Below are positions 1 through 64,000 of a stretch of DNA of 64,000 nucleotides, piece after piece. Position 1 is the stretch's first letter. Each line of letters starts with the position of its first letter. A program made the position numbers and the translations under genes. The notes below the pieces were generated by a model, which saw only the letters and a list, made by a program, of their open reading frames with translations, was not told where the DNA came from and made no database searches. This stretch comes from Aurantiacibacter poecillastricola (lineage in GTDB: Bacteria > Pseudomonadota > Alphaproteobacteria > Sphingomonadales > Sphingomonadaceae): the NCBI RefSeq assembly GCF_030730945.1, contig NZ_JAVAMS010000003.1, positions 1 to 64,000 on the forward strand, read 5' to 3'.

Positions 1-174
1 GGCGGCGATGGCCTTCCCGGCCTCCTCCGCGCCGAGGTTGGGCACCTCGGCAAACTGCTCCAGCAGGAACGGGTCTTCCACCGCGACGGGCTCCCCGTCG
101 CCGCGCACCCATTCCCCGCCGACAAGGGCGGCGGATAGCAGAAGGTCGCCTTCGTCGAGTGCGCCGCGTTCCAT
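1..174 (-). CDS. Aldehyde dehydrogenase family protein, N-terminal part (cut by window edge)
   Basis: The first 58 residues of a minus-strand gene are present; the rest lies left of position 1. The ATG at 174 follows a purine-rich GGGAGAGA ribosome site. The peptide runs ..LVGGEWVRGDGEPVAVEDP.. then ..VPNLGAEEAGKAI, which is the typical opening of NAD(P)-dependent aldehyde dehydrogenases of the succinate-semialdehyde dehydrogenase type (an I/V-G-G-x-W-V segment followed by a V-P-x-L/M-x-x-x-E segment). The catalytic Cys and Glu are outside the window, so the substrate cannot be judged. The neighbouring helicase is on the same strand, 116 bases upstream. The family call is fairly safe; the exact enzyme is not. 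Confidence 0.7.
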   Translation of the reverse strand, partial: MERGALDEGDLLLSAALVGGEWVRGDGEPVAVEDPFLLEQFAEVPNLGAEEAGKAIAA

Positions 175-290
175 GTTCTCTCCCATTCAGCGTCGAGGTG
201 AAAGGCATACAGCCTTTGCACCAATGCCTGAAAGGGCGGCAAGTTCAAAGTCGGCAAGCGCTGCTGCCCTATCGCCCGCTCGTCAGACGG

Positions 291-2036
291 TCAGCGCTTG
301 GATGGCCGACCGGGCTTCCCCTTCGCTTTCCATTTCTTGTCAGGCTTGCCGGCGGGACCCCGCCGGAGCGGCTTCGCGCCGACCACAGGACCGCCATGCT
401 TTCGATTCTTGCGCGCTTCCATGCGCGGACCCTCGGGCGATTCCTCGATCACTATCGAGTCCTGATCGTCATCCCCGGAAGCTGTGCGAGCAAGGGCGTC
501 GGCGAACTTCCCGGCGATTGCGCGCGGCACCTGGAACCAGCTTTCCGACTGCCCGATCCTGATCGCGCCGATTTCGTTGCGGGTGATATGCCCGCGGCGG
601 CAGATCATCGGCAGCAGCCAGCGCGGCTCGGCGTTCTGCCGCCGACCAACGCCCATCTTGAACCACACGACGTCTTCGAAGCCGGGGCGATGGCGCTCGG
701 CCTTGTCTTTCTCGCGCGCCTCGGGAGTGTTGGCGAGCAGTTCCTCCGGCTGCGGCATCTTGGATCGATGCGCCTGCACCAGCGCCGCAGCAATGTCCTC
801 GGGCGCCATCCGGCTCATCAGCTCGTTCGCCACGGCCCGCTCCGCCTCGTCATACTCGGTCGGCGCGGTGAGCTTCTCGATGAGCCTGGCGTGGTCCTGC
901 GCGCGAATGGCCTCGGCCGAGGGCGCGTCCATCCACTCCGCCGAAATCCTGGCACTGCGAAGCATGCCGTCCACGCGCTTGCGGCGATTGAAGGGAACCA
1001 CGATCGCGGCAATGCCCTTCTTGCCCGCGCGGCCGGTACGACCCGAGCGGTGCTGGAGCGTTTCGGCATCGCGCGGGATCTCGACATGGATCACGAGGCT
1101 CAAGGTGGGCAGGTCTAGGCCGCGCGCTGCCACATCGGTGGCGACACACACGCGGGCGCGTCGGTCGCGCAGCGCCTGAAGAGCCTGGTTGCGTTCGGAC
1201 TGCGAGTGTTCGCCCGACAGTGCGACGACGCCGAAGCCGCGGTTCTGCAAGGTGGTGTGCAGTCGCCGCACGCTCTCGCGCGTGGCGCAGAAGCAGATCG
1301 CGGTTTCTGCCTCGTGAAAGCGCAGGAGGTTCACCGCTGCATTCTCGATTTCCGAGGGCGCTACGGTGATCGCCTGGTATGCGATATCGCCGTGTCCCCG
1401 GGTCTCACCCGCGAGGGAAAGGCGCAGCGCATCGCTCTGGTAGCGTTCCGCCAGGCGCACGATCGGCTGCGGCAGCGTGGCGGAGAACAGCAGGGTGCGG
1501 CGCTGGCCTGGTGCTGCGTCGAGGATTTCCTCGAGGTCGTCGCGAAAACCCATGTCGAGCATCTCGTCCGCTTCGTCGAGCACAACGCCGATCAGCCCTG
1601 ACAAGTCGAGCGTGCCGCGTTCGAGATGATCTCGCAAGCGGCCGGGCGTGCCCACGACGATGGCCGGACCGCCGCGCAGGGCGCGCCTTTCCTTGCTTGC
1701 ATCCATTCCCCCCACGCATGTGGCGATGCGAAGACCTGCCTTGGCATACAGCCAGCCAAGCTCTCGGCTGACCTGGAGTGCAAGTTCGCGCGTCGGGGCG
1801 ACGACGAGAGCCAGCGGCTTCACGGAAAGCGGCGTTCCGCGAATTTCGCCGAGCAGCTGGTCAGCCAGCGCGATACCGAAAGCGACCGTTTTGCCCGATC
1901 CGGTCTGCGCCGAAACGATGAGATCGCGTCCGCGGGCATCGGAGGCGATGACGGCGGACTGTACCGGCGTGAGGGCTTCATAGCCGCGCTCGGCCAAGGC
2001 TTCGCCGAGGATCGGCGCTAGATTATCAAAGGACAT
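291..2036 (-). CDS. DEAD-box ATP-dependent RNA helicase with DbpA-like RNA-binding tail
   Basis: A 581-residue cytoplasmic ATP-dependent RNA helicase of the DeaD/CsdA/DbpA kind, expected to remodel structured RNA in ribosome assembly or cold adaptation. Motifs in order: Q-motif TPVQ (residues 23-26), Walker A AQTGSGKT (43-50), PTREL (81-85), TPGR (130-133), DEAD (154-157), SAT (185-187), and motif VI HRSGRTGRAG (about 328-337). Residues about 455-530 resemble the DbpA RNA-binding domain, and the tail is very Lys/Arg-rich and probably disordered. The start is placed at the ATG giving MSFDNLAP; an in-frame ATG four codons upstream is possible. Its leader contains a 14-bp perfect hairpin (2138-2176), which could be regulatory. 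Family certain, specific role inferred. Confidence 0.93.
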   Translation of the reverse strand: MSFDNLAPILGEALAERGYEALTPVQSAVIASDARGRDLIVSAQTGSGKTVAFGIALADQLLGEIRGTPLSVKPLALVVAPTRELALQVSRELGWLYAKAGLRIATCVGGMDASKERRALRGGPAIVVGTPGRLRDHLERGTLDLSGLIGVVLDEADEMLDMGFRDDLEEILDAAPGQRRTLLFSATLPQPIVRLAERYQSDALRLSLAGETRGHGDIAYQAITVAPSEIENAAVNLLRFHEAETAICFCATRESVRRLHTTLQNRGFGVVALSGEHSQSERNQALQALRDRRARVCVATDVAARGLDLPTLSLVIHVEIPRDAETLQHRSGRTGRAGKKGIAAIVVPFNRRKRVDGMLRSARISAEWMDAPSAEAIRAQDHARLIEKLTAPTEYDEAERAVANELMSRMAPEDIAAALVQAHRSKMPQPEELLANTPEAREKDKAERHRPGFEDVVWFKMGVGRRQNAEPRWLLPMICRRGHITRNEIGAIRIGQSESWFQVPRAIAGKFADALARTASGDDDQDSIVIEESPEGPRMEARKNRKHGGPVVGAKPLRRGPAGKPDKKWKAKGKPGRPSKR

Positions 2037-2137
2037 GCAAACTCGCAAAGAGGGCTACGCCGCGCCGGATGCCGACAGGGAGAGACAGGATGAAAACTCG
2101 CGCATGCAGCGCGGCAAGACGAATGGCCGCGTGCAAT

Positions 2138-2176
2138 CGCGTCATCGTCGCGCGTGCATATAGCGACGATGACGCG
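2138..2176. repeat. Perfect 14-bp inverted repeat between the helicase and the che operon
   Basis: Arms 2138-2151 and 2163-2176 are exact reverse complements, with an 11-base spacer. It lies upstream of the minus-strand helicase gene and downstream of the minus-strand chemotaxis operon. It could end che transcripts, shape the helicase leader RNA, or bind a protein. There is no T-tract on either strand, so it is not a classical intrinsic terminator. Confidence 0.6.
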
Positions 2177-2225
2177 AAATGCTCGCGTTAATTCACATTC
2201 GCCGAGCTGTTCCCAGCTATACCTC

Positions 2226-2256
2226 GTCCCGCGCGCAGGCGATTGCCGCGCGGGAC
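2226..2256. repeat. 10-bp inverted repeat after the last chemotaxis gene
   Basis: GTCCCGCGCG (2226-2235) pairs perfectly with CGCGCGGGAC (2247-2256) across an 11-base loop. It starts 25 bases beyond the stop of the last gene of the che operon (minus strand). It is the likely 3' hairpin of the operon transcript, although no run of T follows. Confidence 0.5.
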
Positions 2257-2281
2257 ACTTTCAAGGACCGAGATGCAGCCC

Positions 2282-2560
2282 CTAACCGGCTTGTTCGGTG
2301 ATCGCTTCGAGGCGGCTGCGCAGGGTCTCCAGGCGCACCTCGGAAACGCCCTGCGATACGCAGTCTGCTTCCAGCACCAGCGACATCTGCCTTGCTTTCT
2401 GCGCGACGAGGTCGATGCCCTGCAGGTTCACCATGTGGTTCTTGAGAACTTCCGGATCACAGCACAAGGCGCTGCCGAGCCCTTCGATATCGTCCGCGAG
2501 TTCGGCGAGCAGCGCGGCCATTCCGCTTAGCAGCGGCCTGCTGTGGCTTGCCGGGTTCAC
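2282..2560 (-). CDS. Small uncharacterised protein, last gene of the chemotaxis operon
   Basis: A 92-residue acidic, helical protein read from a GTG at 2560 that overlaps the cheW stop (GTGA). A 79-residue version from the ATG at 2521 is the alternative. I do not recognise a named family. A segment reading LQGIDLVAQKARQ sits in a predicted helical stretch, vaguely like the helical region of phosphatases such as CheZ, but this is only a resemblance. There is no signal peptide or membrane segment. Coupling to cheW and position at the end of the operon argue that it works in the chemosensory pathway, for example as a phosphatase or adaptor. Existence is fairly sure; function unknown. Confidence 0.7.
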   Translation of the reverse strand: MNPASHSRPLLSGMAALLAELADDIEGLGSALCCDPEVLKNHMVNLQGIDLVAQKARQMSLVLEADCVSQGVSEVRLETLRSRLEAITEQAG

Positions 2561-2997
2561 GCCGCCAAATCCAGTTCTTCGTCCGCCATCAGCTGCGCAA
2601 GGTCGAGGACCATGATCATGGTGTCTCCGAGCGGGGCCAGCCCTTCGAGAAAGCCGGTAATGCTGTCCTGCGAGGCGACGTCGGGCTGCTGCAGGCTGCC
2701 TGCGTCGATGGAAACGATGTCGTTGACCCCATGCACGATCAGACCGCGCGATTGCTGTTCGTGTTCCACCACGATGATCGGGTTGCGCGGCGTTGCCTCG
2801 GTAGCGCTCCATCCCAGCCGCACCGAAAGATCGATGACAGGCAACACGGCGCCACGCAGGTTGACCACGCCGGCGACATGTTCGGGCACGCGCGGCAATA
2901 CCGTGACCGGCGACCAGGCACGGATTTCCCGCACCGCCATGATGTCGATGCCGAAGAGCTGTCCGGAAACCTGGAATGTGATGAGTTCGCGTTGCAT
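2557..2997 (-). CDS. cheW: Chemotaxis coupling protein CheW
   Basis: A 146-residue cytoplasmic adaptor linking the chemoreceptor to CheA. The start is the ATG at 2997, which begins MQRELITFQVSGQLFGIDI, the canonical CheW opening; the long in-frame extension upstream overlaps cheY and is not real. It has the beta-barrel hallmarks VREIRAW (near 20), a VVNLRGAVLPVIDL segment (about 65-79) and a D-x-V-x-x-I-x hydrophobic strand after that. Length is normal for the family. It follows cheY by 20 bases and overlaps the next small gene. CheW is also represented in this operon by the C-terminal domain of CheA. Confidence 0.95.
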   Translation of the reverse strand: MQRELITFQVSGQLFGIDIMAVREIRAWSPVTVLPRVPEHVAGVVNLRGAVLPVIDLSVRLGWSATEATPRNPIIVVEHEQQSRGLIVHGVNDIVSIDAGSLQQPDVASQDSITGFLEGLAPLGDTMIMVLDLAQLMADEELDLAA

Positions 2998-3017
2998 TGG
3001 GATTGTCCTTGCAAGTG

Positions 3018-3389
3018 TCAGTGGGCGACGCGTCGAACGGCCATCGCCAGCTTTTCGGCATCGAAGGGCTTGACGATCCAGCCGGTGGCCCCGGCCTGGC
3101 GGGCACGCTGCTTCTTCGTGTCGGAGCTTTCGGTGCTGAGAACCAGGATCGGTCGATCGGAATGGCGGGCGGAACTGCGCAACCCTTCGATCAGCCCGAA
3201 GCCATCGAGCCGTGGCATGTTGATATCGGTAATGATCACATCGACCTCGTTCGTGGCCAGCCAGTCGAGCGCCATCTGGCCATCCTCGGCTTGCTCGACC
3301 TTGAAGCCGTGCTTCGTAAGCGCATGCAGCAGCAGAGCGCGCATGCTCGGGCTGTCGTCCACTGTCAGTATGCGGGTGGTGGTGGTCAT
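3018..3389 (-). CDS. cheY: Chemotaxis response regulator CheY (single receiver domain)
   Basis: A 123-residue stand-alone receiver that takes phosphate from CheA and controls the flagellar motor or acts as a phosphate sink. Conserved parts: acidic pair DD (11-12), phospho-acceptor Asp55 in ITDINMPRLDG, switch Ser/Thr in VLSTESS, and the invariant Lys in WIVKPF with the following Pro. There is no output domain. It lies 17 bases after cheD and 20 before cheW, inside the operon. The match to CheY is unambiguous at the domain level. Confidence 0.94.
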   Translation of the reverse strand: MTTTTRILTVDDSPSMRALLLHALTKHGFKVEQAEDGQMALDWLATNEVDVIITDINMPRLDGFGLIEGLRSSARHSDRPILVLSTESSDTKKQRARQAGATGWIVKPFDAEKLAMAVRRVAH

Positions 3390-3406
3390 CGATCGGTTCC
3401 TTCTCT

Positions 3407-3964
3407 TCAGAATAGCTCGACATCGCCAAGAGCAGATTGCGGACGTCTTAGCGGTTGTTGCGTAGGTGTTGCCTGCGCGGCGGTCAGGCGGCAGCGCACC
3501 CTGCCGCTGGCCGGCAGGAAGTGGACCCGGCGGGCCTGGTTGCCGCCCAGATCGGCCTGCGTAAGCTCGATCCCCTCCTGCACGACGAAGCGTCTGGCGA
3601 AATCCGCATTGGCGGTTCCGATAGGGCTCAGGCCCCGATGAATGTTCGCCCCGCCGTAGAGGCGGGCCTTGAGGCGCGACTTGCTGGCCCCGAGCGCCAG
3701 CATTTCGTTCACCAGCAATTCCATCAGGAAAAGGCCGTAATGTTCGTCGAACTGCTCGCGGCTGCGATGCGTGGGCGGTTCGGCGAGAAGGAAATGGTTC
3801 ATCCCGCCCACCCTTGCGCTGGGGTCAAAAAGGCACATGGCCACGCAGCTGCCCAGCACGGTGCTGAATTCCACGGTGGGCTCTGCGCTGGCCCTTGCCT
3901 CGCCTTGCATGACGGTCACCCGATCAGGCGCGGAATGGGACGGGGGAGGATCGAGGGCGGCCAT
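3407..3964 (-). CDS. cheD: Chemoreceptor glutamine deamidase CheD
   Basis: A 185-residue cytoplasmic enzyme that deamidates glutamines of chemoreceptors. The start ATG at 3964 overlaps the cheB stop as ATGA; the longer frame upstream is a shadow of cheB. The catalytic Cys motif is visible in STVLGSCVAMCLFD (T-x-L-G-S-C), followed by a GGMNHFLL segment carrying the active-site His, and a later KLYGGAN-like segment (ARLYGGANI). The C-terminal tail beyond about residue 160 is polar and variable. Location between cheB and cheY is common in alphaproteobacteria. Confidence 0.93.
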   Translation of the reverse strand: MAALDPPPSHSAPDRVTVMQGEARASAEPTVEFSTVLGSCVAMCLFDPSARVGGMNHFLLAEPPTHRSREQFDEHYGLFLMELLVNEMLALGASKSRLKARLYGGANIHRGLSPIGTANADFARRFVVQEGIELTQADLGGNQARRVHFLPASGRVRCRLTAAQATPTQQPLRRPQSALGDVELF

Positions 3965-5010
3965 CAGGCTGCCTCCGCCCGGTCGAAGATGTGGCCGGCA
4001 ATCCTGTCGAGCGGAAGCACGATGCTTGCAGCGCCCATTTCGATCGCGGCGCGCGGCATTCCGAACACGACGCAGCTTGCCTCGTCCTGCGCGATCGTGA
4101 AGCTGCCTTTTGCTGCCATGCGGGCCAGTCCCTTTGCGCCGTCGCATCCCATGCCGGTGAGCAGAATGCCTGTCGCAGCAGGGCCGGCGGTTTCCGCGAC
4201 GGAGCCGAACAGCATGTCGACGCTGGGCTGGTGCCCGCAAACCGGTTCGCCCGCGCGCAGGACCGTGCGGAAACCCAGCGATCCTGCCCCGGCCAGCAAC
4301 AGGTGGCGATCGCCGCCCGGGGCAAGGTAGATATGTCCCCTTTCCACCGGCACGTCGGTACCTGCGAGTACCACGCGCGGTTCGCACGCACCATCGAGCG
4401 ACTGAGCGATGGCTGGCGCGAAACGAGCGTTTACGTGCTGGACGATCAGCGTGGGTGGGCAATCCAGGGGGAAGCGCGACAGCAAGGTGCGCAAGGCTTC
4501 TACGCCGCCGGTCGATGCGCCGATGGCGATGAGGGCGCTTTCCGCCGCGGCCCGAGTTGGCGAGGGGAAGGGCGCTGCACTGGCAGGCGCAGCGGTGGAG
4601 CGTCGCGGAAGCAGGTTCACTCCGGCCGCCTCCCGCACGAGCGCTGCGAGTTCGCCTCCGTCGTTCCCGGGCAAAGAACCATGCCGGTCGTTCTTGGCAT
4701 AGCAACTGACAGCGCCCAGTTGCAGCGCCTGCACGGTGACGGCGTTGCCTTCCTGCGTCGCGCCGGACACGATGATGACCGGTGTCGGGCGCAGTTCCAT
4801 GATCTTGGCAAGGAAGGACAACCCATCCATGCCCGGCATTTCGATGTCGAGGGTAACGACGTCGGGATCGAGCGCCTTGATCAGCCCGCGCGCTTCCTGC
4901 GCATCGCAGGCGCAGCCCACCACCTCGATATCCGCTTCGCTGGCGAGCCGCGTTTGCAGCAGCTTTCGCATCAGGGCGGAATCGTCGACGATCAGCACGC
5001 GAATGGTCAT
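3964..5010 (-). CDS. cheB: Chemotaxis protein-glutamate methylesterase CheB
   Basis: A 348-residue two-domain enzyme that removes methyl groups from chemoreceptors when phosphorylated by CheA. The receiver domain spans residues 1-120 (phospho-acceptor Asp55 in TLDIEMPGMDG). A linker to about 155 follows, then the methylesterase domain. The catalytic triad is intact: Ser166 in GASTGG, His192 in VQHV and Asp290 in GMGCDG. The gene overlaps both cheR (stop/start ATGA at 5007-5010) and cheD. It is the functional CheB of the window, in contrast to the degenerate paralogue at 9976. Confidence 0.96.
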   Translation of the reverse strand: MTIRVLIVDDSALMRKLLQTRLASEADIEVVGCACDAQEARGLIKALDPDVVTLDIEMPGMDGLSFLAKIMELRPTPVIIVSGATQEGNAVTVQALQLGAVSCYAKNDRHGSLPGNDGGELAALVREAAGVNLLPRRSTAAPASAAPFPSPTRAAAESALIAIGASTGGVEALRTLLSRFPLDCPPTLIVQHVNARFAPAIAQSLDGACEPRVVLAGTDVPVERGHIYLAPGGDRHLLLAGAGSLGFRTVLRAGEPVCGHQPSVDMLFGSVAETAGPAATGILLTGMGCDGAKGLARMAAKGSFTIAQDEASCVVFGMPRAAIEMGAASIVLPLDRIAGHIFDRAEAA

Positions 5011-5888
5011 CCGTGCCTCCGCCGGTAGATCGTCGGGCCTACAAGCTCGAGCAGGTCGAGCGCCTTGCCGGTCGCTCTTTCCGAATGGCCGATGTAGAGA
5101 TGCCCGCCGGGTCGCAGCTGGTTGACGAGACGCCAGACCAGCTGTTCCTTGGTCGCGTGATCGAAATAGATCATCACGTTGCGGCAGAAGATCACGTCGA
5201 ACAGGTTTGCGAAGGGCCAGCTGCCAAGGAGGTTGAGCAGGCGAAACCGCACGAGCGCGCGAAGATCTTCCGCTATTTCCGTCTTGTCGCCGACCGGCCG
5301 GGTCCAGCTATTGCGCAGCTCTTGCGGCACTGCTTCGATGGCCTTGCTGTCGTATCGGCCCTGAATTCCGGCGGCCACGGCATGTTCGGCAAGGTCGCTG
5401 GCAAGCGCAAGCACATTGCCCGAGGCAATCCGCCGCCCCTCGGCCCGGTCCTCTCCCAGGAGGACCATCATCAGTGTCCAGATTTCCTCGCCGCTGGAAC
5501 ATCCTGCCGACCACAGTCGCACGGCCAGGCCGGACCTTGATCGCTCGATCAGGTCGGGCCGGACTTCCTGGGCGAAGTGTGAGAAATGGTGTTCCTCGCG
5601 GTTGAAATAGGTGTGATTGGTGGTGAGCGCCGCGATCATGCTGGTCGACAGCGACTTGTCGCGTTCCACTTCCTCGAGAAAGGCTGCGAAGGTGGCGCAG
5701 CCGGTCTTGCGCAGCAGTGGAGCAAGCCGCGAATAGGCGAGCATCTTCTTGCCGTCCGACAACACGATGCCCGCCTCGCGCCGCACCATCGATGCGATGC
5801 GATCGAAATCCGCATGCGAGTAGACTTGCGGACTTACGCCCGGCACGATGGCCTCCTCGCCGGTCTTCGCGTTCATCACGGAGGCCAT
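5007..5888 (-). CDS. cheR: Chemotaxis protein methyltransferase CheR
   Basis: A 293-residue SAM-dependent methyltransferase that methylates glutamates on chemoreceptors. The start is set at the ATG at 5888, two bases after the cheA stop; a second ATG four codons in is possible. The N-terminal helical domain (about 15-85) ends in TTNHTYFNREEHHF, the characteristic CheR T-N-x-T-x-F-F/N-R-E segment. The SAM-binding part contains WSAGCSSGEEIWT, and a later DVIFCRNVMIYFD is the conserved C-R-N-V-x-I-Y-F motif. No C-terminal TPRs are present. It ends overlapping cheB. Confidence 0.96.
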   Translation of the reverse strand: MASVMNAKTGEEAIVPGVSPQVYSHADFDRIASMVRREAGIVLSDGKKMLAYSRLAPLLRKTGCATFAAFLEEVERDKSLSTSMIAALTTNHTYFNREEHHFSHFAQEVRPDLIERSRSGLAVRLWSAGCSSGEEIWTLMMVLLGEDRAEGRRIASGNVLALASDLAEHAVAAGIQGRYDSKAIEAVPQELRNSWTRPVGDKTEIAEDLRALVRFRLLNLLGSWPFANLFDVIFCRNVMIYFDHATKEQLVWRLVNQLRPGGHLYIGHSERATGKALDLLELVGPTIYRRRHG

Positions 5889-5890
5889 GA

Positions 5891-7963
5891 TCAGGCAGCA
5901 GCTTGTAGGCTGCTGGCGGCGCCAGCAGACTGGACGATTTGGTCGACGTCGACGATCAGGGCCACGCGTCCATTGCCAAGGATCGTGGCACCGGCCACTC
6001 CTTCGACGGAGCGGTAATGGGTGTCCAGGCTCTTGATGACGAACTGGCGCTGATCGCTGATGGCATCGACCAGCAGGGCAGCTTGCCCACACCGTTCGGT
6101 ATCGACGATGACGAGCACGCCGCGGCATGGGTCGTCCACGGCAGAGCCACCGGTAATGCCGGACAGGGGAAGGATCGGCACGAAGCGTCCGCGTACGTTG
6201 AGCATGAGGCGTTTGGCTCCCATGCCCTTGAGATCGCCCGGCTGCGGGCGCAGGCTTTCCACCACGTGGGCGAGCGGCACGACGAGCGACTGGTCGCCCA
6301 CCTGCACGATCATGCCATCGGAAATGGCCAGCGTCAGCGGCAGCGCGAGCACGAAGGCAGTGCCCTTTCCGGGCTCGGACTCGATGGAGATCCGGCCGCC
6401 TAGCTCCTTCACGTTCTGACGCACCACGTCCATCCCGACGCCGCGTCCCGAAACGCTCGAGACCTGTTCGGCAGTCGAGAATCCGGGAGCGAAGATCAGG
6501 TCGTTGATCTCGTCGGTCGAAAGGCGGGTGTCAGGAGCAACCAGTCCGTTAGCCACGGCCTTTGCCAGCACCTTGTCGGCGTCGATCCCGCGGCCGTCGT
6601 CGGCGATGCGGATCACGATGCGGCCCGCCTTCTGCTCGGCCGAAAGCGATAGCGTGCCTTCGGGATTCTTCCCTGCCGCCTGCCGCTGCGCCGCATCCTC
6701 GATACCGTGGTCCACGGCATTGCGGATGAGGTGGGTCAGCGGCTCGCTCAGCCGTTCGATCACGGTCTTGTCGAGTTCGGTCGTCTCGCCGCTGACTTCA
6801 AGCTTCACATGCTTGCCGGTCGTCCCGGCAAGTTCTCTCAGCAGGCGCGGAACGCGGCTGAAAACCGAGCCGATGGGCTGGGCGCGGAATGCCATGGCGT
6901 GTTCCTGGATATCGCGCACCAGCCCATCGAGCATCGCCAGTTCCTCGATATGGGCGAGGCCGTCATTGCTCAATCGCTGGGCCAGCATGGCCTGGGCGAT
7001 GACGAGTTCGCCGACACCGTCGATCAGCTTGTCCAGCTTGGCGAGATCCACGCGGATGGACTGGGTAGCGGCGGCACTGCGCGTTGCAGGAGGTTCGTTT
7101 GCCGGAGGGGAGGGTTCCTCGGCCCCTGCGGGTGCGGGGTTGCCGGCCTGCTCCCTGGCCGGCTCGGGCAAGCGCACCGGCGGGATGGCCTCGCCCGTCC
7201 CATAGGCAAGCGAACAGTCCTCTCCCACGAAATCGAAGATGTCATCCACCTGTTCCCGCGAAACCTGCGATGGCATGGCGAAGGTCCAGCCGAGATAGCC
7301 CTGTTCGATGTCGAGCTCCGCCAGGGGCGGGATGGCGGATGTGTCGCAAGCGATGCATGTCCCGCCAAGGGCGGCCAGTTCGCGCAGCCACAGCAGGGGC
7401 TCGCTGCCATTCTCCATGGCGCCGGCATGGGGGCGCAGGTGCAGCTGCCAATCGGACGCTGTGTCCGCCGGGTCTGCGCCTTCTACCTCGCCGCGCGGGG
7501 CGAGCAGGTCGTCCAGCATGGCGTCGAGATCGTCTTCGGGCGCCGCTTGCCCGGAGCCAGCCGCAGGGGGCGAGGGATCGGCCTGCGGCTCCGCCAGAGC
7601 CTCTTCCATGCGAGCGATGATCGCCGTGTCGTCCGGAGCAGGGCTGCCGCTGCGCGCCGCGTCCACATGATCGCGCAGGCAATCGAGCGCGAGCAGCAGC
7701 ATGTCGACGAGGTCTGGCGTCAGCGCGGTAGTGCCTGCACGCACCTGGGCCAGCAAGGTCTCGAAACAATGGGTGTAGGCCTGCAGGGCGGCATAACCGA
7801 AGGCCCCGGCACCGCCCTTGATCGAATGCACGGCGCGGAAGATGGCGTTGATCGTTTCGCCGTCCTGGGTGCCTGCTTTGCAAGCGTCCAGTCCGGCTTC
7901 GGCGGCTTCCAGCGACTCGTCGCATTCGACGAAGAAGATGTTCTGGATATCGTCGCTGTTCAT
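5891..7963 (-). CDS. cheA: Chemotaxis histidine kinase CheA
   Basis: A 690-residue cytoplasmic histidine kinase that signals to CheY and CheB. The start is the ATG at 7963 behind a strong AAGGAGAAGG site; it overlaps the stop of the upstream STAS gene (ATGA). Domains: P1/Hpt with phospho-His46 in RAVHSIKGGAGAFG; a long acidic, Ala/Pro-rich linker where a P2-like segment may lie (about 230-320); P3 dimerisation helices (about 345-410); HATPase with N-box LIRNAVDHGIED, G1 DDGRGID and G2 GRGVGMDVV; and a CheW-like P5 domain to the end. The long Pro/Ala linker is the only unusual part. Surrounding genes leave no doubt about the pathway. Confidence 0.97.
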   Translation of the reverse strand: MNSDDIQNIFFVECDESLEAAEAGLDACKAGTQDGETINAIFRAVHSIKGGAGAFGYAALQAYTHCFETLLAQVRAGTTALTPDLVDMLLLALDCLRDHVDAARSGSPAPDDTAIIARMEEALAEPQADPSPPAAGSGQAAPEDDLDAMLDDLLAPRGEVEGADPADTASDWQLHLRPHAGAMENGSEPLLWLRELAALGGTCIACDTSAIPPLAELDIEQGYLGWTFAMPSQVSREQVDDIFDFVGEDCSLAYGTGEAIPPVRLPEPAREQAGNPAPAGAEEPSPPANEPPATRSAAATQSIRVDLAKLDKLIDGVGELVIAQAMLAQRLSNDGLAHIEELAMLDGLVRDIQEHAMAFRAQPIGSVFSRVPRLLRELAGTTGKHVKLEVSGETTELDKTVIERLSEPLTHLIRNAVDHGIEDAAQRQAAGKNPEGTLSLSAEQKAGRIVIRIADDGRGIDADKVLAKAVANGLVAPDTRLSTDEINDLIFAPGFSTAEQVSSVSGRGVGMDVVRQNVKELGGRISIESEPGKGTAFVLALPLTLAISDGMIVQVGDQSLVVPLAHVVESLRPQPGDLKGMGAKRLMLNVRGRFVPILPLSGITGGSAVDDPCRGVLVIVDTERCGQAALLVDAISDQRQFVIKSLDTHYRSVEGVAGATILGNGRVALIVDVDQIVQSAGAASSLQAAA

Positions 7964-8223
7964 GCACCTTCTCCTTCGTCCAGCAGCGATTGCTGGCCGG
8001 CCAGCGACAGGGCCTCGCGCATTGCGCCCGAGGGGTCGGCCAGCTTCAGGGCGGGGGCGGACCGACGGGCTGCCAGCAGCACCTGCAGCATGGCCATGCC
8101 CATCCGTTCCACCTTCGCGCCATCGATGCGGACCGGCCCTGCATCCACCGCGTCCAGAAGCTCCGGAAGCAGCGCGGCGGTCGCCTTGCGGTCGCAATGC
8201 GTGGGTAGCTCTATCGTCGTCAT
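7960..8223 (-). CDS. STAS-domain protein of the chemotaxis operon
   Basis: An 87-residue soluble single STAS domain. The pattern is a short beta strand, then LPELLDAVDAGPVRIDGAKVERMGMAML.., which is the STAS core with the switch region just before helix 2. The usual phosphorylatable Ser appears replaced by Glu/Arg (VERMG), so it may not be a phospho-switch. It sits between the receptor and cheA, overlapping cheA by four bases. Such STAS genes are recurrent in alphaproteobacterial che operons, but their job is not settled. Confidence 0.82.
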   Translation of the reverse strand: MTTIELPTHCDRKATAALLPELLDAVDAGPVRIDGAKVERMGMAMLQVLLAARRSAPALKLADPSGAMREALSLAGQQSLLDEGEGA

Positions 8224-8246
8224 GTCGGGTCTCCCGCCGGGGGCGA

Positions 8247-9668
8247 TCAGAACTCGCTCCAGTCCTGGTCGTCGATCGGCTCCTTCAGGGCGAGGTTGCC
8301 GCTGACCATGGGTGCCGGGATCCGGCGCGGTGCCTGCTGGGCTTTCAGCCTGGCGGGCTGGGACGCTTTCTTCTGACGCTGCTCGCCCTGGTCTATGCGG
8401 AACTGCTGTACCAGGCGGCCCAGTTCTCCCGCTTCGTCCGCGAGGCTGCGTGCAGCGGCGGTGGATTCTTCCACCATGGCGGCATTCTGCTGCGTCATGC
8501 GATCCATGTCGCTGACCGACACATTGACCTGCTGCAGGCTGGAGGCCTGGGTGGCGGCCATCTGCGCGATCTCGCTGACTTGCGCATTCACCTGGCCCAC
8601 GCGGCTGACGATGCCTTCCAGCAACTGTCCGGTTTCGCCCACCAGCTCGACCCCGTCGCCGACCTGTCTGGTACTGGCGTTGATCAGCTCCTTGATGTTC
8701 TGCGCGGCGTCGGCGCTGCGCTGCGCCAGCGCGCGAACCTCGTTCGCGACCACGGCGAAGCCCTTTCCGGCATCGCCGGCGCGAGCAGCCTCGACCCCGG
8801 CATTGAGGGCCAGGAGGTTGGTCTGGAAGGCGATCCCGTCGATCACGTCGATGATCTGGGTGATTTCCTGTGCCGATTTCTCGATCGCTGCCATCGCCTT
8901 CACGGCGCGTTCCACCACCGCGCCGCCGTCGGTCGCTTCGCTGTGGGTAGCGGCGATGGACGTCTGCGCTTCGGCTGCATTGTCCGCCGCCTTTTTCACA
9001 AGGTCGGTGACCTGGCTCATGGCGGCAGCGGTTTCCTCAAGGCTTGCCGCCTGCTGCTCGTTGCGCAGCGCGAGGTCGTCGGAGGCTGCGCGGATCTCGT
9101 TCGCGCCGGTATTCACGCTGTCGGCCGATCCGCGCACCTGCTCGATCATTTCGGCAAGGTGGCTGACCGATTCATTGAACGCGGAGCGAAGGCCTTCATA
9201 CTCGTCGGCGAACCTCGTATCGATCCGGGCGCTCAGGTCTCCCTGGGCAAGGCTGTTGAGGCCGGAGGACAGGTGCCCGACGACACTCTGCTGTTCGACC
9301 GATACCTTCTGAACTTTCACCGCATTGTCACGAAAGACCGTCATGGCCTTCGCCATTCTTCCCACGCAGTCCTGGTAATCTGCATAGGCTATCGGTGATT
9401 GCGTATCGCCATCGGCCAGGGCTTCCATCCTGACCACGGTGTTCACGTAAGGGCCGCAAATACGTTCCTTGGATACGAACAGCATCGTCAGCAGGACGCC
9501 GCCGGTCACCGCGGCGGAGATCGTGGCCACGTAAGGGCCGAAAACACCGGCCTGCGAGAGATATGCAAACAGCACGTTGCATACCGAAACCAGTGCCAGG
9601 ATGGCGATGAGAATATCGAACTTCCGGCGAATGGGGGCATTCGCCTCGAACCAGTGCAGCATGATCAT
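8247..9668 (-). CDS. Methyl-accepting chemotaxis protein with C-terminal WxxF tether
   Basis: A receptor of about 473 residues with two closely spaced N-terminal membrane segments (about residues 17-38 and 48-68) and almost no periplasmic loop, so it probably senses something in the membrane or cytoplasm. A HAMP-like region follows (about 70-190). The signalling tip is canonical ([23 protein letters not shown] split by the hairpin), with methylation-helix repeats to either side. The protein ends QDWSEF, a W-x-x-F pentapeptide of the type that docks CheR/CheB. Start chosen at the ATG at 9668; the ATG at 9662 has better spacing to GGGGAAA. It is the first gene of the che operon. Confidence 0.94.
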
Positions 9669-9975
9669 TTTCCCCGTTGGAAGGGCCGCCCTGTTAACCG
9701 ACCCTCTTTCGGTTCCCGCCCTACCGCTGCGCTGCAAACGAACTGTGTTTATAGTGATTGGGAGAAATACCTATTCAAGTAATTCTCATGTAATATTTCG
9801 CGTATCCCGACGGCCTTGTCTTGCGATACGCATAAAATTATATTTAATGAATATTGAATTCGGTCCTTGGTATTATTGGGGCATGATCGTTTGCTAAGCC
9901 TTCATGCCGAAGGAGGAGATGTCCAACTCCAACTCCTTTCACGCGCTTTTACCATTTGAGTTAGGTCTAAAAATT
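9669..9975. other. Divergent AT-rich intergenic region between the MCP and the CheB-like gene
   Basis: About 300 bases without a supported gene; the stretch 9740-9900 is clearly richer in A/T than its surroundings. It should hold the promoter of the minus-strand che operon and that of the plus-strand CheB-like gene. AACCGA/TCGGTT (near 9694-9712) and GCGTATC/GATACGC (near 9799-9830) form small hairpins. A strong AAGGAGGAG lies at 9910-9918, only two bases from an ATG at 9919. Confidence 0.5.
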
Positions 9976-11010
9976 ATGTCCGATATCCGCGTCCTTGTCG
10001 TCGATGATTCCGCAGCAATGCGCGCCCTTTTCTCCGATATCCTGGATCAGGCCAAAGGCGTGGAGGTTGTCGGAACCGCCAGAAGCGCTGACGAGGCGCG
10101 CGACATGATCGCGGAGCGCAAGCCCGATGTCCTGACGCTGGATGTGGAAATGCCCGGCATGACCGGGATGGAATTCCTCGAAGAGCTCATGTCGACCAAT
10201 CCGATACCCGTCATCATGCTTTCCAGCGTGACGCAGGAAGGCACGGGCACGGCGCAGAAGGCGCTGGCGCTTGGTGCGGTCGACTGCTTTCCCAAACCCT
10301 TGCACACTTCGCAGGAAGAATTCAGCGCCACGGTGGCAAAGCTTGGCAGCATCGTACTTGCCGCCGCTGCGAACGGTCCCGGAAACGCGACGAACAATTC
10401 GTCGGCATGCGCATCCGACTACGAATCCGATGGCCGGATGGTTGCGCTGGCGGCTGCCGCGCTCAGCCTCGAAGTGATGCGCGAAACGATCGCCGCCTTT
10501 CCGGCGAACTGCCCGCCTACCATTATCCTCGTCGACGCCGACCCTGCCGAGGTGGAGCGGGCGGTCGATCGGCTGCGCCCGTCGGTGGCCTGCGAGATCA
10601 AGGGGATCGAGGGCGACGAGATGCTGTCGCCGGGCACGGTGTATCTCGCCTATGACAAAAGCCGCCACATCGTTGTCGAGAACGACTTTGCTCTCCTTGC
10701 CAAGGCCATCGAACGCGATCCGGTAGGCGGACATCGCCCTTCGGCAGACCTTCTCTTCGCCAGCATGGCGCGAACGGGCCTGGGGGCGGTTGCCGGATTG
10801 CTCGCCGGGCCGGGCAGCGACGGTGTTCGCGGGCTGGAGGCCCTTGCCAAGAGCGGCGCGCTGGTCTTCGCCCAGCAGCCGGACAGCATCTGTGCACACC
10901 AGCGGCATGACGATCTGCGCAAGAGCGTGAGCGACGCTGCCAGCGTGGGCAAGGCTTCCATCGGGGAATTCATCCTCGAAAAGACCTCGAAAACCAAGCT
11001 CGCGGCCTAG
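9976..11010 (+). CDS. Degenerate CheB paralogue: intact receiver, inactive methylesterase-like domain
   Basis: A 344-residue protein with CheB architecture. The receiver (1-125) keeps Asp56 in TLDVEMPGMTG and a PKPL Lys. The C-terminal part (about 150-330) aligns along its length with CheB at 3964-5010 (shared AFPANCPPTIIL, SPGTVYLA, GGHRPSADLLFASMA). However, the catalytic Ser of GASTGG is replaced by Ala161 within ALAAAALS, and the catalytic His of VQH by Asp187; only Asp282 in GPGSDG remains. The substrate-loop region near the end is also unlike CheB. It should be unable to hydrolyse methyl esters and may act as a phosphate sink or decoy. Start chosen by the family opening MSDIRVLVVDDS; an ATG at 9919 after AAGGAGG would add 19 residues. 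Confidence 0.87.
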   Translation: MSDIRVLVVDDSAAMRALFSDILDQAKGVEVVGTARSADEARDMIAERKPDVLTLDVEMPGMTGMEFLEELMSTNPIPVIMLSSVTQEGTGTAQKALALGAVDCFPKPLHTSQEEFSATVAKLGSIVLAAAANGPGNATNNSSACASDYESDGRMVALAAAALSLEVMRETIAAFPANCPPTIILVDADPAEVERAVDRLRPSVACEIKGIEGDEMLSPGTVYLAYDKSRHIVVENDFALLAKAIERDPVGGHRPSADLLFASMARTGLGAVAGLLAGPGSDGVRGLEALAKSGALVFAQQPDSICAHQRHDDLRKSVSDAASVGKASIGEFILEKTSKTKLAA

Positions 11011-11129
11011 CAAAACGGGCCTTCAGACCTGAACGTGCAGGCTGGATGTGATTGCGCATACCGCTGTGTAACCAAGCATTAACCATGCATGCCCTAGCGT
11101 TGCGGCTCGCTTTTTTCTACCGGGCCGCA

Positions 11130-11498
11130 ATGCATACTATCCTAGTCGCCGACGACGAACCCCTTATGCGGGAATTGCTCGAATTCCGCCTTACCCAGCG
11201 CGATTACCAGGCGGTTTCGGCGTCAGACGGTCGTGAGGCCCTGGCCCGGCTCGATGATTCCTCGCCCGATGCCGTCGTGCTGGATGCGATGATGCCGGTT
11301 CATGACGGTTTCGAGGTCCTGAGGCGCATGCGTGACTCTAGCGAACATGCCAAGACGCCCGTCATCATGCTCACCGCGCGCCGGGGGGAAAAGGATATCG
11401 TCGAAGCCCTGGAAATCGGTGCCAACGACTATCTGGTGAAGCCCTTCATGCCCGAAGAGTTGCTGGCCCGCCTCGCTCGTTTGCTGAAGGCCAAATGA
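11130..11498 (+). CDS. Single-domain response regulator of the polysaccharide operon
   Basis: A 122-residue stand-alone receiver: acidic DDE (8-10), phospho-acceptor Asp52 in VVLDAMMPVHDG, Thr in MLTARRG, Lys in YLVKPF. The start is the ATG at 11130 giving MHTILVADDE; in-frame ATGs upstream give an atypical extension. No clear Shine-Dalgarno precedes it. Its stop overlaps the start of the YaiO-like gene (ATGA), making a translationally coupled set of four genes with the HEAT protein and the glycosyltransferase. By position it is the likely recipient of phosphate from the Hpt/hybrid kinase coded opposite, and may switch polysaccharide synthesis by protein contact. Confidence 0.9.
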   Translation: MHTILVADDEPLMRELLEFRLTQRDYQAVSASDGREALARLDDSSPDAVVLDAMMPVHDGFEVLRRMRDSSEHAKTPVIMLTARRGEKDIVEALEIGANDYLVKPFMPEELLARLARLLKAK

Positions 11499-12502
11499 CC
11501 TTGCGCCTCCTGACCATCGTTTTCCTCCTTTCGGTGTTCGGAACCGCTCCGGCCCTGGCGCAGGACAGCCTGTACGAACGCGGCGTCGCTGCCCGGCTGG
11601 CGGACGATCCCGAACTCGCGGCATCGCTGCTGGAAAACTGGCTCGCCCAGCATCCCGGGGATGTCGATGCTCTGGTTCAGTACGGCTACGCGCTGCTCGC
11701 CCTCGGGCGGCTGGACGAGGCTCGGTCCGCCTTTGAAAGCGTGCTCGAGACAGCGCCCGATTACACCGATGCCGCGCAGGGGCTTTCGCTGGTCGTGGCC
11801 CGCCGGAACAGTTCAGACGGCGCAGCACGAGGCTTCGTTCTCGTCCAGGGGGGTCTCAGCGATCCCCAGGGGCAGGACAACTGGCACGAACTAGGCATTG
11901 TCGCGTCCCTTCCGATCGACCGTGAGACCACTGCCGATGTCGCTGGCACATGGTTCGAGCGCTTCGGCGCGGAAGACGCGGAAGTCGGCGTCCTCGTCAC
12001 GCACAGGGCCACGCAGGACCTCTGGCTGAGGCTCGGCGGATCGGTCACGCCATCGGCGGATTTCCGGCCGGAAACAGGCATCACAGCAGGCTTCGACGCA
12101 AGGATTGCCGAAAGCACTGTAGCCCGCCTCGATGGCAGCTGGCAGCGTTTCCCGCTGCAAGAGGTCTGGATGATCTCGCCGGGCTTCACGCAATATTTCG
12201 GCGGCGGCCGCTTTGCCGCTTCGCTGACCGGCCGTATTGTCTCTGCTGAAGGAGAGGATGCGCAAATCGGCGGCACCCTGCGCGCCGACTATCTGCCGCG
12301 CGAGCGCACCCGGCTCTTTGTGGGCGTGGCAGCGGGGCCTGAAACCGATCTCGGTGTCGTCCGCGATACGACAAGCGCGTTCCTTGGCGGCGAAATCCCG
12401 CTTACCGAAGACCTCTCCCTTCTCGGCAGTGTGGCACAGGAATGGCGGGAGAACGGGGGTAACCGGAGCGAGGCCCGGATCGGCATCAAGCTGGCCCTGT
12501 GA
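11495..12502 (+). CDS. YaiO-like outer-membrane beta-barrel with N-terminal TPRs
   Basis: A 335-residue exported protein with a signal peptide (1-22, cleavage after APALA). Tetratricopeptide-like helices follow (about 25-100, including VDALVQYGYALLALGRLDEA). A region of alternating hydrophobic strands runs from about 112 to the C-terminal Leu, typical of a 12-to-16-strand barrel. This layout matches the YaiO family, whose E. coli member lies beside the GT2 gene yaiP. It is coupled to its neighbours by four-base overlaps. Likely role: outer-membrane port or binding site for the polysaccharide made by the GT2 enzyme. Family call is good; the export role is inference. Confidence 0.82.
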   Translation: MTLRLLTIVFLLSVFGTAPALAQDSLYERGVAARLADDPELAASLLENWLAQHPGDVDALVQYGYALLALGRLDEARSAFESVLETAPDYTDAAQGLSLVVARRNSSDGAARGFVLVQGGLSDPQGQDNWHELGIVASLPIDRETTADVAGTWFERFGAEDAEVGVLVTHRATQDLWLRLGGSVTPSADFRPETGITAGFDARIAESTVARLDGSWQRFPLQEVWMISPGFTQYFGGGRFAASLTGRIVSAEGEDAQIGGTLRADYLPRERTRLFVGVAAGPETDLGVVRDTTSAFLGGEIPLTEDLSLLGSVAQEWRENGGNRSEARIGIKLAL

Positions 12503-13527
12503 CGACGCTTCGCGCCCTGTGGGAAGTCTCCCTCGCGCTTTGCCTGCTGGCGGTACTCGCCCTGCTGGTCCTGCTGGTGGCGCGAGTGCTGGCGGCACGC
12601 TTTTCCGGCCGCAACAGCGCGGCCCGGCGCCGGTTGCTGCCGCTGCTGTTGGATGGCGATCCCGCTACGCTGGAACCACTCGGTCGAGCCGAGTTGCAGG
12701 TGGCTGCCGACCTCACGATAGAACTGGCGGAGATGACGCGCGGCAGCGAACGCGATGCGCTGCTGGCGCGCGCTGCTTCGCTGGGCGTCGTCGACTTGCT
12801 GGTGAAGCGCATGCGCTCGCGTTCGCCGCAGACGCGCCTGTTTGCAGTGGAGGCGCTGTCCCTGTTCGACGATGCGCGCGAAAAGGTGGTGGGGGCGCTT
12901 GACGATCGCAATCCCGATGTCAGGCTGGGTGCTGCCCTTGCCCTGGCCCGCTACAGAGAGGCGCCTGCCGCTCTTACTATCGTGAATAAGCTGAACGTGC
13001 GCGAGGAGGAAAACTCGCTGCTCCTCGTCTCCCTGATGATCGACCTCGTCGAAACGAATTCCGAAGCCGTTGCAGGGCTGCTGTTCGAGAAGGACCTGTC
13101 GAACCGCGTGAAGGTCGCGGCGATGGATGCGCTTGCGGAACGGGGCGGCGAGTATGCTCCGCTTCTCGCATACATGGCACGCGATTCCGAAGGAGAGCCC
13201 GACCTCCAGCCCCGCATTTACAGGGCGCTTGGCAAGACCGGGCATCCTATCGGGGCCGAGGCTATCTTCGAAGGGCTGGGCAGCGCCAGCTGGACGGTAC
13301 GTGCTGCGGCGGCTGAAGCTGTCGGCAGGGCCCGTCTGGCGGCCGCTGCGGATCGGCTCTCCGCCCTTCTGGAAGATCCCAACTACTGGGTACGCTACCG
13401 CGCGAGCGAAGCCTTGCTGCGGATCGGCCCGACCGGGATCAAGGCCTTGCGGGAGGCCAGCGATAGCGAAGACCCGGTCGTCCGCACCGCCGCCGTCAAG
13501 ATGCTGGCGGAAGGACGCGCGCGATGA
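12499..13527 (+). CDS. Membrane-anchored HEAT-repeat protein
   Basis: A 342-residue protein beginning at a GTG that overlaps the preceding stop (GTGA). One N-terminal membrane helix (about 9-31) is followed by a cytoplasmic or periplasmic solenoid of HEAT/Armadillo-like helix pairs (about 75-340; repeated D-x-x-V-R-x-x-A-A-x-x-L patterns such as NPDVRLGAALALARY and NYWVRYRASEALLRIG). Such solenoids bind proteins. Sandwiched between the barrel and the synthase, it is a plausible scaffold joining the synthase to the response regulator or to the envelope channel. No catalytic motif is visible. Confidence 0.82.
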   Translation: MTTLRALWEVSLALCLLAVLALLVLLVARVLAARFSGRNSAARRRLLPLLLDGDPATLEPLGRAELQVAADLTIELAEMTRGSERDALLARAASLGVVDLLVKRMRSRSPQTRLFAVEALSLFDDAREKVVGALDDRNPDVRLGAALALARYREAPAALTIVNKLNVREEENSLLLVSLMIDLVETNSEAVAGLLFEKDLSNRVKVAAMDALAERGGEYAPLLAYMARDSEGEPDLQPRIYRALGKTGHPIGAEAIFEGLGSASWTVRAAAAEAVGRARLAAAADRLSALLEDPNYWVRYRASEALLRIGPTGIKALREASDSEDPVVRTAAVKMLAEGRAR

Positions 13528-14957
13528 TCGAGTTTGCCATATCAGATCCGTCGGCCTGGATGGTCCTCTCAGCGGAAAGCATCGCGGCGGTGGTGATCGT
13601 CGCGGGCCTCCTGCAGATCGTGTTCTATTTCGTCCTCCTGCTCTATGCAGGGGCGGCACTGGGAACACGTCCCCCCGTGCCGCGCAGCGCTACGCTGTGG
13701 CGCCGCTACTCGGAACAGGCACCGGCAATCTCGGTGCTGGCGCCTGCGTTCAATGAAGAACTCACGATCGTCGAGAGCACGCGCAGCCTGCTGGCCCTGC
13801 AATATCCGGATTTCGAAGTGATCGTGATCAACGATGGCTCGAAGGATGGCACGCTCGCTCGCCTCATCGCCGAATTCGGCCTCGAGGAGGTCGACCGGTT
13901 CGTGGACCGAAGCGTGCAGCATGCCCATATTCGCGGCTTCTACGCTTCACCCAGGCTGCCGCGCCTGCTCGTCGTGGACAAGGAGAACGGCGGCAAGGCC
14001 GACGCGCTCAATGCCGGGATCAATTGCAGTCGGACCGCGCTGTTCTGCGCCATCGATGCGGATTCGATCCTGGAAACGGACGCCTTGCTGCGGGTGGTGC
14101 GTCCGTTCATCGACGAACCCGATCTCACGATCGCGGCAGGCGGCACGATCCGTATTGCCAATGGCTGCAAGGTCGATTCCGGTCGCATCACAGATATCAA
14201 GCTGCCGCGCAATTTCCTCGCCCTGGTGCAGATCGTGGAATATCTGCGCGCTTTCCTTATGGCCCGGGTGGGGCTGGGCAAGATGCAGGCGCTGACGGTG
14301 ATATCGGGAGCGTTCGGGCTGTTTCGCCGTCGCCATGTCATCGAAGTGGGCGGGTATAGCCACGGTACGGTGGGGGAGGACATGGAGCTGGTGCTCAAGC
14401 TCCACCGGCTCATGCGCGAAAGGAAGCGCGACTACCGTATCGAGTTCATTGCCGAGCCGGTCTGCTGGACCGAATGCCCCGATACGCTCTCGGTCCTGGG
14501 TCGGCAGCGCGCCCGCTGGCAGCGCGGCGCGCTGGAATGCTTCGTCAAGCACAGGAACATGCTGTTCAATCCCCGGTACGGGCGGATCGGGATGGTCGGC
14601 TTCGGCCACATCCTGCTGGTCGACGTTCTCGGGCCTCTGCTGGAAGTGCTGGGGTACGTACTGGTGCCGCTCCTGTGGGCACTGGGACTGCTGGCGCTGC
14701 CCTGGCTGCTCGCCTTTCTCGCGGTCACCTTCATGCTGGGGGTCTTCCTTTCGATTGCCACACTCGTGCTCGAGGAAATCCAGCTGCGCCGCTTTCCCAA
14801 GGCGCGCGAGCTCGCGGTGCTGGCGGTGATCGCCGTGGTCGAGAACTTCGGTTATCGCCAGCTGTCCAATCTGTGGCGCCTGCAGGGCTGGTGGCAATTC
14901 GCCCGCAAGCAGCAGAGCTGGGGCACGATGACGCGCAAGGGCTTCTCGACGAGCTAG
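13524..14957 (+). CDS. Processive family 2 glycosyltransferase (polysaccharide synthase)
   Basis: A 477-residue inner-membrane enzyme. One N-terminal membrane helix (about 19-45) precedes the GT-A fold (65-330), followed by two to three C-terminal helices (about 360-425). Catalytic features: VLAPAFNEE, INDGSKDGT, IDADS (the D-x-D), GEDMEL, and RQRARWQRG (the Q/R-x-x-R-W signature of processive synthases such as PgaC, NodC and cellulose synthase). The nucleotide sugar and polymer are not identifiable from sequence. The ATG overlaps the HEAT gene (ATGA). Its TAG stop interlocks with the TAG of the opposing Hpt gene (14954-14957). Confidence 0.92.
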   Translation: MIEFAISDPSAWMVLSAESIAAVVIVAGLLQIVFYFVLLLYAGAALGTRPPVPRSATLWRRYSEQAPAISVLAPAFNEELTIVESTRSLLALQYPDFEVIVINDGSKDGTLARLIAEFGLEEVDRFVDRSVQHAHIRGFYASPRLPRLLVVDKENGGKADALNAGINCSRTALFCAIDADSILETDALLRVVRPFIDEPDLTIAAGGTIRIANGCKVDSGRITDIKLPRNFLALVQIVEYLRAFLMARVGLGKMQALTVISGAFGLFRRRHVIEVGGYSHGTVGEDMELVLKLHRLMRERKRDYRIEFIAEPVCWTECPDTLSVLGRQRARWQRGALECFVKHRNMLFNPRYGRIGMVGFGHILLVDVLGPLLEVLGYVLVPLLWALGLLALPWLLAFLAVTFMLGVFLSIATLVLEEIQLRRFPKARELAVLAVIAVVENFGYRQLSNLWRLQGWWQFARKQQSWGTMTRKGFSTS

Positions 14958-15229
14958 GTCCCCAGACCGGAGAGCAGGGCGGCAAGGTGGTCTGCCGCCG
15001 GACGGTAGTCTCCGCCCGCTTCGCCGATATCCTCCAGCCGGGCGGCTGCCTCGCCAATCTCGGGGTGCCCGAACATGGCCGCGATTCCTGCCAGCTTGTG
15101 CGCCTGGCTGCAGACTGCCTCTCGATCGTCTCGTGCCACGGCTTCCTGAAGGATGGCCCGGTATTCCCCGGCACGCGCCGCGAAGCGCTCCGCCATCTGC
15201 GCCATCCGCGCCTCGATCTCCGCGCTCAT
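14954..15229 (-). CDS. Hpt phosphotransfer protein
   Basis: A 91-residue all-helical histidine phosphotransfer protein, phospho-acceptor His44 in SQAHKLAGIAAMFG (the H-K-L-x-G-x-A pattern). It is the last gene of a minus-strand operon with a receiver and a hybrid kinase; its ATG overlaps the receiver's stop (ATGA). It would relay phosphate from the kinase's receiver to a terminal regulator, the closest candidate being the receiver at 11130 in the converging operon. Confidence 0.9.
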   Translation of the reverse strand: MSAEIEARMAQMAERFAARAGEYRAILQEAVARDDREAVCSQAHKLAGIAAMFGHPEIGEAAARLEDIGEAGGDYRPAADHLAALLSGLGT

Positions 15230-15591
15230 TCGAGCAGCTCGCGGACCTTCTCCGATAGCGTCATCGGATCGAAAGGCTTGGCTATGACGCCCACGGCATC
15301 GAGGGTGGAGAAGGTCTGCAATTCGCTTGGCTGGGCCCGAGCGGTGACGAAGATGACCGGCAGGTCTGCATATCGTTCATCCTCCCGCAGGCGCGCAAGC
15401 AAGGTAGGCCCGTCCATCTGGGGCATCATCACGTCGAGGAGCGCGACATCCGGCTTCCACTCCTCGATCAGCTCCAGCGCGGCAATGCCCGTGGCCGCGG
15501 TTCTTACCTCGAACTGCGGATCGAGCTCGAGCGCCATTTCGGCAATCTCGCGAATATCGGGTTCGTCATCGACATAAAGGACGCGCATCAT
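15226..15591 (-). CDS. Single-domain response regulator in the hybrid-kinase operon
   Basis: A 121-residue receiver: DDE (8-10), phospho-acceptor Asp53 in LLDVMMPQMDG, Thr/Ala in FVTARAQ and Lys in VIAKPFDP. Overlaps of four bases at both ends couple it to the hybrid kinase and the Hpt gene. No output domain is present, so it acts as an intermediate or sink in the phosphorelay, or through protein binding. Confidence 0.92.
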   Translation of the reverse strand: MMRVLYVDDEPDIREIAEMALELDPQFEVRTAATGIAALELIEEWKPDVALLDVMMPQMDGPTLLARLREDERYADLPVIFVTARAQPSELQTFSTLDAVGVIAKPFDPMTLSEKVRELLE

Positions 15592-17729
15592 GCCGCCTCC
15601 TTCCGTCGCCGGGCGATAAGGGAAACGGTTGCTTCGACAAGGTCATCCACACTGGCGCGGCTCTTGATAAGCAGGCGGTCGGCCATGCTGGTTTCCGCGG
15701 TGTCGTCGAAGGCCGTGAAAAGCACGAGGGGCAGCCTCGGCATGCTGTTCCGCAGTTCGATGGCAAATTCGCCGCCGTCCTCCTCGCCCAGTGCAAGGTC
15801 GATGATGGCGGCAGCAACCTCACCGTCGGCAAGGGCGGAACGCGCGTCGGGGATGGAGCCCACCGAGACCACCTTGGCCTTTCCGGCGAAGGCGCTGGCG
15901 ACCACGACCAGCGTATCGTCGTCGTCATCCAGATGCAGCACCAGGGGAAGGGACTTGTCGGCTTCGGTGCTGACATTGATGGCCTGTTCCCTCGCGAGCG
16001 GGATATCCACGTGGAAGACCGTTCCGCCCCCCTCTCGATCGGCATAGCCGATATCGCCATCGTGGTGTCGGGCGATTTCCCGGGAGATGGAGAGGCCCAG
16101 CCCTGTCCCGCCCTTTGCGCGGGAGTCCGAGGCATCGGCCATGGCGAACTTGCCGAAAATGCGGTCCCGGAATTCGGTCGGGATTCCGCTTCCACGATCG
16201 CGCACCTCGATCCGGGCGAAGCGGCGGTGCGTCGTCGCGACGACCTCCACCGTCTCGCCGGCGGGGGAGTGCTTGATCGCGTTCGATACGAGGTTCGTCA
16301 CGAGCTGTTCCAGCCGGTCGGGATCGCCCATGATGCATTGCGGCCAGGGGGGCAGCTCGACCGTCAGTTTCACGTCGTGCTTCTGCGCGAAAGCGGCCAT
16401 CGCATCCTCGGTCCGGCGAAGAAGCGGGGCGACCTGCATGCGGCGGATATCGAATTCCATCCTGCCGGACTCGATCTTCTCGATATCCAGGATATCGTTG
16501 ATGAGCCTGATCAGTCGCTCGCAATTGGCATGGGCGATCCCGATCAGGCGGCGGGTCTTTTCCTCAAGCGGACCGGCCGCTCCGCCCAGCACCAGGCCCA
16601 GCGAACCACCGATCGAAGTGAGCGGCGTACGCAATTCGTGGCTCACCGTCGAAACGAATTCGTTCTTCATCCGCTCGGCACGCTTGCGGTGCGAAATGTC
16701 GCGGATCGAGGCGACGTAATGCGGCTCACCTTCCGCCTCCAGCCTGCTTGCCACGCGGCTGATGGCAACCTCGGTTTCAAAGGACGCGCCATCGGAGCGG
16801 CGCCCGGTGAATTCCTGGCGGCGACCTGCGCCATTTTCTCCCGCCGTGCCCACGGTGGCGAGCCAGGCCTGCGATTCCGCCTGCGAGTATTCAGTATGCA
16901 TGAGGACGAGATTGTTGCGTCCGACAAGCTCTGCCTCGGTATAGCCGAACATGCGGCTTATACTGGGGTTCATGCGCAGGATATCTCCCCTAGCGTCCAG
17001 CCACAGCATGCCATCCACCGCGCTGTCGAACATGGCCTTCTGCCGCTTTGCCAGGCGGTTGACCTGCTCCAGCGCCTCCCGGCGCTGCCGGGTGGAGGTG
17101 AAGATCAGCAGGGAGGCAATCGCGAGGCTGACAGCGATCCCCACGAGAAGGAGGCTGACGGACCGTTCGACGTCGCGGCGTGAAGCGGCTCCGGAAACGG
17201 TCAGGCTGGAAAGCGCCGCGGCCTCTTGCGCATCGATCTCCGCGATCAGGGAGCGGATTGCATCCATCGTCCTGCGGCCCCGCCCGCTGGCGATGAGCTG
17301 CCTTGCGTCATCGCCCCGGCCGGCGCGAACATCGTCGACGTTTTGCGCAGCGATTGCCAGTTTTTCATCCGACAAGGCCAGCAACCGGTCGAGCTGCGAG
17401 AGCCGTTCAGAATCCGCTCCTTCTCGCAGTCGGGCAAATTGTGCATCCCGGCGCGGGATTGCGTCGGCATAGGGTCCAAGGAAACTCGCATCGCCTGTCA
17501 GGGTATAGCCGCGCACCGCGGTCTCCACATCGAGGTGCAGGGCGAGCAACTGGGCCAGCTGGTTGCGCGTCTCCACCGTGCGTTCGGCGGTGACGCGGTA
17601 CTGGCCGACCTCGTCGAACTCATCGACAAGAAGGAAGTGCACTCCCAACAGCGAGAGCGGCACGAGGAAGAACGCGAGGACGAGAAGCCCGTGGCGAAGG
17701 ATCGGAGTAACCGGGCGGGAAGGGAGCAT
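15588..17729 (-). CDS. Hybrid sensor histidine kinase, CHASE3-PAS-HisKA-HATPase-REC
   Basis: A 713-residue membrane kinase. A membrane helix at 11-33 and another at about 190-212 flank a helical periplasmic domain whose segment ETAVRGYTLTGDASFL is typical of CHASE3. A cytoplasmic PAS domain follows (about 230-345), then HisKA with phospho-His364 in VSHELRTPL, then HATPase (N-box NLVSNAIKHSP, G1 DRGSGIP, G2 GGTGLGLS). The C-terminal receiver (about 600-713) keeps its Asp (about 644, IIDLALGEEDG), Thr (FTAF) and Lys (LIKSR). It is first in the operon with the receiver and Hpt, and probably senses an envelope cue controlling the opposing polysaccharide genes. The ligand is unknown. Confidence 0.92.
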   Translation of the reverse strand: MLPSRPVTPILRHGLLVLAFFLVPLSLLGVHFLLVDEFDEVGQYRVTAERTVETRNQLAQLLALHLDVETAVRGYTLTGDASFLGPYADAIPRRDAQFARLREGADSERLSQLDRLLALSDEKLAIAAQNVDDVRAGRGDDARQLIASGRGRRTMDAIRSLIAEIDAQEAAALSSLTVSGAASRRDVERSVSLLLVGIAVSLAIASLLIFTSTRQRREALEQVNRLAKRQKAMFDSAVDGMLWLDARGDILRMNPSISRMFGYTEAELVGRNNLVLMHTEYSQAESQAWLATVGTAGENGAGRRQEFTGRRSDGASFETEVAISRVASRLEAEGEPHYVASIRDISHRKRAERMKNEFVSTVSHELRTPLTSIGGSLGLVLGGAAGPLEEKTRRLIGIAHANCERLIRLINDILDIEKIESGRMEFDIRRMQVAPLLRRTEDAMAAFAQKHDVKLTVELPPWPQCIMGDPDRLEQLVTNLVSNAIKHSPAGETVEVVATTHRRFARIEVRDRGSGIPTEFRDRIFGKFAMADASDSRAKGGTGLGLSISREIARHHDGDIGYADREGGGTVFHVDIPLAREQAINVSTEADKSLPLVLHLDDDDDTLVVVASAFAGKAKVVSVGSIPDARSALADGEVAAAIIDLALGEEDGGEFAIELRNSMPRLPLVLFTAFDDTAETSMADRLLIKSRASVDDLVEATVSLIARRRKEAA

Positions 17730-17845
17730 AGGTCGGCACTTCTATCATAAACCCCGCGAATTAATCGAGATTCATTGACCAATGCTTGATGGGCTGCCGC
17801 CGTGCGCGCGTATTGTCAGCCTTGGGTCAAAGCGCCGGAAGGATT

Positions 17846-19915
17846 TCAAAGCGCCGCGGTAAGCTGCAGGTATGCGGTGCGGGCCTGCGAGTAGGTCAGG
17901 CCCCCGCTGGGGCTGACGTTCCAGCCGTAATCATCGAGCACGTTTTCCAGCCTCCCGCGCAGGACCATGGCGATACCGGCCGTTTCGAACCGGTATCGAA
18001 AGCCCAGGTCCATCGTGGTTTCCGGCGTCAGGAACAGGCTGTTTGCCGAATTGACGGCTCTCCTGCCACGATGTTCGAGCGCGAGATCGAGCGAGAGCGG
18101 GGACGCGCCGTGGTCTGGTCGCCAGTCGATATTGGCTATGGCCCGCGCATCCGCCTGGCCGATCGGTGAAGACCCAATAAGTCCCGCGTCGACGGTCTCG
18201 CCGCTAACCTCGGGATCCGAAAGCACCGCACCGCCGAGCAGGGTGAGGCCTGCAACGGGATTGGCGACCAGGGAAAATTCCAGTCCCTGGTTGCGGACCG
18301 TTCCAAGCAGCCGGTAGCGCAACCGGTCGTCGAGGTTGTAGTAAGGTTTGGTAATGCGGAACGCGCCTGCAAGCAGCGTCCAGCCTGCAACCGGCTCGAC
18401 GCGAAGGACAAACTCTTCCTGCCGCGTGCGTATGGCCGCAGGCGCCTCTGCCCGGTTGATGGCCCGGTCGGGTGCGACGTCTGCCTCTTCCAGTCCGCGT
18501 GTCAGCGATGCGTAGATTGTGACCCCGCTGGCGGGCGTAAGCGAGAGCGCGGCGTTCCATGCGACAGGGGATGTGCGCACCGAAATGTCGGTTGCCGCGG
18601 GATCGGCGAAATCGATGTCCTTGCGATATTTCACTTGGGAGGCGCCGACATCGACCTGAAACCAGTCGGCAAGATTCCCTGCATAGGCCAGACCATAGGA
18701 CATCTGGCTGATATTGTCGGTGTTCTTCTGTCCCAAAGTGTATTCCGGGTGTCCCCGCACATCGGGTTCGAGGATCGTGCTGGGACCAAGGTCGATCCTG
18801 CGAGACCCTCCGAACAGGGCCTCCCGCTCGCGTCCGCGAATGCTCGCCGATACCTGGTGGCGCTGGCCTGCCAGGGTGAAATCGCGCAGCAGTCGCACCT
18901 CGCCGGACAAGGACTGATCGACGATATTGCCATCGGCTATGATGACGCGGTTCGTCACGTCGCCGCCCGGCAGTACGCCGAGCAGCAAGTCCGCAAAGCG
19001 CTGCTGTTCGTCCTTGCGACTGTAGAACAAGGCCCCTTCCAGGCGGAAATTGCGCAGCGGAACACGACCGATCGCGCCGAGCAGCAATCCGTCGCTCCTC
19101 CCGTCCGCCCAGGGCTGCGTCAGGTCACGCTTGCGCTCGATCTCGGGCGGCAGGAAGTCCCCGGCGGTGAAGATGGTGGGATTGGGCTCGTCATCGCGGG
19201 TGAGATTGCGGCTGGCCAGAAGGGTTATCTCGCTCTCGCTGGAGGGTTGCCCGCTCACGATCAGCGAAAGGTTGGCGAGGTCCGCTTCGCCTCCGTCCTG
19301 CCGTTGCCTGTTGCGATAGGCACCGCCTGCGTAAAAGCCGAAAGGGCCTAGCACATTCGGAACACGCAAGTCGAAGTTGATGCCCTCGTGCCCCTCTGGC
19401 CTAGCGCCGATGTCGAAGGTGAAAGAGGTCTCGTCTCGCGGCTTGCGCAGTGCGTAATCCACCAATCCGGTCGGCGCGGGAAAGGCGTAACCGAGCGTGC
19501 TCAAACCGACCCGGATGGTCGTGCTTTCGGTCAGGCGCGGGGAGACCCTGTCGACCTGGTCGTAATAGAGCGATTCCACCCGCACGTTCCCGGCATCGAC
19601 CGGATTGAAACCGCGCACGCCGTTGGAATCGTACAGGCCGGTTCGCTCCGTTCCGACCTGCCTGCCGAATGCATCGGAGCTTTCGAGCACGGCATTGTCG
19701 GCAAGGGTATCGATCTCGCCTGTATCGGTCTCGCTTGCAGGAAGGCTCGGCAGGACGGTCTCTTGCACCTGCCGGGCCTCGGCTCCTTGGCTGACAAGGC
19801 AGACCATGGCGAGACCGGGAACGAGGGCCCTACCGCAAACTTGCCTCAGCAAGGAACCACGCTGGAGCCCGCGTCCGTCTGCATTGAAATTGGCGATCGG
19901 CACAATGCGCTCCAT
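17846..19915 (-). CDS. TonB-dependent outer-membrane receptor
   Basis: A 689-residue protein with a long N-terminus containing a hydrophobic export segment (about 28-48), a plug-like region (about 75-160 with GLYDSNGVRGFNP and a short NVRVESLYYDQVDRV stretch) and a long strand-rich barrel (FYAGGAYRNRQRQ, FQVDVGASQVKYRKDIDF, YRFETAGIAMVLRGRLENVLDDYG). The late LENVLDDYGWNVSPSG resembles the conserved (L)-x-N-L/V-x-D-x-x-Y segment near the end of many receptors. No clear TonB box is visible and the substrate is unknown. There is no strong ribosome site at 19915, so the true start may be internal. A 12-bp hairpin separates it from the M20 peptidase. Confidence 0.82.
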   Translation of the reverse strand: MERIVPIANFNADGRGLQRGSLLRQVCGRALVPGLAMVCLVSQGAEARQVQETVLPSLPASETDTGEIDTLADNAVLESSDAFGRQVGTERTGLYDSNGVRGFNPVDAGNVRVESLYYDQVDRVSPRLTESTTIRVGLSTLGYAFPAPTGLVDYALRKPRDETSFTFDIGARPEGHEGINFDLRVPNVLGPFGFYAGGAYRNRQRQDGGEADLANLSLIVSGQPSSESEITLLASRNLTRDDEPNPTIFTAGDFLPPEIERKRDLTQPWADGRSDGLLLGAIGRVPLRNFRLEGALFYSRKDEQQRFADLLLGVLPGGDVTNRVIIADGNIVDQSLSGEVRLLRDFTLAGQRHQVSASIRGREREALFGGSRRIDLGPSTILEPDVRGHPEYTLGQKNTDNISQMSYGLAYAGNLADWFQVDVGASQVKYRKDIDFADPAATDISVRTSPVAWNAALSLTPASGVTIYASLTRGLEEADVAPDRAINRAEAPAAIRTRQEEFVLRVEPVAGWTLLAGAFRITKPYYNLDDRLRYRLLGTVRNQGLEFSLVANPVAGLTLLGGAVLSDPEVSGETVDAGLIGSSPIGQADARAIANIDWRPDHGASPLSLDLALEHRGRRAVNSANSLFLTPETTMDLGFRYRFETAGIAMVLRGRLENVLDDYGWNVSPSGGLTYSQARTAYLQLTAAL

Positions 19916-19981
19916 CGACCGGTGACAATCGCCAGCGGCTATCGTCTTCAGGAAACATGCTGAAATTCAGGGTAGCAAGTG

Positions 19982-20019
19982 CGACCACGGGACACGCTTT
20001 CCATCGCGTCCCGTGGTCG
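19982..20019. repeat. 12-bp perfect inverted repeat, likely 3' hairpin of the M20 peptidase gene
   Basis: CGACCACGGGAC (19982-19993) and GTCCCGTGGTCG (20008-20019) pair perfectly across a 14-base loop. It begins 18 bases past the peptidase stop codon (minus strand) and lies between it and the next minus-strand gene. No T-run follows, so termination would not be of the textbook intrinsic type. Confidence 0.5.
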
Positions 20020-20037
20020 GCGGAGGCTGTGCGACCA

Positions 20038-21621
20038 TCAGCCTCCTGCAGGAGGATATTCCACCCCGAGCTGGTCGAGATACGTGTCGTACTGCTCCGG
20101 ATCGTAATAGTATTGCTCCAGCGTCGGACGAAGGCGCTGCATGATCTGCTCGTTGAGGTGGATGCCCGGCATGTCCTCGTCGGTGAGCACCGGATCGTAG
20201 CTGGCTTCGGCGAACTGCACGTCCTGCTGGTAGGCCTTCGCTTCGGCGAGAAGTTCGGGATCCATCAGCAGGTCAAGGGTTGTCAGCGCCACCGCCTTGG
20301 CGCCGGCAACGGCGCCCTTGTGGGCAATGGGCGTGGCCATGGCGATCGCCGCGGTCTGGTGATGGCCGATCATGTTGGGGATGTTCGACGGGAACCTGAT
20401 GGTGATCGTGGGCAGGGTCCACATGATGTCCCCGATGTCGTCGGACCCGCCGCCGATGGAGAACTCGGAAGGTTCATCGAGTTCGCCGATCTCGCTTCTC
20501 AAGGGTTCGATTTCGCGGTCGTTGGCCTCTTGCGCCATGCGCGCGAAGGCCTGGTCCGCCTCCGACCATTCCGGCATGCCGATGCGCTGGATATTGGCGT
20601 AGGCGGCCTCCGCCATCGGCCGGTTAGCGTGTTGCGGGGCGGCATAGCCCAGCAACCGGCGGCTCACGGTCGTGTCGGTCGCCATGGCCGCGGCTTCGGA
20701 AATGGTGTTGCCGATCTCGTAGAGGTTGCGGATGGAATCGAATTCACGCTCGCGGAAATAGTACCAGACGGAGGCGACATCGGGCACGATGTTCGGCTGC
20801 CCGCCACCATTGGTGATGACATAGTGCGAGCGCTGCGTCGGGTAGAGATGCTCGCGCCGCATGTTCCAGGCGACGTTCATCACTTCCACCGCGTCCAGCG
20901 CGCTGCGCCCGTTCCAGGGCCCGCCCGCGCCGTGGGCGGAGCTGCCGCGAAAGGTGTATTCGACCGATACCATCCCGTTGCCGCCGCCAGCGCCCCAGCC
21001 GGTGCTGAAGCTGTTGGACACATGCGTGAAGATGCAGGCGTCGAACCCCTCGAACATTCCCTCCCGCACGAAGAAGGCCTTGGTGGCGAGCAGTTCCTCC
21101 GCGATGCCGGGCCAGATCATCAGCGTGCCGGAAATGTTCTCGCGCTCCATGATCTCCTTCACCGCCAGCGCCGCGGCAACGACCGTCGCCATGCCGGAGT
21201 TGTGCCCCTCGCCATGACCGGGGGCAGCTTCCACCAGCGGCACCAGCTCGGGGCTGCCCGGTTTCTGGCTCAGGCCGAGCAGGCCATCCACATCGCTGCC
21301 GAGGGCGATCTTCGGCCCGCCCGTTCCATGCGTCCAGGTCGCCGTCCACGCGCTGGGAATGCCCGCGGAACCCAGTTCGATGGCGAAGCCGTTCTCCTCC
21401 AGGATGCCGGTGACATATTCCTGCGTCTCGAATTCCTGAAAGCCGGGTTCGGCGAAGGAGAAGATCGAGTCGACCATCTCCTGCACCAGCTCGGCCCGTT
21501 CATCCACGCCGGCGAGGGCTTCGGTTTTCAGAGCTTCCGGCGCCTGTGCCAGGGCAGGGCTGGGTGCCAGCATCGCCAGTGCCGCTGCCGCGCCAAGCAT
21601 GTGTGACCTGAATGATGTCAT
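20038..21621 (-). CDS. Exported M20 family amidohydrolase, AbgB-like
   Basis: A 527-residue metallopeptidase/amidohydrolase. The ATG at 21621 follows GGAAGGAA and gives a clear signal peptide (1-25, SPALAQA). The metal site is visible as GSDVDGLLG, the His/Glu-rich GHGEGHNSGMA segment, PGIAEELLATK and a later MIGHHQTAAIA. The dimerisation lid is indicated by FRGSSAHGAGGPWNGRSALDAVE, close to AbgB (p-aminobenzoyl-glutamate hydrolase) and related M20D enzymes. Export suggests it cleaves an amide or dipeptide in the periplasm. It follows the interrupted TonB receptor by 44 bases on the same strand, so the pair may import and cleave one substrate. Confidence 0.88.
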   Translation of the reverse strand: MTSFRSHMLGAAAALAMLAPSPALAQAPEALKTEALAGVDERAELVQEMVDSIFSFAEPGFQEFETQEYVTGILEENGFAIELGSAGIPSAWTATWTHGTGGPKIALGSDVDGLLGLSQKPGSPELVPLVEAAPGHGEGHNSGMATVVAAALAVKEIMERENISGTLMIWPGIAEELLATKAFFVREGMFEGFDACIFTHVSNSFSTGWGAGGGNGMVSVEYTFRGSSAHGAGGPWNGRSALDAVEVMNVAWNMRREHLYPTQRSHYVITNGGGQPNIVPDVASVWYYFREREFDSIRNLYEIGNTISEAAAMATDTTVSRRLLGYAAPQHANRPMAEAAYANIQRIGMPEWSEADQAFARMAQEANDREIEPLRSEIGELDEPSEFSIGGGSDDIGDIMWTLPTITIRFPSNIPNMIGHHQTAAIAMATPIAHKGAVAGAKAVALTTLDLLMDPELLAEAKAYQQDVQFAEASYDPVLTDEDMPGIHLNEQIMQRLRPTLEQYYYDPEQYDTYLDQLGVEYPPAGG

Positions 21622-21665
21622 CTTGATAATTCCTTCCCAGGATTGCGTGTCAGGTGATGCGGGTT

Positions 21666-24568
21666 TCAGTATTTCACGGTAAGACCGAGGCGGAAGACAC
21701 GGCCAAGCGTATCGTAGAGCGAACGGGCCGTCTGCGGATATGCAGGCGTGTTGTTGCCCGAAGGGCCGTTGCCCACGAGCACGGGATCCCGGTCGAATAC
21801 GTTCTTCACCGCAAACAGGGCCTGCGCCTCCAGTCCGCCGACATCGAAATCGTAGGTGAAGTTGGCATCGATATACATGATCCCGTCGATGTCGTTTTCG
21901 TTGATCGTGCGGGCCACCGGATCGCTGGCCGGGCACCCCTTGGTGCACTCGATGAAGTCGTTGTCGTACACGCCATCGCCGAAGCCGCGGGCCACGAGCA
22001 CCGTGGAGAATCCGCTATCGAGAGTGTAGCCCGCCGATATCCGGTAGACCCAGCTGGGCAGGCCATCATCGTTCACGCCCGCATTGTCGTCGATCTCGAA
22101 GCCGTTATCGGTGACGTTCTCGATCGTGTAGGTGGCAAGGCCGCGGATGGAGAAATCGCCGGGACCGATCGGCGTGCGGTAGCTCGCCTCGAAATCGAAC
22201 CCCCGCGACATCTGGCTGGAGAAGTTGATCGGTTGCAGGTTGATGATGTCGATATTCGTTGTCGAACCCGCTACGTAGACGATGGCGTCGCAGAAATCCT
22301 GCTGGCCCTGCTCGAAACACAGGTCGATCGTTTGCTGGGCCGTAACGAAGGAGATCGCGCCCGAGATGTCGATGTCGAAGTAATCGACCGAAGCCGTGAA
22401 ACCCGGCAGGAACGTGGGCGTAAAGACCACGCCCACACCGATGGTATCCGCCTTCTCCGGATCAAGGTTCAGGTTGCCGGTCAGGTTCTGCACGAACTGG
22501 TCGGGTCGCACGCCGCCGCCGGGCAACGGGATGTTGACCGAGTTGGTGCGCGCGGTACCTGCATCGAACAGCTCGAGCAGGTTGGGCGCTCGAATGTCGC
22601 GCGAAAGCGTGCCACGAAGCCGGATGTCGTAGATCGGCTGCCACGACAGGCCGGTTTTCCAGGTCGTTACCGTGCCTGAAAGGCTGTAATCGGTAAGGCG
22701 GATCGCGCCGTTGAACTCCAGCCCGAAGCCTAGCGGAACGAGCGTTTCCACGTAGGCTTCCTTCACGTTCACTTCGCCGGTGGTGACGCGGTAATTGCCG
22801 TAGAGGAAGCGCTCGAAATTGATCGGATCGACATATCCGTCCACCGAGTCCTCCCGGTATTCGGCGCCGAAGGCCAGCGATACGGGGCCGTCCCAGGTGC
22901 TGAAGACTTCATCCACCGAGAAGTTCAGAGCCCAGACGTCCTGCTTGATCGTCTGCTGGCGCGAGGGAAAGACCTCGAACAGGAAGTCCAGCGCCTCCTG
23001 CGTCACCCCGCCAACGCCGATGCGGTTGAGCGGTACGCAGCCCGGCAGGTCGTTTGTGGGATCGTTGTCGATGTTGACGCGGCAGACGATATTGCCGCTG
23101 CCATCGAACACGGCATCGGCCATCGCGTCGATGCGGCTGTTCTGCCAGGTGTTGATGAGCATCTCGTCGGTAGTGGTGACGCCGTGCTGGAAGTAGCCAT
23201 CCCAGCTGAAGCCCATTCCGGCGAGATCGAAATCGCCGCCCGCGCCCACGACATAGCGTTCGACTTCGCGCGTGTTGCTGCCGCCTGCAGCCGGTATACC
23301 CGCGTTCGAGGTGCCGATGGTGATCGACGTGATCGGATCGGCCGCCGTGGCGTTGTAGGCGGCGACCATGTCCACGAAGTCGGTTGGCAGGAACGCGTTG
23401 TCGAGCTCGATCCTGACCCCTGTCGACGGGGTCTGCTGATAGAAGCTTTCGCCTTCGAAGCGGTTGTAGGAGGCCTGCGCGAAGACCTCGATCGCGGGAC
23501 TGAATTCATAACTTGCGCGGCCGAATATGCCGATGCGTTCCTCGTCATTGGCGAGCGAGTTCGATCCGCGATGGCCCTGGCTTGCATATTCATAGTCGCC
23601 GCCGATCATCCACTGGCCGGAAACCGCGCCGAAATTCAGCGTACCCAGCGAGGCGAGGCCGGTATCGAGGTCGGTGGTACCGAAATAGGTTCCGCGGAAC
23701 GGTCCGCTGGTGATGAGGCCGCCGGGCGTGAAGTTCGACGATCCGATCCCCGACTGGACGAGGCGGGAGGGCAGGCCATTGGTCGGGGTATAATACGGGT
23801 TCTCGATCTGGAAAAAGCCGGACTCGTTCCAGTCCCGGTCGATCGTGGGCTCGCCGTCCTGCGTGAAATATTCGCCGCTGAGCACGACATGGCCGCGCCC
23901 TCCGGCAAATTCCGTACCGGCGGTCAGCTGGACAAGATGGTTGGGAACGTCGCTGTAGGTGGTGACGCCATACTCGTAATTCGCCTCGACCCCGACGAAA
24001 TCCTTGTCGAGGATGAAGTTCACGACCCCCGCGACCGCGTCGGAGCCGTAGACGGACGAGGCGCCCCGGTCACCACTTCGACCCGTTCGATCAGGGCCTG
24101 GGGAAAGGTGTTGATGTCGACCAGCCCGGAACTGGTCGAGCCGACCGAACGCTGGCCGTCCAGCAGGACGAGCGTGCGCGCTTGCCCCAGGCTGCGCAGG
24201 TTGAGCGCGCTGATACCGGATTGGCCGTTAGAGAGACTGCCCGAATTGCCGATCGCCGTCTGGCTGCCGTTGACGGAAGGAAGCGTGTTCACGAAATCAG
24301 CGATATTGGCAGGTGCCTCGATCTCGATTTCCGCTTCGGTAATCACGCTGAGCGGTGTGGGAGCGTCGCTGCCGTCACGAACCACGCGGGAGCCGGTAAC
24401 GACGATGCGGTCCTCGGCTTCGGCGAGTTCACCTGACGGATCCTGCTGTGCCAGCGTCAGTGAAGGACTGCATGCCAGTCCTGCGATGATTGCGACGCCC
24501 GAAAGCAGGCTGTTCTTATAAGGGAAGGACTGGAAAGCGCTGTTTTTCTGGTTCTGCCAAGATTGCAT
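21666..24568 (-). pseudogene. TonB-dependent receptor split by a one-base deletion
   Basis: Two adjacent frames make one receptor of about 965 residues. The upstream piece (24568 to 24020) has a signal peptide, EDRIVVTGSRVVRDG, and a plug ending RVEVVTGAPRPSTAP.., where the expected sequence is V-T-G-G-A-S-S-V-Y-G-S-D-A-V-A-G-V-V-N-F. The downstream piece (from 24023) resumes exactly there with NFILDKDF and runs through a full barrel to a C-terminal FRLGLTVKY. Adding one C to the run at 24064-24067 (plus strand) restores a single frame. The rest of the frame is clean, so this is either a recent mutation, a slippage switch or a sequencing error. Strand order and the M20 peptidase downstream suggest peptide or amide uptake. 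Confidence 0.9.
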
Positions 24569-24765
24569 GGATCAACCCCCTCACGAGTTAAGGTGTGTGT
24601 CGATCCTCTCCATGATTTCACCGGCCTTTTATCTTCGATGCCCTGGTCCCTGATCCGGGTCTTCGAAGCCAACCGCTTGCAAAAGGTATAGTCCAAAGTC
24701 CGTGGGCTGATGCGAGAAAGATTGCGTCATTTCGGGGGTGAAAATTTAGAATCCTGCGCCAATCA

Positions 24766-24782
24766 ATCGATCTTTGATCGAT
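24766..24782. promoter_or_regulatory. ATCGAT-type palindrome upstream of the TonB receptor gene
   Basis: ATCGATC-TTT-GATCGAT is a perfect 7-bp inverted repeat (8 bp counting the flanking A/T at 24765 and 24783). It lies about 200 bases upstream of the receptor's start, in a 246-base AT-richer gap that contains no gene. A second palindrome, CTATCGATAG (24815-24824), covers the stop codon of the Lrp gene. Possible operator sites for the adjacent Lrp/AsnC regulator; unproven. Confidence 0.35.
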
Positions 24783-24814
24783 TTGTAACGTTCATGGTCG
24801 ATTTACGTGATCTT

Positions 24815-25312
24815 CTATCGATAGGATCTGGGATCGAGCACCGCGGGGGCGACTCGGCGCCGCGCGACCTCGTGAAGGAGGAAGGAGCTGCGGATCTTCG
24901 AGACGTAGGGCAGCTTCGACAGTTCGGCGCGGTAAACGAGATCGTACTGCTCGAAGGAGCGCACGTTGATCAGCATCATGAAATCGTTCTCGCCCGAGAT
25001 GAAGCTGCAGAACGACATCGAAGGGCAGGACAGGACGGCCTCCTCGAACTCGATCAGCTTCTGCTCTTCCTGTGAACTCAGTTCGATCAGCACCATGGCG
25101 GTAATGGTGTAGCCGAGCTCCTTCTGGGCGATGATCGCCGAGTAGCCGGAGATGATTCCGCCATCCTCCATGATCTTGCGCCGCCGTGCGACGGCTGTGC
25201 TGGAGAGGTTGACCTGTTCGCCCAGCGTCACGTCGGACGCCCGGCCATTTTCGACAAGCGCCTGCAGGATTCGCAAATCGGTGCGATCGACCTTGGTCTT
25301 TTCGATATCCAA
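24815..25312 (-). CDS. Lrp/AsnC family transcriptional regulator
   Basis: A 165-residue regulator: an AsnC-type winged HTH (about 5-60, with DRTDLRILQALVENGRAS and LSSTAVARRRKIMEDGGII) and a RAM/Lrp ligand domain (about 70-150). The length and opening fit a TTG start at 25312, behind GCGGAGAA; ATG starts further upstream give an extension unlike the family. It is transcribed divergently from the zinc metalloprotease-gcv operon, and its own 3' end faces the TonB receptor's upstream region. A 26-bp imperfect palindrome (25362-25387) lies in the divergent gap. By context it probably senses an amino acid, glycine being the obvious guess, and controls the operon. Confidence 0.87.
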   Translation of the reverse strand: MDIEKTKVDRTDLRILQALVENGRASDVTLGEQVNLSSTAVARRRKIMEDGGIISGYSAIIAQKELGYTITAMVLIELSSQEEQKLIEFEEAVLSCPSMSFCSFISGENDFMMLINVRSFEQYDLVYRAELSKLPYVSKIRSSFLLHEVARRRVAPAVLDPRSYR

Positions 25313-25361
25313 GAATATTCTCCGCTTGATTGATGATAACCAACAAAGTTCAGGCGCAAAT

Positions 25362-25387
25362 GTTGCACATTTCATGGAATATGCAAC
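25362..25387. promoter_or_regulatory. 26-bp imperfect palindrome, candidate Lrp operator
   Basis: The two 13-base halves, GTTGCACATTTCA and TGGAATATGCAAC, match as reverse complements at 11 of 13 positions, with GTTGCA/TGCAAC perfect at the ends. The site sits between the divergent starts of the Lrp regulator (25312) and the metalloprotease (25443), where an autoregulating Lrp-type protein would be expected to bind. Its location is ideal; binding is inferred. Confidence 0.5.
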
Positions 25388-25442
25388 GCAATCGATGCTA
25401 ATCCTTCGTTTATCGATCGTTTGCCGATGTCGGGGGAACAGC

Positions 25443-27872
25443 ATGAAAAAGCGAAGTGCGGGCCGCAGGCTCAAATCCGGGCTACTTGCCACGGCCATCC
25501 TGGCGGCGACCCTGCCAGCCATCGCGCATGCGCAGGACGAAAGCCCGCTCTTCGCTGCCGAGGCAGATATGGAGGCGGGGCAGGTGCACTTCACGATTCC
25601 TCGGCCTGAAGCGGAGGGTGACGAGAGTTGCTATATCTATGCCTCCTCACTGCGCAGCGGCCTTGGTTCTCCCAACATCAGGCTCGATCGCGGCATGCTG
25701 GGGGATGAGCAGCTGCTGTGCTTCCGCCCCATCGGAGGCAAGGTGGCCGCCATCTTCGAGAACCCGCGCTTCCAGGCCACGGGCGACGCGCTGACCGCGA
25801 CAGGAGCCAGCGAGAGCTTTCCCTTCTCCGTCGCCGCCATGCTGCCCATCGTGAGCGACCATGGCGCGCGCGGCGTGACCGTGGACGTGACGCCGTTGCT
25901 GGTAAGGGATGCGCTCGACGTCTCGGGTGCGCTGAACAGCGCCGGGGAGGACTATCGCCACTCGGCCGAACTCTCCGGTGTGGACACCGCTTCGCTCAAG
26001 GCCTTTCCGCGAAATGTCGAAGTGGACGTGGTCCAGACCTTTACCGCGAGCAAGGCCGGCGACGAGATCGCAGACCTGTCGACCGAGCCACGGGCCCTCA
26101 GTTTCATCGTCCACCACAGTTTCGTCGCGCTTCCCGAACCCGGTTTCGTGACCCGCCGCTTCGATCCGCGCGCGCCTGTCTCCGGCCCGGTGATCTACGA
26201 CTTTGGCGCGCCCTTGGGACAGCCCGTGGCGGTGCCGCTGGCGGCGCGTTTCCGGCTGGAGAAGACCGACCCTGCGGCGGAACGTTCCACCGTGGTGGAG
26301 CCGATCGTGTTCTACATCGATCCTGCCGCGCCCGAGCCGGTGCGCACGGCCCTGATGGAAGGGGTGAACTACTGGGCTCCCGCTTTCGAGCGGGCCGGAT
26401 TCATCAACGCCTTCCGTGCCGAGATCCTGCCGGAAGGCGCCGATCCGCTGGATGTGCGTTACAACATGGTCAACTGGGCCAACCGGCTGACGCGCGGCTG
26501 GTCCTATGGCGGCGGCATCCGCGACCCGCGCACGGGAGAGATCATCAAGGGCAATGTCGTGCTGGGCGCGCTTCGCGTGCGGCAGGACATTATCATCTTC
26601 GAAGGTCTCGTGGGTACGGCGAACAACAATAGCGGCGGTCCGAACGACCCGGTTCGCGCGGCGCTGGACCGGATACGCCAGCTGGCGGCGCATGAAGTGG
26701 GGCACGCCATCGGCTTCATGCACAATTTCGCCGGCAGCACGCAGGACCGGACCACGGTGATGGATTATCCCGGGCCTCGCCTCCGGCTGGTCGATGGGGA
26801 GATAGACCTGTCGCAGGCCTATGCCCCCGGCGGCGGTGCCTGGGACGATTTCTCGGTCGACTGGCTCTATGCCGATCCCGCCCCCGGCATGGACATCGAA
26901 GCCCATGCCGATGCCAAGGCGCTGGCGATCGAGGAGGCCGGAGTCGCCTTCGTCACCGATATCGACGGACGCGATCCTGCCAATCCCAGCCCTGTCGCCA
27001 GCATGTGGGACGATGGGCCGGACCCTGTCGCAGCATTGGAACACATGCTTGCCGTGCGCGAAGTGGCGCTCGCCAATTTCGGCGAGGAAGCTCTCCTTCC
27101 GAGAGAGCCGCTGGCGAACCTGCGGCGGATGTTCGTGCCGATCTGGCTGCTCCATCGCTACGATGTGGAGGCAACCGGCAAAGTGATCGGCGGGCTCGAC
27201 TACGAGTACAAGGTGGCGGGCGACAACCATCCGCTTCCGGCACCTTTCCCGGCGGCAACACAGCGCGCCGCCATTGCTGCCATGCTGGAAACCCTGGCGG
27301 AGGAGCGCCTGACCGTTCCCGATCGCCTCGTGCCGACCCTATCGGTCCCCATCACCAGGCTGGGTGACCCGCAATTCGACCGGGAAGTGTTCCAGAACGC
27401 GGGCGCCGCTGCTTTCGATCCGCTGGTGGCGGCCGATGTTGCCGCGCAGATCACGCTGGACAGCCTGCTCGCGCCCGAGCGCCTGACCCGCCTGAACGAA
27501 CAGCACCGCCGCGATCCCGCCCTGCCGGGCGCTGACGAGCTTGTCGACGGCCTGATCACGGAGGTTATCGCAGGGCGCGACGGCGAAGTCGGACGCCGCG
27601 TCGCCTGGCGCGCGATCATGACCATGGCGCGCACGAGGGAAGCGGCAGACACCTCCCCAGCCATTGCGGCGCTGATCGACAGCCGCTTGCGCAGTCTTGC
27701 CGACAGCCTTGCGCAAGGCGGGGAGGGCGCCGATGGCGACTGGGCGACCTATGTCAGCGGCATCCTCGAAGATCGTGAAAGACTGGCAGCGCTGATCGAA
27801 AGCGAGCGCGAGCCGCCTGAAATTCCGCCGGGAATGCCGATCGGCGGGTTTGGCGGCTGGTTCGATGACTAG
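25443..27872 (+). CDS. Exported zinc-dependent metalloprotease (DUF5117-type)
   Basis: An 809-residue protein starting at the ATG at 25443 after GGGGAA. It has a signal peptide (about 1-30, AIAHAQD). A beta-rich DUF5118/DUF5117-like N-terminal half runs to about residue 290, followed by a metzincin-like catalytic domain with HEVGHAIGFMHNF starting at His417 (H-E-x-x-H-x-x-G-x-x-H) and a Met-turn-like TTVMDYP. The C-terminal part (about 600-800) is helical. It acts in the periplasm or outside the cell. The stop overlaps gcvT by eight bases, an unusual link between a secreted protease and glycine cleavage that suggests use of protein as a nutrient. Confidence 0.88.
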   Translation: MKKRSAGRRLKSGLLATAILAATLPAIAHAQDESPLFAAEADMEAGQVHFTIPRPEAEGDESCYIYASSLRSGLGSPNIRLDRGMLGDEQLLCFRPIGGKVAAIFENPRFQATGDALTATGASESFPFSVAAMLPIVSDHGARGVTVDVTPLLVRDALDVSGALNSAGEDYRHSAELSGVDTASLKAFPRNVEVDVVQTFTASKAGDEIADLSTEPRALSFIVHHSFVALPEPGFVTRRFDPRAPVSGPVIYDFGAPLGQPVAVPLAARFRLEKTDPAAERSTVVEPIVFYIDPAAPEPVRTALMEGVNYWAPAFERAGFINAFRAEILPEGADPLDVRYNMVNWANRLTRGWSYGGGIRDPRTGEIIKGNVVLGALRVRQDIIIFEGLVGTANNNSGGPNDPVRAALDRIRQLAAHEVGHAIGFMHNFAGSTQDRTTVMDYPGPRLRLVDGEIDLSQAYAPGGGAWDDFSVDWLYADPAPGMDIEAHADAKALAIEEAGVAFVTDIDGRDPANPSPVASMWDDGPDPVAALEHMLAVREVALANFGEEALLPREPLANLRRMFVPIWLLHRYDVEATGKVIGGLDYEYKVAGDNHPLPAPFPAATQRAAIAAMLETLAEERLTVPDRLVPTLSVPITRLGDPQFDREVFQNAGAAAFDPLVAADVAAQITLDSLLAPERLTRLNEQHRRDPALPGADELVDGLITEVIAGRDGEVGRRVAWRAIMTMARTREAADTSPAIAALIDSRLRSLADSLAQGGEGADGDWATYVSGILEDRERLAALIESEREPPEIPPGMPIGGFGGWFDD

Positions 27873-29025
27873 GTCGACAGTCGCTGCCACCGAGCTGCAA
27901 CCGACACCGGCGGTGCCTCGGCCCCTGCCGCTGGATGGCTGGCACCGGGCAAGGGGCGCTCGCATGGTCCCTTTCGCTGGCTACTCCATGCCCATGCAAT
28001 ACGAAGGGATCATCGCCGAACATCTCTGGACCCGCACCCATGCCGGACTCTTCGACGTAAGCCACATGGGCCAGCTGACCGTGGATGGAAGCGAGGCCAC
28101 CGGAGCTCTGGAAGCGCTGATGCCCGCCGATCTTGCAGCCCTGAAATCCGGGCGCGTGCGCTATTCGCTGCTCCTCGCCGAAAATGGCGGGATCCTCGAC
28201 GACCTGATGGTCACCAACATCGGCAAGGACGGCGAAGGCCCTTTCCGGCTCGTCGTGAACGGAGCGACGAAGCACGACGACATCGCCCACCTACGGGCAA
28301 ACCTGCCCGATGCCGTGGGGATGGCCTGCCATTTCGATCACGCCCTGCTGGCTCTGCAGGGCCCCGAGGCGGCCGCCGTTCTGGACGAACTCCTTCCGGG
28401 CATAGCTGATGACACGGCCTTCATGCAGGCCGTCTCGCGCGACTGGAATGGCACGGCACTGCTCATTTGCCGTGCGGGCTATACCGGTGAGGACGGTTTC
28501 GAGATCTCGCTGCCCGAAGAAAGCGCGGCGGAATTCGCAGATTCCCTGATGGCCGATGATCGCGTGAAGCCGGTGGGCCTTGGCGCGCGCGATTCACTGC
28601 GGCTGGAGGCGGGCCTGCCGCTCTACGGCCATGATATTGACACCTCCACCGATCCGGTGAGCGCCGGTCTTGCTTTCGCCATCTCCCGCCGCCGGCGCGA
28701 CGAGGGCGGCTTTCCCGGATCCGATAATATTGCCCGAATGCTTGCCGAAAGTCCGCCGCGAAGCAGGGTCGGGCTGCTTCTCGACGGGCGCGTTCCGGCG
28801 CGCGAAGGGGCCGGCGTCTCGGCTGGCGGTGAAGTGGTGGGCCAGGTGACGAGCGGTGGCTTCGCGCCGTCCGTCGAGAGCCCGATCGCAATGGCATACG
28901 TCAGGGATGACGTGGCGAAATCCGGAACCGAGGTCACGGTGAACGTCCGCGGGCGCGAATTGCCTGCGCGGGTCGTCGACATGCCCTTCGTTCCGCACAA
29001 CTACCGGCGACAGGGAGGCAAATAA
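27865..29025 (+). CDS. gcvT: Glycine cleavage system T protein (aminomethyltransferase)
   Basis: A 386-residue tetrahydrofolate-dependent aminomethyltransferase that takes the aminomethyl group from lipoyl-GcvH and releases ammonia. Diagnostic segments: [54 protein letters not shown], and a C-terminal [22 protein letters not shown]. The N-terminus is a little longer than usual (about 17 extra residues). The ATG at 27865 lies inside the end of the metalloprotease gene, so translation is coupled. First of the four gcv genes. Confidence 0.95.
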
Positions 29026-29399
29026 TGCCGCGATATTTCACCAGCGAACACGAATGGATCGAGGTCGAGGGAAGCTCTGCGACCATCGGCATTACGGATC
29101 ACGCGCAGGAACAGCTCGGCGACATCGTATTTGTCGAGGTGCCCGGACCGGGGACGACGCTGGCCAAGGGTGCCGAAGCTGCCGTGGTGGAATCGGTCAA
29201 GGCCGCCTCGGACGTCTACAGCCCCGTCAGCGGTACCGTGAGCGAGGGCAATGCCGCGCTCGCCGACGAGCCTTCGCTGGTGAACTCCGCAGCGGAGGGC
29301 GAGGGCTGGTTCTTCAAAATCGAGCTCAGCGATCCCGGGGAGCTTTCCGACCTCATGGACGAAGCGGCCTACAAAGATTTCCTCGTCGAACTCGGCTGA
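29025..29399 (+). CDS. gcvH: Glycine cleavage system H protein
   Basis: A 124-residue lipoyl carrier. The lipoylated Lys59 is in [18 protein letters not shown], the classic E-S-V-K-A-x-S/A-D motif; the opening [10 protein letters not shown] and [16 protein letters not shown] are also canonical. The start shares the last base of the gcvT stop (TAATG). Confidence 0.97.
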
Positions 29400-29424
29400 C
29401 CATCTCGCACAGGAATCACGATCC

Positions 29425-30783
29425 ATGCGCTACCTTCCGCTGAACGAAAGCGACCGCTCCGAAATGCTGGCCGCCATCGGCGCTGCCTCGATTGAAGAGC
29501 TGTTTGCTGACGTGCATCCCAGCGTCTTGCTCGACAAGCCCATAGAAGGCTTGCCGCTGCATGCCTCCGAAATGGCCGTGGAGCGCCACATGGAGGCGCT
29601 TGCCAGTCGCAACATGGCGGCCGGGCAGGGCCCGTTCTTCCTCGGCGCAGGGGCTTACCGACACCATGTGCCGGCGCTCGTCGACCACCTCATCCAGCGC
29701 GGCGAGTTCCTCACCGCCTACACGCCCTACCAGCCCGAAATCGCGCAGGGCACCTTGCAGATGCTGTTCGAATTCCAGTCGCAGGTAGCGCGCCTGTACG
29801 GATGCGAGATCGCCAACGCCTCGATGTACGATGGCTCGACCGCGACCTGGGAAGCGGTGACAATGGCACGGCGCATCACGAAGCGCGACAAGGCCTTGCT
29901 GGCAGACGGACTGCACCCGCATTACGCCGCCAATATCCGCACCATGGCCCGCTTCACCCGCGACCGGATCGTCCATTCCGCGCCCTCGCTGGACCCCGAC
30001 TGTGGCCTCGATGCCCTCGCGGCCTCTATCGACGAGGAAACGAGCTGTATCGTGGTGCAATATCCCGATGTGCTGGGTCGTCTGCCGGACCTCGCCGTTG
30101 TCGCAGAGGCGGCGCATGCGAAGGGCGCACTGCTGGTGGCGGTTGTCACCGAACCGGTGACGCTGGGCGCCCTGGCTACTCCCGGCGAACTCGGGGCTGA
30201 TATCGTGGTGGGCGAGGGGCAGTCGCTGGGCGTGGGGCTGCAGTTCGGTGGACCCTACCTTGGCCTCTTCGCCTGCCGCGAGAAGCACGTCCGGCACATG
30301 CCCGGCCGCCTGTGCGGCCAGACGACGGATGTCGAAGGGAAGCCCGGCTACGTCCTCACCCTGTCCACGCGCGAACAGCATATCCGCCGCGAGAAGGCGA
30401 CCAGCAATATCTGCACCAACTCCGGGCTCTGCGCGCTGGCCTTCTCCATCCACATGACCTTGCTGGGCGACAAGGGCCTCACGGCGCTGGCGGCGGAGAA
30501 CCACCGCCTCGCGATCATGGCTGCCGACAGGCTGGCAGCGCTCGATGGCGTGCGCCTGGTCAACGATACCTTCTTCAACGAATTCTGCATCGAATTGCCC
30601 GTGGATGCGCGGCCCGTGGTGCGCGAACTGGCCGAGGAAGGCGTGCTCGCCGGAGTTGCGCTCAGCCGTCTTTTCCCCGGCGCCCCGCAGCTCGCCTCGG
30701 GCCTGCTGGTAGCCGTCACCGAAACCACCACGCCGGAAGACATCGAAATGCTCGCGCGCGGCCTTGAGGAGAAACTGGCATGA
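29425..30783 (+). CDS. gcvPA: Glycine dehydrogenase (decarboxylating) subunit 1
   Basis: A 452-residue N-terminal half of the split P protein, with FFLGAGAYRHHVPA, AYTPYQPEIAQGTLQ, and GLQFGGPYLGLFACREKHVRHMPGR (read in pieces) as signatures. It forms the heterotetramer with GcvPB that decarboxylates glycine. Twenty-five bases separate it from gcvH, and its stop overlaps gcvPB (ATGA). The split two-subunit P protein is the usual form in sphingomonads. Confidence 0.96.
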   Translation: MRYLPLNESDRSEMLAAIGAASIEELFADVHPSVLLDKPIEGLPLHASEMAVERHMEALASRNMAAGQGPFFLGAGAYRHHVPALVDHLIQRGEFLTAYTPYQPEIAQGTLQMLFEFQSQVARLYGCEIANASMYDGSTATWEAVTMARRITKRDKALLADGLHPHYAANIRTMARFTRDRIVHSAPSLDPDCGLDALAASIDEETSCIVVQYPDVLGRLPDLAVVAEAAHAKGALLVAVVTEPVTLGALATPGELGADIVVGEGQSLGVGLQFGGPYLGLFACREKHVRHMPGRLCGQTTDVEGKPGYVLTLSTREQHIRREKATSNICTNSGLCALAFSIHMTLLGDKGLTALAAENHRLAIMAADRLAALDGVRLVNDTFFNEFCIELPVDARPVVRELAEEGVLAGVALSRLFPGAPQLASGLLVAVTETTTPEDIEMLARGLEEKLA

Positions 30784-32360
30784 ACGCGAACAGCTCCGGA
30801 TGGAGACCGGCCATGCCCGCCGATGAGGAAACGGTCTATCCGGCAGGGTCGACGCATACCGGCAATCGCGCACTCATGGTCGAGGAACCGCTGATCTTCG
30901 AGATCAGCAATTCCCTCAACTGCGGGGTCGACCTGCCAGAGCCCGAACCGGGCCGACCATCGCGGCTGGGCAATCTGGCGCGCGACAGGCAACTGGGCCT
31001 GCCCGGACTCTCGCAGCCCGAGGCGGTCAGGCACTACACGCGGCTGAGCCGCCAGAATTATGCAATCGACTGTGGCATTTTCCCCCTCGGAAGCTGCACG
31101 ATGAAGCACAATCCGCGCCTCAACGAGCAAGTTGCACGCCTCAAGGGCTTCGCAGACGTCCATCCGCTGCAGCCGGAAGGAAGCGTGCAGGGCGCCCTTG
31201 CCGTGATCGACGAGCTGGCGCACTGGCTGGTGACGCTCACCGGTATGCATTCGGTGGCGATGAGCCCCAAGGCAGGTGCGCATGGCGAGCTTTGCGGTAT
31301 CCTGTGTATCCGCGCGGCACTGGAAGCGCGCGGCGAAATGCGCGAGGTGGTTCTCGTCCCCGAGAGCGCGCACGGCACCAACCCCGCCACCGCGGCCTTT
31401 GCCGGCTATCGCGTCGAGACGATCCCCGCCACCGCCGATGGCAGGATAGACCTCGGTGCGCTGCGCCAGCGCCTCGGCACCGATGTCGCGGCGCTGATGA
31501 TCACCAACCCAAACACGTGCGGGTTGTTCGAGCGGGACATGGTCGCGATTTCGGAGGCCGTTCACGCGGTTGGCGGCTATGTCTATTGCGACGGCGCGAA
31601 CTTCAACGCCATCGTGGGACGGGTGCGACCGGGTGATCTTGGCGTGGATGCCATGCACATCAACTTGCACAAGACCTTCTCCACCCCGCATGGCGGCGGC
31701 GGGCCGGGATCGGGGCCGGTCGTCCTCTCGGAAGCCCTGGCGCCCTTCGCGCCCCTGCCCATCGTGCGACGTACAGCCGAGGGCACGCTGACCCTGATCG
31801 AGGAAGAAACCGCCGAAGCCGATGCGCCCGAAAGCTTCGGCCGGATGACGGCCTTTCATGGCCAGATGGGCATGTTCACCCGCGCGCTCTCCTACATGCT
31901 CAGCCACGGGGCGGACGGTTTGCGGCAGGTATCGGGTGATGCCGTGCTCAACGCGAATTACGTCCTGCGCTCACTGGAGGACGTGCTGGACGCGCCCTAT
32001 GCCCATGCGGGGCCTTGCATGCATGAAGCCCTGTTCAGCGATGCGAAGGTGGCCGAGGGGATCTCGACGCTCGACATCGCGAAGGGGCTGATCGACGAGG
32101 GCTTTCATCCCATGACCATGTATTTTCCGCTGGTCGTCCACGGTGCCATGCTGGTCGAGCCGACGGAGACGGAAAGCAAGGCTACGCTCGACCAGTTCAT
32201 AGCCGCCATGCGCAGCGTGGCCGGGCGCGCGAATGACGGGGACACGTCGCTGTTGCAGGCCCCGCTACATGCGCCCCGTCGCAGGCTCGACGAGACCGGA
32301 GCAGCGCGAAAGCCTGTCCTCGTCTGGTCGGAAGTAAGCCAATTCGAGCGAGTAGAGTAG
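30780..32360 (+). CDS. gcvPB: Glycine dehydrogenase (decarboxylating) subunit 2
   Basis: A 526-residue PLP enzyme. The PLP Lys is Lys298 in HINLHKTFSTPHGGGGPGSG. Other signatures are YPLGSCTMKHNPR-like FPLGSCTMKHNPR, HGTNPATAAFAG, ITNPNTCGLFE and YCDGANFNAIVG. It pairs with GcvPA and completes a full T-H-P glycine cleavage operon; lipoamide dehydrogenase (L protein) is not in the window. Confidence 0.97.
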   Translation: MNANSSGWRPAMPADEETVYPAGSTHTGNRALMVEEPLIFEISNSLNCGVDLPEPEPGRPSRLGNLARDRQLGLPGLSQPEAVRHYTRLSRQNYAIDCGIFPLGSCTMKHNPRLNEQVARLKGFADVHPLQPEGSVQGALAVIDELAHWLVTLTGMHSVAMSPKAGAHGELCGILCIRAALEARGEMREVVLVPESAHGTNPATAAFAGYRVETIPATADGRIDLGALRQRLGTDVAALMITNPNTCGLFERDMVAISEAVHAVGGYVYCDGANFNAIVGRVRPGDLGVDAMHINLHKTFSTPHGGGGPGSGPVVLSEALAPFAPLPIVRRTAEGTLTLIEEETAEADAPESFGRMTAFHGQMGMFTRALSYMLSHGADGLRQVSGDAVLNANYVLRSLEDVLDAPYAHAGPCMHEALFSDAKVAEGISTLDIAKGLIDEGFHPMTMYFPLVVHGAMLVEPTETESKATLDQFIAAMRSVAGRANDGDTSLLQAPLHAPRRRLDETGAARKPVLVWSEVSQFERVE

Positions 32361-32452
32361 GAACGCGGTTAGAGGAGAATCCCTACTCAAGGCACTCACG
32401 AAGCGAAACGCTGGCGATGGACCTGATTTTGCTGTACGCGACAGGCACTTGA

Positions 32453-32926
32453 TTGTCATGGCTTGCGGGGGCGCCAAACTTTTGGCACCTCCATCAGATG
32501 TTGACCTTGTTGATCTCCTTCATCCTGGTCGCTTCTACTATAGCCATACATTACGAAAGCCTGCGTTTCACTTCGAAGCGGCTCACCCACCTGAAGATCG
32601 CGCCGCGCTCGCGCATTGTTGTCATCCTGACTGCGGCGCTGGCTTCGCACCTCGTCCACGCACTCCTGTATGCACTGGCATTCCTGCTGCTGGAACCCAT
32701 CGGCGGTTTCGGGACAATCGGTGGTGAACGCGGGCACGATCTGGAAGATGCCTTCTATTTCTCGATAACCAGTTACACGACCCTTGGTATCGGAGACCTT
32801 TATCCCACCGGTGCGCTGCGTATCATAAGCGGGATCGAAGCATTGAGCGGCCTCGTCATGGTGGGTTGGACTGCATCCATGACGTATATTTACATGGAAA
32901 AATTCTGGAATATCAAGAACCGGTAG
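32453..32926 (+). CDS. Small potassium-channel-like membrane protein
   Basis: A 157-residue (or 142 from the ATG at 32498) inner-membrane protein. It has hydrophobic segments at about 17-33, 54-80 and 122-150, and a pore loop just before the last one containing SYTTLGIGDLYP. TTLGIGD (109-115) is a close variant of the K+ selectivity filter T-x-G-Y/F-G-D. It is an Ion_trans_2-type two-TM channel with an additional N-terminal helix, without a cytoplasmic regulatory domain. The TTG at 32453 is the upstream limit; no strong ribosome site decides between the two starts. It precedes the TIR/SLOG cassette by 116 bases in the same direction. Confidence 0.78.
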   Translation: MSWLAGAPNFWHLHQMLTLLISFILVASTIAIHYESLRFTSKRLTHLKIAPRSRIVVILTAALASHLVHALLYALAFLLLEPIGGFGTIGGERGHDLEDAFYFSITSYTTLGIGDLYPTGALRIISGIEALSGLVMVGWTASMTYIYMEKFWNIKNR

Positions 32927-32988
32927 AAAAACCAAAGATATACTTGGCATAATCGATAGGTATCGGGATTAATAGTCTCGGCTTTGAT

Positions 32989-33017
32989 TTGACTTATTTG
33001 CGCGAATAGGAACTAAT
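32989..33017 (+). promoter_or_regulatory. Possible promoter of the TIR/SLOG cassette
   Basis: TTGACT (32989-32994), 17 bases, then ACTAAT (33012-33017) resembles a sigma-70-type -35/-10 pair at 4-5 of 6 bases each. It lies in a distinctly AT-rich 116-base gap, 26 bases before the GTG start of the TIR gene, and is followed by the strong AGGAGG ribosome site at 33030-33035. Visual match only. Confidence 0.35.
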
Positions 33018-33042
33018 GTAAGCCCTTCGAGGAGGAATCGAA

Positions 33043-35049
33043 GTGGCCGATTGGCGTTATGTAGCTTTCTTGAGCTATAGCCATCGCGACAAGCGGTGGG
33101 CCGACTGGCTGCATCGTGCGCTCGAAACCTATCGCCCGCCCAGGCATCTCCTTGGCCGCCTTTCGGAAACCGCATCGTCGCAAGGGCGTCTGCGGCCGAT
33201 ATTCCGGGATCGCGACGAGCTGGCTGCATCGGCGGATCTGGGGGAGCGGATCGAGAGAGCCCTGTCCGAGGCGGCCGCCCTGATAGTCCTATGTTCGCCC
33301 GCCGCGGCCCGATCGCGCTGGACCAACCAGGAAATCGCGACTTTCAAACGGATTCACCCGGACCGGCCCATCCTGGCCGCCATCATCGCTGGCGAGCCCT
33401 ATGCCAGTAACATGGAGGGCAGGGGGAACGAGGAGTGCTTCCCCGAAGCACTGCGGTTCGAGCTCGACTCCGACGGCACGCTCAGCGATCGCCGCGCCGA
33501 ACCCATAGCCGCCGACTTTCGCGAGCAGGGTGACGGCAGGCGTCTTGGCAAGCTCAAGCTGATCGCGGGACTGCTGAATGTCGGCCTCGACGATCTGGTC
33601 CAGCGCGACAACGCCCGGAGAACGCGCCGGCTGGCACTGGTTGCGGCGGCATCGGCCATCGGAATGGTCGGAACCAGCGCGCTGGCGCTGTACGCATTCG
33701 ACCAGCGCAACGAAGCCCGCGAACAGCGCGCGGAGGCTGACGGCCTCATCGAATACATGCTCACGGACTTGCGATCCGAGCTCGAACCGGTCGGCAGGCT
33801 CGATGTGCTTGACGGTGTGGGCCACCGGGCCATGCAGTACTACGCCAAGCAGAGCCTTGCGGACCTGACGGATACTGAATTAGGCCGAAGGGCGCGCGCC
33901 ACCCAGCTTGTGGCGGAGGTTCAGAATTTGCGCGGCGATAACGAGGCCGCATTCCCCGCCTTCCAGCAAAGCGCGCGTACCACGGCAGCGATCCTGGAAC
34001 GACGACCGAACGATCCAGAAGCGCTGTTCAACCATTCGCAAAGCGAGTTCTGGGTAGGATATCTCGCGTGGCAAACGGGGCGTATGGACGCCGCGCAGCG
34101 CCACTTCTCGAATTATCGCGATCTTGCCGAAAAACTGGTCGCCATGGAACCTGCGAATGACGAGTTCCGAGCGGAGCTCGGTCATGCGAACACCAACCTT
34201 GGCGTGCTTTCCCTCGAACGGGGCGAGAACCCGGAAGCGACCGAATTCTTTCGTCAGGCCGAATTGGTCTGGCGACGGCTGGGCGGCGACGCTCCAGACG
34301 GACCGCCCGAGCTCGCGCACAGCCTGGCGCAGGCGATTGCCTGGCAATCGGACGCTCGCCGGAAGGAAGGAGAACTGGCCGCGGCCCTCGATCTGAGAGA
34401 AGCGGAGAGGCGGATTTACGAGCGATTGCTGGCGCGGAGCGACGACAGCGGCGCGCGTGAGAGCTTGCTAGTGAACTCTCTGAGCCTTGCACGCATGGAG
34501 TTCGACCTCGGCAACATTGCGAGGGGGCGCGAAGCCGCGCGCGAGGCGTATCGACTCGGGGACGATTTGCGCCGACGCGATCCGACCAACGCCTTGTGGA
34601 AGGCATTTTCCGCTCGGGCCGGGATCGTGATGGCGGAAGGACACCTTCTCGCAAACAATCCGGCCGATGCGGCAACGGCCAATTCCGCGGCCTTGCAGAC
34701 TTGCAGGGAACTGGTGCGAGGCGATCCCGGTGTGAGGGAATGGAGGGACGATTGCCTCGCCATGGCACTCGCGCAGCAGGCCCTGATCGATCTATCTCGC
34801 GGCGATCGTGCGCAAGCTCAGTTGTTTGCCGAGCAGTTCCGGAGGGACTTCACACCGCTTGCCGAGAGCGCGAACAGCAGCGTGCTGGTTGCGGCGGGTC
34901 TCGTCAGCATGGTCGACGGCAGGGCGCCGCTCGATTGGCACGCCATTGGCTCATATCCCGATGCCAGGCTTTCCGCGATGGCGGATCGCGAGGGCGCATC
35001 CTTCAGTAAAACGGGCGCATATCCGATCGCACAACTCTTGAGATTTTAA
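33043..35049 (+). CDS. TIR-domain protein with transmembrane helix and TPR repeats
   Basis: A 668-residue protein starting at GTG behind AGGAGG. The N-terminal TIR domain (about 5-125) begins YVAFLSYSHRDKRWADWLH, has a RPIFRDRDELAASADLG loop and ends in SRWTNQEIATF, so Trp93 and the putative catalytic Glu97 (W-x-x-x-E) of NAD-cleaving TIRs are present. One membrane helix (about 197-217) follows. After it come helical TPR-like repeats (about 270-610), probably on the other side of the membrane. It belongs to the TIR-TM-TPR type seen in many environmental proteobacteria. The next gene starts 14 bases later. NADase or signalling activity and a defence role are inference; the domains are clear. 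Confidence 0.85.
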   Translation: MADWRYVAFLSYSHRDKRWADWLHRALETYRPPRHLLGRLSETASSQGRLRPIFRDRDELAASADLGERIERALSEAAALIVLCSPAAARSRWTNQEIATFKRIHPDRPILAAIIAGEPYASNMEGRGNEECFPEALRFELDSDGTLSDRRAEPIAADFREQGDGRRLGKLKLIAGLLNVGLDDLVQRDNARRTRRLALVAAASAIGMVGTSALALYAFDQRNEAREQRAEADGLIEYMLTDLRSELEPVGRLDVLDGVGHRAMQYYAKQSLADLTDTELGRRARATQLVAEVQNLRGDNEAAFPAFQQSARTTAAILERRPNDPEALFNHSQSEFWVGYLAWQTGRMDAAQRHFSNYRDLAEKLVAMEPANDEFRAELGHANTNLGVLSLERGENPEATEFFRQAELVWRRLGGDAPDGPPELAHSLAQAIAWQSDARRKEGELAAALDLREAERRIYERLLARSDDSGARESLLVNSLSLARMEFDLGNIARGREAAREAYRLGDDLRRRDPTNALWKAFSARAGIVMAEGHLLANNPADAATANSAALQTCRELVRGDPGVREWRDDCLAMALAQQALIDLSRGDRAQAQLFAEQFRRDFTPLAESANSSVLVAAGLVSMVDGRAPLDWHAIGSYPDARLSAMADREGASFSKTGAYPIAQLLRF

Positions 35050-35062
35050 GGGAGTAGAGGAA

Positions 35063-35554
35063 ATGACCAAGACCATGCAGGTGTTCGTGACCGTGACGGT
35101 CACCGGGCAATACGATCTCTCGGAGAATCCGACGATTTCAGCCGATTACAGCGCCGTCATCACTCCAGCCTTGCCCGATCCCAGCGTCGTCATTGTCGAT
35201 GCCGACGGCAATATCGACCTCGCAGCCCTTCCGGTCGTGAGTGGCTATGGGAACTCAGTAGAGATCGTATTCAAGCTCGCCGGTCAGGTCATCGACACAG
35301 GCGATAGCGACAAGCGGTGCCAGCCTGACTTCCCCCATGATTTAGACGACTGTATCTCGGTCTGGGAACAGGGACAAACGCAGTCCCCTGGCTTACCGTC
35401 GGGCTGGGGCGGGAGCCGGGTGAGTGACAACAAGATCAACATCACCGACCCGGACGACGATGACGGGCTGAAATTCAACTATCAGCTGACCGTCAAGCTT
35501 AACGGCAACAAATGCGCCATCGATCCCTCGATCCTCAACCGCGGGGCCAACTGA
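35063..35554 (+). CDS. Unrecognised beta-rich small protein of the TIR cassette
   Basis: A 163-residue acidic soluble protein, no signal peptide or membrane helix, behind GAGGAA. Alternating hydrophobic residues (VFVTVTVTGQYDL, SVVIVDADGNIDL, VEIVFKLAGQVI, LKFNYQLTVKL) predict a beta-sandwich. It has three cysteines and ends CAIDPSILNRGAN. I do not recognise a family with confidence; the two D-P motifs recall small uncharacterised beta proteins of the DP-EP type. Fourteen bases after the TIR gene and 31 before the SLOG gene, it is almost certainly co-expressed and may be a sensor, ligand-binding or immunity partner. Confidence 0.72.
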   Translation: MTKTMQVFVTVTVTGQYDLSENPTISADYSAVITPALPDPSVVIVDADGNIDLAALPVVSGYGNSVEIVFKLAGQVIDTGDSDKRCQPDFPHDLDDCISVWEQGQTQSPGLPSGWGGSRVSDNKINITDPDDDDGLKFNYQLTVKLNGNKCAIDPSILNRGAN

Positions 35555-35585
35555 GGTTCATGGGGGCGAATTTCCCGGCGATGAT

Positions 35586-37391
35586 GTGTCTCTGAGCAGC
35601 GAGCCCCTGCGCCCCCGCCTAGCGTTGCGGTTCGGCATAACCGGCCACCGCCCGCCGCGCCTGTCACCCGATCACCACGGGGCGGCACGCGCGGCGTGCG
35701 CGGAAATCTTCGCCGAAGCGAAGGAAGCCCTGCGCGCGATACACCGCCAGCATGCGGAGCTATTCGCCGAGGCGGAGCCGCTGGTCCGCCTCGTATCAGC
35801 TTTGGCATCCGGCGCGGATACGGTGGCGGCACAGGCGGCGCTGGGGGAAGGCATCGCCCTGTCGACCTGCCTTCCTTTCCCCGCCTCCGTCTATTCGCGC
35901 GATTTCTCGTCCAGCGACTGGACGATTGCCGAGAACCTGGCACGCAAGGCAGACGGGTCTCTCGCCATCACCGACTACGCACCCGGCGACGAAGCCGCCT
36001 ATGAGGCGGTCGGGCGGCTCGTGCTGGCGCAATCCGATATCCTGATCGCGATATGGGACGGAGCACCCGCGCGGGGGCGTGGCGGGACGACCGATGTCGT
36101 GGCGGAAGCGATCGGTCGGCACATCCCGGTGATCCATATCAACCCCGACGGCTCGCACGAACCGATCCTGCTCTGGAGCGGCCTGCATGACGAGATACCC
36201 GACCGTCCTTCGGTCGATGGCGTCAGCCGCGTACCGCTGAAGCAGGCGCTTCCTTCGCTGATCAATGCCCTTTGTGCTCCCCCGGAAGGCAGCGCAGAAG
36301 CATCCTTGCGCGAATTCCTGAATGGCCAGCGCGGCAAGTGGAGAGCGGGTCTTGCCTGGCCCCTGCTCCTTCTGGCCAGCAGCGCGCGGACCTGGTCGAA
36401 AACTCAATTCCGGGCGCCGGATGCCGAAGAGGCAGGGCGCTATTTCGCACCCCTTGTCGAGCCGTTTGCCAGGCTCGGCCATTTCGGCGAACGGCTGACA
36501 GGCTCGCTCGTCGCCCGGTTTGCGCAAGCCGATGCGGCTGCAAGTGCCGCAGCACTGCAATTCCGCAGCAGTTTCGTAACCAATTACTCCCTCGCTGCGC
36601 TCGCCGTCCTGCTGGCACTTTCGGGCATTCTCTGGCCTGCAGCGAAGGCATGGCTTATCACCGCCGAACTCCTCGTTATTGCGTTGATCATTGCAAATAC
36701 GCGGCGCGGCGTGAAATCGAACTTCCACCAGCTCTGGATAGACCGGCGGCACTTGGCAGAGCGCCTTCGCCTGCTGGGCCTTTCGGCGATGCTCGGGCGT
36801 TTGGCGCTGCGTGATGTGGAGGACGGGACGACCGAACCCGGATGGGTCACCTGGTATGCCCGGGCCTGCGCGCGCGAGCTCGAATTGCCGCCATGCGATT
36901 TCGACGCGGCCTATCTTGGCAAAGTGCGTGCTTCCGCCCTGAAGCTGATCGACGACCAGATCGCCTACCACGCGGCAAATGCGCATGTGATGGAACACAC
37001 CCATCATCGGCTGCACAGGGCGGGCGATTTGCTGTTCATGGGTACGATTGTCTTCTGTCTGATCTACCTCGTGGCAAAGTTCATGGCACCCGAGCCCGTC
37101 GTGATCGCCGGTGCCAGCCTGACTGCCATCGTCACCATCGCCACGGCATTCTTTCCTGCACTTGCTGCCGCGCTTTACGGCATTCGCATGCAGGGTGATT
37201 TCGCCGCGAACGGGGAGAGGTCGCGTGTTATCGCAGCGCGCCTGAAGAAGTTGCGCGCTTCGCTGGCTTTGGACGAACTGTCATATACGCGGATGGTCGA
37301 TCGTCTCCGCCGCCTGAACGAGATCATGCTGTCCGAAATCCACCAATGGCAGCAGCAATACGAGACGAGACCTCTCACGCTGCCGGGATGA
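35586..37391 (+). CDS. SLOG-domain protein with four transmembrane helices
   Basis: A 601-residue protein. The N-terminal Rossmann-like part (about 12-200) shows the SLOG nucleotide-ligand pattern: FGITGHRP (16-23), LVSALASGADTVAAQAAL (69-86), LPFPASVYSRDF, then SDILIAIWDGAPARGRGGTTDVV (150-172). After a helical linker, two pairs of membrane helices follow (about 333-352 with 355-371, and 481-499 with 504-533), separated by a soluble charged region and followed by a C-terminal helical tail (WIDRRHLAERLRLLGL and RLKKLRASL). The pairing with a SLATT/DUF4231-like membrane part is plausible. SLOG domains bind or process nucleotide signals, so with the TIR gene upstream a signal-to-membrane effector is a reasonable guess. 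Confidence 0.8.
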   Translation: MSLSSEPLRPRLALRFGITGHRPPRLSPDHHGAARAACAEIFAEAKEALRAIHRQHAELFAEAEPLVRLVSALASGADTVAAQAALGEGIALSTCLPFPASVYSRDFSSSDWTIAENLARKADGSLAITDYAPGDEAAYEAVGRLVLAQSDILIAIWDGAPARGRGGTTDVVAEAIGRHIPVIHINPDGSHEPILLWSGLHDEIPDRPSVDGVSRVPLKQALPSLINALCAPPEGSAEASLREFLNGQRGKWRAGLAWPLLLLASSARTWSKTQFRAPDAEEAGRYFAPLVEPFARLGHFGERLTGSLVARFAQADAAASAAALQFRSSFVTNYSLAALAVLLALSGILWPAAKAWLITAELLVIALIIANTRRGVKSNFHQLWIDRRHLAERLRLLGLSAMLGRLALRDVEDGTTEPGWVTWYARACARELELPPCDFDAAYLGKVRASALKLIDDQIAYHAANAHVMEHTHHRLHRAGDLLFMGTIVFCLIYLVAKFMAPEPVVIAGASLTAIVTIATAFFPALAAALYGIRMQGDFAANGERSRVIAARLKKLRASLALDELSYTRMVDRLRRLNEIMLSEIHQWQQQYETRPLTLPG

Positions 37392-37409
37392 AGGCCGGCG
37401 CGCGCTTGC

Positions 37410-38300
37410 TCAGCAACGGCCAACAGGCCTGGCGCCCAACGTCTGGCCTTGGCGTTCCGTACTGGGGCGTACACCGGTCATGCGCAGGTAGAAACGCGAG
37501 AAATAGGACGGGTCCGCGAAACCCAGTGCATCGGCCACCTGCACGACATTGGCATTGGTAAAGTTCAGCAGGCGCCGCGCCTCGCTGGCGAGGCGGCGGT
37601 TGATGTATTGCAGCGGCGACAGGCCCAGGCCCTCCTGCGTGGCGCGGGCGAGGGTGCGCGCGGTACATCCCAGCTCGCGCGCATAGTCCTGCACCGTCCA
37701 GTGCGCATGCGAATGAAGTTCGACCAGCGCCTTGAACCTGTCCACCAGAGCGGAGCTGCCGCCGGGCTGCTCGAGCGCCTCGCGTGTCGCCGCCGCAAGG
37801 CGCAGCCAGGCTTCGGCCAGCGCAGCACGCAGCGCCGTACCGTTCGCATCCGCAGAGTTCGCCTGAGAGGCCAGCATCTGGTCCGCCAGGCCGGTGAGCT
37901 GGTCGGTCGCTGCTGGAGAAGGGGTGAGCAGACCAGGTCGCTGCAGGGCAAGGAAAAGCGTGTCCGACGGTCCCAGCAAACGCAGGAAAGCGACGCGACC
38001 GGTCATCACCAGCCCGTCCGTGGGATCGGAGAAGCGAAAGCCGTGGGTTCGACCAGCCGGAACGAAGACGAGCGCGGGAGCGGCAAGCGCCTGCGTCTTG
38101 GCGTCCACCCGGATCTCTGCCGTGCCTGCCTTGACGAAAAGCACCTGAAACAGGTGCGGATGGCGGTGGCTGGCAATTTCCCAACGATAGGCGGCACTGC
38201 GTGCCTCGATAGTCTCCCAATGGAAGAAATCGGGAATTTCATCGCCAACCTTCTCTCCGAAGAGACCGAAAGAGGGGATGGAACTTACGGATCTGGCCAT
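37410..38300 (-). CDS. pobR: AraC family regulator, likely activator of pobA
   Basis: A 296-residue regulator: cupin-like effector domain (about 40-120, HRHPHLFQVLFVKAG and LAAPALVFVPAGRTHGF) and C-terminal double HTH (about 195-290, VQDYARELGCTARTLARA and VVQVADALGFADPSYFSRFY). Start at the ATG at 38300, divergent from pobA with an 88-base gap that should hold both promoters and its operator. The position, facing 4-hydroxybenzoate hydroxylase, fits AraC-type PobR, which responds to 4-hydroxybenzoate. The gene ends 18 bases from the SLOG gene, tail to tail. Confidence 0.85.
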   Translation of the reverse strand: MARSVSSIPSFGLFGEKVGDEIPDFFHWETIEARSAAYRWEIASHRHPHLFQVLFVKAGTAEIRVDAKTQALAAPALVFVPAGRTHGFRFSDPTDGLVMTGRVAFLRLLGPSDTLFLALQRPGLLTPSPAATDQLTGLADQMLASQANSADANGTALRAALAEAWLRLAAATREALEQPGGSSALVDRFKALVELHSHAHWTVQDYARELGCTARTLARATQEGLGLSPLQYINRRLASEARRLLNFTNANVVQVADALGFADPSYFSRFYLRMTGVRPSTERQGQTLGARPVGRC

Positions 38301-38388
38301 GTCGCAAATGTACCAGTCATTGCGCGGTTTGTCCCTTCCAAAACGATCGGGCGAGGGCATGTTTTCACGAAACAAGCGGGGAAGATGC

Positions 38389-39561
38389 GTGAAAACACAG
38401 GTCTGTATTATCGGTGCGGGTCCGGCGGGACTGCTGCTTGGCCATCTGCTCAAGGCAGAAGGCGTCGATTGCGTGGTGCTGGAGCGAAGGTCGCCCGACT
38501 ATGTGCTGAGCCGCATACGCGCAGGCGTTCTGGAGCATATCACGGTTTCGCTGATGGAACGGCTGGGACTGGACGCGCGCCTGAAGGCCGAAGGATTGCC
38601 GCATGACGGGTTCAACCTTGCCGATGGCGAACGGCTGATCCGCATCGATATTGCCGAGCTGACAGGCGGTCAGCAGGTGGTGGTCTATGGCCAGACCGAA
38701 CTCACCCGCGACCTCATGGATGCGCGGCAGGAGCGCGGACTCGAAGTGATCTACGAGGCGGAGGATACCGCTCTGCATGATGTCGAAAGCGATGCGCCCT
38801 TCGTGACCTTCCGCAAGGATGGCACGAAGCACCGTGTCGATTGCCGGTTTGTCGTCGGCTGCGATGGCTTCCACGGCCCCAGCCGCAAGGCCATCCCGGC
38901 GGCGGTGGGACAGGAATATTCGCGCGAATATCCGTTCGGCTGGCTTGGCATCCTGGCCGATGTCCCGCCATGCAATCACGAGCTGATCTACGCCAATCAC
39001 GAGCGCGGCTTTGCGCTCGCTTCCATGCGCAGCGAGACCCGCAGCCGGTATTACGTCGACGTTCCGCTGAGCGACAAGGTGGAGAACTGGAATGACGACA
39101 GGCTGTGGGACGAGCTTGCCATTCGTCTTGGCCCCGAAGCCGCCGCACACATGACGCGCGGTCCGGCGCTGGAGAAGAGCATCGCGCCGCTGCGCAGCTA
39201 CGTCTTCGCCCCAATGCGCCACGGATCGCTGCTGCTGTGCGGCGACAGCGCCCACATCGTGCCGCCGACAGGGGCCAAGGGTCTCAACCTTGCCGCCAGC
39301 GATGTGCACTATGCGGCGGAGGCATTGACCGGCTTCTTCAACAGATCGGCCAATGATGCGATCGCCGCCTATTCGGATACGGCGCTTGCCCGGGTCTGGA
39401 AATCCGAACGATTCAGCTGGTCTCTGACAAGGCTGATGCACCGCTTCCCCGAAGACGGGCCGTTCGAGCGTGCCATGCAGGTGGCGGAACTGGACTATAT
39501 CTCGAGCAGCCGCGCTGCACAGACCAGCATTGCGGAGAACTACGTCGGACTACCCGTCTAG
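38389..39561 (+). CDS. pobA: 4-Hydroxybenzoate 3-monooxygenase
   Basis: A 390-residue FAD/NADPH aromatic hydroxylase converting 4-hydroxybenzoate to protocatechuate. The GTG at 38389 follows GGGGAAG and gives the normal family length (about 394). Motifs: IIGAGPAG (7-14) for FAD, LSRIRAGVLE, the FAD/NAD DG segment VGCDGFHGPSR, and GDSAHIVPPTGAKGLNLA. It lies beside the AraC-type regulator, the usual control arrangement. Protocatechuate-cleaving genes are not in the window. Confidence 0.93.
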   Translation: MKTQVCIIGAGPAGLLLGHLLKAEGVDCVVLERRSPDYVLSRIRAGVLEHITVSLMERLGLDARLKAEGLPHDGFNLADGERLIRIDIAELTGGQQVVVYGQTELTRDLMDARQERGLEVIYEAEDTALHDVESDAPFVTFRKDGTKHRVDCRFVVGCDGFHGPSRKAIPAAVGQEYSREYPFGWLGILADVPPCNHELIYANHERGFALASMRSETRSRYYVDVPLSDKVENWNDDRLWDELAIRLGPEAAAHMTRGPALEKSIAPLRSYVFAPMRHGSLLLCGDSAHIVPPTGAKGLNLAASDVHYAAEALTGFFNRSANDAIAAYSDTALARVWKSERFSWSLTRLMHRFPEDGPFERAMQVAELDYISSSRAAQTSIAENYVGLPV

Positions 39562-39737
39562 CCGGCCTTCGTCGCTGGCGCGCCGGGTGTAGGCGCTCGA
39601 AAAGCTGAGCGACCCGGTGAAGCCTGACATAGGGGCGGGACACAACAAGGGGTAGAGCGTCGCCGGAATTGCAACGCTTCGCAAAGCTTAATCCCTTTTG
39701 GTTACGCTCTTATAGTGCTGGCCCGCTTACGGCCTGT

Positions 39738-39753
39738 CCCGCACACTTGCGGG
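39738..39753 (+). promoter_or_regulatory. Small hairpin directly before the GT-C gene start
   Basis: CCCGCA-CACT-TGCGGG (39738-39753) forms a six-base-pair hairpin ending one base before the ATG at 39755, in the place of a ribosome site. It could limit translation. The 193-base gap upstream also has a possible -10-like TATAGT (near 39711) and no gene. Confidence 0.3.
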
Positions 39754-39754
39754 C

Positions 39755-41356
39755 ATGAAACCGATGGCTGCCCGCACGGACGAGACGAATTCCCTGCCCG
39801 CACTCCATGCGGAGCGGGGTGGGTGGCTGGCCCCCGCGGTCATACTGGCGCTGGTCGCCTGCATAGCCGGGCGGGTGCTGGCCTATCCCATCAACCGGGA
39901 CGAGCACATGTTCGTATCCGTCGCGCAGCAACTGCCGGGATACGAGCTTTACCGCGACCTTGGATACAACCACCTGCCCAATTTCCCGCTGCTGCTGTCA
40001 GCGATATTCGAGCTTACCGGGACCGATCACTACCTGCTTGCTTCGAGACTGGTGGTGATCGCTTCCTGGGCGCTCAGTTTCATCCTGCTGTGGCTGATCG
40101 GAAGGCGGCTGGGTGTTTCCGTGCTGGCGAGCATCACGGCGATAGTGCTGCTGGGCTGCAACGTGCCGCTGCTGGGCCCGCCAGGAATGCTGGCGACCAA
40201 CAGCCTCGTGCCCATCCCGTTTTCCTTTCTCGCCTTCTATCTGGTGCTGGGCGCGTTCGATCCTCGTCGCCCGCCGAAGCGACGCATGATCGAAGGATTC
40301 CTTGCCGGCGTCGCGGTCTCGGTCGCGATCGGGCTGAAGGCCAATTTCATCGTCATCGCGCCCTGCTTTTTCGTGGCGAGCCTGCTGGCAGGACCGGGGC
40401 AGCGCCTTATCGAGCGGATCAAGCTGCAGGCACTGCCACTCGGCCTGGGAGGCCTTGTCGGCGGCCTGCCGCCCATCATCCATTTCCTGCGCGATACCGA
40501 AGGCATGGTTGCGCACAGCATCTACTATTTCACGGTGCTGCATACCAGTTTCTGGGCCGATTCGACCGAGCCCAAGGTCATGTCCATTGCCGACAAGGTC
40601 CTGCTGGCCGAAAACATCTGGCTGGGCGGAACGACGATGCTTGCCGCGGTGGGCCTGATGCTGCTGGCCATGCGCGGCTACCGCGAAACGGGCTGGGCGG
40701 GTGCTGGGCATAACCTCTGGCGCTGGCCCGTCCTCCTCGCGCTGGCGCTGACAGCTGGCGGTGTCGTGATCGCGGTCATCCCGTCCCCCTCCTTCTCGCA
40801 ATATTTCGTTCCGCCCATACCCTTCCTGATCCTGACGATGCTGACTGTCATTCCGCGCGAGGAGAACGGACCGGTGGTCGGCATGCGCCTGCTCGCCCCA
40901 TTGCTCCTTCTGGGGTTGATTGCCGGTAGCTTGCGGCTGTTGCCGGGATTGGCACAACTGGTCGGCCCGGGGAGCTGGACCGGCGTCGAATCGCACGCGG
41001 TCATGCACGAGACCCTCGATAATGCGGGCGTTGCACAGGATGCGCGCATCGCCACAATGTCGCCCATCCTCGCGATCGAGGGAGGACGCGAGGTATACCC
41101 CGAATTCGCCGCCGGACAGTTCGTCTACCGCGTCGCGCCCTATCTGACGGACGAATTCCGCCAGTATTATCGCACTACATCGCCCGGCAAACTCGAAGCA
41201 TTTCTCGACAGCAATCCGCCCGATGCCATCCTTGTCGATACATCAGAGGCGATGGAGCAAGCATTCGTCGAATACGCGCAAGATCGCGATATGCGCGAGA
41301 TAGCGGTGGACAAGGACATCAACTCTCTCCGCTTCCGCTTGTTCGTTCCGAAATAA
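39755..41356 (+). CDS. GT-C type integral membrane glycosyltransferase-like protein (GT39/ArnT-like)
   Basis: A 533-residue inner-membrane protein with about ten hydrophobic helices (first at 25-44) and an early periplasmic loop containing NRDEHMF, the D-E type catalytic acid motif position of GT-C enzymes such as ArnT/PMT. A soluble C-terminal domain follows (about 410-533). Such enzymes transfer sugars from polyprenyl-phosphate donors outside the inner membrane. It lies just before the CDP-deoxysugar genes and in one direction with them; with the GtrB-like GT2 and GtrA further on it would form a GtrA/B/C-like set. Acceptor unknown. No sequence match to a named enzyme is claimed. Confidence 0.75.
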   Translation: MKPMAARTDETNSLPALHAERGGWLAPAVILALVACIAGRVLAYPINRDEHMFVSVAQQLPGYELYRDLGYNHLPNFPLLLSAIFELTGTDHYLLASRLVVIASWALSFILLWLIGRRLGVSVLASITAIVLLGCNVPLLGPPGMLATNSLVPIPFSFLAFYLVLGAFDPRRPPKRRMIEGFLAGVAVSVAIGLKANFIVIAPCFFVASLLAGPGQRLIERIKLQALPLGLGGLVGGLPPIIHFLRDTEGMVAHSIYYFTVLHTSFWADSTEPKVMSIADKVLLAENIWLGGTTMLAAVGLMLLAMRGYRETGWAGAGHNLWRWPVLLALALTAGGVVIAVIPSPSFSQYFVPPIPFLILTMLTVIPREENGPVVGMRLLAPLLLLGLIAGSLRLLPGLAQLVGPGSWTGVESHAVMHETLDNAGVAQDARIATMSPILAIEGGREVYPEFAAGQFVYRVAPYLTDEFRQYYRTTSPGKLEAFLDSNPPDAILVDTSEAMEQAFVEYAQDRDMREIAVDKDINSLRFRLFVPK

Positions 41357-41526
41357 GTGAAACCAACCGGTGACTCGCAATTTCGGATAGACACAAAGGG
41401 CTAATGCCACCTCACCCCGATGCTCAATTAAGTTCGAAGGCCCGATCCATTATGCTGGCGCTACCGAAACACGGAGAAACGGGAACCTGATCGGCCCGAC
41501 CACCACAGATCGGCAGGAGGGATACA

Positions 41527-42345
41527 ATGAAAGTAGTACTTTTGGCAGGCGGACTGGGATCGCGTCTTGCGGAAGAGACGGTCCGTATCCCCAAGCCCAT
41601 GGTGGAAGTCGGCGGCCGTCCGATCATGCTCCACGTCATGGATGTCTACGATCACTGGGGCCAAACCGATTTCATCGTCGCCTGCGGCTACAAGGCGATG
41701 GCGATCAAGTCGTTCTTCAACGAGCTCCACCTCATGAACAACGATTTCACCATCGGTATTGGCGACGGCGCGATGGATCTGCGCCCGCGCAAGGTGATCG
41801 ACTGGCGCGTTTCCGTGGTCGATACCGGCCTCGAGACCATGACCGGCGGACGCCTTCTGCGTCTGAAGGACTGGCTCGACGACGAGACTTTCATGGTCAC
41901 CTATTCGGATGGCGTGGGCAATATCAACATTGCCGAGGCGCTCGCCTTCCACCGCTCGCATGGTAAGCTGGCGACAGTCACCGCCGTGCAGCCGCCGGCG
42001 CGTTTCGGCAATCTTGAGATGGAGGGTGACCAGGTCGTCCAGTTCACCGAGAAGGTGCGCAAGTACGAGACATGGATCAATGGCGGCTTCTTCATCTTCG
42101 AGCCCGGCGTGCTGGACTATCTGCCCGGGGACGATGAACCGCTGGAACAATCGCCGCTGACCAACCTCGCGCTCGACGGGCAGCTGATGGCGTACAAGCA
42201 CAAGGGCTTCTGGCACCCGATGGACACGGTGCGCGACCGCGACCACCTCAACACGCTCGCCAACCGGGGCACTCCGCCCTGGATGCAGTTCGAGGAGGAG
42301 TTGGACCCGGCCGCCACCAGCACGAAAGCGCTCGCCGGTGCGTGA
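41527..42345 (+). CDS. rfbF: Glucose-1-phosphate cytidylyltransferase
   Basis: A 272-residue nucleotidyltransferase making CDP-glucose from CTP and glucose-1-phosphate. It opens with VVLLAGGLGSRLAEET and PKPMVEVGGRPI, the pyrophosphorylase signature, and keeps ITYSDGV-like VTYSDGVGN and GGFFIFEPGVL, specific to RfbF-type enzymes, then HPMDTVRD near the end. An excellent GGAGGG ribosome site precedes the ATG. First gene of the CDP-sugar run; rfbG starts within its last codons. Confidence 0.95.
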   Translation: MKVVLLAGGLGSRLAEETVRIPKPMVEVGGRPIMLHVMDVYDHWGQTDFIVACGYKAMAIKSFFNELHLMNNDFTIGIGDGAMDLRPRKVIDWRVSVVDTGLETMTGGRLLRLKDWLDDETFMVTYSDGVGNINIAEALAFHRSHGKLATVTAVQPPARFGNLEMEGDQVVQFTEKVRKYETWINGGFFIFEPGVLDYLPGDDEPLEQSPLTNLALDGQLMAYKHKGFWHPMDTVRDRDHLNTLANRGTPPWMQFEEELDPAATSTKALAGA

Positions 42346-43477
42346 GGCATCCAGCCTCGACGACCGGTTGCGCTCCGCATTCGCGGGTCGGAAAGTCCTG
42401 CTGACCGGGCATACCGGCTTCAAGGGCGGCTGGATGGCGCTGTGGCTGACGATGCTGGGCGCGGAAGTTCGCGGCATTGCCCTGTCGCCGGAAACCGAGC
42501 CTTCGCTGTTCGATGCCCTTGGATTGTCCGAGCTGATCGACCACCGGATCGCCGACATTCGCGACGAGAAAGCTCTCGGCGAGGCGGTAGCTGGCTTCGA
42601 GGCGGATATCGTGTTCCACCTCGCCGCCCAGTCGCTGGTGCGACCGTCTTATGAGGACCCGGTGGGCACGCTCAGCACCAACGTGATCGGCACCGCCACA
42701 GTGCTGGAGCAGGTGCGGCGCATGCCCTCTGCGAAGGCGGTAGTCGTTGTCTCCAGCGACAAGTGCTACGAGAACAATGAATGGCCCTGGCCCTATCGCG
42801 AGGTCGATCCGATGGGCGGGGCCGATCCTTACAGCGCATCCAAGGGCTGCACCGAATTGGTGGCAAGCAGCTACCGCCGCAGCTTCTTCGCCGATCCCGA
42901 AGGCTGCCAGCTTGCCAGCGTGCGCGCGGGTAACGTGTTCGGCGGCGGCGACTGGTCGCGCGACCGGTTGGTGCCCGACATCGTGCGCGCCAACCTTTCG
43001 GGCACGCCCGTGATTATCCGCAACCCCGAAGGCGTGCGCCCGTGGCAGCATGTCCTCGAACCGTTGAGCGGATATATGGAACTCGGCGCGCTGCTCCTTT
43101 CGGACAGGTCGACCGATTTTGCCGAGGGCTGGAATTTCGGTCCCAGCGCCGATGCCTTTGTGCGGGTGAAGGATCTTGCACGCGGCATGCAGCAGGCCTG
43201 GGGCGAAGCGGCGGCACCCATTGAATTCGGCAGCAATGCCGGCGACCCGCCCGAGGCAAACATGCTGACGCTCGACAGTAGCAAGGCTGCCCAACGCATC
43301 GGCTGGCGCCCGCGCCTCACAACCGACGAAGCCATCGCCATGACGGCGCAGTGGTATCTCGCCCACGCCGAAGGGCAGCGGGACATGCGACAATTCACCC
43401 AGCAGCAGATCGCGCAATATTGCGGCATGCCTGCCGACGCGGCTGCACAAGCGGAGTATGACAGACAATGCGCGTAA
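42338..43477 (+). CDS. rfbG: CDP-glucose 4,6-dehydratase
   Basis: A 379-residue extended SDR that converts CDP-glucose to CDP-4-keto-6-deoxyglucose. NAD motif GHTGFKGGW (about 24-32), active site SSDKCYEN and DPYSASKGC (Y-x-x-x-K), and the CDP-sugar GNVFGGGDWSRDRLVPD segment. It starts at a GTG overlapping the end of rfbF and its last ten bases overlap the next gene, so the three are translated in one unit. Confidence 0.95.
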   Translation: MREASSLDDRLRSAFAGRKVLLTGHTGFKGGWMALWLTMLGAEVRGIALSPETEPSLFDALGLSELIDHRIADIRDEKALGEAVAGFEADIVFHLAAQSLVRPSYEDPVGTLSTNVIGTATVLEQVRRMPSAKAVVVVSSDKCYENNEWPWPYREVDPMGGADPYSASKGCTELVASSYRRSFFADPEGCQLASVRAGNVFGGGDWSRDRLVPDIVRANLSGTPVIIRNPEGVRPWQHVLEPLSGYMELGALLLSDRSTDFAEGWNFGPSADAFVRVKDLARGMQQAWGEAAAPIEFGSNAGDPPEANMLTLDSSKAAQRIGWRPRLTTDEAIAMTAQWYLAHAEGQRDMRQFTQQQIAQYCGMPADAAAQAEYDRQCA

Positions 43478-44688
43478 ATTACGGACAGACCGTACACGGT
43501 GAGGAAGAGATCGCCGCCGTGGTGGAGGTCTTGCGGACGTCCACCCAGATGGGCCCCAAGGTGCGCGAGATGCAGGAGAAGGTCTCCGCCCTTTTCGCCA
43601 AGAAGCACGGCATCATGGTGAATTCCGGCTCTTCCGCCAATTACCTGGCGATGGAACTGCTCGACCTTCCCGAGGGCAGTGAGGTCATCACCCCGGCGCT
43701 GACCTTTGCGACCACGGTGGCCCCCATCGTGCGGGGCGGCCTGGTCCCTGCCTTCGTCGATTGCGCGGAAGGCACCTACAATATCGACGTCGACAAGATC
43801 GAGGCCATGATCGGACCCATGACGCGGGCGATGATGATCCCCTCGCTGATCGGCAATCTGCCCGACTGGGACCGCATCCGCGCAATCGCGGACGAGCACA
43901 AGCTGATGGTGATCGAGGACAGCGCCGATACGCTGGGCGCGACGATCAATGGCACCAGCACGGGTACGCGCTCCGAGATCAGCACGACCAGCTTCTACGG
44001 CTCGCACGTCATCAATGCGGCGGGCAATGGCGGGATGCTGTGCGTCAATGACGACGCTCTGGCAGAGCGCGCCCTGCTGCTGCGGTCGTGGGGCCGTACC
44101 TCCTCGCTGTTCGTCGATTCCGAAAGCGTCGACAAGCGCTTCAATGTCGAACTGGACGGCATCAGCTACGACGCCAAGTTCCTGTTCGAGGAGCTCGGCT
44201 ACAATGTCGAGCCTTCGGAAATGGGCGCGGCCTTCGGCCTCGTCCAGCTGGGCAAGCTCGACAACAACATCGCCGCTCGCGAGCACAATTTCCGGCGGCA
44301 GTACGAATTCTTCCAGCGCTTCGAGGACTGGTTCATCCTGCCCGACCAGCTGGCAGGCTCGCGCACCGGCTGGCTGGCGTTCCCGCTCACCATCCGTCCC
44401 GACGCGCCGTTCGAGCGGCGCGAACTGCAGATCTGGCTGGAAGAGCGCGACATCCAGACGCGCCCGGTGTTCACCGGCAATATCCTGCGCCAGCCCGCCA
44501 TGAAGACGGTGGAATCCCGTGTTGCGCCCGAAGGCTATCCGATGGCCGACGCCGTCATGCGCGGAGGGATCCTCCTCGCCTGCCACCACGGGCTGAACGA
44601 TGCCCAGATCGACTACATGCATGAGACTTTCGAGGCCTTCGCCCGCGAGAAAGGCTCCAACACCAGGAAGGAAGCCGCCAATGCTTGA
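43468..44688 (+). CDS. RfbH-like PLP sugar 3-dehydratase lacking the Fe-S cysteines
   Basis: A 406-residue DegT/DnrJ/StrS-fold protein. At the PLP Schiff-base position it has His180 in SFYGSHVINAAGNGG where aminotransferases have Lys, as in the 3-dehydratases RfbH (E1) and ColD. Unlike E1, it has no cysteine in the region after the active site (RTSSLFVDSESVDKRF instead of the Cys-rich loop that holds E1's [2Fe-2S] cluster); its only cysteines are Cys99, Cys192 and one near 385. No E3-type reductase gene is in the window. It overlaps rfbG by ten bases and its stop lies inside the next start. CDP-4-keto-6-deoxyglucose is the likely substrate; product and mechanism uncertain. Confidence 0.85.
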   Translation: MRVNYGQTVHGEEEIAAVVEVLRTSTQMGPKVREMQEKVSALFAKKHGIMVNSGSSANYLAMELLDLPEGSEVITPALTFATTVAPIVRGGLVPAFVDCAEGTYNIDVDKIEAMIGPMTRAMMIPSLIGNLPDWDRIRAIADEHKLMVIEDSADTLGATINGTSTGTRSEISTTSFYGSHVINAAGNGGMLCVNDDALAERALLLRSWGRTSSLFVDSESVDKRFNVELDGISYDAKFLFEELGYNVEPSEMGAAFGLVQLGKLDNNIAAREHNFRRQYEFFQRFEDWFILPDQLAGSRTGWLAFPLTIRPDAPFERRELQIWLEERDIQTRPVFTGNILRQPAMKTVESRVAPEGYPMADAVMRGGILLACHHGLNDAQIDYMHETFEAFAREKGSNTRKEAANA

Positions 44689-45943
44689 TACCGTCACCGC
44701 GAAGCAGGCCGATGCCTCGACCATGGATGTCTGCCGCGCCTGCAAGGCGCCCGACCCCTATGTCTTCCTCGCCTATGGCAGCCATTCCCCGGCGCAGATG
44801 CTGATCCGCGAGGAGGACCTGGGCAAGGAGCAACCCTCCTTCCCGCTCAATGCGCAGGCGTGCCTCGAGTGCGGACTGATCGCGGTGGCGGACCAGATCC
44901 CGGCGGATTTCTTCCGGCACTACCTCTACATCCCTTCCGGCGCGGCCACGATGCACAGCCATTTCGACGAGCTGGCCAGCGTGCTTGTCGAGCGTGCGGG
45001 CGACGATGGCCTGATCGTCGATATCGGCAGCAATGACGGGCTGATGCTCGCCCAGTGCAACGCGCGCGGCGCGACGACGCTGGGCTTCGACCCGGCCGCC
45101 AATATCGCCGCCCTCGCCGCCGAGAAGGGCGTGGAAACGCATGTCGACTATTTCCACCCGCAATCCGCCGCCGAGGTGAAGGCCAAGCACGGCCCGGCGA
45201 AGGTGATCTCCACGACCAACACCTTCAACCATATCGGCGACCTTCACAACTTCATGGAAGCGGTCTGCATCCTGCTGGCCGATGACGGAACCTTCGTGAT
45301 CGAAGTGCCGCGCGCCAAGGAAATGCTCGAGAAGGCCGAGTTCGACAACATGTATCACGAGCATGTGTCGGAGTTCAGCCTGCTCTCGGTGGTGAAGCTG
45401 GCGGAATTCTTCGACCTCGAGGTTACCGACGCCAAGCGCCTGCCCAAGATACACGGTGGATCGATGCGCGTGTTCATCACCCGCAAGTCGGCGGGCTTTC
45501 CGGCGCAGGCGGTCGTCCAGGAGATGCTCGCCGAGGAACGGGCGGGCGGCATGCTCGACCAGGAAACCTACGACCGGCAGGTGGAAGCCTTCGACGAGAC
45601 CGGCGAGCGGCTGCGCGCCATGCTCGACGACCTGAAGGCGCAGGGCAAGACGATTGCTGGATACGGTGCCTCGGCACGCGGAAACACGCTGATCACCTAT
45701 TTCGGCGTGGACGGGAAATATCTCGATTACCTCGTCGACAAGAACCCGCTGAAGCACGGCCTCTATTCGCCCAACACACGGATCCCGGTGAAGCCGGTGG
45801 AAGCCATCGCGGAGGAAAAGCCGGACGTCCTCTTCCTGCTCGCCTGGAATTTCTTCGACGAAATCTACGAACAGCAGGCCGAGCACCGCGCCCGCGGCGG
45901 CAAGTTCCTCGTCCCGCTGCCGACGCCGCGACTGGTCGACTAG
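44681..45943 (+). CDS. Sugar C-methyltransferase (TylC3/NovU/TcaB9-type)
   Basis: A 420-residue SAM-dependent enzyme that adds a methyl branch to the carbon next to a keto group of a nucleotide sugar. The three-domain layout is clear: an N-terminal zinc finger with Cys18, Cys21, Cys61 and Cys64; a SAM domain with IVDIGSNDGLML (112-123); the active-site segment MYHEHVSEFS (224-233), matching the Tyr-x-Glu-His acid/base of TcaB9; and a C-terminal nucleotide-sugar-like domain with GYGASARGNTL. The ATG at 44681 overlaps the preceding stop. Together with rfbFGH it implies a CDP-linked branched deoxysugar. Confidence 0.88.
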   Translation: MLDTVTAKQADASTMDVCRACKAPDPYVFLAYGSHSPAQMLIREEDLGKEQPSFPLNAQACLECGLIAVADQIPADFFRHYLYIPSGAATMHSHFDELASVLVERAGDDGLIVDIGSNDGLMLAQCNARGATTLGFDPAANIAALAAEKGVETHVDYFHPQSAAEVKAKHGPAKVISTTNTFNHIGDLHNFMEAVCILLADDGTFVIEVPRAKEMLEKAEFDNMYHEHVSEFSLLSVVKLAEFFDLEVTDAKRLPKIHGGSMRVFITRKSAGFPAQAVVQEMLAEERAGGMLDQETYDRQVEAFDETGERLRAMLDDLKAQGKTIAGYGASARGNTLITYFGVDGKYLDYLVDKNPLKHGLYSPNTRIPVKPVEAIAEEKPDVLFLLAWNFFDEIYEQQAEHRARGGKFLVPLPTPRLVD

Positions 45944-45970
45944 AACAGGAAAGGAGGCAGGACAGTCACC

Positions 45971-46936
45971 GTGAGACGGCCTGTATGCCTCGTGTTTGGC
46001 GCTGCCGGGTTCATCGGCTCCCACCTCGCCCGCAGGTTGCTGGCGGAGGGCGCCGAGGTACATGCCGTCGTGCGGGAAGGATCGTCGCTGGAAAGGCTGC
46101 GCACGCTCGGCGACGCATTGAGGCTGCATAGGTTCGACATGCGCGATACTGCGGCGCTTGAGCGCTGCATCGCCAAAACCGCGCCTGAAGAGGTATACCA
46201 TCTTGCCGCGGAAACGCGCGACGCAGCGACGGAGGACCCGGTTGCGATCGGGCAATCGCTCACCGACTACCTCGAGCCGCTGATGCACCTGCTCGCCTTC
46301 CTGGCGAACACGTCTCGCCCGCCGCGAGTGCTGGTGCGCGCAGGTTCGATCGCAGAGTACGGCGATGCCGCGCTGCCATATCGGGAAGACCGGCGCGAAC
46401 ATCCGGTCACGCCCTACGGTGCCCGCATGCTGGCGGCGACGCATCAATGCATGCTGCTGGAGAAGTCTCTGCCATTTCCCGTCCATACTGCCAGGCTGGC
46501 TCTCACCTATGGAGAAGGGCAGTCGGAAAGCTTCCTGCTGCCTGCTCTCATCAAGGCGTGCGAGGAGGGGCGCCGGTTTACGATCCGGCGGCCCGACGAC
46601 AGGCGTGATCTCATCCATGTCGACGATGTCGTCGAGGCCATGCTCAGGCTTGGAAAGGCTACCGACGCGGGTAGCCTGATGGTGAACATCGCGACAGGCA
46701 CCGCGCCTACGATGCGGGAGGTTGCCGAACGGGTGGCGGAGCTTACGGGCTGCAGCAAATCCCTGCTGACTTATGGGCAGAGCACCGAGGACGAGTCCTC
46801 GATCCTGCTCGCCAGTACCGAACACGCGCAGGAAAAGATCGGCTGGTCCGCCAGGATCGATCTCGAGCGCGGATTACAGATAACGCTGGGCATTGCGCAG
46901 CATGACCATGAGGAAAAGAGGTTGCGCCATGCATGA
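45971..46936 (+). CDS. SDR family sugar reductase/epimerase with Met replacing the catalytic Lys
   Basis: A 321-residue extended short-chain dehydrogenase. NAD(P) motif VFGAAGFIGSHL (8-19), Ser126 in AGSIAEYG, then Tyr149 and Met153 in PYGARML, where Y-x-x-x-K is expected. Later segments (RRDLIHVDDV, NIATG) are typical of sugar epimerases. It likely reduces or epimerises the 4-keto C-methyl sugar from the preceding genes as the last step before transfer. GTG start; AGGAGG lies 13 bases upstream, farther than usual, so a start a few codons on is possible. The stop overlaps the next gene by eight bases. Confidence 0.83.
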   Translation: MRRPVCLVFGAAGFIGSHLARRLLAEGAEVHAVVREGSSLERLRTLGDALRLHRFDMRDTAALERCIAKTAPEEVYHLAAETRDAATEDPVAIGQSLTDYLEPLMHLLAFLANTSRPPRVLVRAGSIAEYGDAALPYREDRREHPVTPYGARMLAATHQCMLLEKSLPFPVHTARLALTYGEGQSESFLLPALIKACEEGRRFTIRRPDDRRDLIHVDDVVEAMLRLGKATDAGSLMVNIATGTAPTMREVAERVAELTGCSKSLLTYGQSTEDESSILLASTEHAQEKIGWSARIDLERGLQITLGIAQHDHEEKRLRHA

Positions 46937-47921
46937 CCAGCAACGAACCCTGGTGTCGATCCTGGTGCCGGCCTTTGACGAGGAAGCGAATGTCGAGCGG
47001 GCTTACGAGCGGATTGCTCGCGTTTTTGACAGCCTGCCAGGCTACGATTGCGAGATAATCTTCTCGGACAACCACTCGACCGACAAGACCTTTGAAATCC
47101 TCTCGGAGCTCGCGCGCAAGGACCGGCGCGTGAAAGCGATCCGTCTCTCGCGCAACTTCGGCTACCAGCGCTCGCTCCTGTGCCTTTACAAGGCAGCCAG
47201 CGGGGCGTGCGCGGTGCAGGTCGATTGCGACCTGCAGGATCCGCCCGAGCTGATCCCCGAAATGCTGGAGAAATGGCGCGAAGGGCACCAGGTCGTCTAT
47301 GGCATCAGGCGCAGCCTGCAGGACGGTTTCGTGACCGCTTTCCTGCGCCGCGCCTTCTACCGCTTCATCAACAATATCAGCTCCGACGAATTGCCGGTCA
47401 ATGTCGGCGAATTCCGGCTGGTCGACCGGCGCATCCTCAACGAACTGCGCAAGGTGGACGATTCCACGCCCTATCTCCGCGGCCTTATCAGCTGCATGGG
47501 CTTTTCGCAGGTCGGCCTGGAATACGACCGGGCGGACCGGGTGGCAGGAACGAGCAAGTTTCCGCTGAAGTCGATGATCCTGCTCGCCGTGGACGGTGTG
47601 CTCAACCACTCGCTGGTGCCCCTGCGCCTTGCCTCTTTCATGGGCATGGCCATCGGCTTTCTGAGCATCCTAGCCATCTTCATCTACCTGCTTGGCAGGG
47701 TGGTGTTCGGGCAGGCATGGCCCGCCGGTTTTGCCACCACGACGATCCTGCTGCTCATCTCCATCTCGATCAACGCGATCTTCATGGGCATTATCGGGGA
47801 GTATCTGGGCAGGGTGTTCCTGCAATCGAAAAGCGCCTCGCGCCCGATCATACAGGAAAGCCTGAACTTGTCGGAGGACGACGTCAGTCGAGCTGTCGAA
47901 ACACCAGCATACGCGAAATGA
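46929..47921 (+). CDS. GtrB/DPM1-like polyprenyl-phosphate glycosyltransferase (GT2)
   Basis: A 330-residue enzyme: GT-A domain (1-230) with ILVPAFDEEANV, FSDNHSTDKT and VDCDLQDPP (D-x-D type), then two membrane helices (about 228-260 and 268-292). Length and arrangement match GtrB, ArnC and DPM1, which load a sugar onto undecaprenyl phosphate in the cytoplasmic leaflet. The ATG at 46929 follows AAGAGG. The 3' end overlaps the opposing GtrA gene by 38 bases, a natural partner for flipping the lipid-linked sugar. Confidence 0.9.
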   Translation: MHDQQRTLVSILVPAFDEEANVERAYERIARVFDSLPGYDCEIIFSDNHSTDKTFEILSELARKDRRVKAIRLSRNFGYQRSLLCLYKAASGACAVQVDCDLQDPPELIPEMLEKWREGHQVVYGIRRSLQDGFVTAFLRRAFYRFINNISSDELPVNVGEFRLVDRRILNELRKVDDSTPYLRGLISCMGFSQVGLEYDRADRVAGTSKFPLKSMILLAVDGVLNHSLVPLRLASFMGMAIGFLSILAIFIYLLGRVVFGQAWPAGFATTTILLLISISINAIFMGIIGEYLGRVFLQSKSASRPIIQESLNLSEDDVSRAVETPAYAK

Positions 47922-48288
47922 TGTAGAACGTCGCCGCATAGGCGCAAATGGCTGCAGCCTGGACGAGCGGGTTTTCCTGGTAACCCGCGATACGGCCCGC
48001 TGTCACCACGCCGAGATTGACAGCGTAACTGATAAGGAAGGCACCAAGGTAACGTCCGATCTCTCCCCACGAGGCGGCATGCTGCGGACGGAAAGTCAGC
48101 ACGCGGTGCAGCATGTAGGAGATGGGCAGGCCCAGCGCAAAACCGATTGCGTTTGCGCCATAGTCGCCTGCACCTGCCCACAAGCCCGCGAGAATGAACA
48201 GGAAACCGAGCCCGGTATTGACCAGGCCCACCAGGATGAACCTGATGATCGTTGCGGCTTCCTTCGGCATTTGCTGGGTTCGTTCCAT
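47884..48288 (-). CDS. GtrA family membrane protein
   Basis: A 134-residue protein of four membrane helices (about 13-33, 38-57, 74-94, 102-122) with the family opening IIRFILVGLVNTGLGF and the YMLHRVLTFRP loop. GtrA proteins are proposed flippases for polyprenyl-phosphate-linked sugars. It is coded opposite and overlapping the 3' end of the GtrB-like gene (47884-47921), so transcripts are antisense there. Start at the ATG at 48288 (MERTQQMP). Confidence 0.87.
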   Translation of the reverse strand: MERTQQMPKEAATIIRFILVGLVNTGLGFLFILAGLWAGAGDYGANAIGFALGLPISYMLHRVLTFRPQHAASWGEIGRYLGAFLISYAVNLGVVTAGRIAGYQENPLVQAAAICAYAATFYIISRMLVFRQLD

Positions 48289-48440
48289 CACTGCGGCTCG
48301 CCGCCGCCCTAACAGCAAGCGGCCTAGGCCGAAAAGGTTCAGATTTCGCTTCTCTTGCGCAAGGGAAAGGTCGCCTGGTTGCACGTGAGACTGCTTTGCC
48401 GCAGGGTGCGTTCATACCGAATCCCCCCGAAAGGCCCAGC

Positions 48441-51400
48441 ATGATCCGCAAACTTCTCCTGCTTTCCACAACCTGCCTGCTTGCCACTGCTGCCTCTGCA
48501 CAGGATGGTGCAAGCGATGCCACGGAAGCGGAGTGGGACGTCAACAACCCGCCGGGGGTGGAAATCACGCAAGTGCCGATCCAGGTGCAGGAAGGCACCT
48601 GGATGGATGTGGACGTCTCGCCTGATGGCAACACCGTCGCCTTCGCGCTGCTGGGGGATATCTACACCATGTCGATCGCGGGAGGCACGCCAACGCGCAT
48701 TGCGGAAGGGCTCGCCTGGGAAGTGCAGCCGCGCTTCTCGCCCGATGGCAGGCGCATCGCCTTCACCTCCGACCGGGGTGGCGGCGACAATATCTGGATC
48801 ATGAACGCCGATGGCAGCGACAAGCGGCAGCTGACGAACGAGGATTTCCGCCTGCTCAATCAGCCGACCTGGTCTCCCGACGGGCAGTTCATCGCAGCGA
48901 AGAAGCATTTCACGACCGGTCGTTCGCTCGGCACGGGCGAGGTGTGGCTCTACCATGTGAGCGGTGGCAGCGGCATCGCGCTGGTCGAACGCGCGAACGA
49001 ACAGCTGCAGAAGGAACTGGGCGAGCCCACCTATGCGCCCGATGGCAGCGCGATCTACTACACCCGCAACATTACGCCCGGTAACACCTTCATCTATGCG
49101 CAGGATTCGAACACCGACCTGTTCAATATCGAGCGCTACGATCTCGAGACGGGCGAAGTCACCACGGCTGTAAGCGGGCTGGGCGGCGCAGTGCGGCCCA
49201 CACCTTCGCCCGATGGCAGCAAGATCGCCTTCGTCCGGCGCGAAAATACGCGCTCTCATCTCTATGTGAAGGACATGGAAACGGGCGAAGAGCGCATGAT
49301 CTATGGCGATCTCGACCAGGATGTGCAGGAGACCTGGGCGGTCACCGGAGTCTATCCAAACATGGACTGGACGCCCGACAGCCGTTCCATCGTGTTCTGG
49401 GCAAACGGGCAGATCAACCGCGTGAACGCCGACGGCTCGGGCGCGGCGCAGATCCCCTTCGCGATCAACGACACGCGCGGCATCCTGCCCGCGCCGCACC
49501 CGGTGATTCCTGTGGCAAGCGACACGGTGGACGTTACCATGGCGCGCTTTGCCGAAGTCTCTCCCGATGGTGAAACCGTGGTCTTTGCCAGCCTCGGCAA
49601 GCTCTACACCATGCCCGCGAGCGGCGGCACACCGCGCGAACTGACAGACGAGGACGAAGCGCTGGAGGCCTTCCCCAGCTGGTCGCGCGATGGCGAAAGC
49701 ATCGTCTATGTGCGCTGGACCGACGAGGGGCTTGGCCAGATCCGCGTGGTGGGCCGCAACGGTCGCGGCGGGCGCACCGTCACCAGCCAGCCCGGCCACT
49801 ATGCACGCCCGCATTTCTCTCCCGATGGCGAAACGATCGTGTTCGAAAAGGGTGAGGGCGGCTACCTGACCGCGCCCGAATATTCCGACAATCCCGGCGT
49901 CTATCGCATCGCGGCCAGCGGCGGCGATGCCGTGCTCGTCAGCCGCGACATGGCTCGCCCGCATTTCGGTGCCAGCAGCGACCGCATCTTCATGACCGGA
50001 AGCGAGGATGGCTCGCAGGCTCTGGTATCCACCGACCTCAACGGCAACGATGCGCGCACCCATGCAAAGGGCGAGCTGGTAACGGGCTATCATGTGTCCC
50101 CCACCGGCGAATATGTCGCCTTCAGCGAGAATTACGACGCCTTCGTCATGCCGCTGATGCCGGGAACGCAGGCGGTAACGATTTCCGCCACGACGAAGAG
50201 CCTGCCAGTGGTCGAGGTATCAGACTCAGGTGCGAGCTACATCCACTGGTCCAATGACGGGGAGCAGCTCAACTGGTCGCTGGGCCCTACGCTCTACTCC
50301 GCCACGCTTGCCGAACTGTTCCCGGATGCGCCGCCTGCCGATGGGGAGGAGCGCGCCGCTTTCACTCCACCCGAGACCGGCGTTTCCATGCTGCGCACTG
50401 TTGCGGCAGACCGGCACGAAGGCTCGCTCGCCATTACCGGTGCGCGCGTCATTTCCATGGCCAGCGAGGACGGCGGGATCATCGAGAACGCGACGATCCT
50501 CGTCGAGGACGACATGATTGCCGCCATCGGACCTGCCGGCAGCGTCACCATTCCCGCCGGTACGCCTACGATCGATGCGGCTGGCAGAACGGTAATCCCC
50601 GGCCTAGTCGATGCCCATGCCCACGGCTCATATTCGGCCGACGAGCTGGTGCCGCAGCAGAACTGGAACCTCCTCCAGATGCTGTCCCTTGGCACCACGA
50701 CGATCCACGACCCGTCCAGCGACACGACCTTCTTCGTGGCGGACGACATGCAGCGCACAGGCATGATCCTTGCTCCGCGCATGTTCAGTACGGGCCGCGT
50801 GATCTACGGCGCGCGGGCAGCTGGCGCCTATGCCGAGATCGACAGCCTCGACGATGCGCTCGACCATGTGCGCCGCTTGCGGGCCGAGGGCGCGCCCAGC
50901 GTGAAGAACTACAACCAGCCGCGGCGCGACCAGCGGCAGATGGTGGTGGAAGCTGCGCGGCAGGAGAACATGCTGGTGGTGGCCGAAGGTGGATCGCTGT
51001 TCGGCATGGACCTGAACCTGATCGCGGATGGCAACTCCACGCTGGAGCACAATATTCCCGTCATGCGGCTCTACGAGGACGTGCTGCAGTTCTTCAGCCA
51101 GTCCAACACCAACTACACCCCGACGCTGGTGGTAGGCTATGGCGGGCTGGCGGCCGATCCCTACTGGCGACAGGCGACGGATGTTTTCGCGCAGCCGCTG
51201 CTGATGGCGCACACCCCGCCTACCATCCTGCGCGCGCAGACGGCTCGTCGCACCACCGCGCCCGAAGGCGATTTCGTGGATGACGAGATTGCCCGCGAGG
51301 CCGCCCGGCTGGCCGAGCGCGACGTGCTCGTCTCCATCGGTGCCCATGGCCAGCAGGCGGGGATCGACGCGCATTGGGAGATATGGTCCTTCGTGCGCGG

Positions 51401-51656
51401 CGGAATGACCCCGCTTGAGGCGCTGAAGGCGGCGACAATCGTACCCGCGCGCTCGCTTGGCATGGACCGCGAGATCGGCTCGCTGGAAGTCGGCAAGCTT
51501 GCGGACATGGTAATCCTTGCAGGCGATCCGCTGGAGAACATCCGCAATACCGAGCGGGTGGAGACGGTGGTGCTGGGCGGACGCGCCTACGATGCGACGA
51601 CCATGAACGAGATCGTCACCGGTGACGAGGCTCGCGCGCGCTACTGGTGGGAATGA
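48441..51656 (+). CDS. Exported TolB-like beta-propeller plus amidohydrolase protein
   Basis: A 1071-residue protein, signal peptide about 1-21 (ATAASAQ). Residues about 45-640 carry many PD40/TolB-type repeats (FSPDGRRIAFTSDRGG, TWSPDGQFIAAKK, ASPDGSKIAFVRR variants). Residues about 660-1071 are an imidazolonepropionase-like amidohydrolase with the metal-binding GLVDAHAHG, SVKNYNQP (bridging Lys region), TLEHNIP and VSIGAHGQQAGIDAH, and a C-terminal LADMVILAGDPL. Such two-part proteins act in the periplasm on peptides or amides. Start at the ATG at 48441 (AAAGG ten bases before). Divergent to gtrA and convergent with the TetR gene. Confidence 0.9.
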   Translation: MIRKLLLLSTTCLLATAASAQDGASDATEAEWDVNNPPGVEITQVPIQVQEGTWMDVDVSPDGNTVAFALLGDIYTMSIAGGTPTRIAEGLAWEVQPRFSPDGRRIAFTSDRGGGDNIWIMNADGSDKRQLTNEDFRLLNQPTWSPDGQFIAAKKHFTTGRSLGTGEVWLYHVSGGSGIALVERANEQLQKELGEPTYAPDGSAIYYTRNITPGNTFIYAQDSNTDLFNIERYDLETGEVTTAVSGLGGAVRPTPSPDGSKIAFVRRENTRSHLYVKDMETGEERMIYGDLDQDVQETWAVTGVYPNMDWTPDSRSIVFWANGQINRVNADGSGAAQIPFAINDTRGILPAPHPVIPVASDTVDVTMARFAEVSPDGETVVFASLGKLYTMPASGGTPRELTDEDEALEAFPSWSRDGESIVYVRWTDEGLGQIRVVGRNGRGGRTVTSQPGHYARPHFSPDGETIVFEKGEGGYLTAPEYSDNPGVYRIAASGGDAVLVSRDMARPHFGASSDRIFMTGSEDGSQALVSTDLNGNDARTHAKGELVTGYHVSPTGEYVAFSENYDAFVMPLMPGTQAVTISATTKSLPVVEVSDSGASYIHWSNDGEQLNWSLGPTLYSATLAELFPDAPPADGEERAAFTPPETGVSMLRTVAADRHEGSLAITGARVISMASEDGGIIENATILVEDDMIAAIGPAGSVTIPAGTPTIDAAGRTVIPGLVDAHAHGSYSADELVPQQNWNLLQMLSLGTTTIHDPSSDTTFFVADDMQRTGMILAPRMFSTGRVIYGARAAGAYAEIDSLDDALDHVRRLRAEGAPSVKNYNQPRRDQRQMVVEAARQENMLVVAEGGSLFGMDLNLIADGNSTLEHNIPVMRLYEDVLQFFSQSNTNYTPTLVVGYGGLAADPYWRQATDVFAQPLLMAHTPPTILRAQTARRTTAPEGDFVDDEIAREAARLAERDVLVSIGAHGQQAGIDAHWEIWSFVRGGMTPLEALKAATIVPARSLGMDREIGSLEVGKLADMVILAGDPLENIRNTERVETVVLGGRAYDATTMNEIVTGDEARARYWWE

Positions 51657-51700
51657 TCGACACCGCAGGCAACCGCAGGCAGGCTTGATGGCGGGGCGCG

Positions 51701-52321
51701 TCAGTCCCGCCCGATCCCCCGGCGCAGCATGTCATTGGCGAGATCGGCGATCCGGTCCGATTCCGCCCCTTCGTCCCAAACCGAATAACGCAGGCCCAGG
51801 AACACGTTCATTCCCATGAGCGCCCAGGCGTGCGCCTCGTCCATGCCTTCGCGGAACTTGCCGGCAGCTTCGCCCTGCTTCAGGCGCTGCAGGATGCGCT
51901 TGGCCGTCGTCTCGTAATGTTCGCGGAAGCTTGCGGGGTCGACGAATTCGGCTTCGTCGATGATGCGGTAGATTTCCTTGTTGTCCCGCGCGAATTCGAG
52001 AAAGGCGTGCAACGCTGCACGCTCAACCTCGAACGGTGCGAGGTCCGGCGTCACCGCTCGGCCGGCCTGCGCCGCGACCTGCCCGCTCATGTCCTTCACA
52101 AGCGCGCGGAAGATTTCGTCCTTGCTGTCGAAATAGGTGTAGAAACTGCCCAGCGCGGTGCCAGCACGGCGGGTGATCCCGCTGATCGAGGCTTCGTGAA
52201 AGCCTTTTTCCCCGAATTCCTTGGCGGCAGCATCCAGCAGCCTGCGCAATGTCTCGCGCCCGCGCGCGGTGCGGGGTGCCTTGCTTTCGGTATCGGCGGG
52301 AGAAGGGCGGGTTGTAGCCAT
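51701..52321 (-). CDS. TetR family transcriptional regulator
   Basis: A 206-residue regulator: N-terminal HTH (about 22-68; LLDAAAKEFGEKGFHEASISGITRRAG in pieces, then SFYTYFDSKDEIF) and a helical ligand domain. Start at the ATG at 52321. It is divergent from the TonB receptor gene, with a 105-base gap carrying the TTGAAA/TTTCAA inverted repeat (52367-52389), and likely represses it. The gene is convergent with the amidohydrolase. Confidence 0.93.
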   Translation of the reverse strand: MATTRPSPADTESKAPRTARGRETLRRLLDAAAKEFGEKGFHEASISGITRRAGTALGSFYTYFDSKDEIFRALVKDMSGQVAAQAGRAVTPDLAPFEVERAALHAFLEFARDNKEIYRIIDEAEFVDPASFREHYETTAKRILQRLKQGEAAGKFREGMDEAHAWALMGMNVFLGLRYSVWDEGAESDRIADLANDMLRRGIGRD

Positions 52322-52366
52322 GGGGCAACGGCTATCGCGTTTTGCGACGGGGCGCAAAGTTTAAAG

Positions 52367-52389
52367 TTGAAAGTCGGTTCAGGTTTCAA
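52367..52389. promoter_or_regulatory. Inverted repeat in the TetR/TonB-receptor divergent gap
   Basis: TTGAAA (52367-52372) and TTTCAA (52384-52389) are perfect six-base arms, 11 bases apart. TTGAAA could also serve as a -35 for the receptor gene with a -10-like AATATT (52388-52393). Candidate operator/promoter overlap for the TetR regulator. Confidence 0.35.
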
Positions 52390-52426
52390 TATTGGAGGCG
52401 TCAACAAGAATAGTTCTGGGAGAGAA

Positions 52427-54775
52427 ATGATGTCGAAGGCCTTTCTGTGGCAGTCTACCGCCTGTGCCCTGGTGATGGGCGCGATGGCAGTTCCCGCATA
52501 CGCGCAGCAGGTCGACACGCCTGCCGAGGCCGAGGAGGCCACGGGCGGCACGATCATCGTCACCGCGCGTCGCCGTGAAGAGCGGCTGCTGGACGTTCCG
52601 GTCGCCGTCACCAGTTTCGGGGCAGAGGAACTGCAGCAGCGCGGCTCCGTCGACATCACCGATATCGCGCAGGTTACGCCCAACACCACGCTGGAGGAAT
52701 CGCGCGGCACCAACTCCACGCTGTCCGCCTTCATTCGCGGCATCGGCCAGCAGGATCCCGTCTCCGGCTTCGAGCAGGGCGTGGGCATCTATCTCGACGA
52801 CGTCTATCTCAACCGTCCGCAGGCCGCCGTGCTCGACATCTACGATGTGGAGCGGATCGAGGTGCTGCGCGGGCCGCAGGGCACGCTCTATGGCCGCAAC
52901 ACCATTGGCGGCGCGGTGAAATACGTCACCAGCGAACTGCCGGACGAGACCAGCCTGCGCCTGCGCGGTACGGTCGGCACCTATGGCCGCGCCGAGGGCG
53001 TGGTGACCGCCTCCACCCCGCTCACCGATGTCGTGCGCGTCGGCGGCTCGGTCGCTCGCCTCTCGCGCGATGGCTTCGGCGAAAACCTCACCACGGGCGA
53101 GGAGAACTACAACAAGGATATCTGGGCCGCGCGCGGCACCATCGAAGTGGGCGGCAATGGCGAGGCCTATCTCGTACGCGCCACAGGCGACTACACGCAT
53201 GATCGCTCCAATGCGCGCGGCGGCCATCGCCTGATCCCCGGTGCCGTCTCGGGCGCGCCGGTGCTGGACGACGTGTATGACACGCGCGGCGGGCTCGACG
53301 ACCCCGAGCAGGACGTGGAAGCCTTCGGTTTCGCGCTCAATGCCCGCGTCGATCTCAGCGACACGCTGACTTTCCGCTCCATCACCGCATACCGTGAGGA
53401 CGAAAGCGCCTCTCCCATCGATTTCGACGCGCTGCCTGCGGTCGATGTCGACGTTCCGGCTTTCTATCGCAACTCGCAGGTAAGCCAGGAAGTCCAGCTG
53501 ATCTGGGACGATGGCGGGCGCTTTTCCGGCCTGCTTGGCGGCTACTATCTCAACGCCAAGGCCGACACGCAGTTCGACGTGCGCCTGTTCACCACCTTCG
53601 CCGGCTTTACCGCATTTACCGAAGCGAATGTCGACACGGAAACCTTCGCGGTTTTCGGCGACTTTACCTACGACCTGACCGACCAGCTCAGCCTGTCCGT
53701 CGGCGGGCGCTACACCTGGGACGAGCGTGAGGCTGATATCCTGCGCCAGAACTATCTCGGCGGCGGTTCGCCTGTCTTCGGCGGAGCGGGTATTCCGTTC
53801 GGCGCCCCGAGCACCGACTTCCAGGGCAGTGCCGATTTCGACAAGTTCACCCCGCGCGTCTCGCTCAGCTTCCAGCCAACGCCCGACCATAATATCTACG
53901 CCAGCTTCTCGCAGGGCTTCAAGGGTGGCGGCTTTGATCCACGCGGCGTCGGCGTGAACGCGCCCGCGGCAACGCCGGGCATGCCGACCGATGCGGAAGT
54001 TGCCGATTTCCTCAGCTTCGAGCCCGAGGAAGTCGACAGCTACGAAGTCGGCTACAAGGGCAGCCTGCTGGGCGATGCGGTCTATATCGCGCTTGCCGGT
54101 TTCTACGCGGACTACACCAATGTGCAGATCCCCGGTTCGGCGGCCTGTAATGTCGGCGGCATCGCCACATTCTGCGGCATCGTGTCCAACGCCGGTGCTG
54201 CTGACATCATGGGTCTCGAACTCGAGGCCAATGCCCGCCTTGGCCGCGACATGTTCGCCAGCGGTGACGAACTGCGCCTGCAAGGTTCGCTCGGCTGGAT
54301 CGACGCTGAATACAACGAGTACGTCACCCTCATCGATGGCGAGCCTACGGACGTCGCCGACTTCCGCGTGGTCCAGAACACTCCGGAGTGGAGCGGTAGC
54401 GCAACGCTGGGCTACACCACGCCGGCGGGTTCGGGCGATCTTTATGTCGGCAGCACCGTCTCCTATCGCAGCGAGACGACGCAGTTCGAGATTCCCAACC
54501 CCTATCTCGACCAGCCGGGCTACGCGCTACTCGACGCGAGCATCGTGTGGACCAGCGCGGATGGCGGCTTCAGCCTCGGCCTCTACGGTCGCAATCTGAC
54601 GGACAAGGAATACCGTACCTCCGGCTACACCTTCGTGGTCGCCGATCCGGAAACGGGTGAGATCGCGCTGGGCCCGAACGGTTTCCCGATCCCGTCGCTC
54701 GGCACCGAGGGTACGCTCACGGCCTTCTACGGCAATCCGCGCCAGGTCTATCTCACCGCCACCATCGAATTCTGA
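52427..54775 (+). CDS. TonB-dependent outer-membrane receptor
   Basis: A 782-residue receptor. Signal peptide 1-26 (VPAYAQQ), TonB-box-like GGTIIVTARRREERLLDVP (about 39-57), plug with VGIYLDDVYLNRPQAAVLD and IEVLRGPQGTLYGRNTIGGAV, and a barrel ending VYLTATIEF with the terminal Phe needed for assembly. Two adjacent ATGs (52427, 52430) follow GGGAGAGAA. It is of the sphingomonad FepA-like class whose substrates are often sugars or aromatics. A hydrolase and an MFS gene follow in the same direction, suggesting uptake and processing of one compound, controlled by the divergent TetR. Confidence 0.93.
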   Translation: MMSKAFLWQSTACALVMGAMAVPAYAQQVDTPAEAEEATGGTIIVTARRREERLLDVPVAVTSFGAEELQQRGSVDITDIAQVTPNTTLEESRGTNSTLSAFIRGIGQQDPVSGFEQGVGIYLDDVYLNRPQAAVLDIYDVERIEVLRGPQGTLYGRNTIGGAVKYVTSELPDETSLRLRGTVGTYGRAEGVVTASTPLTDVVRVGGSVARLSRDGFGENLTTGEENYNKDIWAARGTIEVGGNGEAYLVRATGDYTHDRSNARGGHRLIPGAVSGAPVLDDVYDTRGGLDDPEQDVEAFGFALNARVDLSDTLTFRSITAYREDESASPIDFDALPAVDVDVPAFYRNSQVSQEVQLIWDDGGRFSGLLGGYYLNAKADTQFDVRLFTTFAGFTAFTEANVDTETFAVFGDFTYDLTDQLSLSVGGRYTWDEREADILRQNYLGGGSPVFGGAGIPFGAPSTDFQGSADFDKFTPRVSLSFQPTPDHNIYASFSQGFKGGGFDPRGVGVNAPAATPGMPTDAEVADFLSFEPEEVDSYEVGYKGSLLGDAVYIALAGFYADYTNVQIPGSAACNVGGIATFCGIVSNAGAADIMGLELEANARLGRDMFASGDELRLQGSLGWIDAEYNEYVTLIDGEPTDVADFRVVQNTPEWSGSATLGYTTPAGSGDLYVGSTVSYRSETTQFEIPNPYLDQPGYALLDASIVWTSADGGFSLGLYGRNLTDKEYRTSGYTFVVADPETGEIALGPNGFPIPSLGTEGTLTAFYGNPRQVYLTATIEF

Positions 54776-54801
54776 TCCGCGCCTGCGGACAGGATAGCGC
54801 G

Positions 54802-55659
54802 ATGAGGCACTATGAAGAGCACCGCTACGATAGCGCGTGCGGACGGCTGAGACTGTTCGCGCGCGACTATCCTGCAGATGGCCCCGCTTTGCTGCTGATG
54901 CACGGCCTCACCCGCAACAGCGGCGATTTCGAGCCGTTGGCCGAGCATCTTCGAGGCTATCGCCTCATCGTGCCCGACCAGCGGGGGCGCGGCCTTTCGG
55001 AAGTGGATTCCGAACCGGCGAATTACCGTCCCGACGTCTACGCAAAGGACATGTTCGCGCTGCTTGAAAGCCTCGGCATCGAGCGGCCCGGCCTCATCGG
55101 AACCTCGATGGGCGGGCTCATGGCAATGGTGATGAACGCCGCGCGGCCCGACGCTTTCCCGGCCATCGTATTCAACGATGTCGGCCCGGTCCTTGCACCC
55201 GAAGGCCTTGCGCGCATCGGCGGCTATGTCGGCGGCGGGGAGCCTTTTGCCGACTGGGATGCGGCAGCCATGGCCAGTGCAGCGATCAATAGCGATGCCT
55301 TTCCTGATTTCGGAGAGGCCGACTGGAGCGACTGGGCCCGGCGCACATGCCGCGAACTGCCAGACGGGCGCGTCGCCTTCGCCTACGACCCTGCCATTGC
55401 CGATGGCTTCGCCGATATCGGCGACGAGCCGCAGCCCGATCTCTGGCCGCTGTGGCAAGCGCTGGGCCAGACCCCGGTGCTCGTTATCCGCGGCGCCCTG
55501 TCGGACCTACTGGGTAGTGACACGGTCGAGGAAATGCGGCAGCGCCACAAAGGCCCTTTCACCTATGTCGAGGTGCCGGGCCGAGGCCACGCTCCGACGC
55601 TAGATGAGCCGGTTGCACGCGCGGCCATCGACGATTTCCTTCGCGAGACCCTGGCATGA
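54802..55659 (+). CDS. Alpha/beta hydrolase
   Basis: A 285-residue cytoplasmic hydrolase. Oxyanion motif MHGLTRNSGDF, VPDQRGRGLS, nucleophile Ser in GTSMGG (about 112-117), acid Asp in GALSDLL and His in GRGHAPTLDEP near the end. No signal peptide. It lies 26 bases after the TonB receptor and overlaps the MFS gene (ATGA). Substrate unknown; an ester or lactone imported by the receptor is plausible. Confidence 0.9.
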   Translation: MRHYEEHRYDSACGRLRLFARDYPADGPALLLMHGLTRNSGDFEPLAEHLRGYRLIVPDQRGRGLSEVDSEPANYRPDVYAKDMFALLESLGIERPGLIGTSMGGLMAMVMNAARPDAFPAIVFNDVGPVLAPEGLARIGGYVGGGEPFADWDAAAMASAAINSDAFPDFGEADWSDWARRTCRELPDGRVAFAYDPAIADGFADIGDEPQPDLWPLWQALGQTPVLVIRGALSDLLGSDTVEEMRQRHKGPFTYVEVPGRGHAPTLDEPVARAAIDDFLRETLA

Positions 55660-56933
55660 CCGCAGCCCCCGCCGAAATGCGCGATCCGCATCGCAATACC
55701 GTTCTGGCCATGCTGCTGGTGGTATACATCTTCAATTTCATCGACCGGCAGATCCTCTCGATCCTCGCCGCGCCCATCCAGGCCGATCTCGGTCTCGACG
55801 ATGGGGAGATGGGGCTGCTCGGCGGGCTCGCTTTCGCGCTGCTCTATTCGACGATGGCGGTGCCGCTCGCGGCCTTGGCAGACCGCACCAGTCGCAGCTG
55901 GGTCATCGCCGTCTCGCTCGCGGCGTGGAGCGGGTTCACCGCATTGTGCGGCGTTGCGCAGAACTTCTGGCATATTTTCCTGGCGCGGCTTGGCGTGGGC
56001 ATTGGAGAAGCGGGCGGCGTTGCTCCGTCCTATGCGCTGATCGGCGATTACTTCCCCAGCGAACGGCGCGCGACGGCGCTGTCGATCTACTCGCTCGGCA
56101 TTCCCATCGGCTCTGGCCTCGGCGTGCTGATGGGCGGCTATATCGCAGCTACCGTGGACTGGCGCACCGCCTTCTTCGCGGTGGGCCTGTGCGGTTTGGT
56201 GATCGTGCCGATCTTCAAGGTTCTCGTGCGCGACAAGGCAAAGCCCAAGGTTGCCGCCGACAATCCCGAGCAACTTCCCGAAATGCCTTCGCTCAGGGAG
56301 ACGGCGGGCGTGCTCGCTCGCAAGAAGAGCTTCTGGTTCCTCTCCTTCGGCGCGGCGATGTCCTCCATGCTGGGCTACGGCATCGCCTTCTGGCTGCCGA
56401 GCCTGCTGATTCGCAGCTTCGGTTTCGAACTGGTGGAAGCTTCGCAATTCTTCGGTGCGCTGCTTTTGATCGGCGGCGTTGTCGGCGTGATGGGAGGGGG
56501 ACTCATCGCCGACAGGCTCGGGAGTCGCGACAGGGCGTTCTACGCCTGGCTCCCGGGCCTAGCCTTCTTCCTTGGCGCGCCCTTGTTCGCGGCGGGTATC
56601 TCGAGCACCGACGCGAAGCTTGCCTTCCTGCTGTTCCTCGTACCGCAGGCGCTGGCCTATGTCTGGCTTGGCCCGGTCCTGTCTGCCGTACAGCACCTGG
56701 TGGTGCCTGCAGCGCGCTCTACCGCTTCGGCGCTGTTCCTGCTCATCAACAACCTGATCGGCCTTGGGGGCGGCATTTATGCGCTCGGAGCGCTGTCGGA
56801 TATCCTGCTGCCGTTCTACGGCGACGAGGCGCTGCGCTATTCCATGCTCTACGGCCTGTCGCTCTACGCCGTGGCTGCGCTGCTGATGGGGCTGGCCGGG
56901 CCTTCCCTGCGCAAGGACTGGGTGGCCGAATAG
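55656..56933 (+). CDS. MFS transporter, Spinster-like
   Basis: A 425-residue protein with 12 hydrophobic helices. It opens LAMLLVVYIFNFIDRQILSIL, the pattern of the Spinster/MFS family common in sphingomonads, and has the loop 2-3 motif PLAALADRTSRSW and ERRATALSIYSLGIPIG. The ATG overlaps the hydrolase stop. Likely inner-membrane step of the uptake cluster with the TonB receptor. Confidence 0.92.
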   Translation: MTAAPAEMRDPHRNTVLAMLLVVYIFNFIDRQILSILAAPIQADLGLDDGEMGLLGGLAFALLYSTMAVPLAALADRTSRSWVIAVSLAAWSGFTALCGVAQNFWHIFLARLGVGIGEAGGVAPSYALIGDYFPSERRATALSIYSLGIPIGSGLGVLMGGYIAATVDWRTAFFAVGLCGLVIVPIFKVLVRDKAKPKVAADNPEQLPEMPSLRETAGVLARKKSFWFLSFGAAMSSMLGYGIAFWLPSLLIRSFGFELVEASQFFGALLLIGGVVGVMGGGLIADRLGSRDRAFYAWLPGLAFFLGAPLFAAGISSTDAKLAFLLFLVPQALAYVWLGPVLSAVQHLVVPAARSTASALFLLINNLIGLGGGIYALGALSDILLPFYGDEALRYSMLYGLSLYAVAALLMGLAGPSLRKDWVAE

Positions 56934-57136
56934 GCTCTCTCTCTTCGGTCCGGCTTCGCACCTATCGTGCAGTTCACGCCTTCCCGGCGACCGGCCCATG
57001 AACAAAGCGCAATTTTCTATAGCCAGAGGCCCGACGAATCACCATCTTCGCGGAAGCTGTTCGCAAACCGCCCTTTTCGGACGGTTGGCTCGTTGACTTT
57101 GCCTTGTGCGCAATGTCGCGCTAAAGGGATAGGATA

Positions 57137-57754
57137 GTGGGTACGACGACGACATCTACCGAGTATTCGGTTCGGGAACTGGTCGACTGCAGTCCGGTCG
57201 CGGCTGTGGTGAGCGATCCGCGCAAGCCGGATAATCCCCTTATCGCCTGCAACCACGCCTTCGTGGAGTTAACGGGATATGGCGAGGACGAGATACTCGG
57301 GCGCAATTGCCGGTTTCTCGCCGGTCCCGGAACAGAGCCCTGGCTTACCGAAACGATCCGCAAGGGCGTGCGGGATCGCAAGCCGGTGATGGTCGAGATC
57401 CTCAACTACAAGAAGGACGGCACGCCGTTCCGCAATGCCGTGGTCGTCGCCCCGATCTTCGATGACGACGGCGAACTGGCCTATTTTTTCGGCTCCCAGA
57501 TCGAGCTGTGCGAAGATTCACAGGGGCCGAGCCTGACCAGGCGCGTGCGCGCGACCGAGAAGATCAAGGATCTCTCGAAGCGCCAGCTGGAAGTGCTGCG
57601 AATGGTGGCGAGCGGCTTGCGAAACAAGCAGATCGCCTGGGAGCTCGGACTTTCGGAAAAGACGATCAAGATGCATCGCGGCATCGCGATGGAAAAACTC
57701 GGCGCGCAGAGTTCGGCCGAGATGATCCGGCTGGCCGTGGAAGCGGGCATCTGA
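57137..57754 (+). CDS. LOV-HTH blue-light transcription factor, EL222-like
   Basis: A 205-residue photoreceptor regulator. The LOV domain (about 10-125) contains GRNCRFLAG with the photoactive Cys58, then [21 protein letters not shown] and [13 protein letters not shown], which read almost the same as EL222 of Erythrobacter litoralis as I remember it. A Jα-like linker follows, then a LuxR-type HTH (about 140-205, [35 protein letters not shown] in pieces). In EL222, blue light makes a Cys-FMN adduct and frees the HTH to dimerise and activate. It starts at GTG after GGATAGGA. Target genes are unknown; the downstream PQQ cluster is the nearest candidate. Confidence 0.93.
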
Positions 57755-57826
57755 CCCTACCGTCTTTGGGGCAGCGGACCTAAAGCCCGTATTTGCTTTG
57801 CATGCAGCTCAGCTATTCAGGACATG

Positions 57827-57909
57827 CATCGTAGTCGGAAGCACGCGGGGCTACCCAGCCTACCCCTCAGCCTCGCTTCCTCCTCCATCCCATCTCTCCG
57901 ACTACGGTG
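57827..57909. ncRNA. Possible small RNA with closing stem and CU-rich loop
   Basis: CATCGTAGTCGGA (57827-57839) and TCCGACTACGGTG (57897-57909) pair at 12 of 13 positions around a 57-base segment. On the plus strand the loop has CCTCCTCC, an anti-Shine-Dalgarno motif used by some alphaproteobacterial small RNAs. It lies just after the EL222-like gene in a 282-base gap. No promoter or terminator is clear, so expression is unproven. Confidence 0.25.
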
Positions 57910-57976
57910 CCCCCCACAAGAAGGTTCGTAACCCGAGCTGGCGATAGTCGCCGGTTCGCGTGCCTGCGCCGTCGCC

Positions 57977-58010
57977 AAAACAAAACGGGGGCCCTCTCTC
58001 GAGGACCCCC
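57977..58010 (-). terminator. Rho-independent terminator of the DUF6152-like gene
   Basis: Read on the minus strand: a stem GGGGG-x-CCTC/GAGG-x-CCCCC type hairpin (58010-57987) with a four-base loop and one mismatch, followed by TTTTGTTTT (57986-57977 complement). It begins 27 bases after the stop at 58037. Confidence 0.85.
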
Positions 58011-58036
58011 GCATCGTATCGGTGTGTCTCGCTGGT

Positions 58037-58459
58037 TTACTGAGCGCGGTCGCGCGCTGCAGCAACGGCTTCCGTGGTCGGGTTGCCGAGCGAAAGCTCG
58101 CGGCCGTTCGGGAAGCGGATTTCCGCGGCCGAGGCACGAGTGTCGCCATCACGGGCCTGGAAGGCGTCGACGATGATGTCGGTGCCCGCGGGCAGCGAAT
58201 TTCTGTTCCAGCCACGACGCAGCAGGGCGGAAGGAGCACCGCCTTCGATGCGCCAGCGCTCGGTACGACCGCCACGCTCCACATCGATGTGTATCCAGCT
58301 GTGGGGGTTGACCCATTCGAACATCACGACCTGGCCTTCGAGGCGGATCGGCTTGTTACGGTCGAACTCCGTGGCGAACGAGTGGTGCGCAATGGCACCA
58401 ACGCCCGTCACAGCGAGCACGGCGCCGATTGCGGCAGCGCTGAGCTTCTTAATCTGCAT
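58037..58459 (-). CDS. Exported DUF6152-like protein
   Basis: A 140-residue protein with a signal peptide (1-24, GVGAIA) followed directly by HHSFATEFD, the hallmark of the DUF6152 family, and then FEWVNPHSWIHIDV and RWRIEGGAPSALLRRGW. Small periplasmic beta protein, function unknown. Members recur beside exported dehydrogenases and proteins like the next gene upstream. It ends at the terminator at 57977-58010. Confidence 0.83.
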   Translation of the reverse strand: MQIKKLSAAAIGAVLAVTGVGAIAHHSFATEFDRNKPIRLEGQVVMFEWVNPHSWIHIDVERGGRTERWRIEGGAPSALLRRGWNRNSLPAGTDIIVDAFQARDGDTRASAAEIRFPNGRELSLGNPTTEAVAAARDRAQ

Positions 58460-58544
58460 GGTTGAACTCCTTGGTTACTCAAATTTGCAAGCTGTCAGAC
58501 GGACAAGTGTTTACGTTGACTTTGTCCAAATAGCAAATCGAACA

Positions 58545-59408
58545 TTACTCCTCGATTAAGTCGCCGTAGAGCAGACGCTCGGAAAACGGCACGCACTTGA
58601 ACTCGAGAAGCTGCGCATCGTCTTCCACGTGACGGTAGAGCACCATCTCCATTTCCCAAGGCTGGGTATAGATGGAAGGATCCTCGATGGTGACGTGGTA
58701 GTCGATGTGGTTGCCGCCTTCGCGCAGCGTGAAGCGCTCCGTCACGGTGGCCTGGTTGGTGAGGTAGTTGCCCGCACGGTCCAGCCAGGTCACGCCCTGT
58801 ACCATCTCGCCCGCGGGCAGTTTCACGAGGCCCGGACCCTGCGCCAGCGTGGTGACGACCAGTGTGTCGCCTTCCCACTGGCCGTAGCTGGTGCCCATCC
58901 AGGTGTCGATCGGCGGAATGCCGACCTCTTCCATGTTGATCACGCGGTTGGCTGAGGCGTATTCGTACACCATCAGGATATCGTCGCCGTCGCCCTGCAC
59001 GATCTGGAAGGGGTGCGGCATGTAGGTGGCGCGCGGAATGCCGGGCAGATAGCAGGCGGCCTCCGGATCGTAGGTGATCACGTTGTCGCGATTGTACTGC
59101 AGCCGCTCCTGAGCCTGGTCGTTATAGGGAATCTCTCCCCCTTCCACGACTCCGAGCCCGGCGGGAACGGCACCGATCGCGCCCAGCAGGCGGTCACCCG
59201 CCTCCAAGGGGTTCGGCCCGGCGCTGTGCGGTTCCACATTCCAGTTCGCGGAATTCATCACCTGCCAGACGCCGTTGAGATTGGGATGGTCGCCGATGCG
59301 CTCCATCTCGCTGCTTTCGTGGTTATCGGCCAGAGCCGGTCCAGCCGGAACCATCGCCAGTGCAATGGCAGTGCCGGCGACAGTCGCCAAATGTTTAAGA
59401 CCCCGCAT
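58545..59408 (-). CDS. Exported uncharacterised protein (LNGVWQ-type)
   Basis: A 287-residue protein with a signal peptide (1-27, GPALADN). After NLNGVWQVMN, an all-beta body follows with repeated strand patterns (YMPHPFQIVQGDGDDILMVYEY, WEGDTLVVTTL, HIDYHVTIEDPSIYTQPWEMEM in pieces). Proteins with a D/N-L-S/N-G-V-W opening are frequent neighbours of DUF6152 genes, but no reaction is known to me. It is on the same strand as, and 85 bases ahead of, the DUF6152-like gene, and follows the PQQ dehydrogenase by 30 bases, so the three may be one operon. Confidence 0.75.
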   Translation of the reverse strand: MRGLKHLATVAGTAIALAMVPAGPALADNHESSEMERIGDHPNLNGVWQVMNSANWNVEPHSAGPNPLEAGDRLLGAIGAVPAGLGVVEGGEIPYNDQAQERLQYNRDNVITYDPEAACYLPGIPRATYMPHPFQIVQGDGDDILMVYEYASANRVINMEEVGIPPIDTWMGTSYGQWEGDTLVVTTLAQGPGLVKLPAGEMVQGVTWLDRAGNYLTNQATVTERFTLREGGNHIDYHVTIEDPSIYTQPWEMEMVLYRHVEDDAQLLEFKCVPFSERLLYGDLIEE

Positions 59409-59438
59409 ATTCTCTCCTCAAGACCTTGCTGATGTACG

Positions 59439-61391
59439 TTATTCTTCCAGGGCGAATGAGACGATCTGCCCACCGGCATTGATCGCCACATATTGCCTGC
59501 CGTCGCTTCCCCGATACGAGAACGGATTGGCGTTGGCGTTTCCTTGCAGCTGTGCTTCCCATAGCTGCTCTCCGCTCTCCGCGTCAAAGGCGCGGAAGCG
59601 GCGATCGTTGGTGGCGCCGACGAAGACGAGGCCGCCCGCCGTCACGCTGGGCCCGGCGCTGCCCGCATTGCCCAGCACGCGGCGCCCTTCGGGCAGCTCG
59701 TCATACTGGCCGAGCGGCACCGCCCAGGCGATTTCGCCGGTGTTCGCGTTCACCGCGGTCAGGCGCGCCCACGGCGGCTTGTAGCAGGGTAGGGCGGGGC
59801 CCACCGGGCGGCCAGCCTCGTCGTATTCGCCCGAGAGCGGCGCCGTGAAGGTGTGGAACGGACCCTTGCCGGTGATGAAGGCGCGGTCGTATTCGGGCAG
59901 CGGACCTGCAGCGCTGGTATCGAAGGAATAGGGCTCGTCGCCCTCCACCTTCTCCACCCAGCCGACCAGCGAGGTGTCGAGCGCGTTGACGAAAACCATG
60001 CCGGTGGTCGGATCGGCAGCCGGGCCGCCCCAGTTCACTCCGCCGATGCCGCCGGGCAACTGTATGGTTGAACGTGGCGGCTGGCCTTCGGCGCGGTACA
60101 TGAATGGCGTGAACGGCCCCAGATTGACGAAACCGCCAGCGCGTTCCCACAGGTCGTAACAGGCTTCCGAATGGGCAGCGGTCGTGTCTTCGGGGCCGAC
60201 AATATCCTGGTAGGTCATTTCCACGCGGCTGAGCGGCGGGGTGACGACCGGGAAGGGCTGCGTCGGGTGGTAGTACTCGCCCGGCACGTCTCCGGGCGGG
60301 ACGCGGCGCTCCTCCACCGGCAGGACCGGCTCTCCATCCTCGGCGTCGAGCACGAAGAACAGGCTCGACTTGCCGACATTGGCGAGGGCCATGTGCTGCT
60401 GACCGTCGGGCGCCTCGACCGGGATGAGCGCGCCGGCATGGCTCATGTCGATATCCCAGATGTCGTGATGCACGGTCTGGAAGTGCCATTGGTATTCGCC
60501 GGTTTCTGCGTCCACGGCCACGACCGAATTGGCAAACTCGTTCGTGCCGGGGCGGTCGCCGCCGTAGTAATTGTGCGCGGGCCCCGCGATGGGCAGGTAG
60601 GCGGTGCCCGTGCTCTCGTCGACGGTGGCGGCGAAGCCCCACATGTTGGTCCCGCCGCGATTCTCAGCCCCGCCGCCCCAGGTGTCGTGAAAGGGTTCGC
60701 CTTCGTCGGGCGTGGTGTCGAATTCCCACAGCTTCTCGCCGGTCACCACGTTGAAGGCGCGCGGATTTCCGGCTGCGCCCTGTGGATTCTCGAGGCTAGC
60801 CGCGCCGATGATGGCGACATTGCCTGTAATCGTGGGCGTGCCGGAATATCCGGGGTCGATGGCGACAGCGCCATTGTCTCCGAACGAGGTGACAGGCTCT
60901 CCCGTCTCGAAATCGAAGGCCATCAGCGCATTGCCGCCGGTTACCAGAAGGCGCGCGCCATGCTGCCCATCGCCGGGCCAGTAGGCGAGGCCGCGCGCGG
61001 CGAAGGCGGGCGGCGGGCCGGGCTGGTCGCTGGCGGGAAACTCGTGCTCGTACACCCACACTTCCTCGCCCGTCGCCCCGTCGAGAGCGATGAGGCGGTT
61101 CTGGGCGGGAAAGTACATCACGCCGTCGATCACCAGCGGTACGGCCACGGTGAAGGCGCGGTAGGGATAGGTCCAGGCCTGCTGCAATCCGCCGACATTG
61201 GCGCGGTTGATGTCCGCGAGCGGGGAATAGCGCGTGGCGGCGAGGTCGCGGTGGATCGTCTGCCAATCGCCATCGGGCATGGTGCGGGCGCCGGCCTGAT
61301 CGTTGGCGGCGAGGGTGCCCGGAGTCATCGTGGTGCAGGCCGTGGTACAGGCAAGCATCATGGCCAGTTTCGCAGCCCTGCCTACATGCAT
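59439..61391 (-). CDS. PQQ-dependent quinoprotein dehydrogenase
   Basis: A 650-residue periplasmic or lipid-anchored enzyme (signal peptide with possible lipobox MLACTTAC, 12-19). The body is an eight-bladed beta-propeller with PQQ-type repeat tryptophan-docking motifs (LIALDGATGEEVWVYE, VVAVDAETGEYQWHFQ, LTAVNANTGEIAWAVP, FRAFDAESGEQLWEAQ), the glucose/alcohol dehydrogenase family pattern A-x-D-x-x-T-G-x-x-x-W. Ends KYVAINAGGQ-like QYVAINAGG. The substrate is not decidable. No haem c motif. First gene of the minus-strand run with the LNGVWQ and DUF6152 proteins. Confidence 0.88.
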   Translation of the reverse strand: MHVGRAAKLAMMLACTTACTTMTPGTLAANDQAGARTMPDGDWQTIHRDLAATRYSPLADINRANVGGLQQAWTYPYRAFTVAVPLVIDGVMYFPAQNRLIALDGATGEEVWVYEHEFPASDQPGPPPAFAARGLAYWPGDGQHGARLLVTGGNALMAFDFETGEPVTSFGDNGAVAIDPGYSGTPTITGNVAIIGAASLENPQGAAGNPRAFNVVTGEKLWEFDTTPDEGEPFHDTWGGGAENRGGTNMWGFAATVDESTGTAYLPIAGPAHNYYGGDRPGTNEFANSVVAVDAETGEYQWHFQTVHHDIWDIDMSHAGALIPVEAPDGQQHMALANVGKSSLFFVLDAEDGEPVLPVEERRVPPGDVPGEYYHPTQPFPVVTPPLSRVEMTYQDIVGPEDTTAAHSEACYDLWERAGGFVNLGPFTPFMYRAEGQPPRSTIQLPGGIGGVNWGGPAADPTTGMVFVNALDTSLVGWVEKVEGDEPYSFDTSAAGPLPEYDRAFITGKGPFHTFTAPLSGEYDEAGRPVGPALPCYKPPWARLTAVNANTGEIAWAVPLGQYDELPEGRRVLGNAGSAGPSVTAGGLVFVGATNDRRFRAFDAESGEQLWEAQLQGNANANPFSYRGSDGRQYVAINAGGQIVSFALEE

Positions 61392-61765
61392 CCCTCAATC
61401 TCCCGAATCACATTGTCTGGGCGTGCTTCGACATGGCTGCCGATCGCCCTTGTTGATTCTGTCCTAAACATCCTGCATGGCCTTGGCAATGCCTCGTCAC
61501 ACCGCTTCCGGCGGGGTGCGGGGGAAACGATAGGCCGGCATGCGCTAAGCCTATGAAAAACGTAAGGCTTTGTCGGCGGAAATGACGGAAAAACGGGGAG
61601 AAATTCGCCTCGTGCGACTCGTTCTTCCAGTCTTCTTCGACGGTACGGCACTTGGCGAAAGGTCAAATGATCGCTAGCGGATTTTGCGCAAGATCAAGGC
61701 GAAAACGCTCCGGACAGGATCAATCTGGCCGATAAACCGGGGGTAGAAAACAAGGACAAGAGGGA
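61392..61765. other. Divergent intergenic region between the PQQ dehydrogenase and DUF6644-like genes
   Basis: 374 bases with no supported gene. A short minus-strand open frame (61382-61666) overlaps the dehydrogenase start but has no ribosome site or recognisable sequence. The region must hold the promoters for both sides; AGAGGGA precedes the start at 61766. A weak TTCGCC/GGCGAA pair is present. No convincing operator was identified. Confidence 0.5.
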
Positions 61766-62302
61766 ATGGGTGACTTCTTTTACGGATTGACGGACTGGCT
61801 CAGGACGACGTTCCTGCTCGACTGGGCCTTCTGGATCGAGACGACAGGCTTCAACCAGGTACTGGTGACGAATTTCTGGGGCGTGCCGCTGGCCCAGGTG
61901 ATGCATATCATCGGCATTGGCGCTGCCTTCGCTGCAACGCTCATGCTGACGTTGCGGATAAGCAATCTCGCCGGCGGCGCGCGAACCGTGCCGGAGGTAT
62001 CCTCGCGCTACATGCCGTGGATCTGGTGGGGCCTCGTGTGGATCGTCGTCAGCGGCTTGCTGATGCTGTGGGCAGAGCCGGTTCGCAACATGATCAACGG
62101 CGTGTTCTGGATGAAGATGCTGCTGCTGGTCGTCACCGTGCTTATCACGCTCGCCTTCCAGGGGGCGGTACGCAAATCGGCCACGGCGAGTGGCCCGGCG
62201 TGGACTGCCAGCAGCGGTGTGAAGGTCACCGGCTGGCTCATCGTGATCCTGTGGTGCCTCATCATGGCCCACGGTCGCTGGATCGCCTACGCGCCGGTTT
62301 GA
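61766..62302 (+). CDS. Small membrane protein, DUF6644-like (first of a pair)
   Basis: A 178-residue inner-membrane protein with about four helices (about 38-60, 84-103, 113-134, 153-172). It has a helix-embedded His in AQVMHIIGIGAAF and another near the end (IMAHGRW), arranged as could bind haem b. ATG after GAGGGA. Its partner starts 12 bases later and shares the layout. Next to PQQ dehydrogenase genes on both sides, it might carry electrons from them, which is speculative. Confidence 0.72.
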   Translation: MGDFFYGLTDWLRTTFLLDWAFWIETTGFNQVLVTNFWGVPLAQVMHIIGIGAAFAATLMLTLRISNLAGGARTVPEVSSRYMPWIWWGLVWIVVSGLLMLWAEPVRNMINGVFWMKMLLLVVTVLITLAFQGAVRKSATASGPAWTASSGVKVTGWLIVILWCLIMAHGRWIAYAPV

Positions 62303-62314
62303 GGGGAAAACGAA

Positions 62315-62833
62315 ATGGCTTCTTACTATCCCGAACCCACGAATATCTGGGAATCGATCGAATACTCGTCCCTCGGCACGTCCATCGCCGAGAGCCTGTG
62401 GGCTTTCCCCACGCTCGAGACGCTTCATGTCATCGCGCTCGTCACCGTTTTCGGCACGATCATGATCATGGACCTGCGCCTGCTGGGCCTTGCCGGCAAC
62501 AAGTGGGCGGTGACCCAGATGAGCAAGGATACGCTGCCCTGGACGTGGGGTGCGTTCGTGCTGGCGGCGATCACCGGCACGCTGCTATTCACCAGCAAGG
62601 CCTCCACCTACATGGTGAACCCGTACTTCCTCATAAAGCTGGGCCTGCTGGCGCTGGCGGGGCTGAACATGCTGTATTTCCACTTCGTCACCTACAAGAC
62701 GGTGACCGACTGGGACGCGGCGCCAACCCTGCCAACGGGCGCCAAAGTGGCGGCCACCGTCTCGCTGGTGGCATGGATCGGCGTGGTCTTCTGCGGCCGC
62801 GCGATCGGCTTCACCCTGGGTATCTATTACTGA
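62315..62833 (+). CDS. Small membrane protein, DUF6644-like (second of a pair)
   Basis: A 172-residue protein with four helices (about 34-56, 76-93, 104-124, 147-168), conserved His in LETLHVIALVTVFG, a second in MLYFHFVTYK. Same arrangement as the preceding protein, so a heterodimer is likely. SD GAGGGGA. Ends in a strong terminator (62861-62889). Redox role inferred only from context and histidines. Confidence 0.75.
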   Translation: MASYYPEPTNIWESIEYSSLGTSIAESLWAFPTLETLHVIALVTVFGTIMIMDLRLLGLAGNKWAVTQMSKDTLPWTWGAFVLAAITGTLLFTSKASTYMVNPYFLIKLGLLALAGLNMLYFHFVTYKTVTDWDAAPTLPTGAKVAATVSLVAWIGVVFCGRAIGFTLGIYY

Positions 62834-62860
62834 GGCCGCAACGCCTCGCGAAACGAGAAA

Positions 62861-62889
62861 GGGCCGCTTGATCGAGCGGCCCTTTTTTT
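62861..62889 (+). terminator. Rho-independent terminator after the DUF6644-like pair
   Basis: GGGCCGCT (62861-62868) and AGCGGCCC (62875-62882) pair perfectly across a six-base loop, followed by seven T. It starts 28 bases after the stop of the second membrane protein. Confidence 0.95.
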
Positions 62890-62984
62890 GGCCGTACGGA
62901 ACTGACAAAACGGCGCGTGAGACGCGTCGCAAGGGCGAACGTCCGCCCGCAGCGGGCGCAGCTCTGCTGCGCGTCTAGCGGGGA

Positions 62985-63006
62985 CGAAGGCGCGGACGCG
63001 CCTTCG
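62985..63006. repeat. 10-bp inverted repeat at the 3' end of the second PQQ dehydrogenase
   Basis: CGAAGGCGCG (62985-62994) and CGCGCCTTCG (62997-63006) are perfect arms, nine bases beyond the stop of the minus-strand gene. A smaller GCCCGC/GCGGGC hairpin lies at about 62945-62958. No T-run; probable transcript-end structure. Confidence 0.45.
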
Positions 63007-63014
63007 CAAACAAA

Positions 63015-64000
63015 CTACTCATCCAGCGCGAAGACGTAGACGGACGAGCTGTTCACCTCCGGGATCGGCAATTCCGGCGTGAAGTCCGGCAGACCGAAGG
63101 CGAGGGGATTGCCCATGCCGGTAACGACGGCGACATACTGCTTCCCGTCCACTGCATAGGTAATGGGGCTGGCATTGGGCACGCCGGTCAGGCCGCTGCG
63201 CCACACCTGCTCGCCGCTCGACTGGTCGTAGGCCAGGAATTCGCGGTCCATCGCGCCTGTGAACAACAAGCCGCTCCCCGTGGCGAGAATACCCGCATTG
63301 TAAGGCGCGCGGCGACGATGCTCCCACGCCACTTCGCCTGTTTCCATGTCTATGCCCTGCAGGATGCCGAAATTGCCGTCGCTATCGGGCGGGGCGGAGT
63401 AGTAGATGTCGACGCCGCTGGAGAGAAAGCCCTGCTCTGTCGGGCGCATTTCCATGCAGGTGTCGCGCGCGTTGACGAACAGCTTGGCGCTGTCCTTGGC
63501 AAAGGCCGTGGGGCTCCAGTTGCGCCCGCCACCTGCGTGCGGACACATGAACACGGCGTCGCGGTCCCGGCCCGGTAGCAGGGCGAGGTCGGCGGTCTTG
63601 CGGCCCGTTTCGGGATCGATGTCCACGATATAGGTCTGAAAGCCCATGTCGGCGGTGTCGAGATACTCGCCGGTGCGCACGTCCAGAGTGTCAAACAGAC
63701 CGTCCTTGCCGCCGGTGATGACGACATGGCGCTCCTCGCCCCCGACCTCGATATCGGCGATCACCCGCTCGAACACCCAGTCGAGATCGTACTGGTCGTT
63801 GGGCATGTGCTGAAAGTACCAGACGAGCTCACCAGTTCGCGGCTCGAAGGCGAGGGTGGAGTTGGTGAATAGCCCGTCATTGTTGCCGCCCGGAACGCGG
63901 TCCCGAACCGGGCCGGTATCGTAGGTCTGCGCGACGCCCCATAGCGCGAGGCCGGTCTCGGCGTCATAGCTGCCGCTCGTCCAGACGGAGCCGCCCTGCC
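63015..64000 (-). CDS. PQQ-dependent quinoprotein dehydrogenase, C-terminal part (cut by window edge)
   Basis: The last about 328 residues of a second PQQ-type dehydrogenase; the 5' end is beyond 64000. The frame is open from the window edge (..VWTSGSYDAETGLALWGVAQ) and includes PGGNNDGLFTNSTLAFEPRTGELVWYFQH, IDMETGEVAWEH, and ending in QYVAVVTGMGNP with a serine-rich tail. The NNDGLF segment and the propeller repeats are typical of the alcohol/methanol dehydrogenase group. It may bear a different substrate from the enzyme at 59439. Convergent with the DUF6644-like pair. Confidence 0.87.
   Translation of the reverse strand, partial: QGGSVWTSGSYDAETGLALWGVAQTYDTGPVRDRVPGGNNDGLFTNSTLAFEPRTGELVWYFQHMPNDQYDLDWVFERVIADIEVGGEERHVVITGGKDGLFDTLDVRTGEYLDTADMGFQTYIVDIDPETGRKTADLALLPGRDRDAVFMCPHAGGGRNWSPTAFAKDSAKLFVNARDTCMEMRPTEQGFLSSGVDIYYSAPPDSDGNFGILQGIDMETGEVAWEHRRRAPYNAGILATGSGLLFTGAMDREFLAYDQSSGEQVWRSGLTGVPNASPITYAVDGKQYVAVVTGMGNPLAFGLPDFTPELPIPEVNSSSVYVFALDE

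Follow-up and report, generated by a model that had tools for sequence, protein, structure and literature searches.

Gene content of the cassette

Within the 64,000-nucleotide stretch of Aurantiacibacter poecillastricola DNA that we analysed (the window), genes for a small channel, a TIR protein, a small beta-rich protein (the middle protein) and a SLOG membrane protein lie in a row, with the following features.

32453..32926, + strand, small Ion_trans_2 channel gene, here called ION (TTG open reading frame; Pfam PF07885)
32777..32797, + strand, T-T-L-G-I-G-D, selectivity-filter-like stretch of ION, read from the sequence
33043..35049, + strand, TIR-TM-TPR protein, 668 aa (Pfam TIR_2 and ThsB_TIR above cut-offs)
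33319..33333, + strand, W93-x-x-x-E97, with the putative catalytic Glu of the TIR domain
33631..33687, + strand, membrane helix of the TIR protein, residues 197-215, with an Arg-rich flank N-terminal of the helix (hydropathy)
35063..35554, + strand, middle protein, DP-EP-like beta sandwich, 163 aa
35522..35527, + strand, Asp154-Pro155 of the middle protein, corresponding to SO1698 Asp116-Pro117
35586..37391, + strand, SLOG-SLATT-SLATT membrane protein, 601 aa
35619..36281, + strand, SLOG domain, about residues 12-232
36576..36695, + strand, first membrane hairpin, residues 331-349 and 352-370 (hydropathy)
37029..37154, + strand, second membrane hairpin, residues 482-500 and 505-523 (hydropathy)

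The last three genes are the same-strand open reading frames that a first-pass annotation had placed here, separated by gaps of 13 and 31 bases. The ION gene had been overlooked; it lies on the same strand, 116 bases upstream of the TIR gene, and scores 44.7 bits for Ion_trans_2 (Pfam cut-off 22.5). Closer homologues align only from codon 11-19 on, so that its translation probably begins at the ATG at 32498; the T-T-L-G-I-G-D stretch resembles a selectivity filter.

The domains assigned earlier to the two large proteins were largely borne out. The TIR domain is recognized by two Pfam models, TIR_2 at 48.3 bits (cut-off 28) and ThsB_TIR at 38.7 bits (cut-off 21.2), its W-x-x-x-E site is W93-x-x-x-E97, and hydropathy gives the claimed membrane segment as one helix. 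A strict pattern catches the WxxxE motif in 26 of the 36 TIR rows near SLOG and misses it in 10. The TPR assignment is weak in the window protein itself (TPR_12, E 0.08) and clearer in relatives, where TPR_2 reaches 1e-6 (locus L019) and 2e-7 (L088). By the positive-inside rule, the Arg-rich flank before the helix suggests that the TPR region is outside, facing the periplasm. The third protein does have a SLOG fold (the Rossmann fold of the YpsA-like SLOG superfamily) and four hydrophobic helices. SLATT_1 is matched in 24 of 28 members of its family at E <= 0.1 (best 2e-8); the window protein's own SLATT match is, however, weak (SLATT_4, E 0.06, 13.2 bits against a cut-off of 55), which counts against the explanation that we favor below.

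Genomic setting

Both flanks of the cassette have a housekeeping look: upstream lie glycine-cleavage genes (identified by eye), and downstream lie genes for an AraC-type regulator and a 4-hydroxybenzoate 3-monooxygenase (619.6 bits, cut-off 538.7). The glycine-cleavage gene at 30780-32360 of the window is duplicated in the genome, with a second copy at G000:C1:64206-65762 (78% identity). When 1.5 kb of flank was compared, ION and TIR were absent beside the upstream glycine-cleavage gene at all 22 other loci, which comprise 21 from 20 genomes of the same genus and the second copy in this genome; one of these loci (L120) ends before the gene's end. Close SLOG homologues were found in none of 36 same-genus genomes, nine of which have distant ones only (28-35% identity), and relatives of 68-71% identity are present in Qipengyuania and Erythrobacter genomes. 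Because the glycine-cleavage loci are without ION and TIR, and because SLOG is patchy in the genus with closer relatives elsewhere, we regard the cassette as accessory in this genome.

Recurrence of the gene association

Scanning genome contigs turned up 52 loci, of which 51 have a SLOG open reading frame; neighbors were counted at the 43 that are flanked by 2 kb or more on either side. A TIR gene stands within 2 kb of SLOG-SLATT at 31 of these 43 loci (12 are without one), ION within 2.7 kb at 8, and one or the other at 37, leaving 6 with neither; among the 31 is L057, whose TIR scores just E 0.009 by the neighbor-built profile. Because the first TIR profile had been built from SLOG neighbors, the count was rechecked with Pfam TIR_2, which matched 77 times (74 above cut-off) across 30 of these genomes. 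TIR_2 lies within 4 kb of SLOG in 24 of the 30 genomes, as compared with about 0.25 expected (an expectation reckoned for 2 kb), and in genomes with a single TIR_2 match that match is the SLOG neighbor in 11 of 11. Independent cases are fewer than these counts, since some of the loci are closely related (Qipengyuania contributes four with a single arrangement, Lysobacter two). The first-pass annotation had called for a search for co-occurrence in other genomes, and the families do adjoin elsewhere far beyond chance.

The three-gene association extends across Alpha- and Gammaproteobacteria. TIR and middle genes stand beside SLOG at L019, where the middle gene is a divergent relative, and at L026, L027, L028, L030 and L039, whose hosts are Lysobacter, a gammaproteobacterial MAG, Porphyrobacter and Croceibacterium. 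A profile search of 396 genomes of the order found the middle gene in 16, with a TIR-TPR gene directly beside it in all 15 loci examined. All 16 of these genomes have a SLOG-SLATT match, as compared with 92 of 396 overall (Fisher 2e-11, kinship ignored); some of the 92 matches cover only part of the profile, and full-length matches number 13 of 16 versus 45 of 396. Sets of all four genes are found in the window and at L019, L084, L086 and L088. Their order is TIR-middle-SLOG with ION convergent at L019 and L086, TIR-middle-ION with SLOG convergent at L084, and ION-SLOG-TIR-middle on one strand and nearly abutting at L088.

ION tends to lie near SLOG-SLATT as well. The 396 genomes contain 38 ION copies with an identity of 39% or more, and 24 of them have SLOG-SLATT no farther than 2.7 kb away; for 18 of these the distance is 80 bases or less, with the two genes on either the same strand or opposite strands. 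Of the 23 weaker ION rows kept, 1 falls within the 2.7 kb. ION is not exclusive to SLOG, since 8 of the 37 genomes with an ION of at least 39% identity have no SLOG match.

The middle protein resembles the DP-EP family

The middle protein had been described as beta-rich and without a family. Searches of Pfam and NCBIfam (to E 1) and of PADLOC match it to no family, and its predicted structure is all-beta (mean pLDDT 91), with the beta-sandwich fold of SO1698 from Shewanella oneidensis (DP-EP, PF08985). The Asp-Pro near the C-terminus is invariant in 24 of 24 rows of the middle-protein family, and hhalign aligns the middle-protein and DP-EP tails with a probability of 57 over 47 columns. The middle protein thus has in common with DP-EP its fold, the terminal Asp-Pro and a position beside the same TPR region. 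It differs in lying below Pfam detection (the PF08985 profile leaves the window protein unmatched and matches 2 of 24 relatives, best E 0.02), in being about 40 residues longer, and in having lost the Ser two residues before Asp-Pro; this Ser is present in 14 of 14 DP-EP rows, whereas the window protein has Ala152 and just 3 of 24 relatives keep the Ser, which counts against our explanation. As a separate observation, the penicillin-binding-protein C-terminal family BiPBP_C is matched in 4 of the 24 relatives (best 8.5e-5), better than DP-EP.

DP-EP is rare, being found in 1 of 160 genomes of the phylum and in 12 of 133 genomes in the order of that match. In all 12, the DP-EP gene is directly 3' of a TPR gene of 1051-1141 aa whose TPR matches its counterpart in the window's TIR protein (2.5e-28 to 5.5e-18). 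The partner at L099, the one checked with Pfam, carries Trans_reg_C, nSTAND1 and TPR, and the other eleven start alike by eye. Where the middle protein is paired with a TIR protein, DP-EP at L099 is thus paired with a wHTH-nSTAND protein. From the neighbors of the DP-EP and middle genes, we conclude that one small-protein fold goes with one and the same TPR region, which is joined to either of two output types. In a comparison of 20 loci, middle-protein distances correlate with TPR distances (r 0.81; partial Mantel r 0.65 given TIR), whereas the partial r between the middle protein and the TIR part given TPR is 0.03; the distances are plain ones and partly saturated, with kinship ignored. An earlier suggestion that the middle protein could be a sensor or immunity factor survives in part: its most fitting role is that of a DP-EP-like companion to the TPR region, probably helping the sensor part of the TIR protein, and not that of an immunity factor. 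Against our reading, the TPR region is predicted to be periplasmic and the window middle protein has no signal peptide apparent by eye, which makes a meeting of the two hard to explain.

Two divergent middle or DP-EP copies stand beside a single TPR gene at L092 (6831-8172), L095 (6962-7920) and L138 (5312-6233), which suggests diversification of this partner. The L138 copies form a tandem pair after the TPR gene, and one of them (5727-6233) opens by eye with a signal-peptide-like stretch, hinting at a periplasmic location.

A proposed signalling mechanism and its alternatives

The analysis shows the domains, the folds as predicted, a gene association that is conserved, and a middle protein that pairs with the TPR region. 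Building on these results, we propose, with a probability of about 0.5, that the cassette is a membrane-linked nucleotide-signalling conflict system. The TPR region and its DP-EP-like partner would sense a trigger, or keep the TIR domain off until one arrives. The TIR domain, judging from its family and its Glu, may then cluster and turn NAD+ into a signal of the ADP-ribose type. In the third protein, SLOG would bind this signal and rearrange the four membrane helices, which form two SLATT-type hairpins. The membrane could thereby be opened or perturbed, by this protein alone or with the adjacent small channel, and the affected cell would become dormant or die. The most economical reading is the one that the first-pass annotation had proposed, in which TIR makes the signal and the SLOG membrane protein reads it.

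ThsA uses its SLOG to read a cADPR isomer made by TIR, 3'cADPR (PMC11204291), and the TM-macro effectors of Thoeris perturb membranes (PMC11204291, PMC12948488). SLATT has been predicted to be an ADPr-regulated membrane effector alongside TIR in phages (PMC9503650) and is treated as a pore-forming effector (PMC7159879). The SLOG of TRPM proteins binds ADP-ribose, and for bacteria it is reported that no TRP channel domain was found (PMC13143021).

The cassette might instead serve envelope-stress or ion-homeostasis signalling and not immunity, with the TPR region sensing the envelope, TIR signalling, and SLOG-SLATT and ION tuning ion flow without killing. We consider this unlikely, though it accounts for several observations. 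ION adjoins SLOG also where no TIR is nearby (L013, L018, L021, L022, L023 and L038), and the neighborhood of the window is housekeeping. As for known defence genes nearby, by raw count few of 89 flanking proteins from 25 loci match PADLOC, which may also count against a conflict system: 19 models were matched with one member each, 17 of them reverse-transcriptase-type by name, and one or few proteins may account for these 17. However, the patchy spread in the genus described above speaks against it, and a SLOG-SLATT gene beside a TIR-nSTAND-WD40 protein at L057 (the TIR by eye and weak score) and another on the viral contig L146 fit conflict.

Still more doubtful is a split into two systems, TIR with the DP-EP-like protein and SLOG-SLATT with ION, that are independent of each other and simply occur in company. 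SLOG lies within 3 kb of the middle gene in 4 of the 16 middle-gene genomes and far off or on another contig in 12, and C2, one of two unlike TIR families found beside SLOG, occurs with no SLOG at all in 61 of 110 genomes; both results count against a single system. However, SLOG is present in every middle-gene genome, both unlike TIR types (C1 and C2) occupy the place beside it, and the four-gene orders are interleaved. Very improbable, finally, is a TIR that acts as a non-enzymatic scaffold with the middle protein as a structural ligand and no diffusible signal: TIR domains are canonically scaffolds (PMC8494770), but the window and 26 of 36 TIR rows carry the WxxxE Glu, and the SLOG with which TIR is paired is of the YpsA type, to whose clade cADPR sensors belong (PMC9503650).

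Relation to known systems

We place the cassette with the TIR/SLOG/SLATT nucleotide-signalling systems, as a variant arrangement; these domains are treated together in the literature consulted, which included PMC9503650, PMC7159879, PMC11204291, PMC13143021, PMC11676413 and PMC12948488. As in Thoeris type I (ThsB TIR and ThsA SIR2-SLOG), a TIR protein with a putative catalytic Glu stands beside a SLOG-bearing receiver. SIR2, however, is unmatched in the four gene products (Pfam, NCBIfam), the receiver has four membrane helices, the TIR sits on a TM-TPR protein, and there are extra DP-EP-like and channel genes. Thoeris type II (ThsB and ThsA TM-macro; PMC11204291, PMC12948488) likewise combines TIR with a nucleotide-binding membrane effector, but macro is unmatched in the four gene products (Pfam, NCBIfam); SLOG replaces it, with two hairpins and extra genes. 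The TIR and SLATT neighborhoods in the sections drawn on of PMC9503650 and PMC7159879 likewise have TIR, SLOG and SLATT as parts of nucleotide-centered conflict systems, to which the cassette adds the TIR-TM-TPR protein with its DP-EP-like partner and the Ion_trans_2 channel. No TIR-TPR/DP-EP-like/SLOG-SLATT/ion-channel unit appeared in the literature searched, which was seen in part and mostly did not include subscription journals, and an earlier description is possible.

The cassette offers a concrete four-gene unit in which a SLOG membrane receiver and an ion channel can be tested for their response to a TIR-made signal. It also makes the role of DP-EP testable, because this rare family gains a partner that recurs, namely the TPR region found in signalling proteins. 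In the TRPM2 ADP-ribose-gated channel, a SLOG ligand domain (MHR1/2) is coupled to membrane ion flow (PMC13143021), whereas SLOG and channel are separate genes in the cassette. As something of a long shot, the cassette might join in separate genes the logic of Toll-like receptors (sensor repeats, membrane, TIR) and that of TRPM2 (SLOG gating ion flow): TIR would make the ADP-ribose signal, SLOG-SLATT and the small channel would form a nucleotide-gated ion channel, and TPR with a DP-EP-type protein would be a general plug-in sensor, used also by wHTH-nSTAND regulators. If the channel reading is true, bacteria would have a counterpart of the ADP-ribose-gated TRPM channels, made from different pores.

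Other observations near TIR and SLOG-SLATT genes

A protein of 359-404 aa (cluster C3) adjoins the C2 TIR gene at L012, L024, L031, L047, L048 and L054, and that of L012 has a PEP-CTERM motif. A dinucleotide-binding, oxidoreductase-like gene (cluster C4, by eye) recurs near SLOG-SLATT at L013, L015, L016, L017, L022 and L033 and may reflect shared synteny. The SLOG-SLATT-like gene of L146 (5959-8085) comes directly behind genes that by eye look tail-type and amidase-like, and it is possible phage cargo. A SLOG-like match also falls on the Bacillus subtilis plasmid NZ_KX711616.1 (82838-83290), under the annotations hypothetical protein and caspase family protein.
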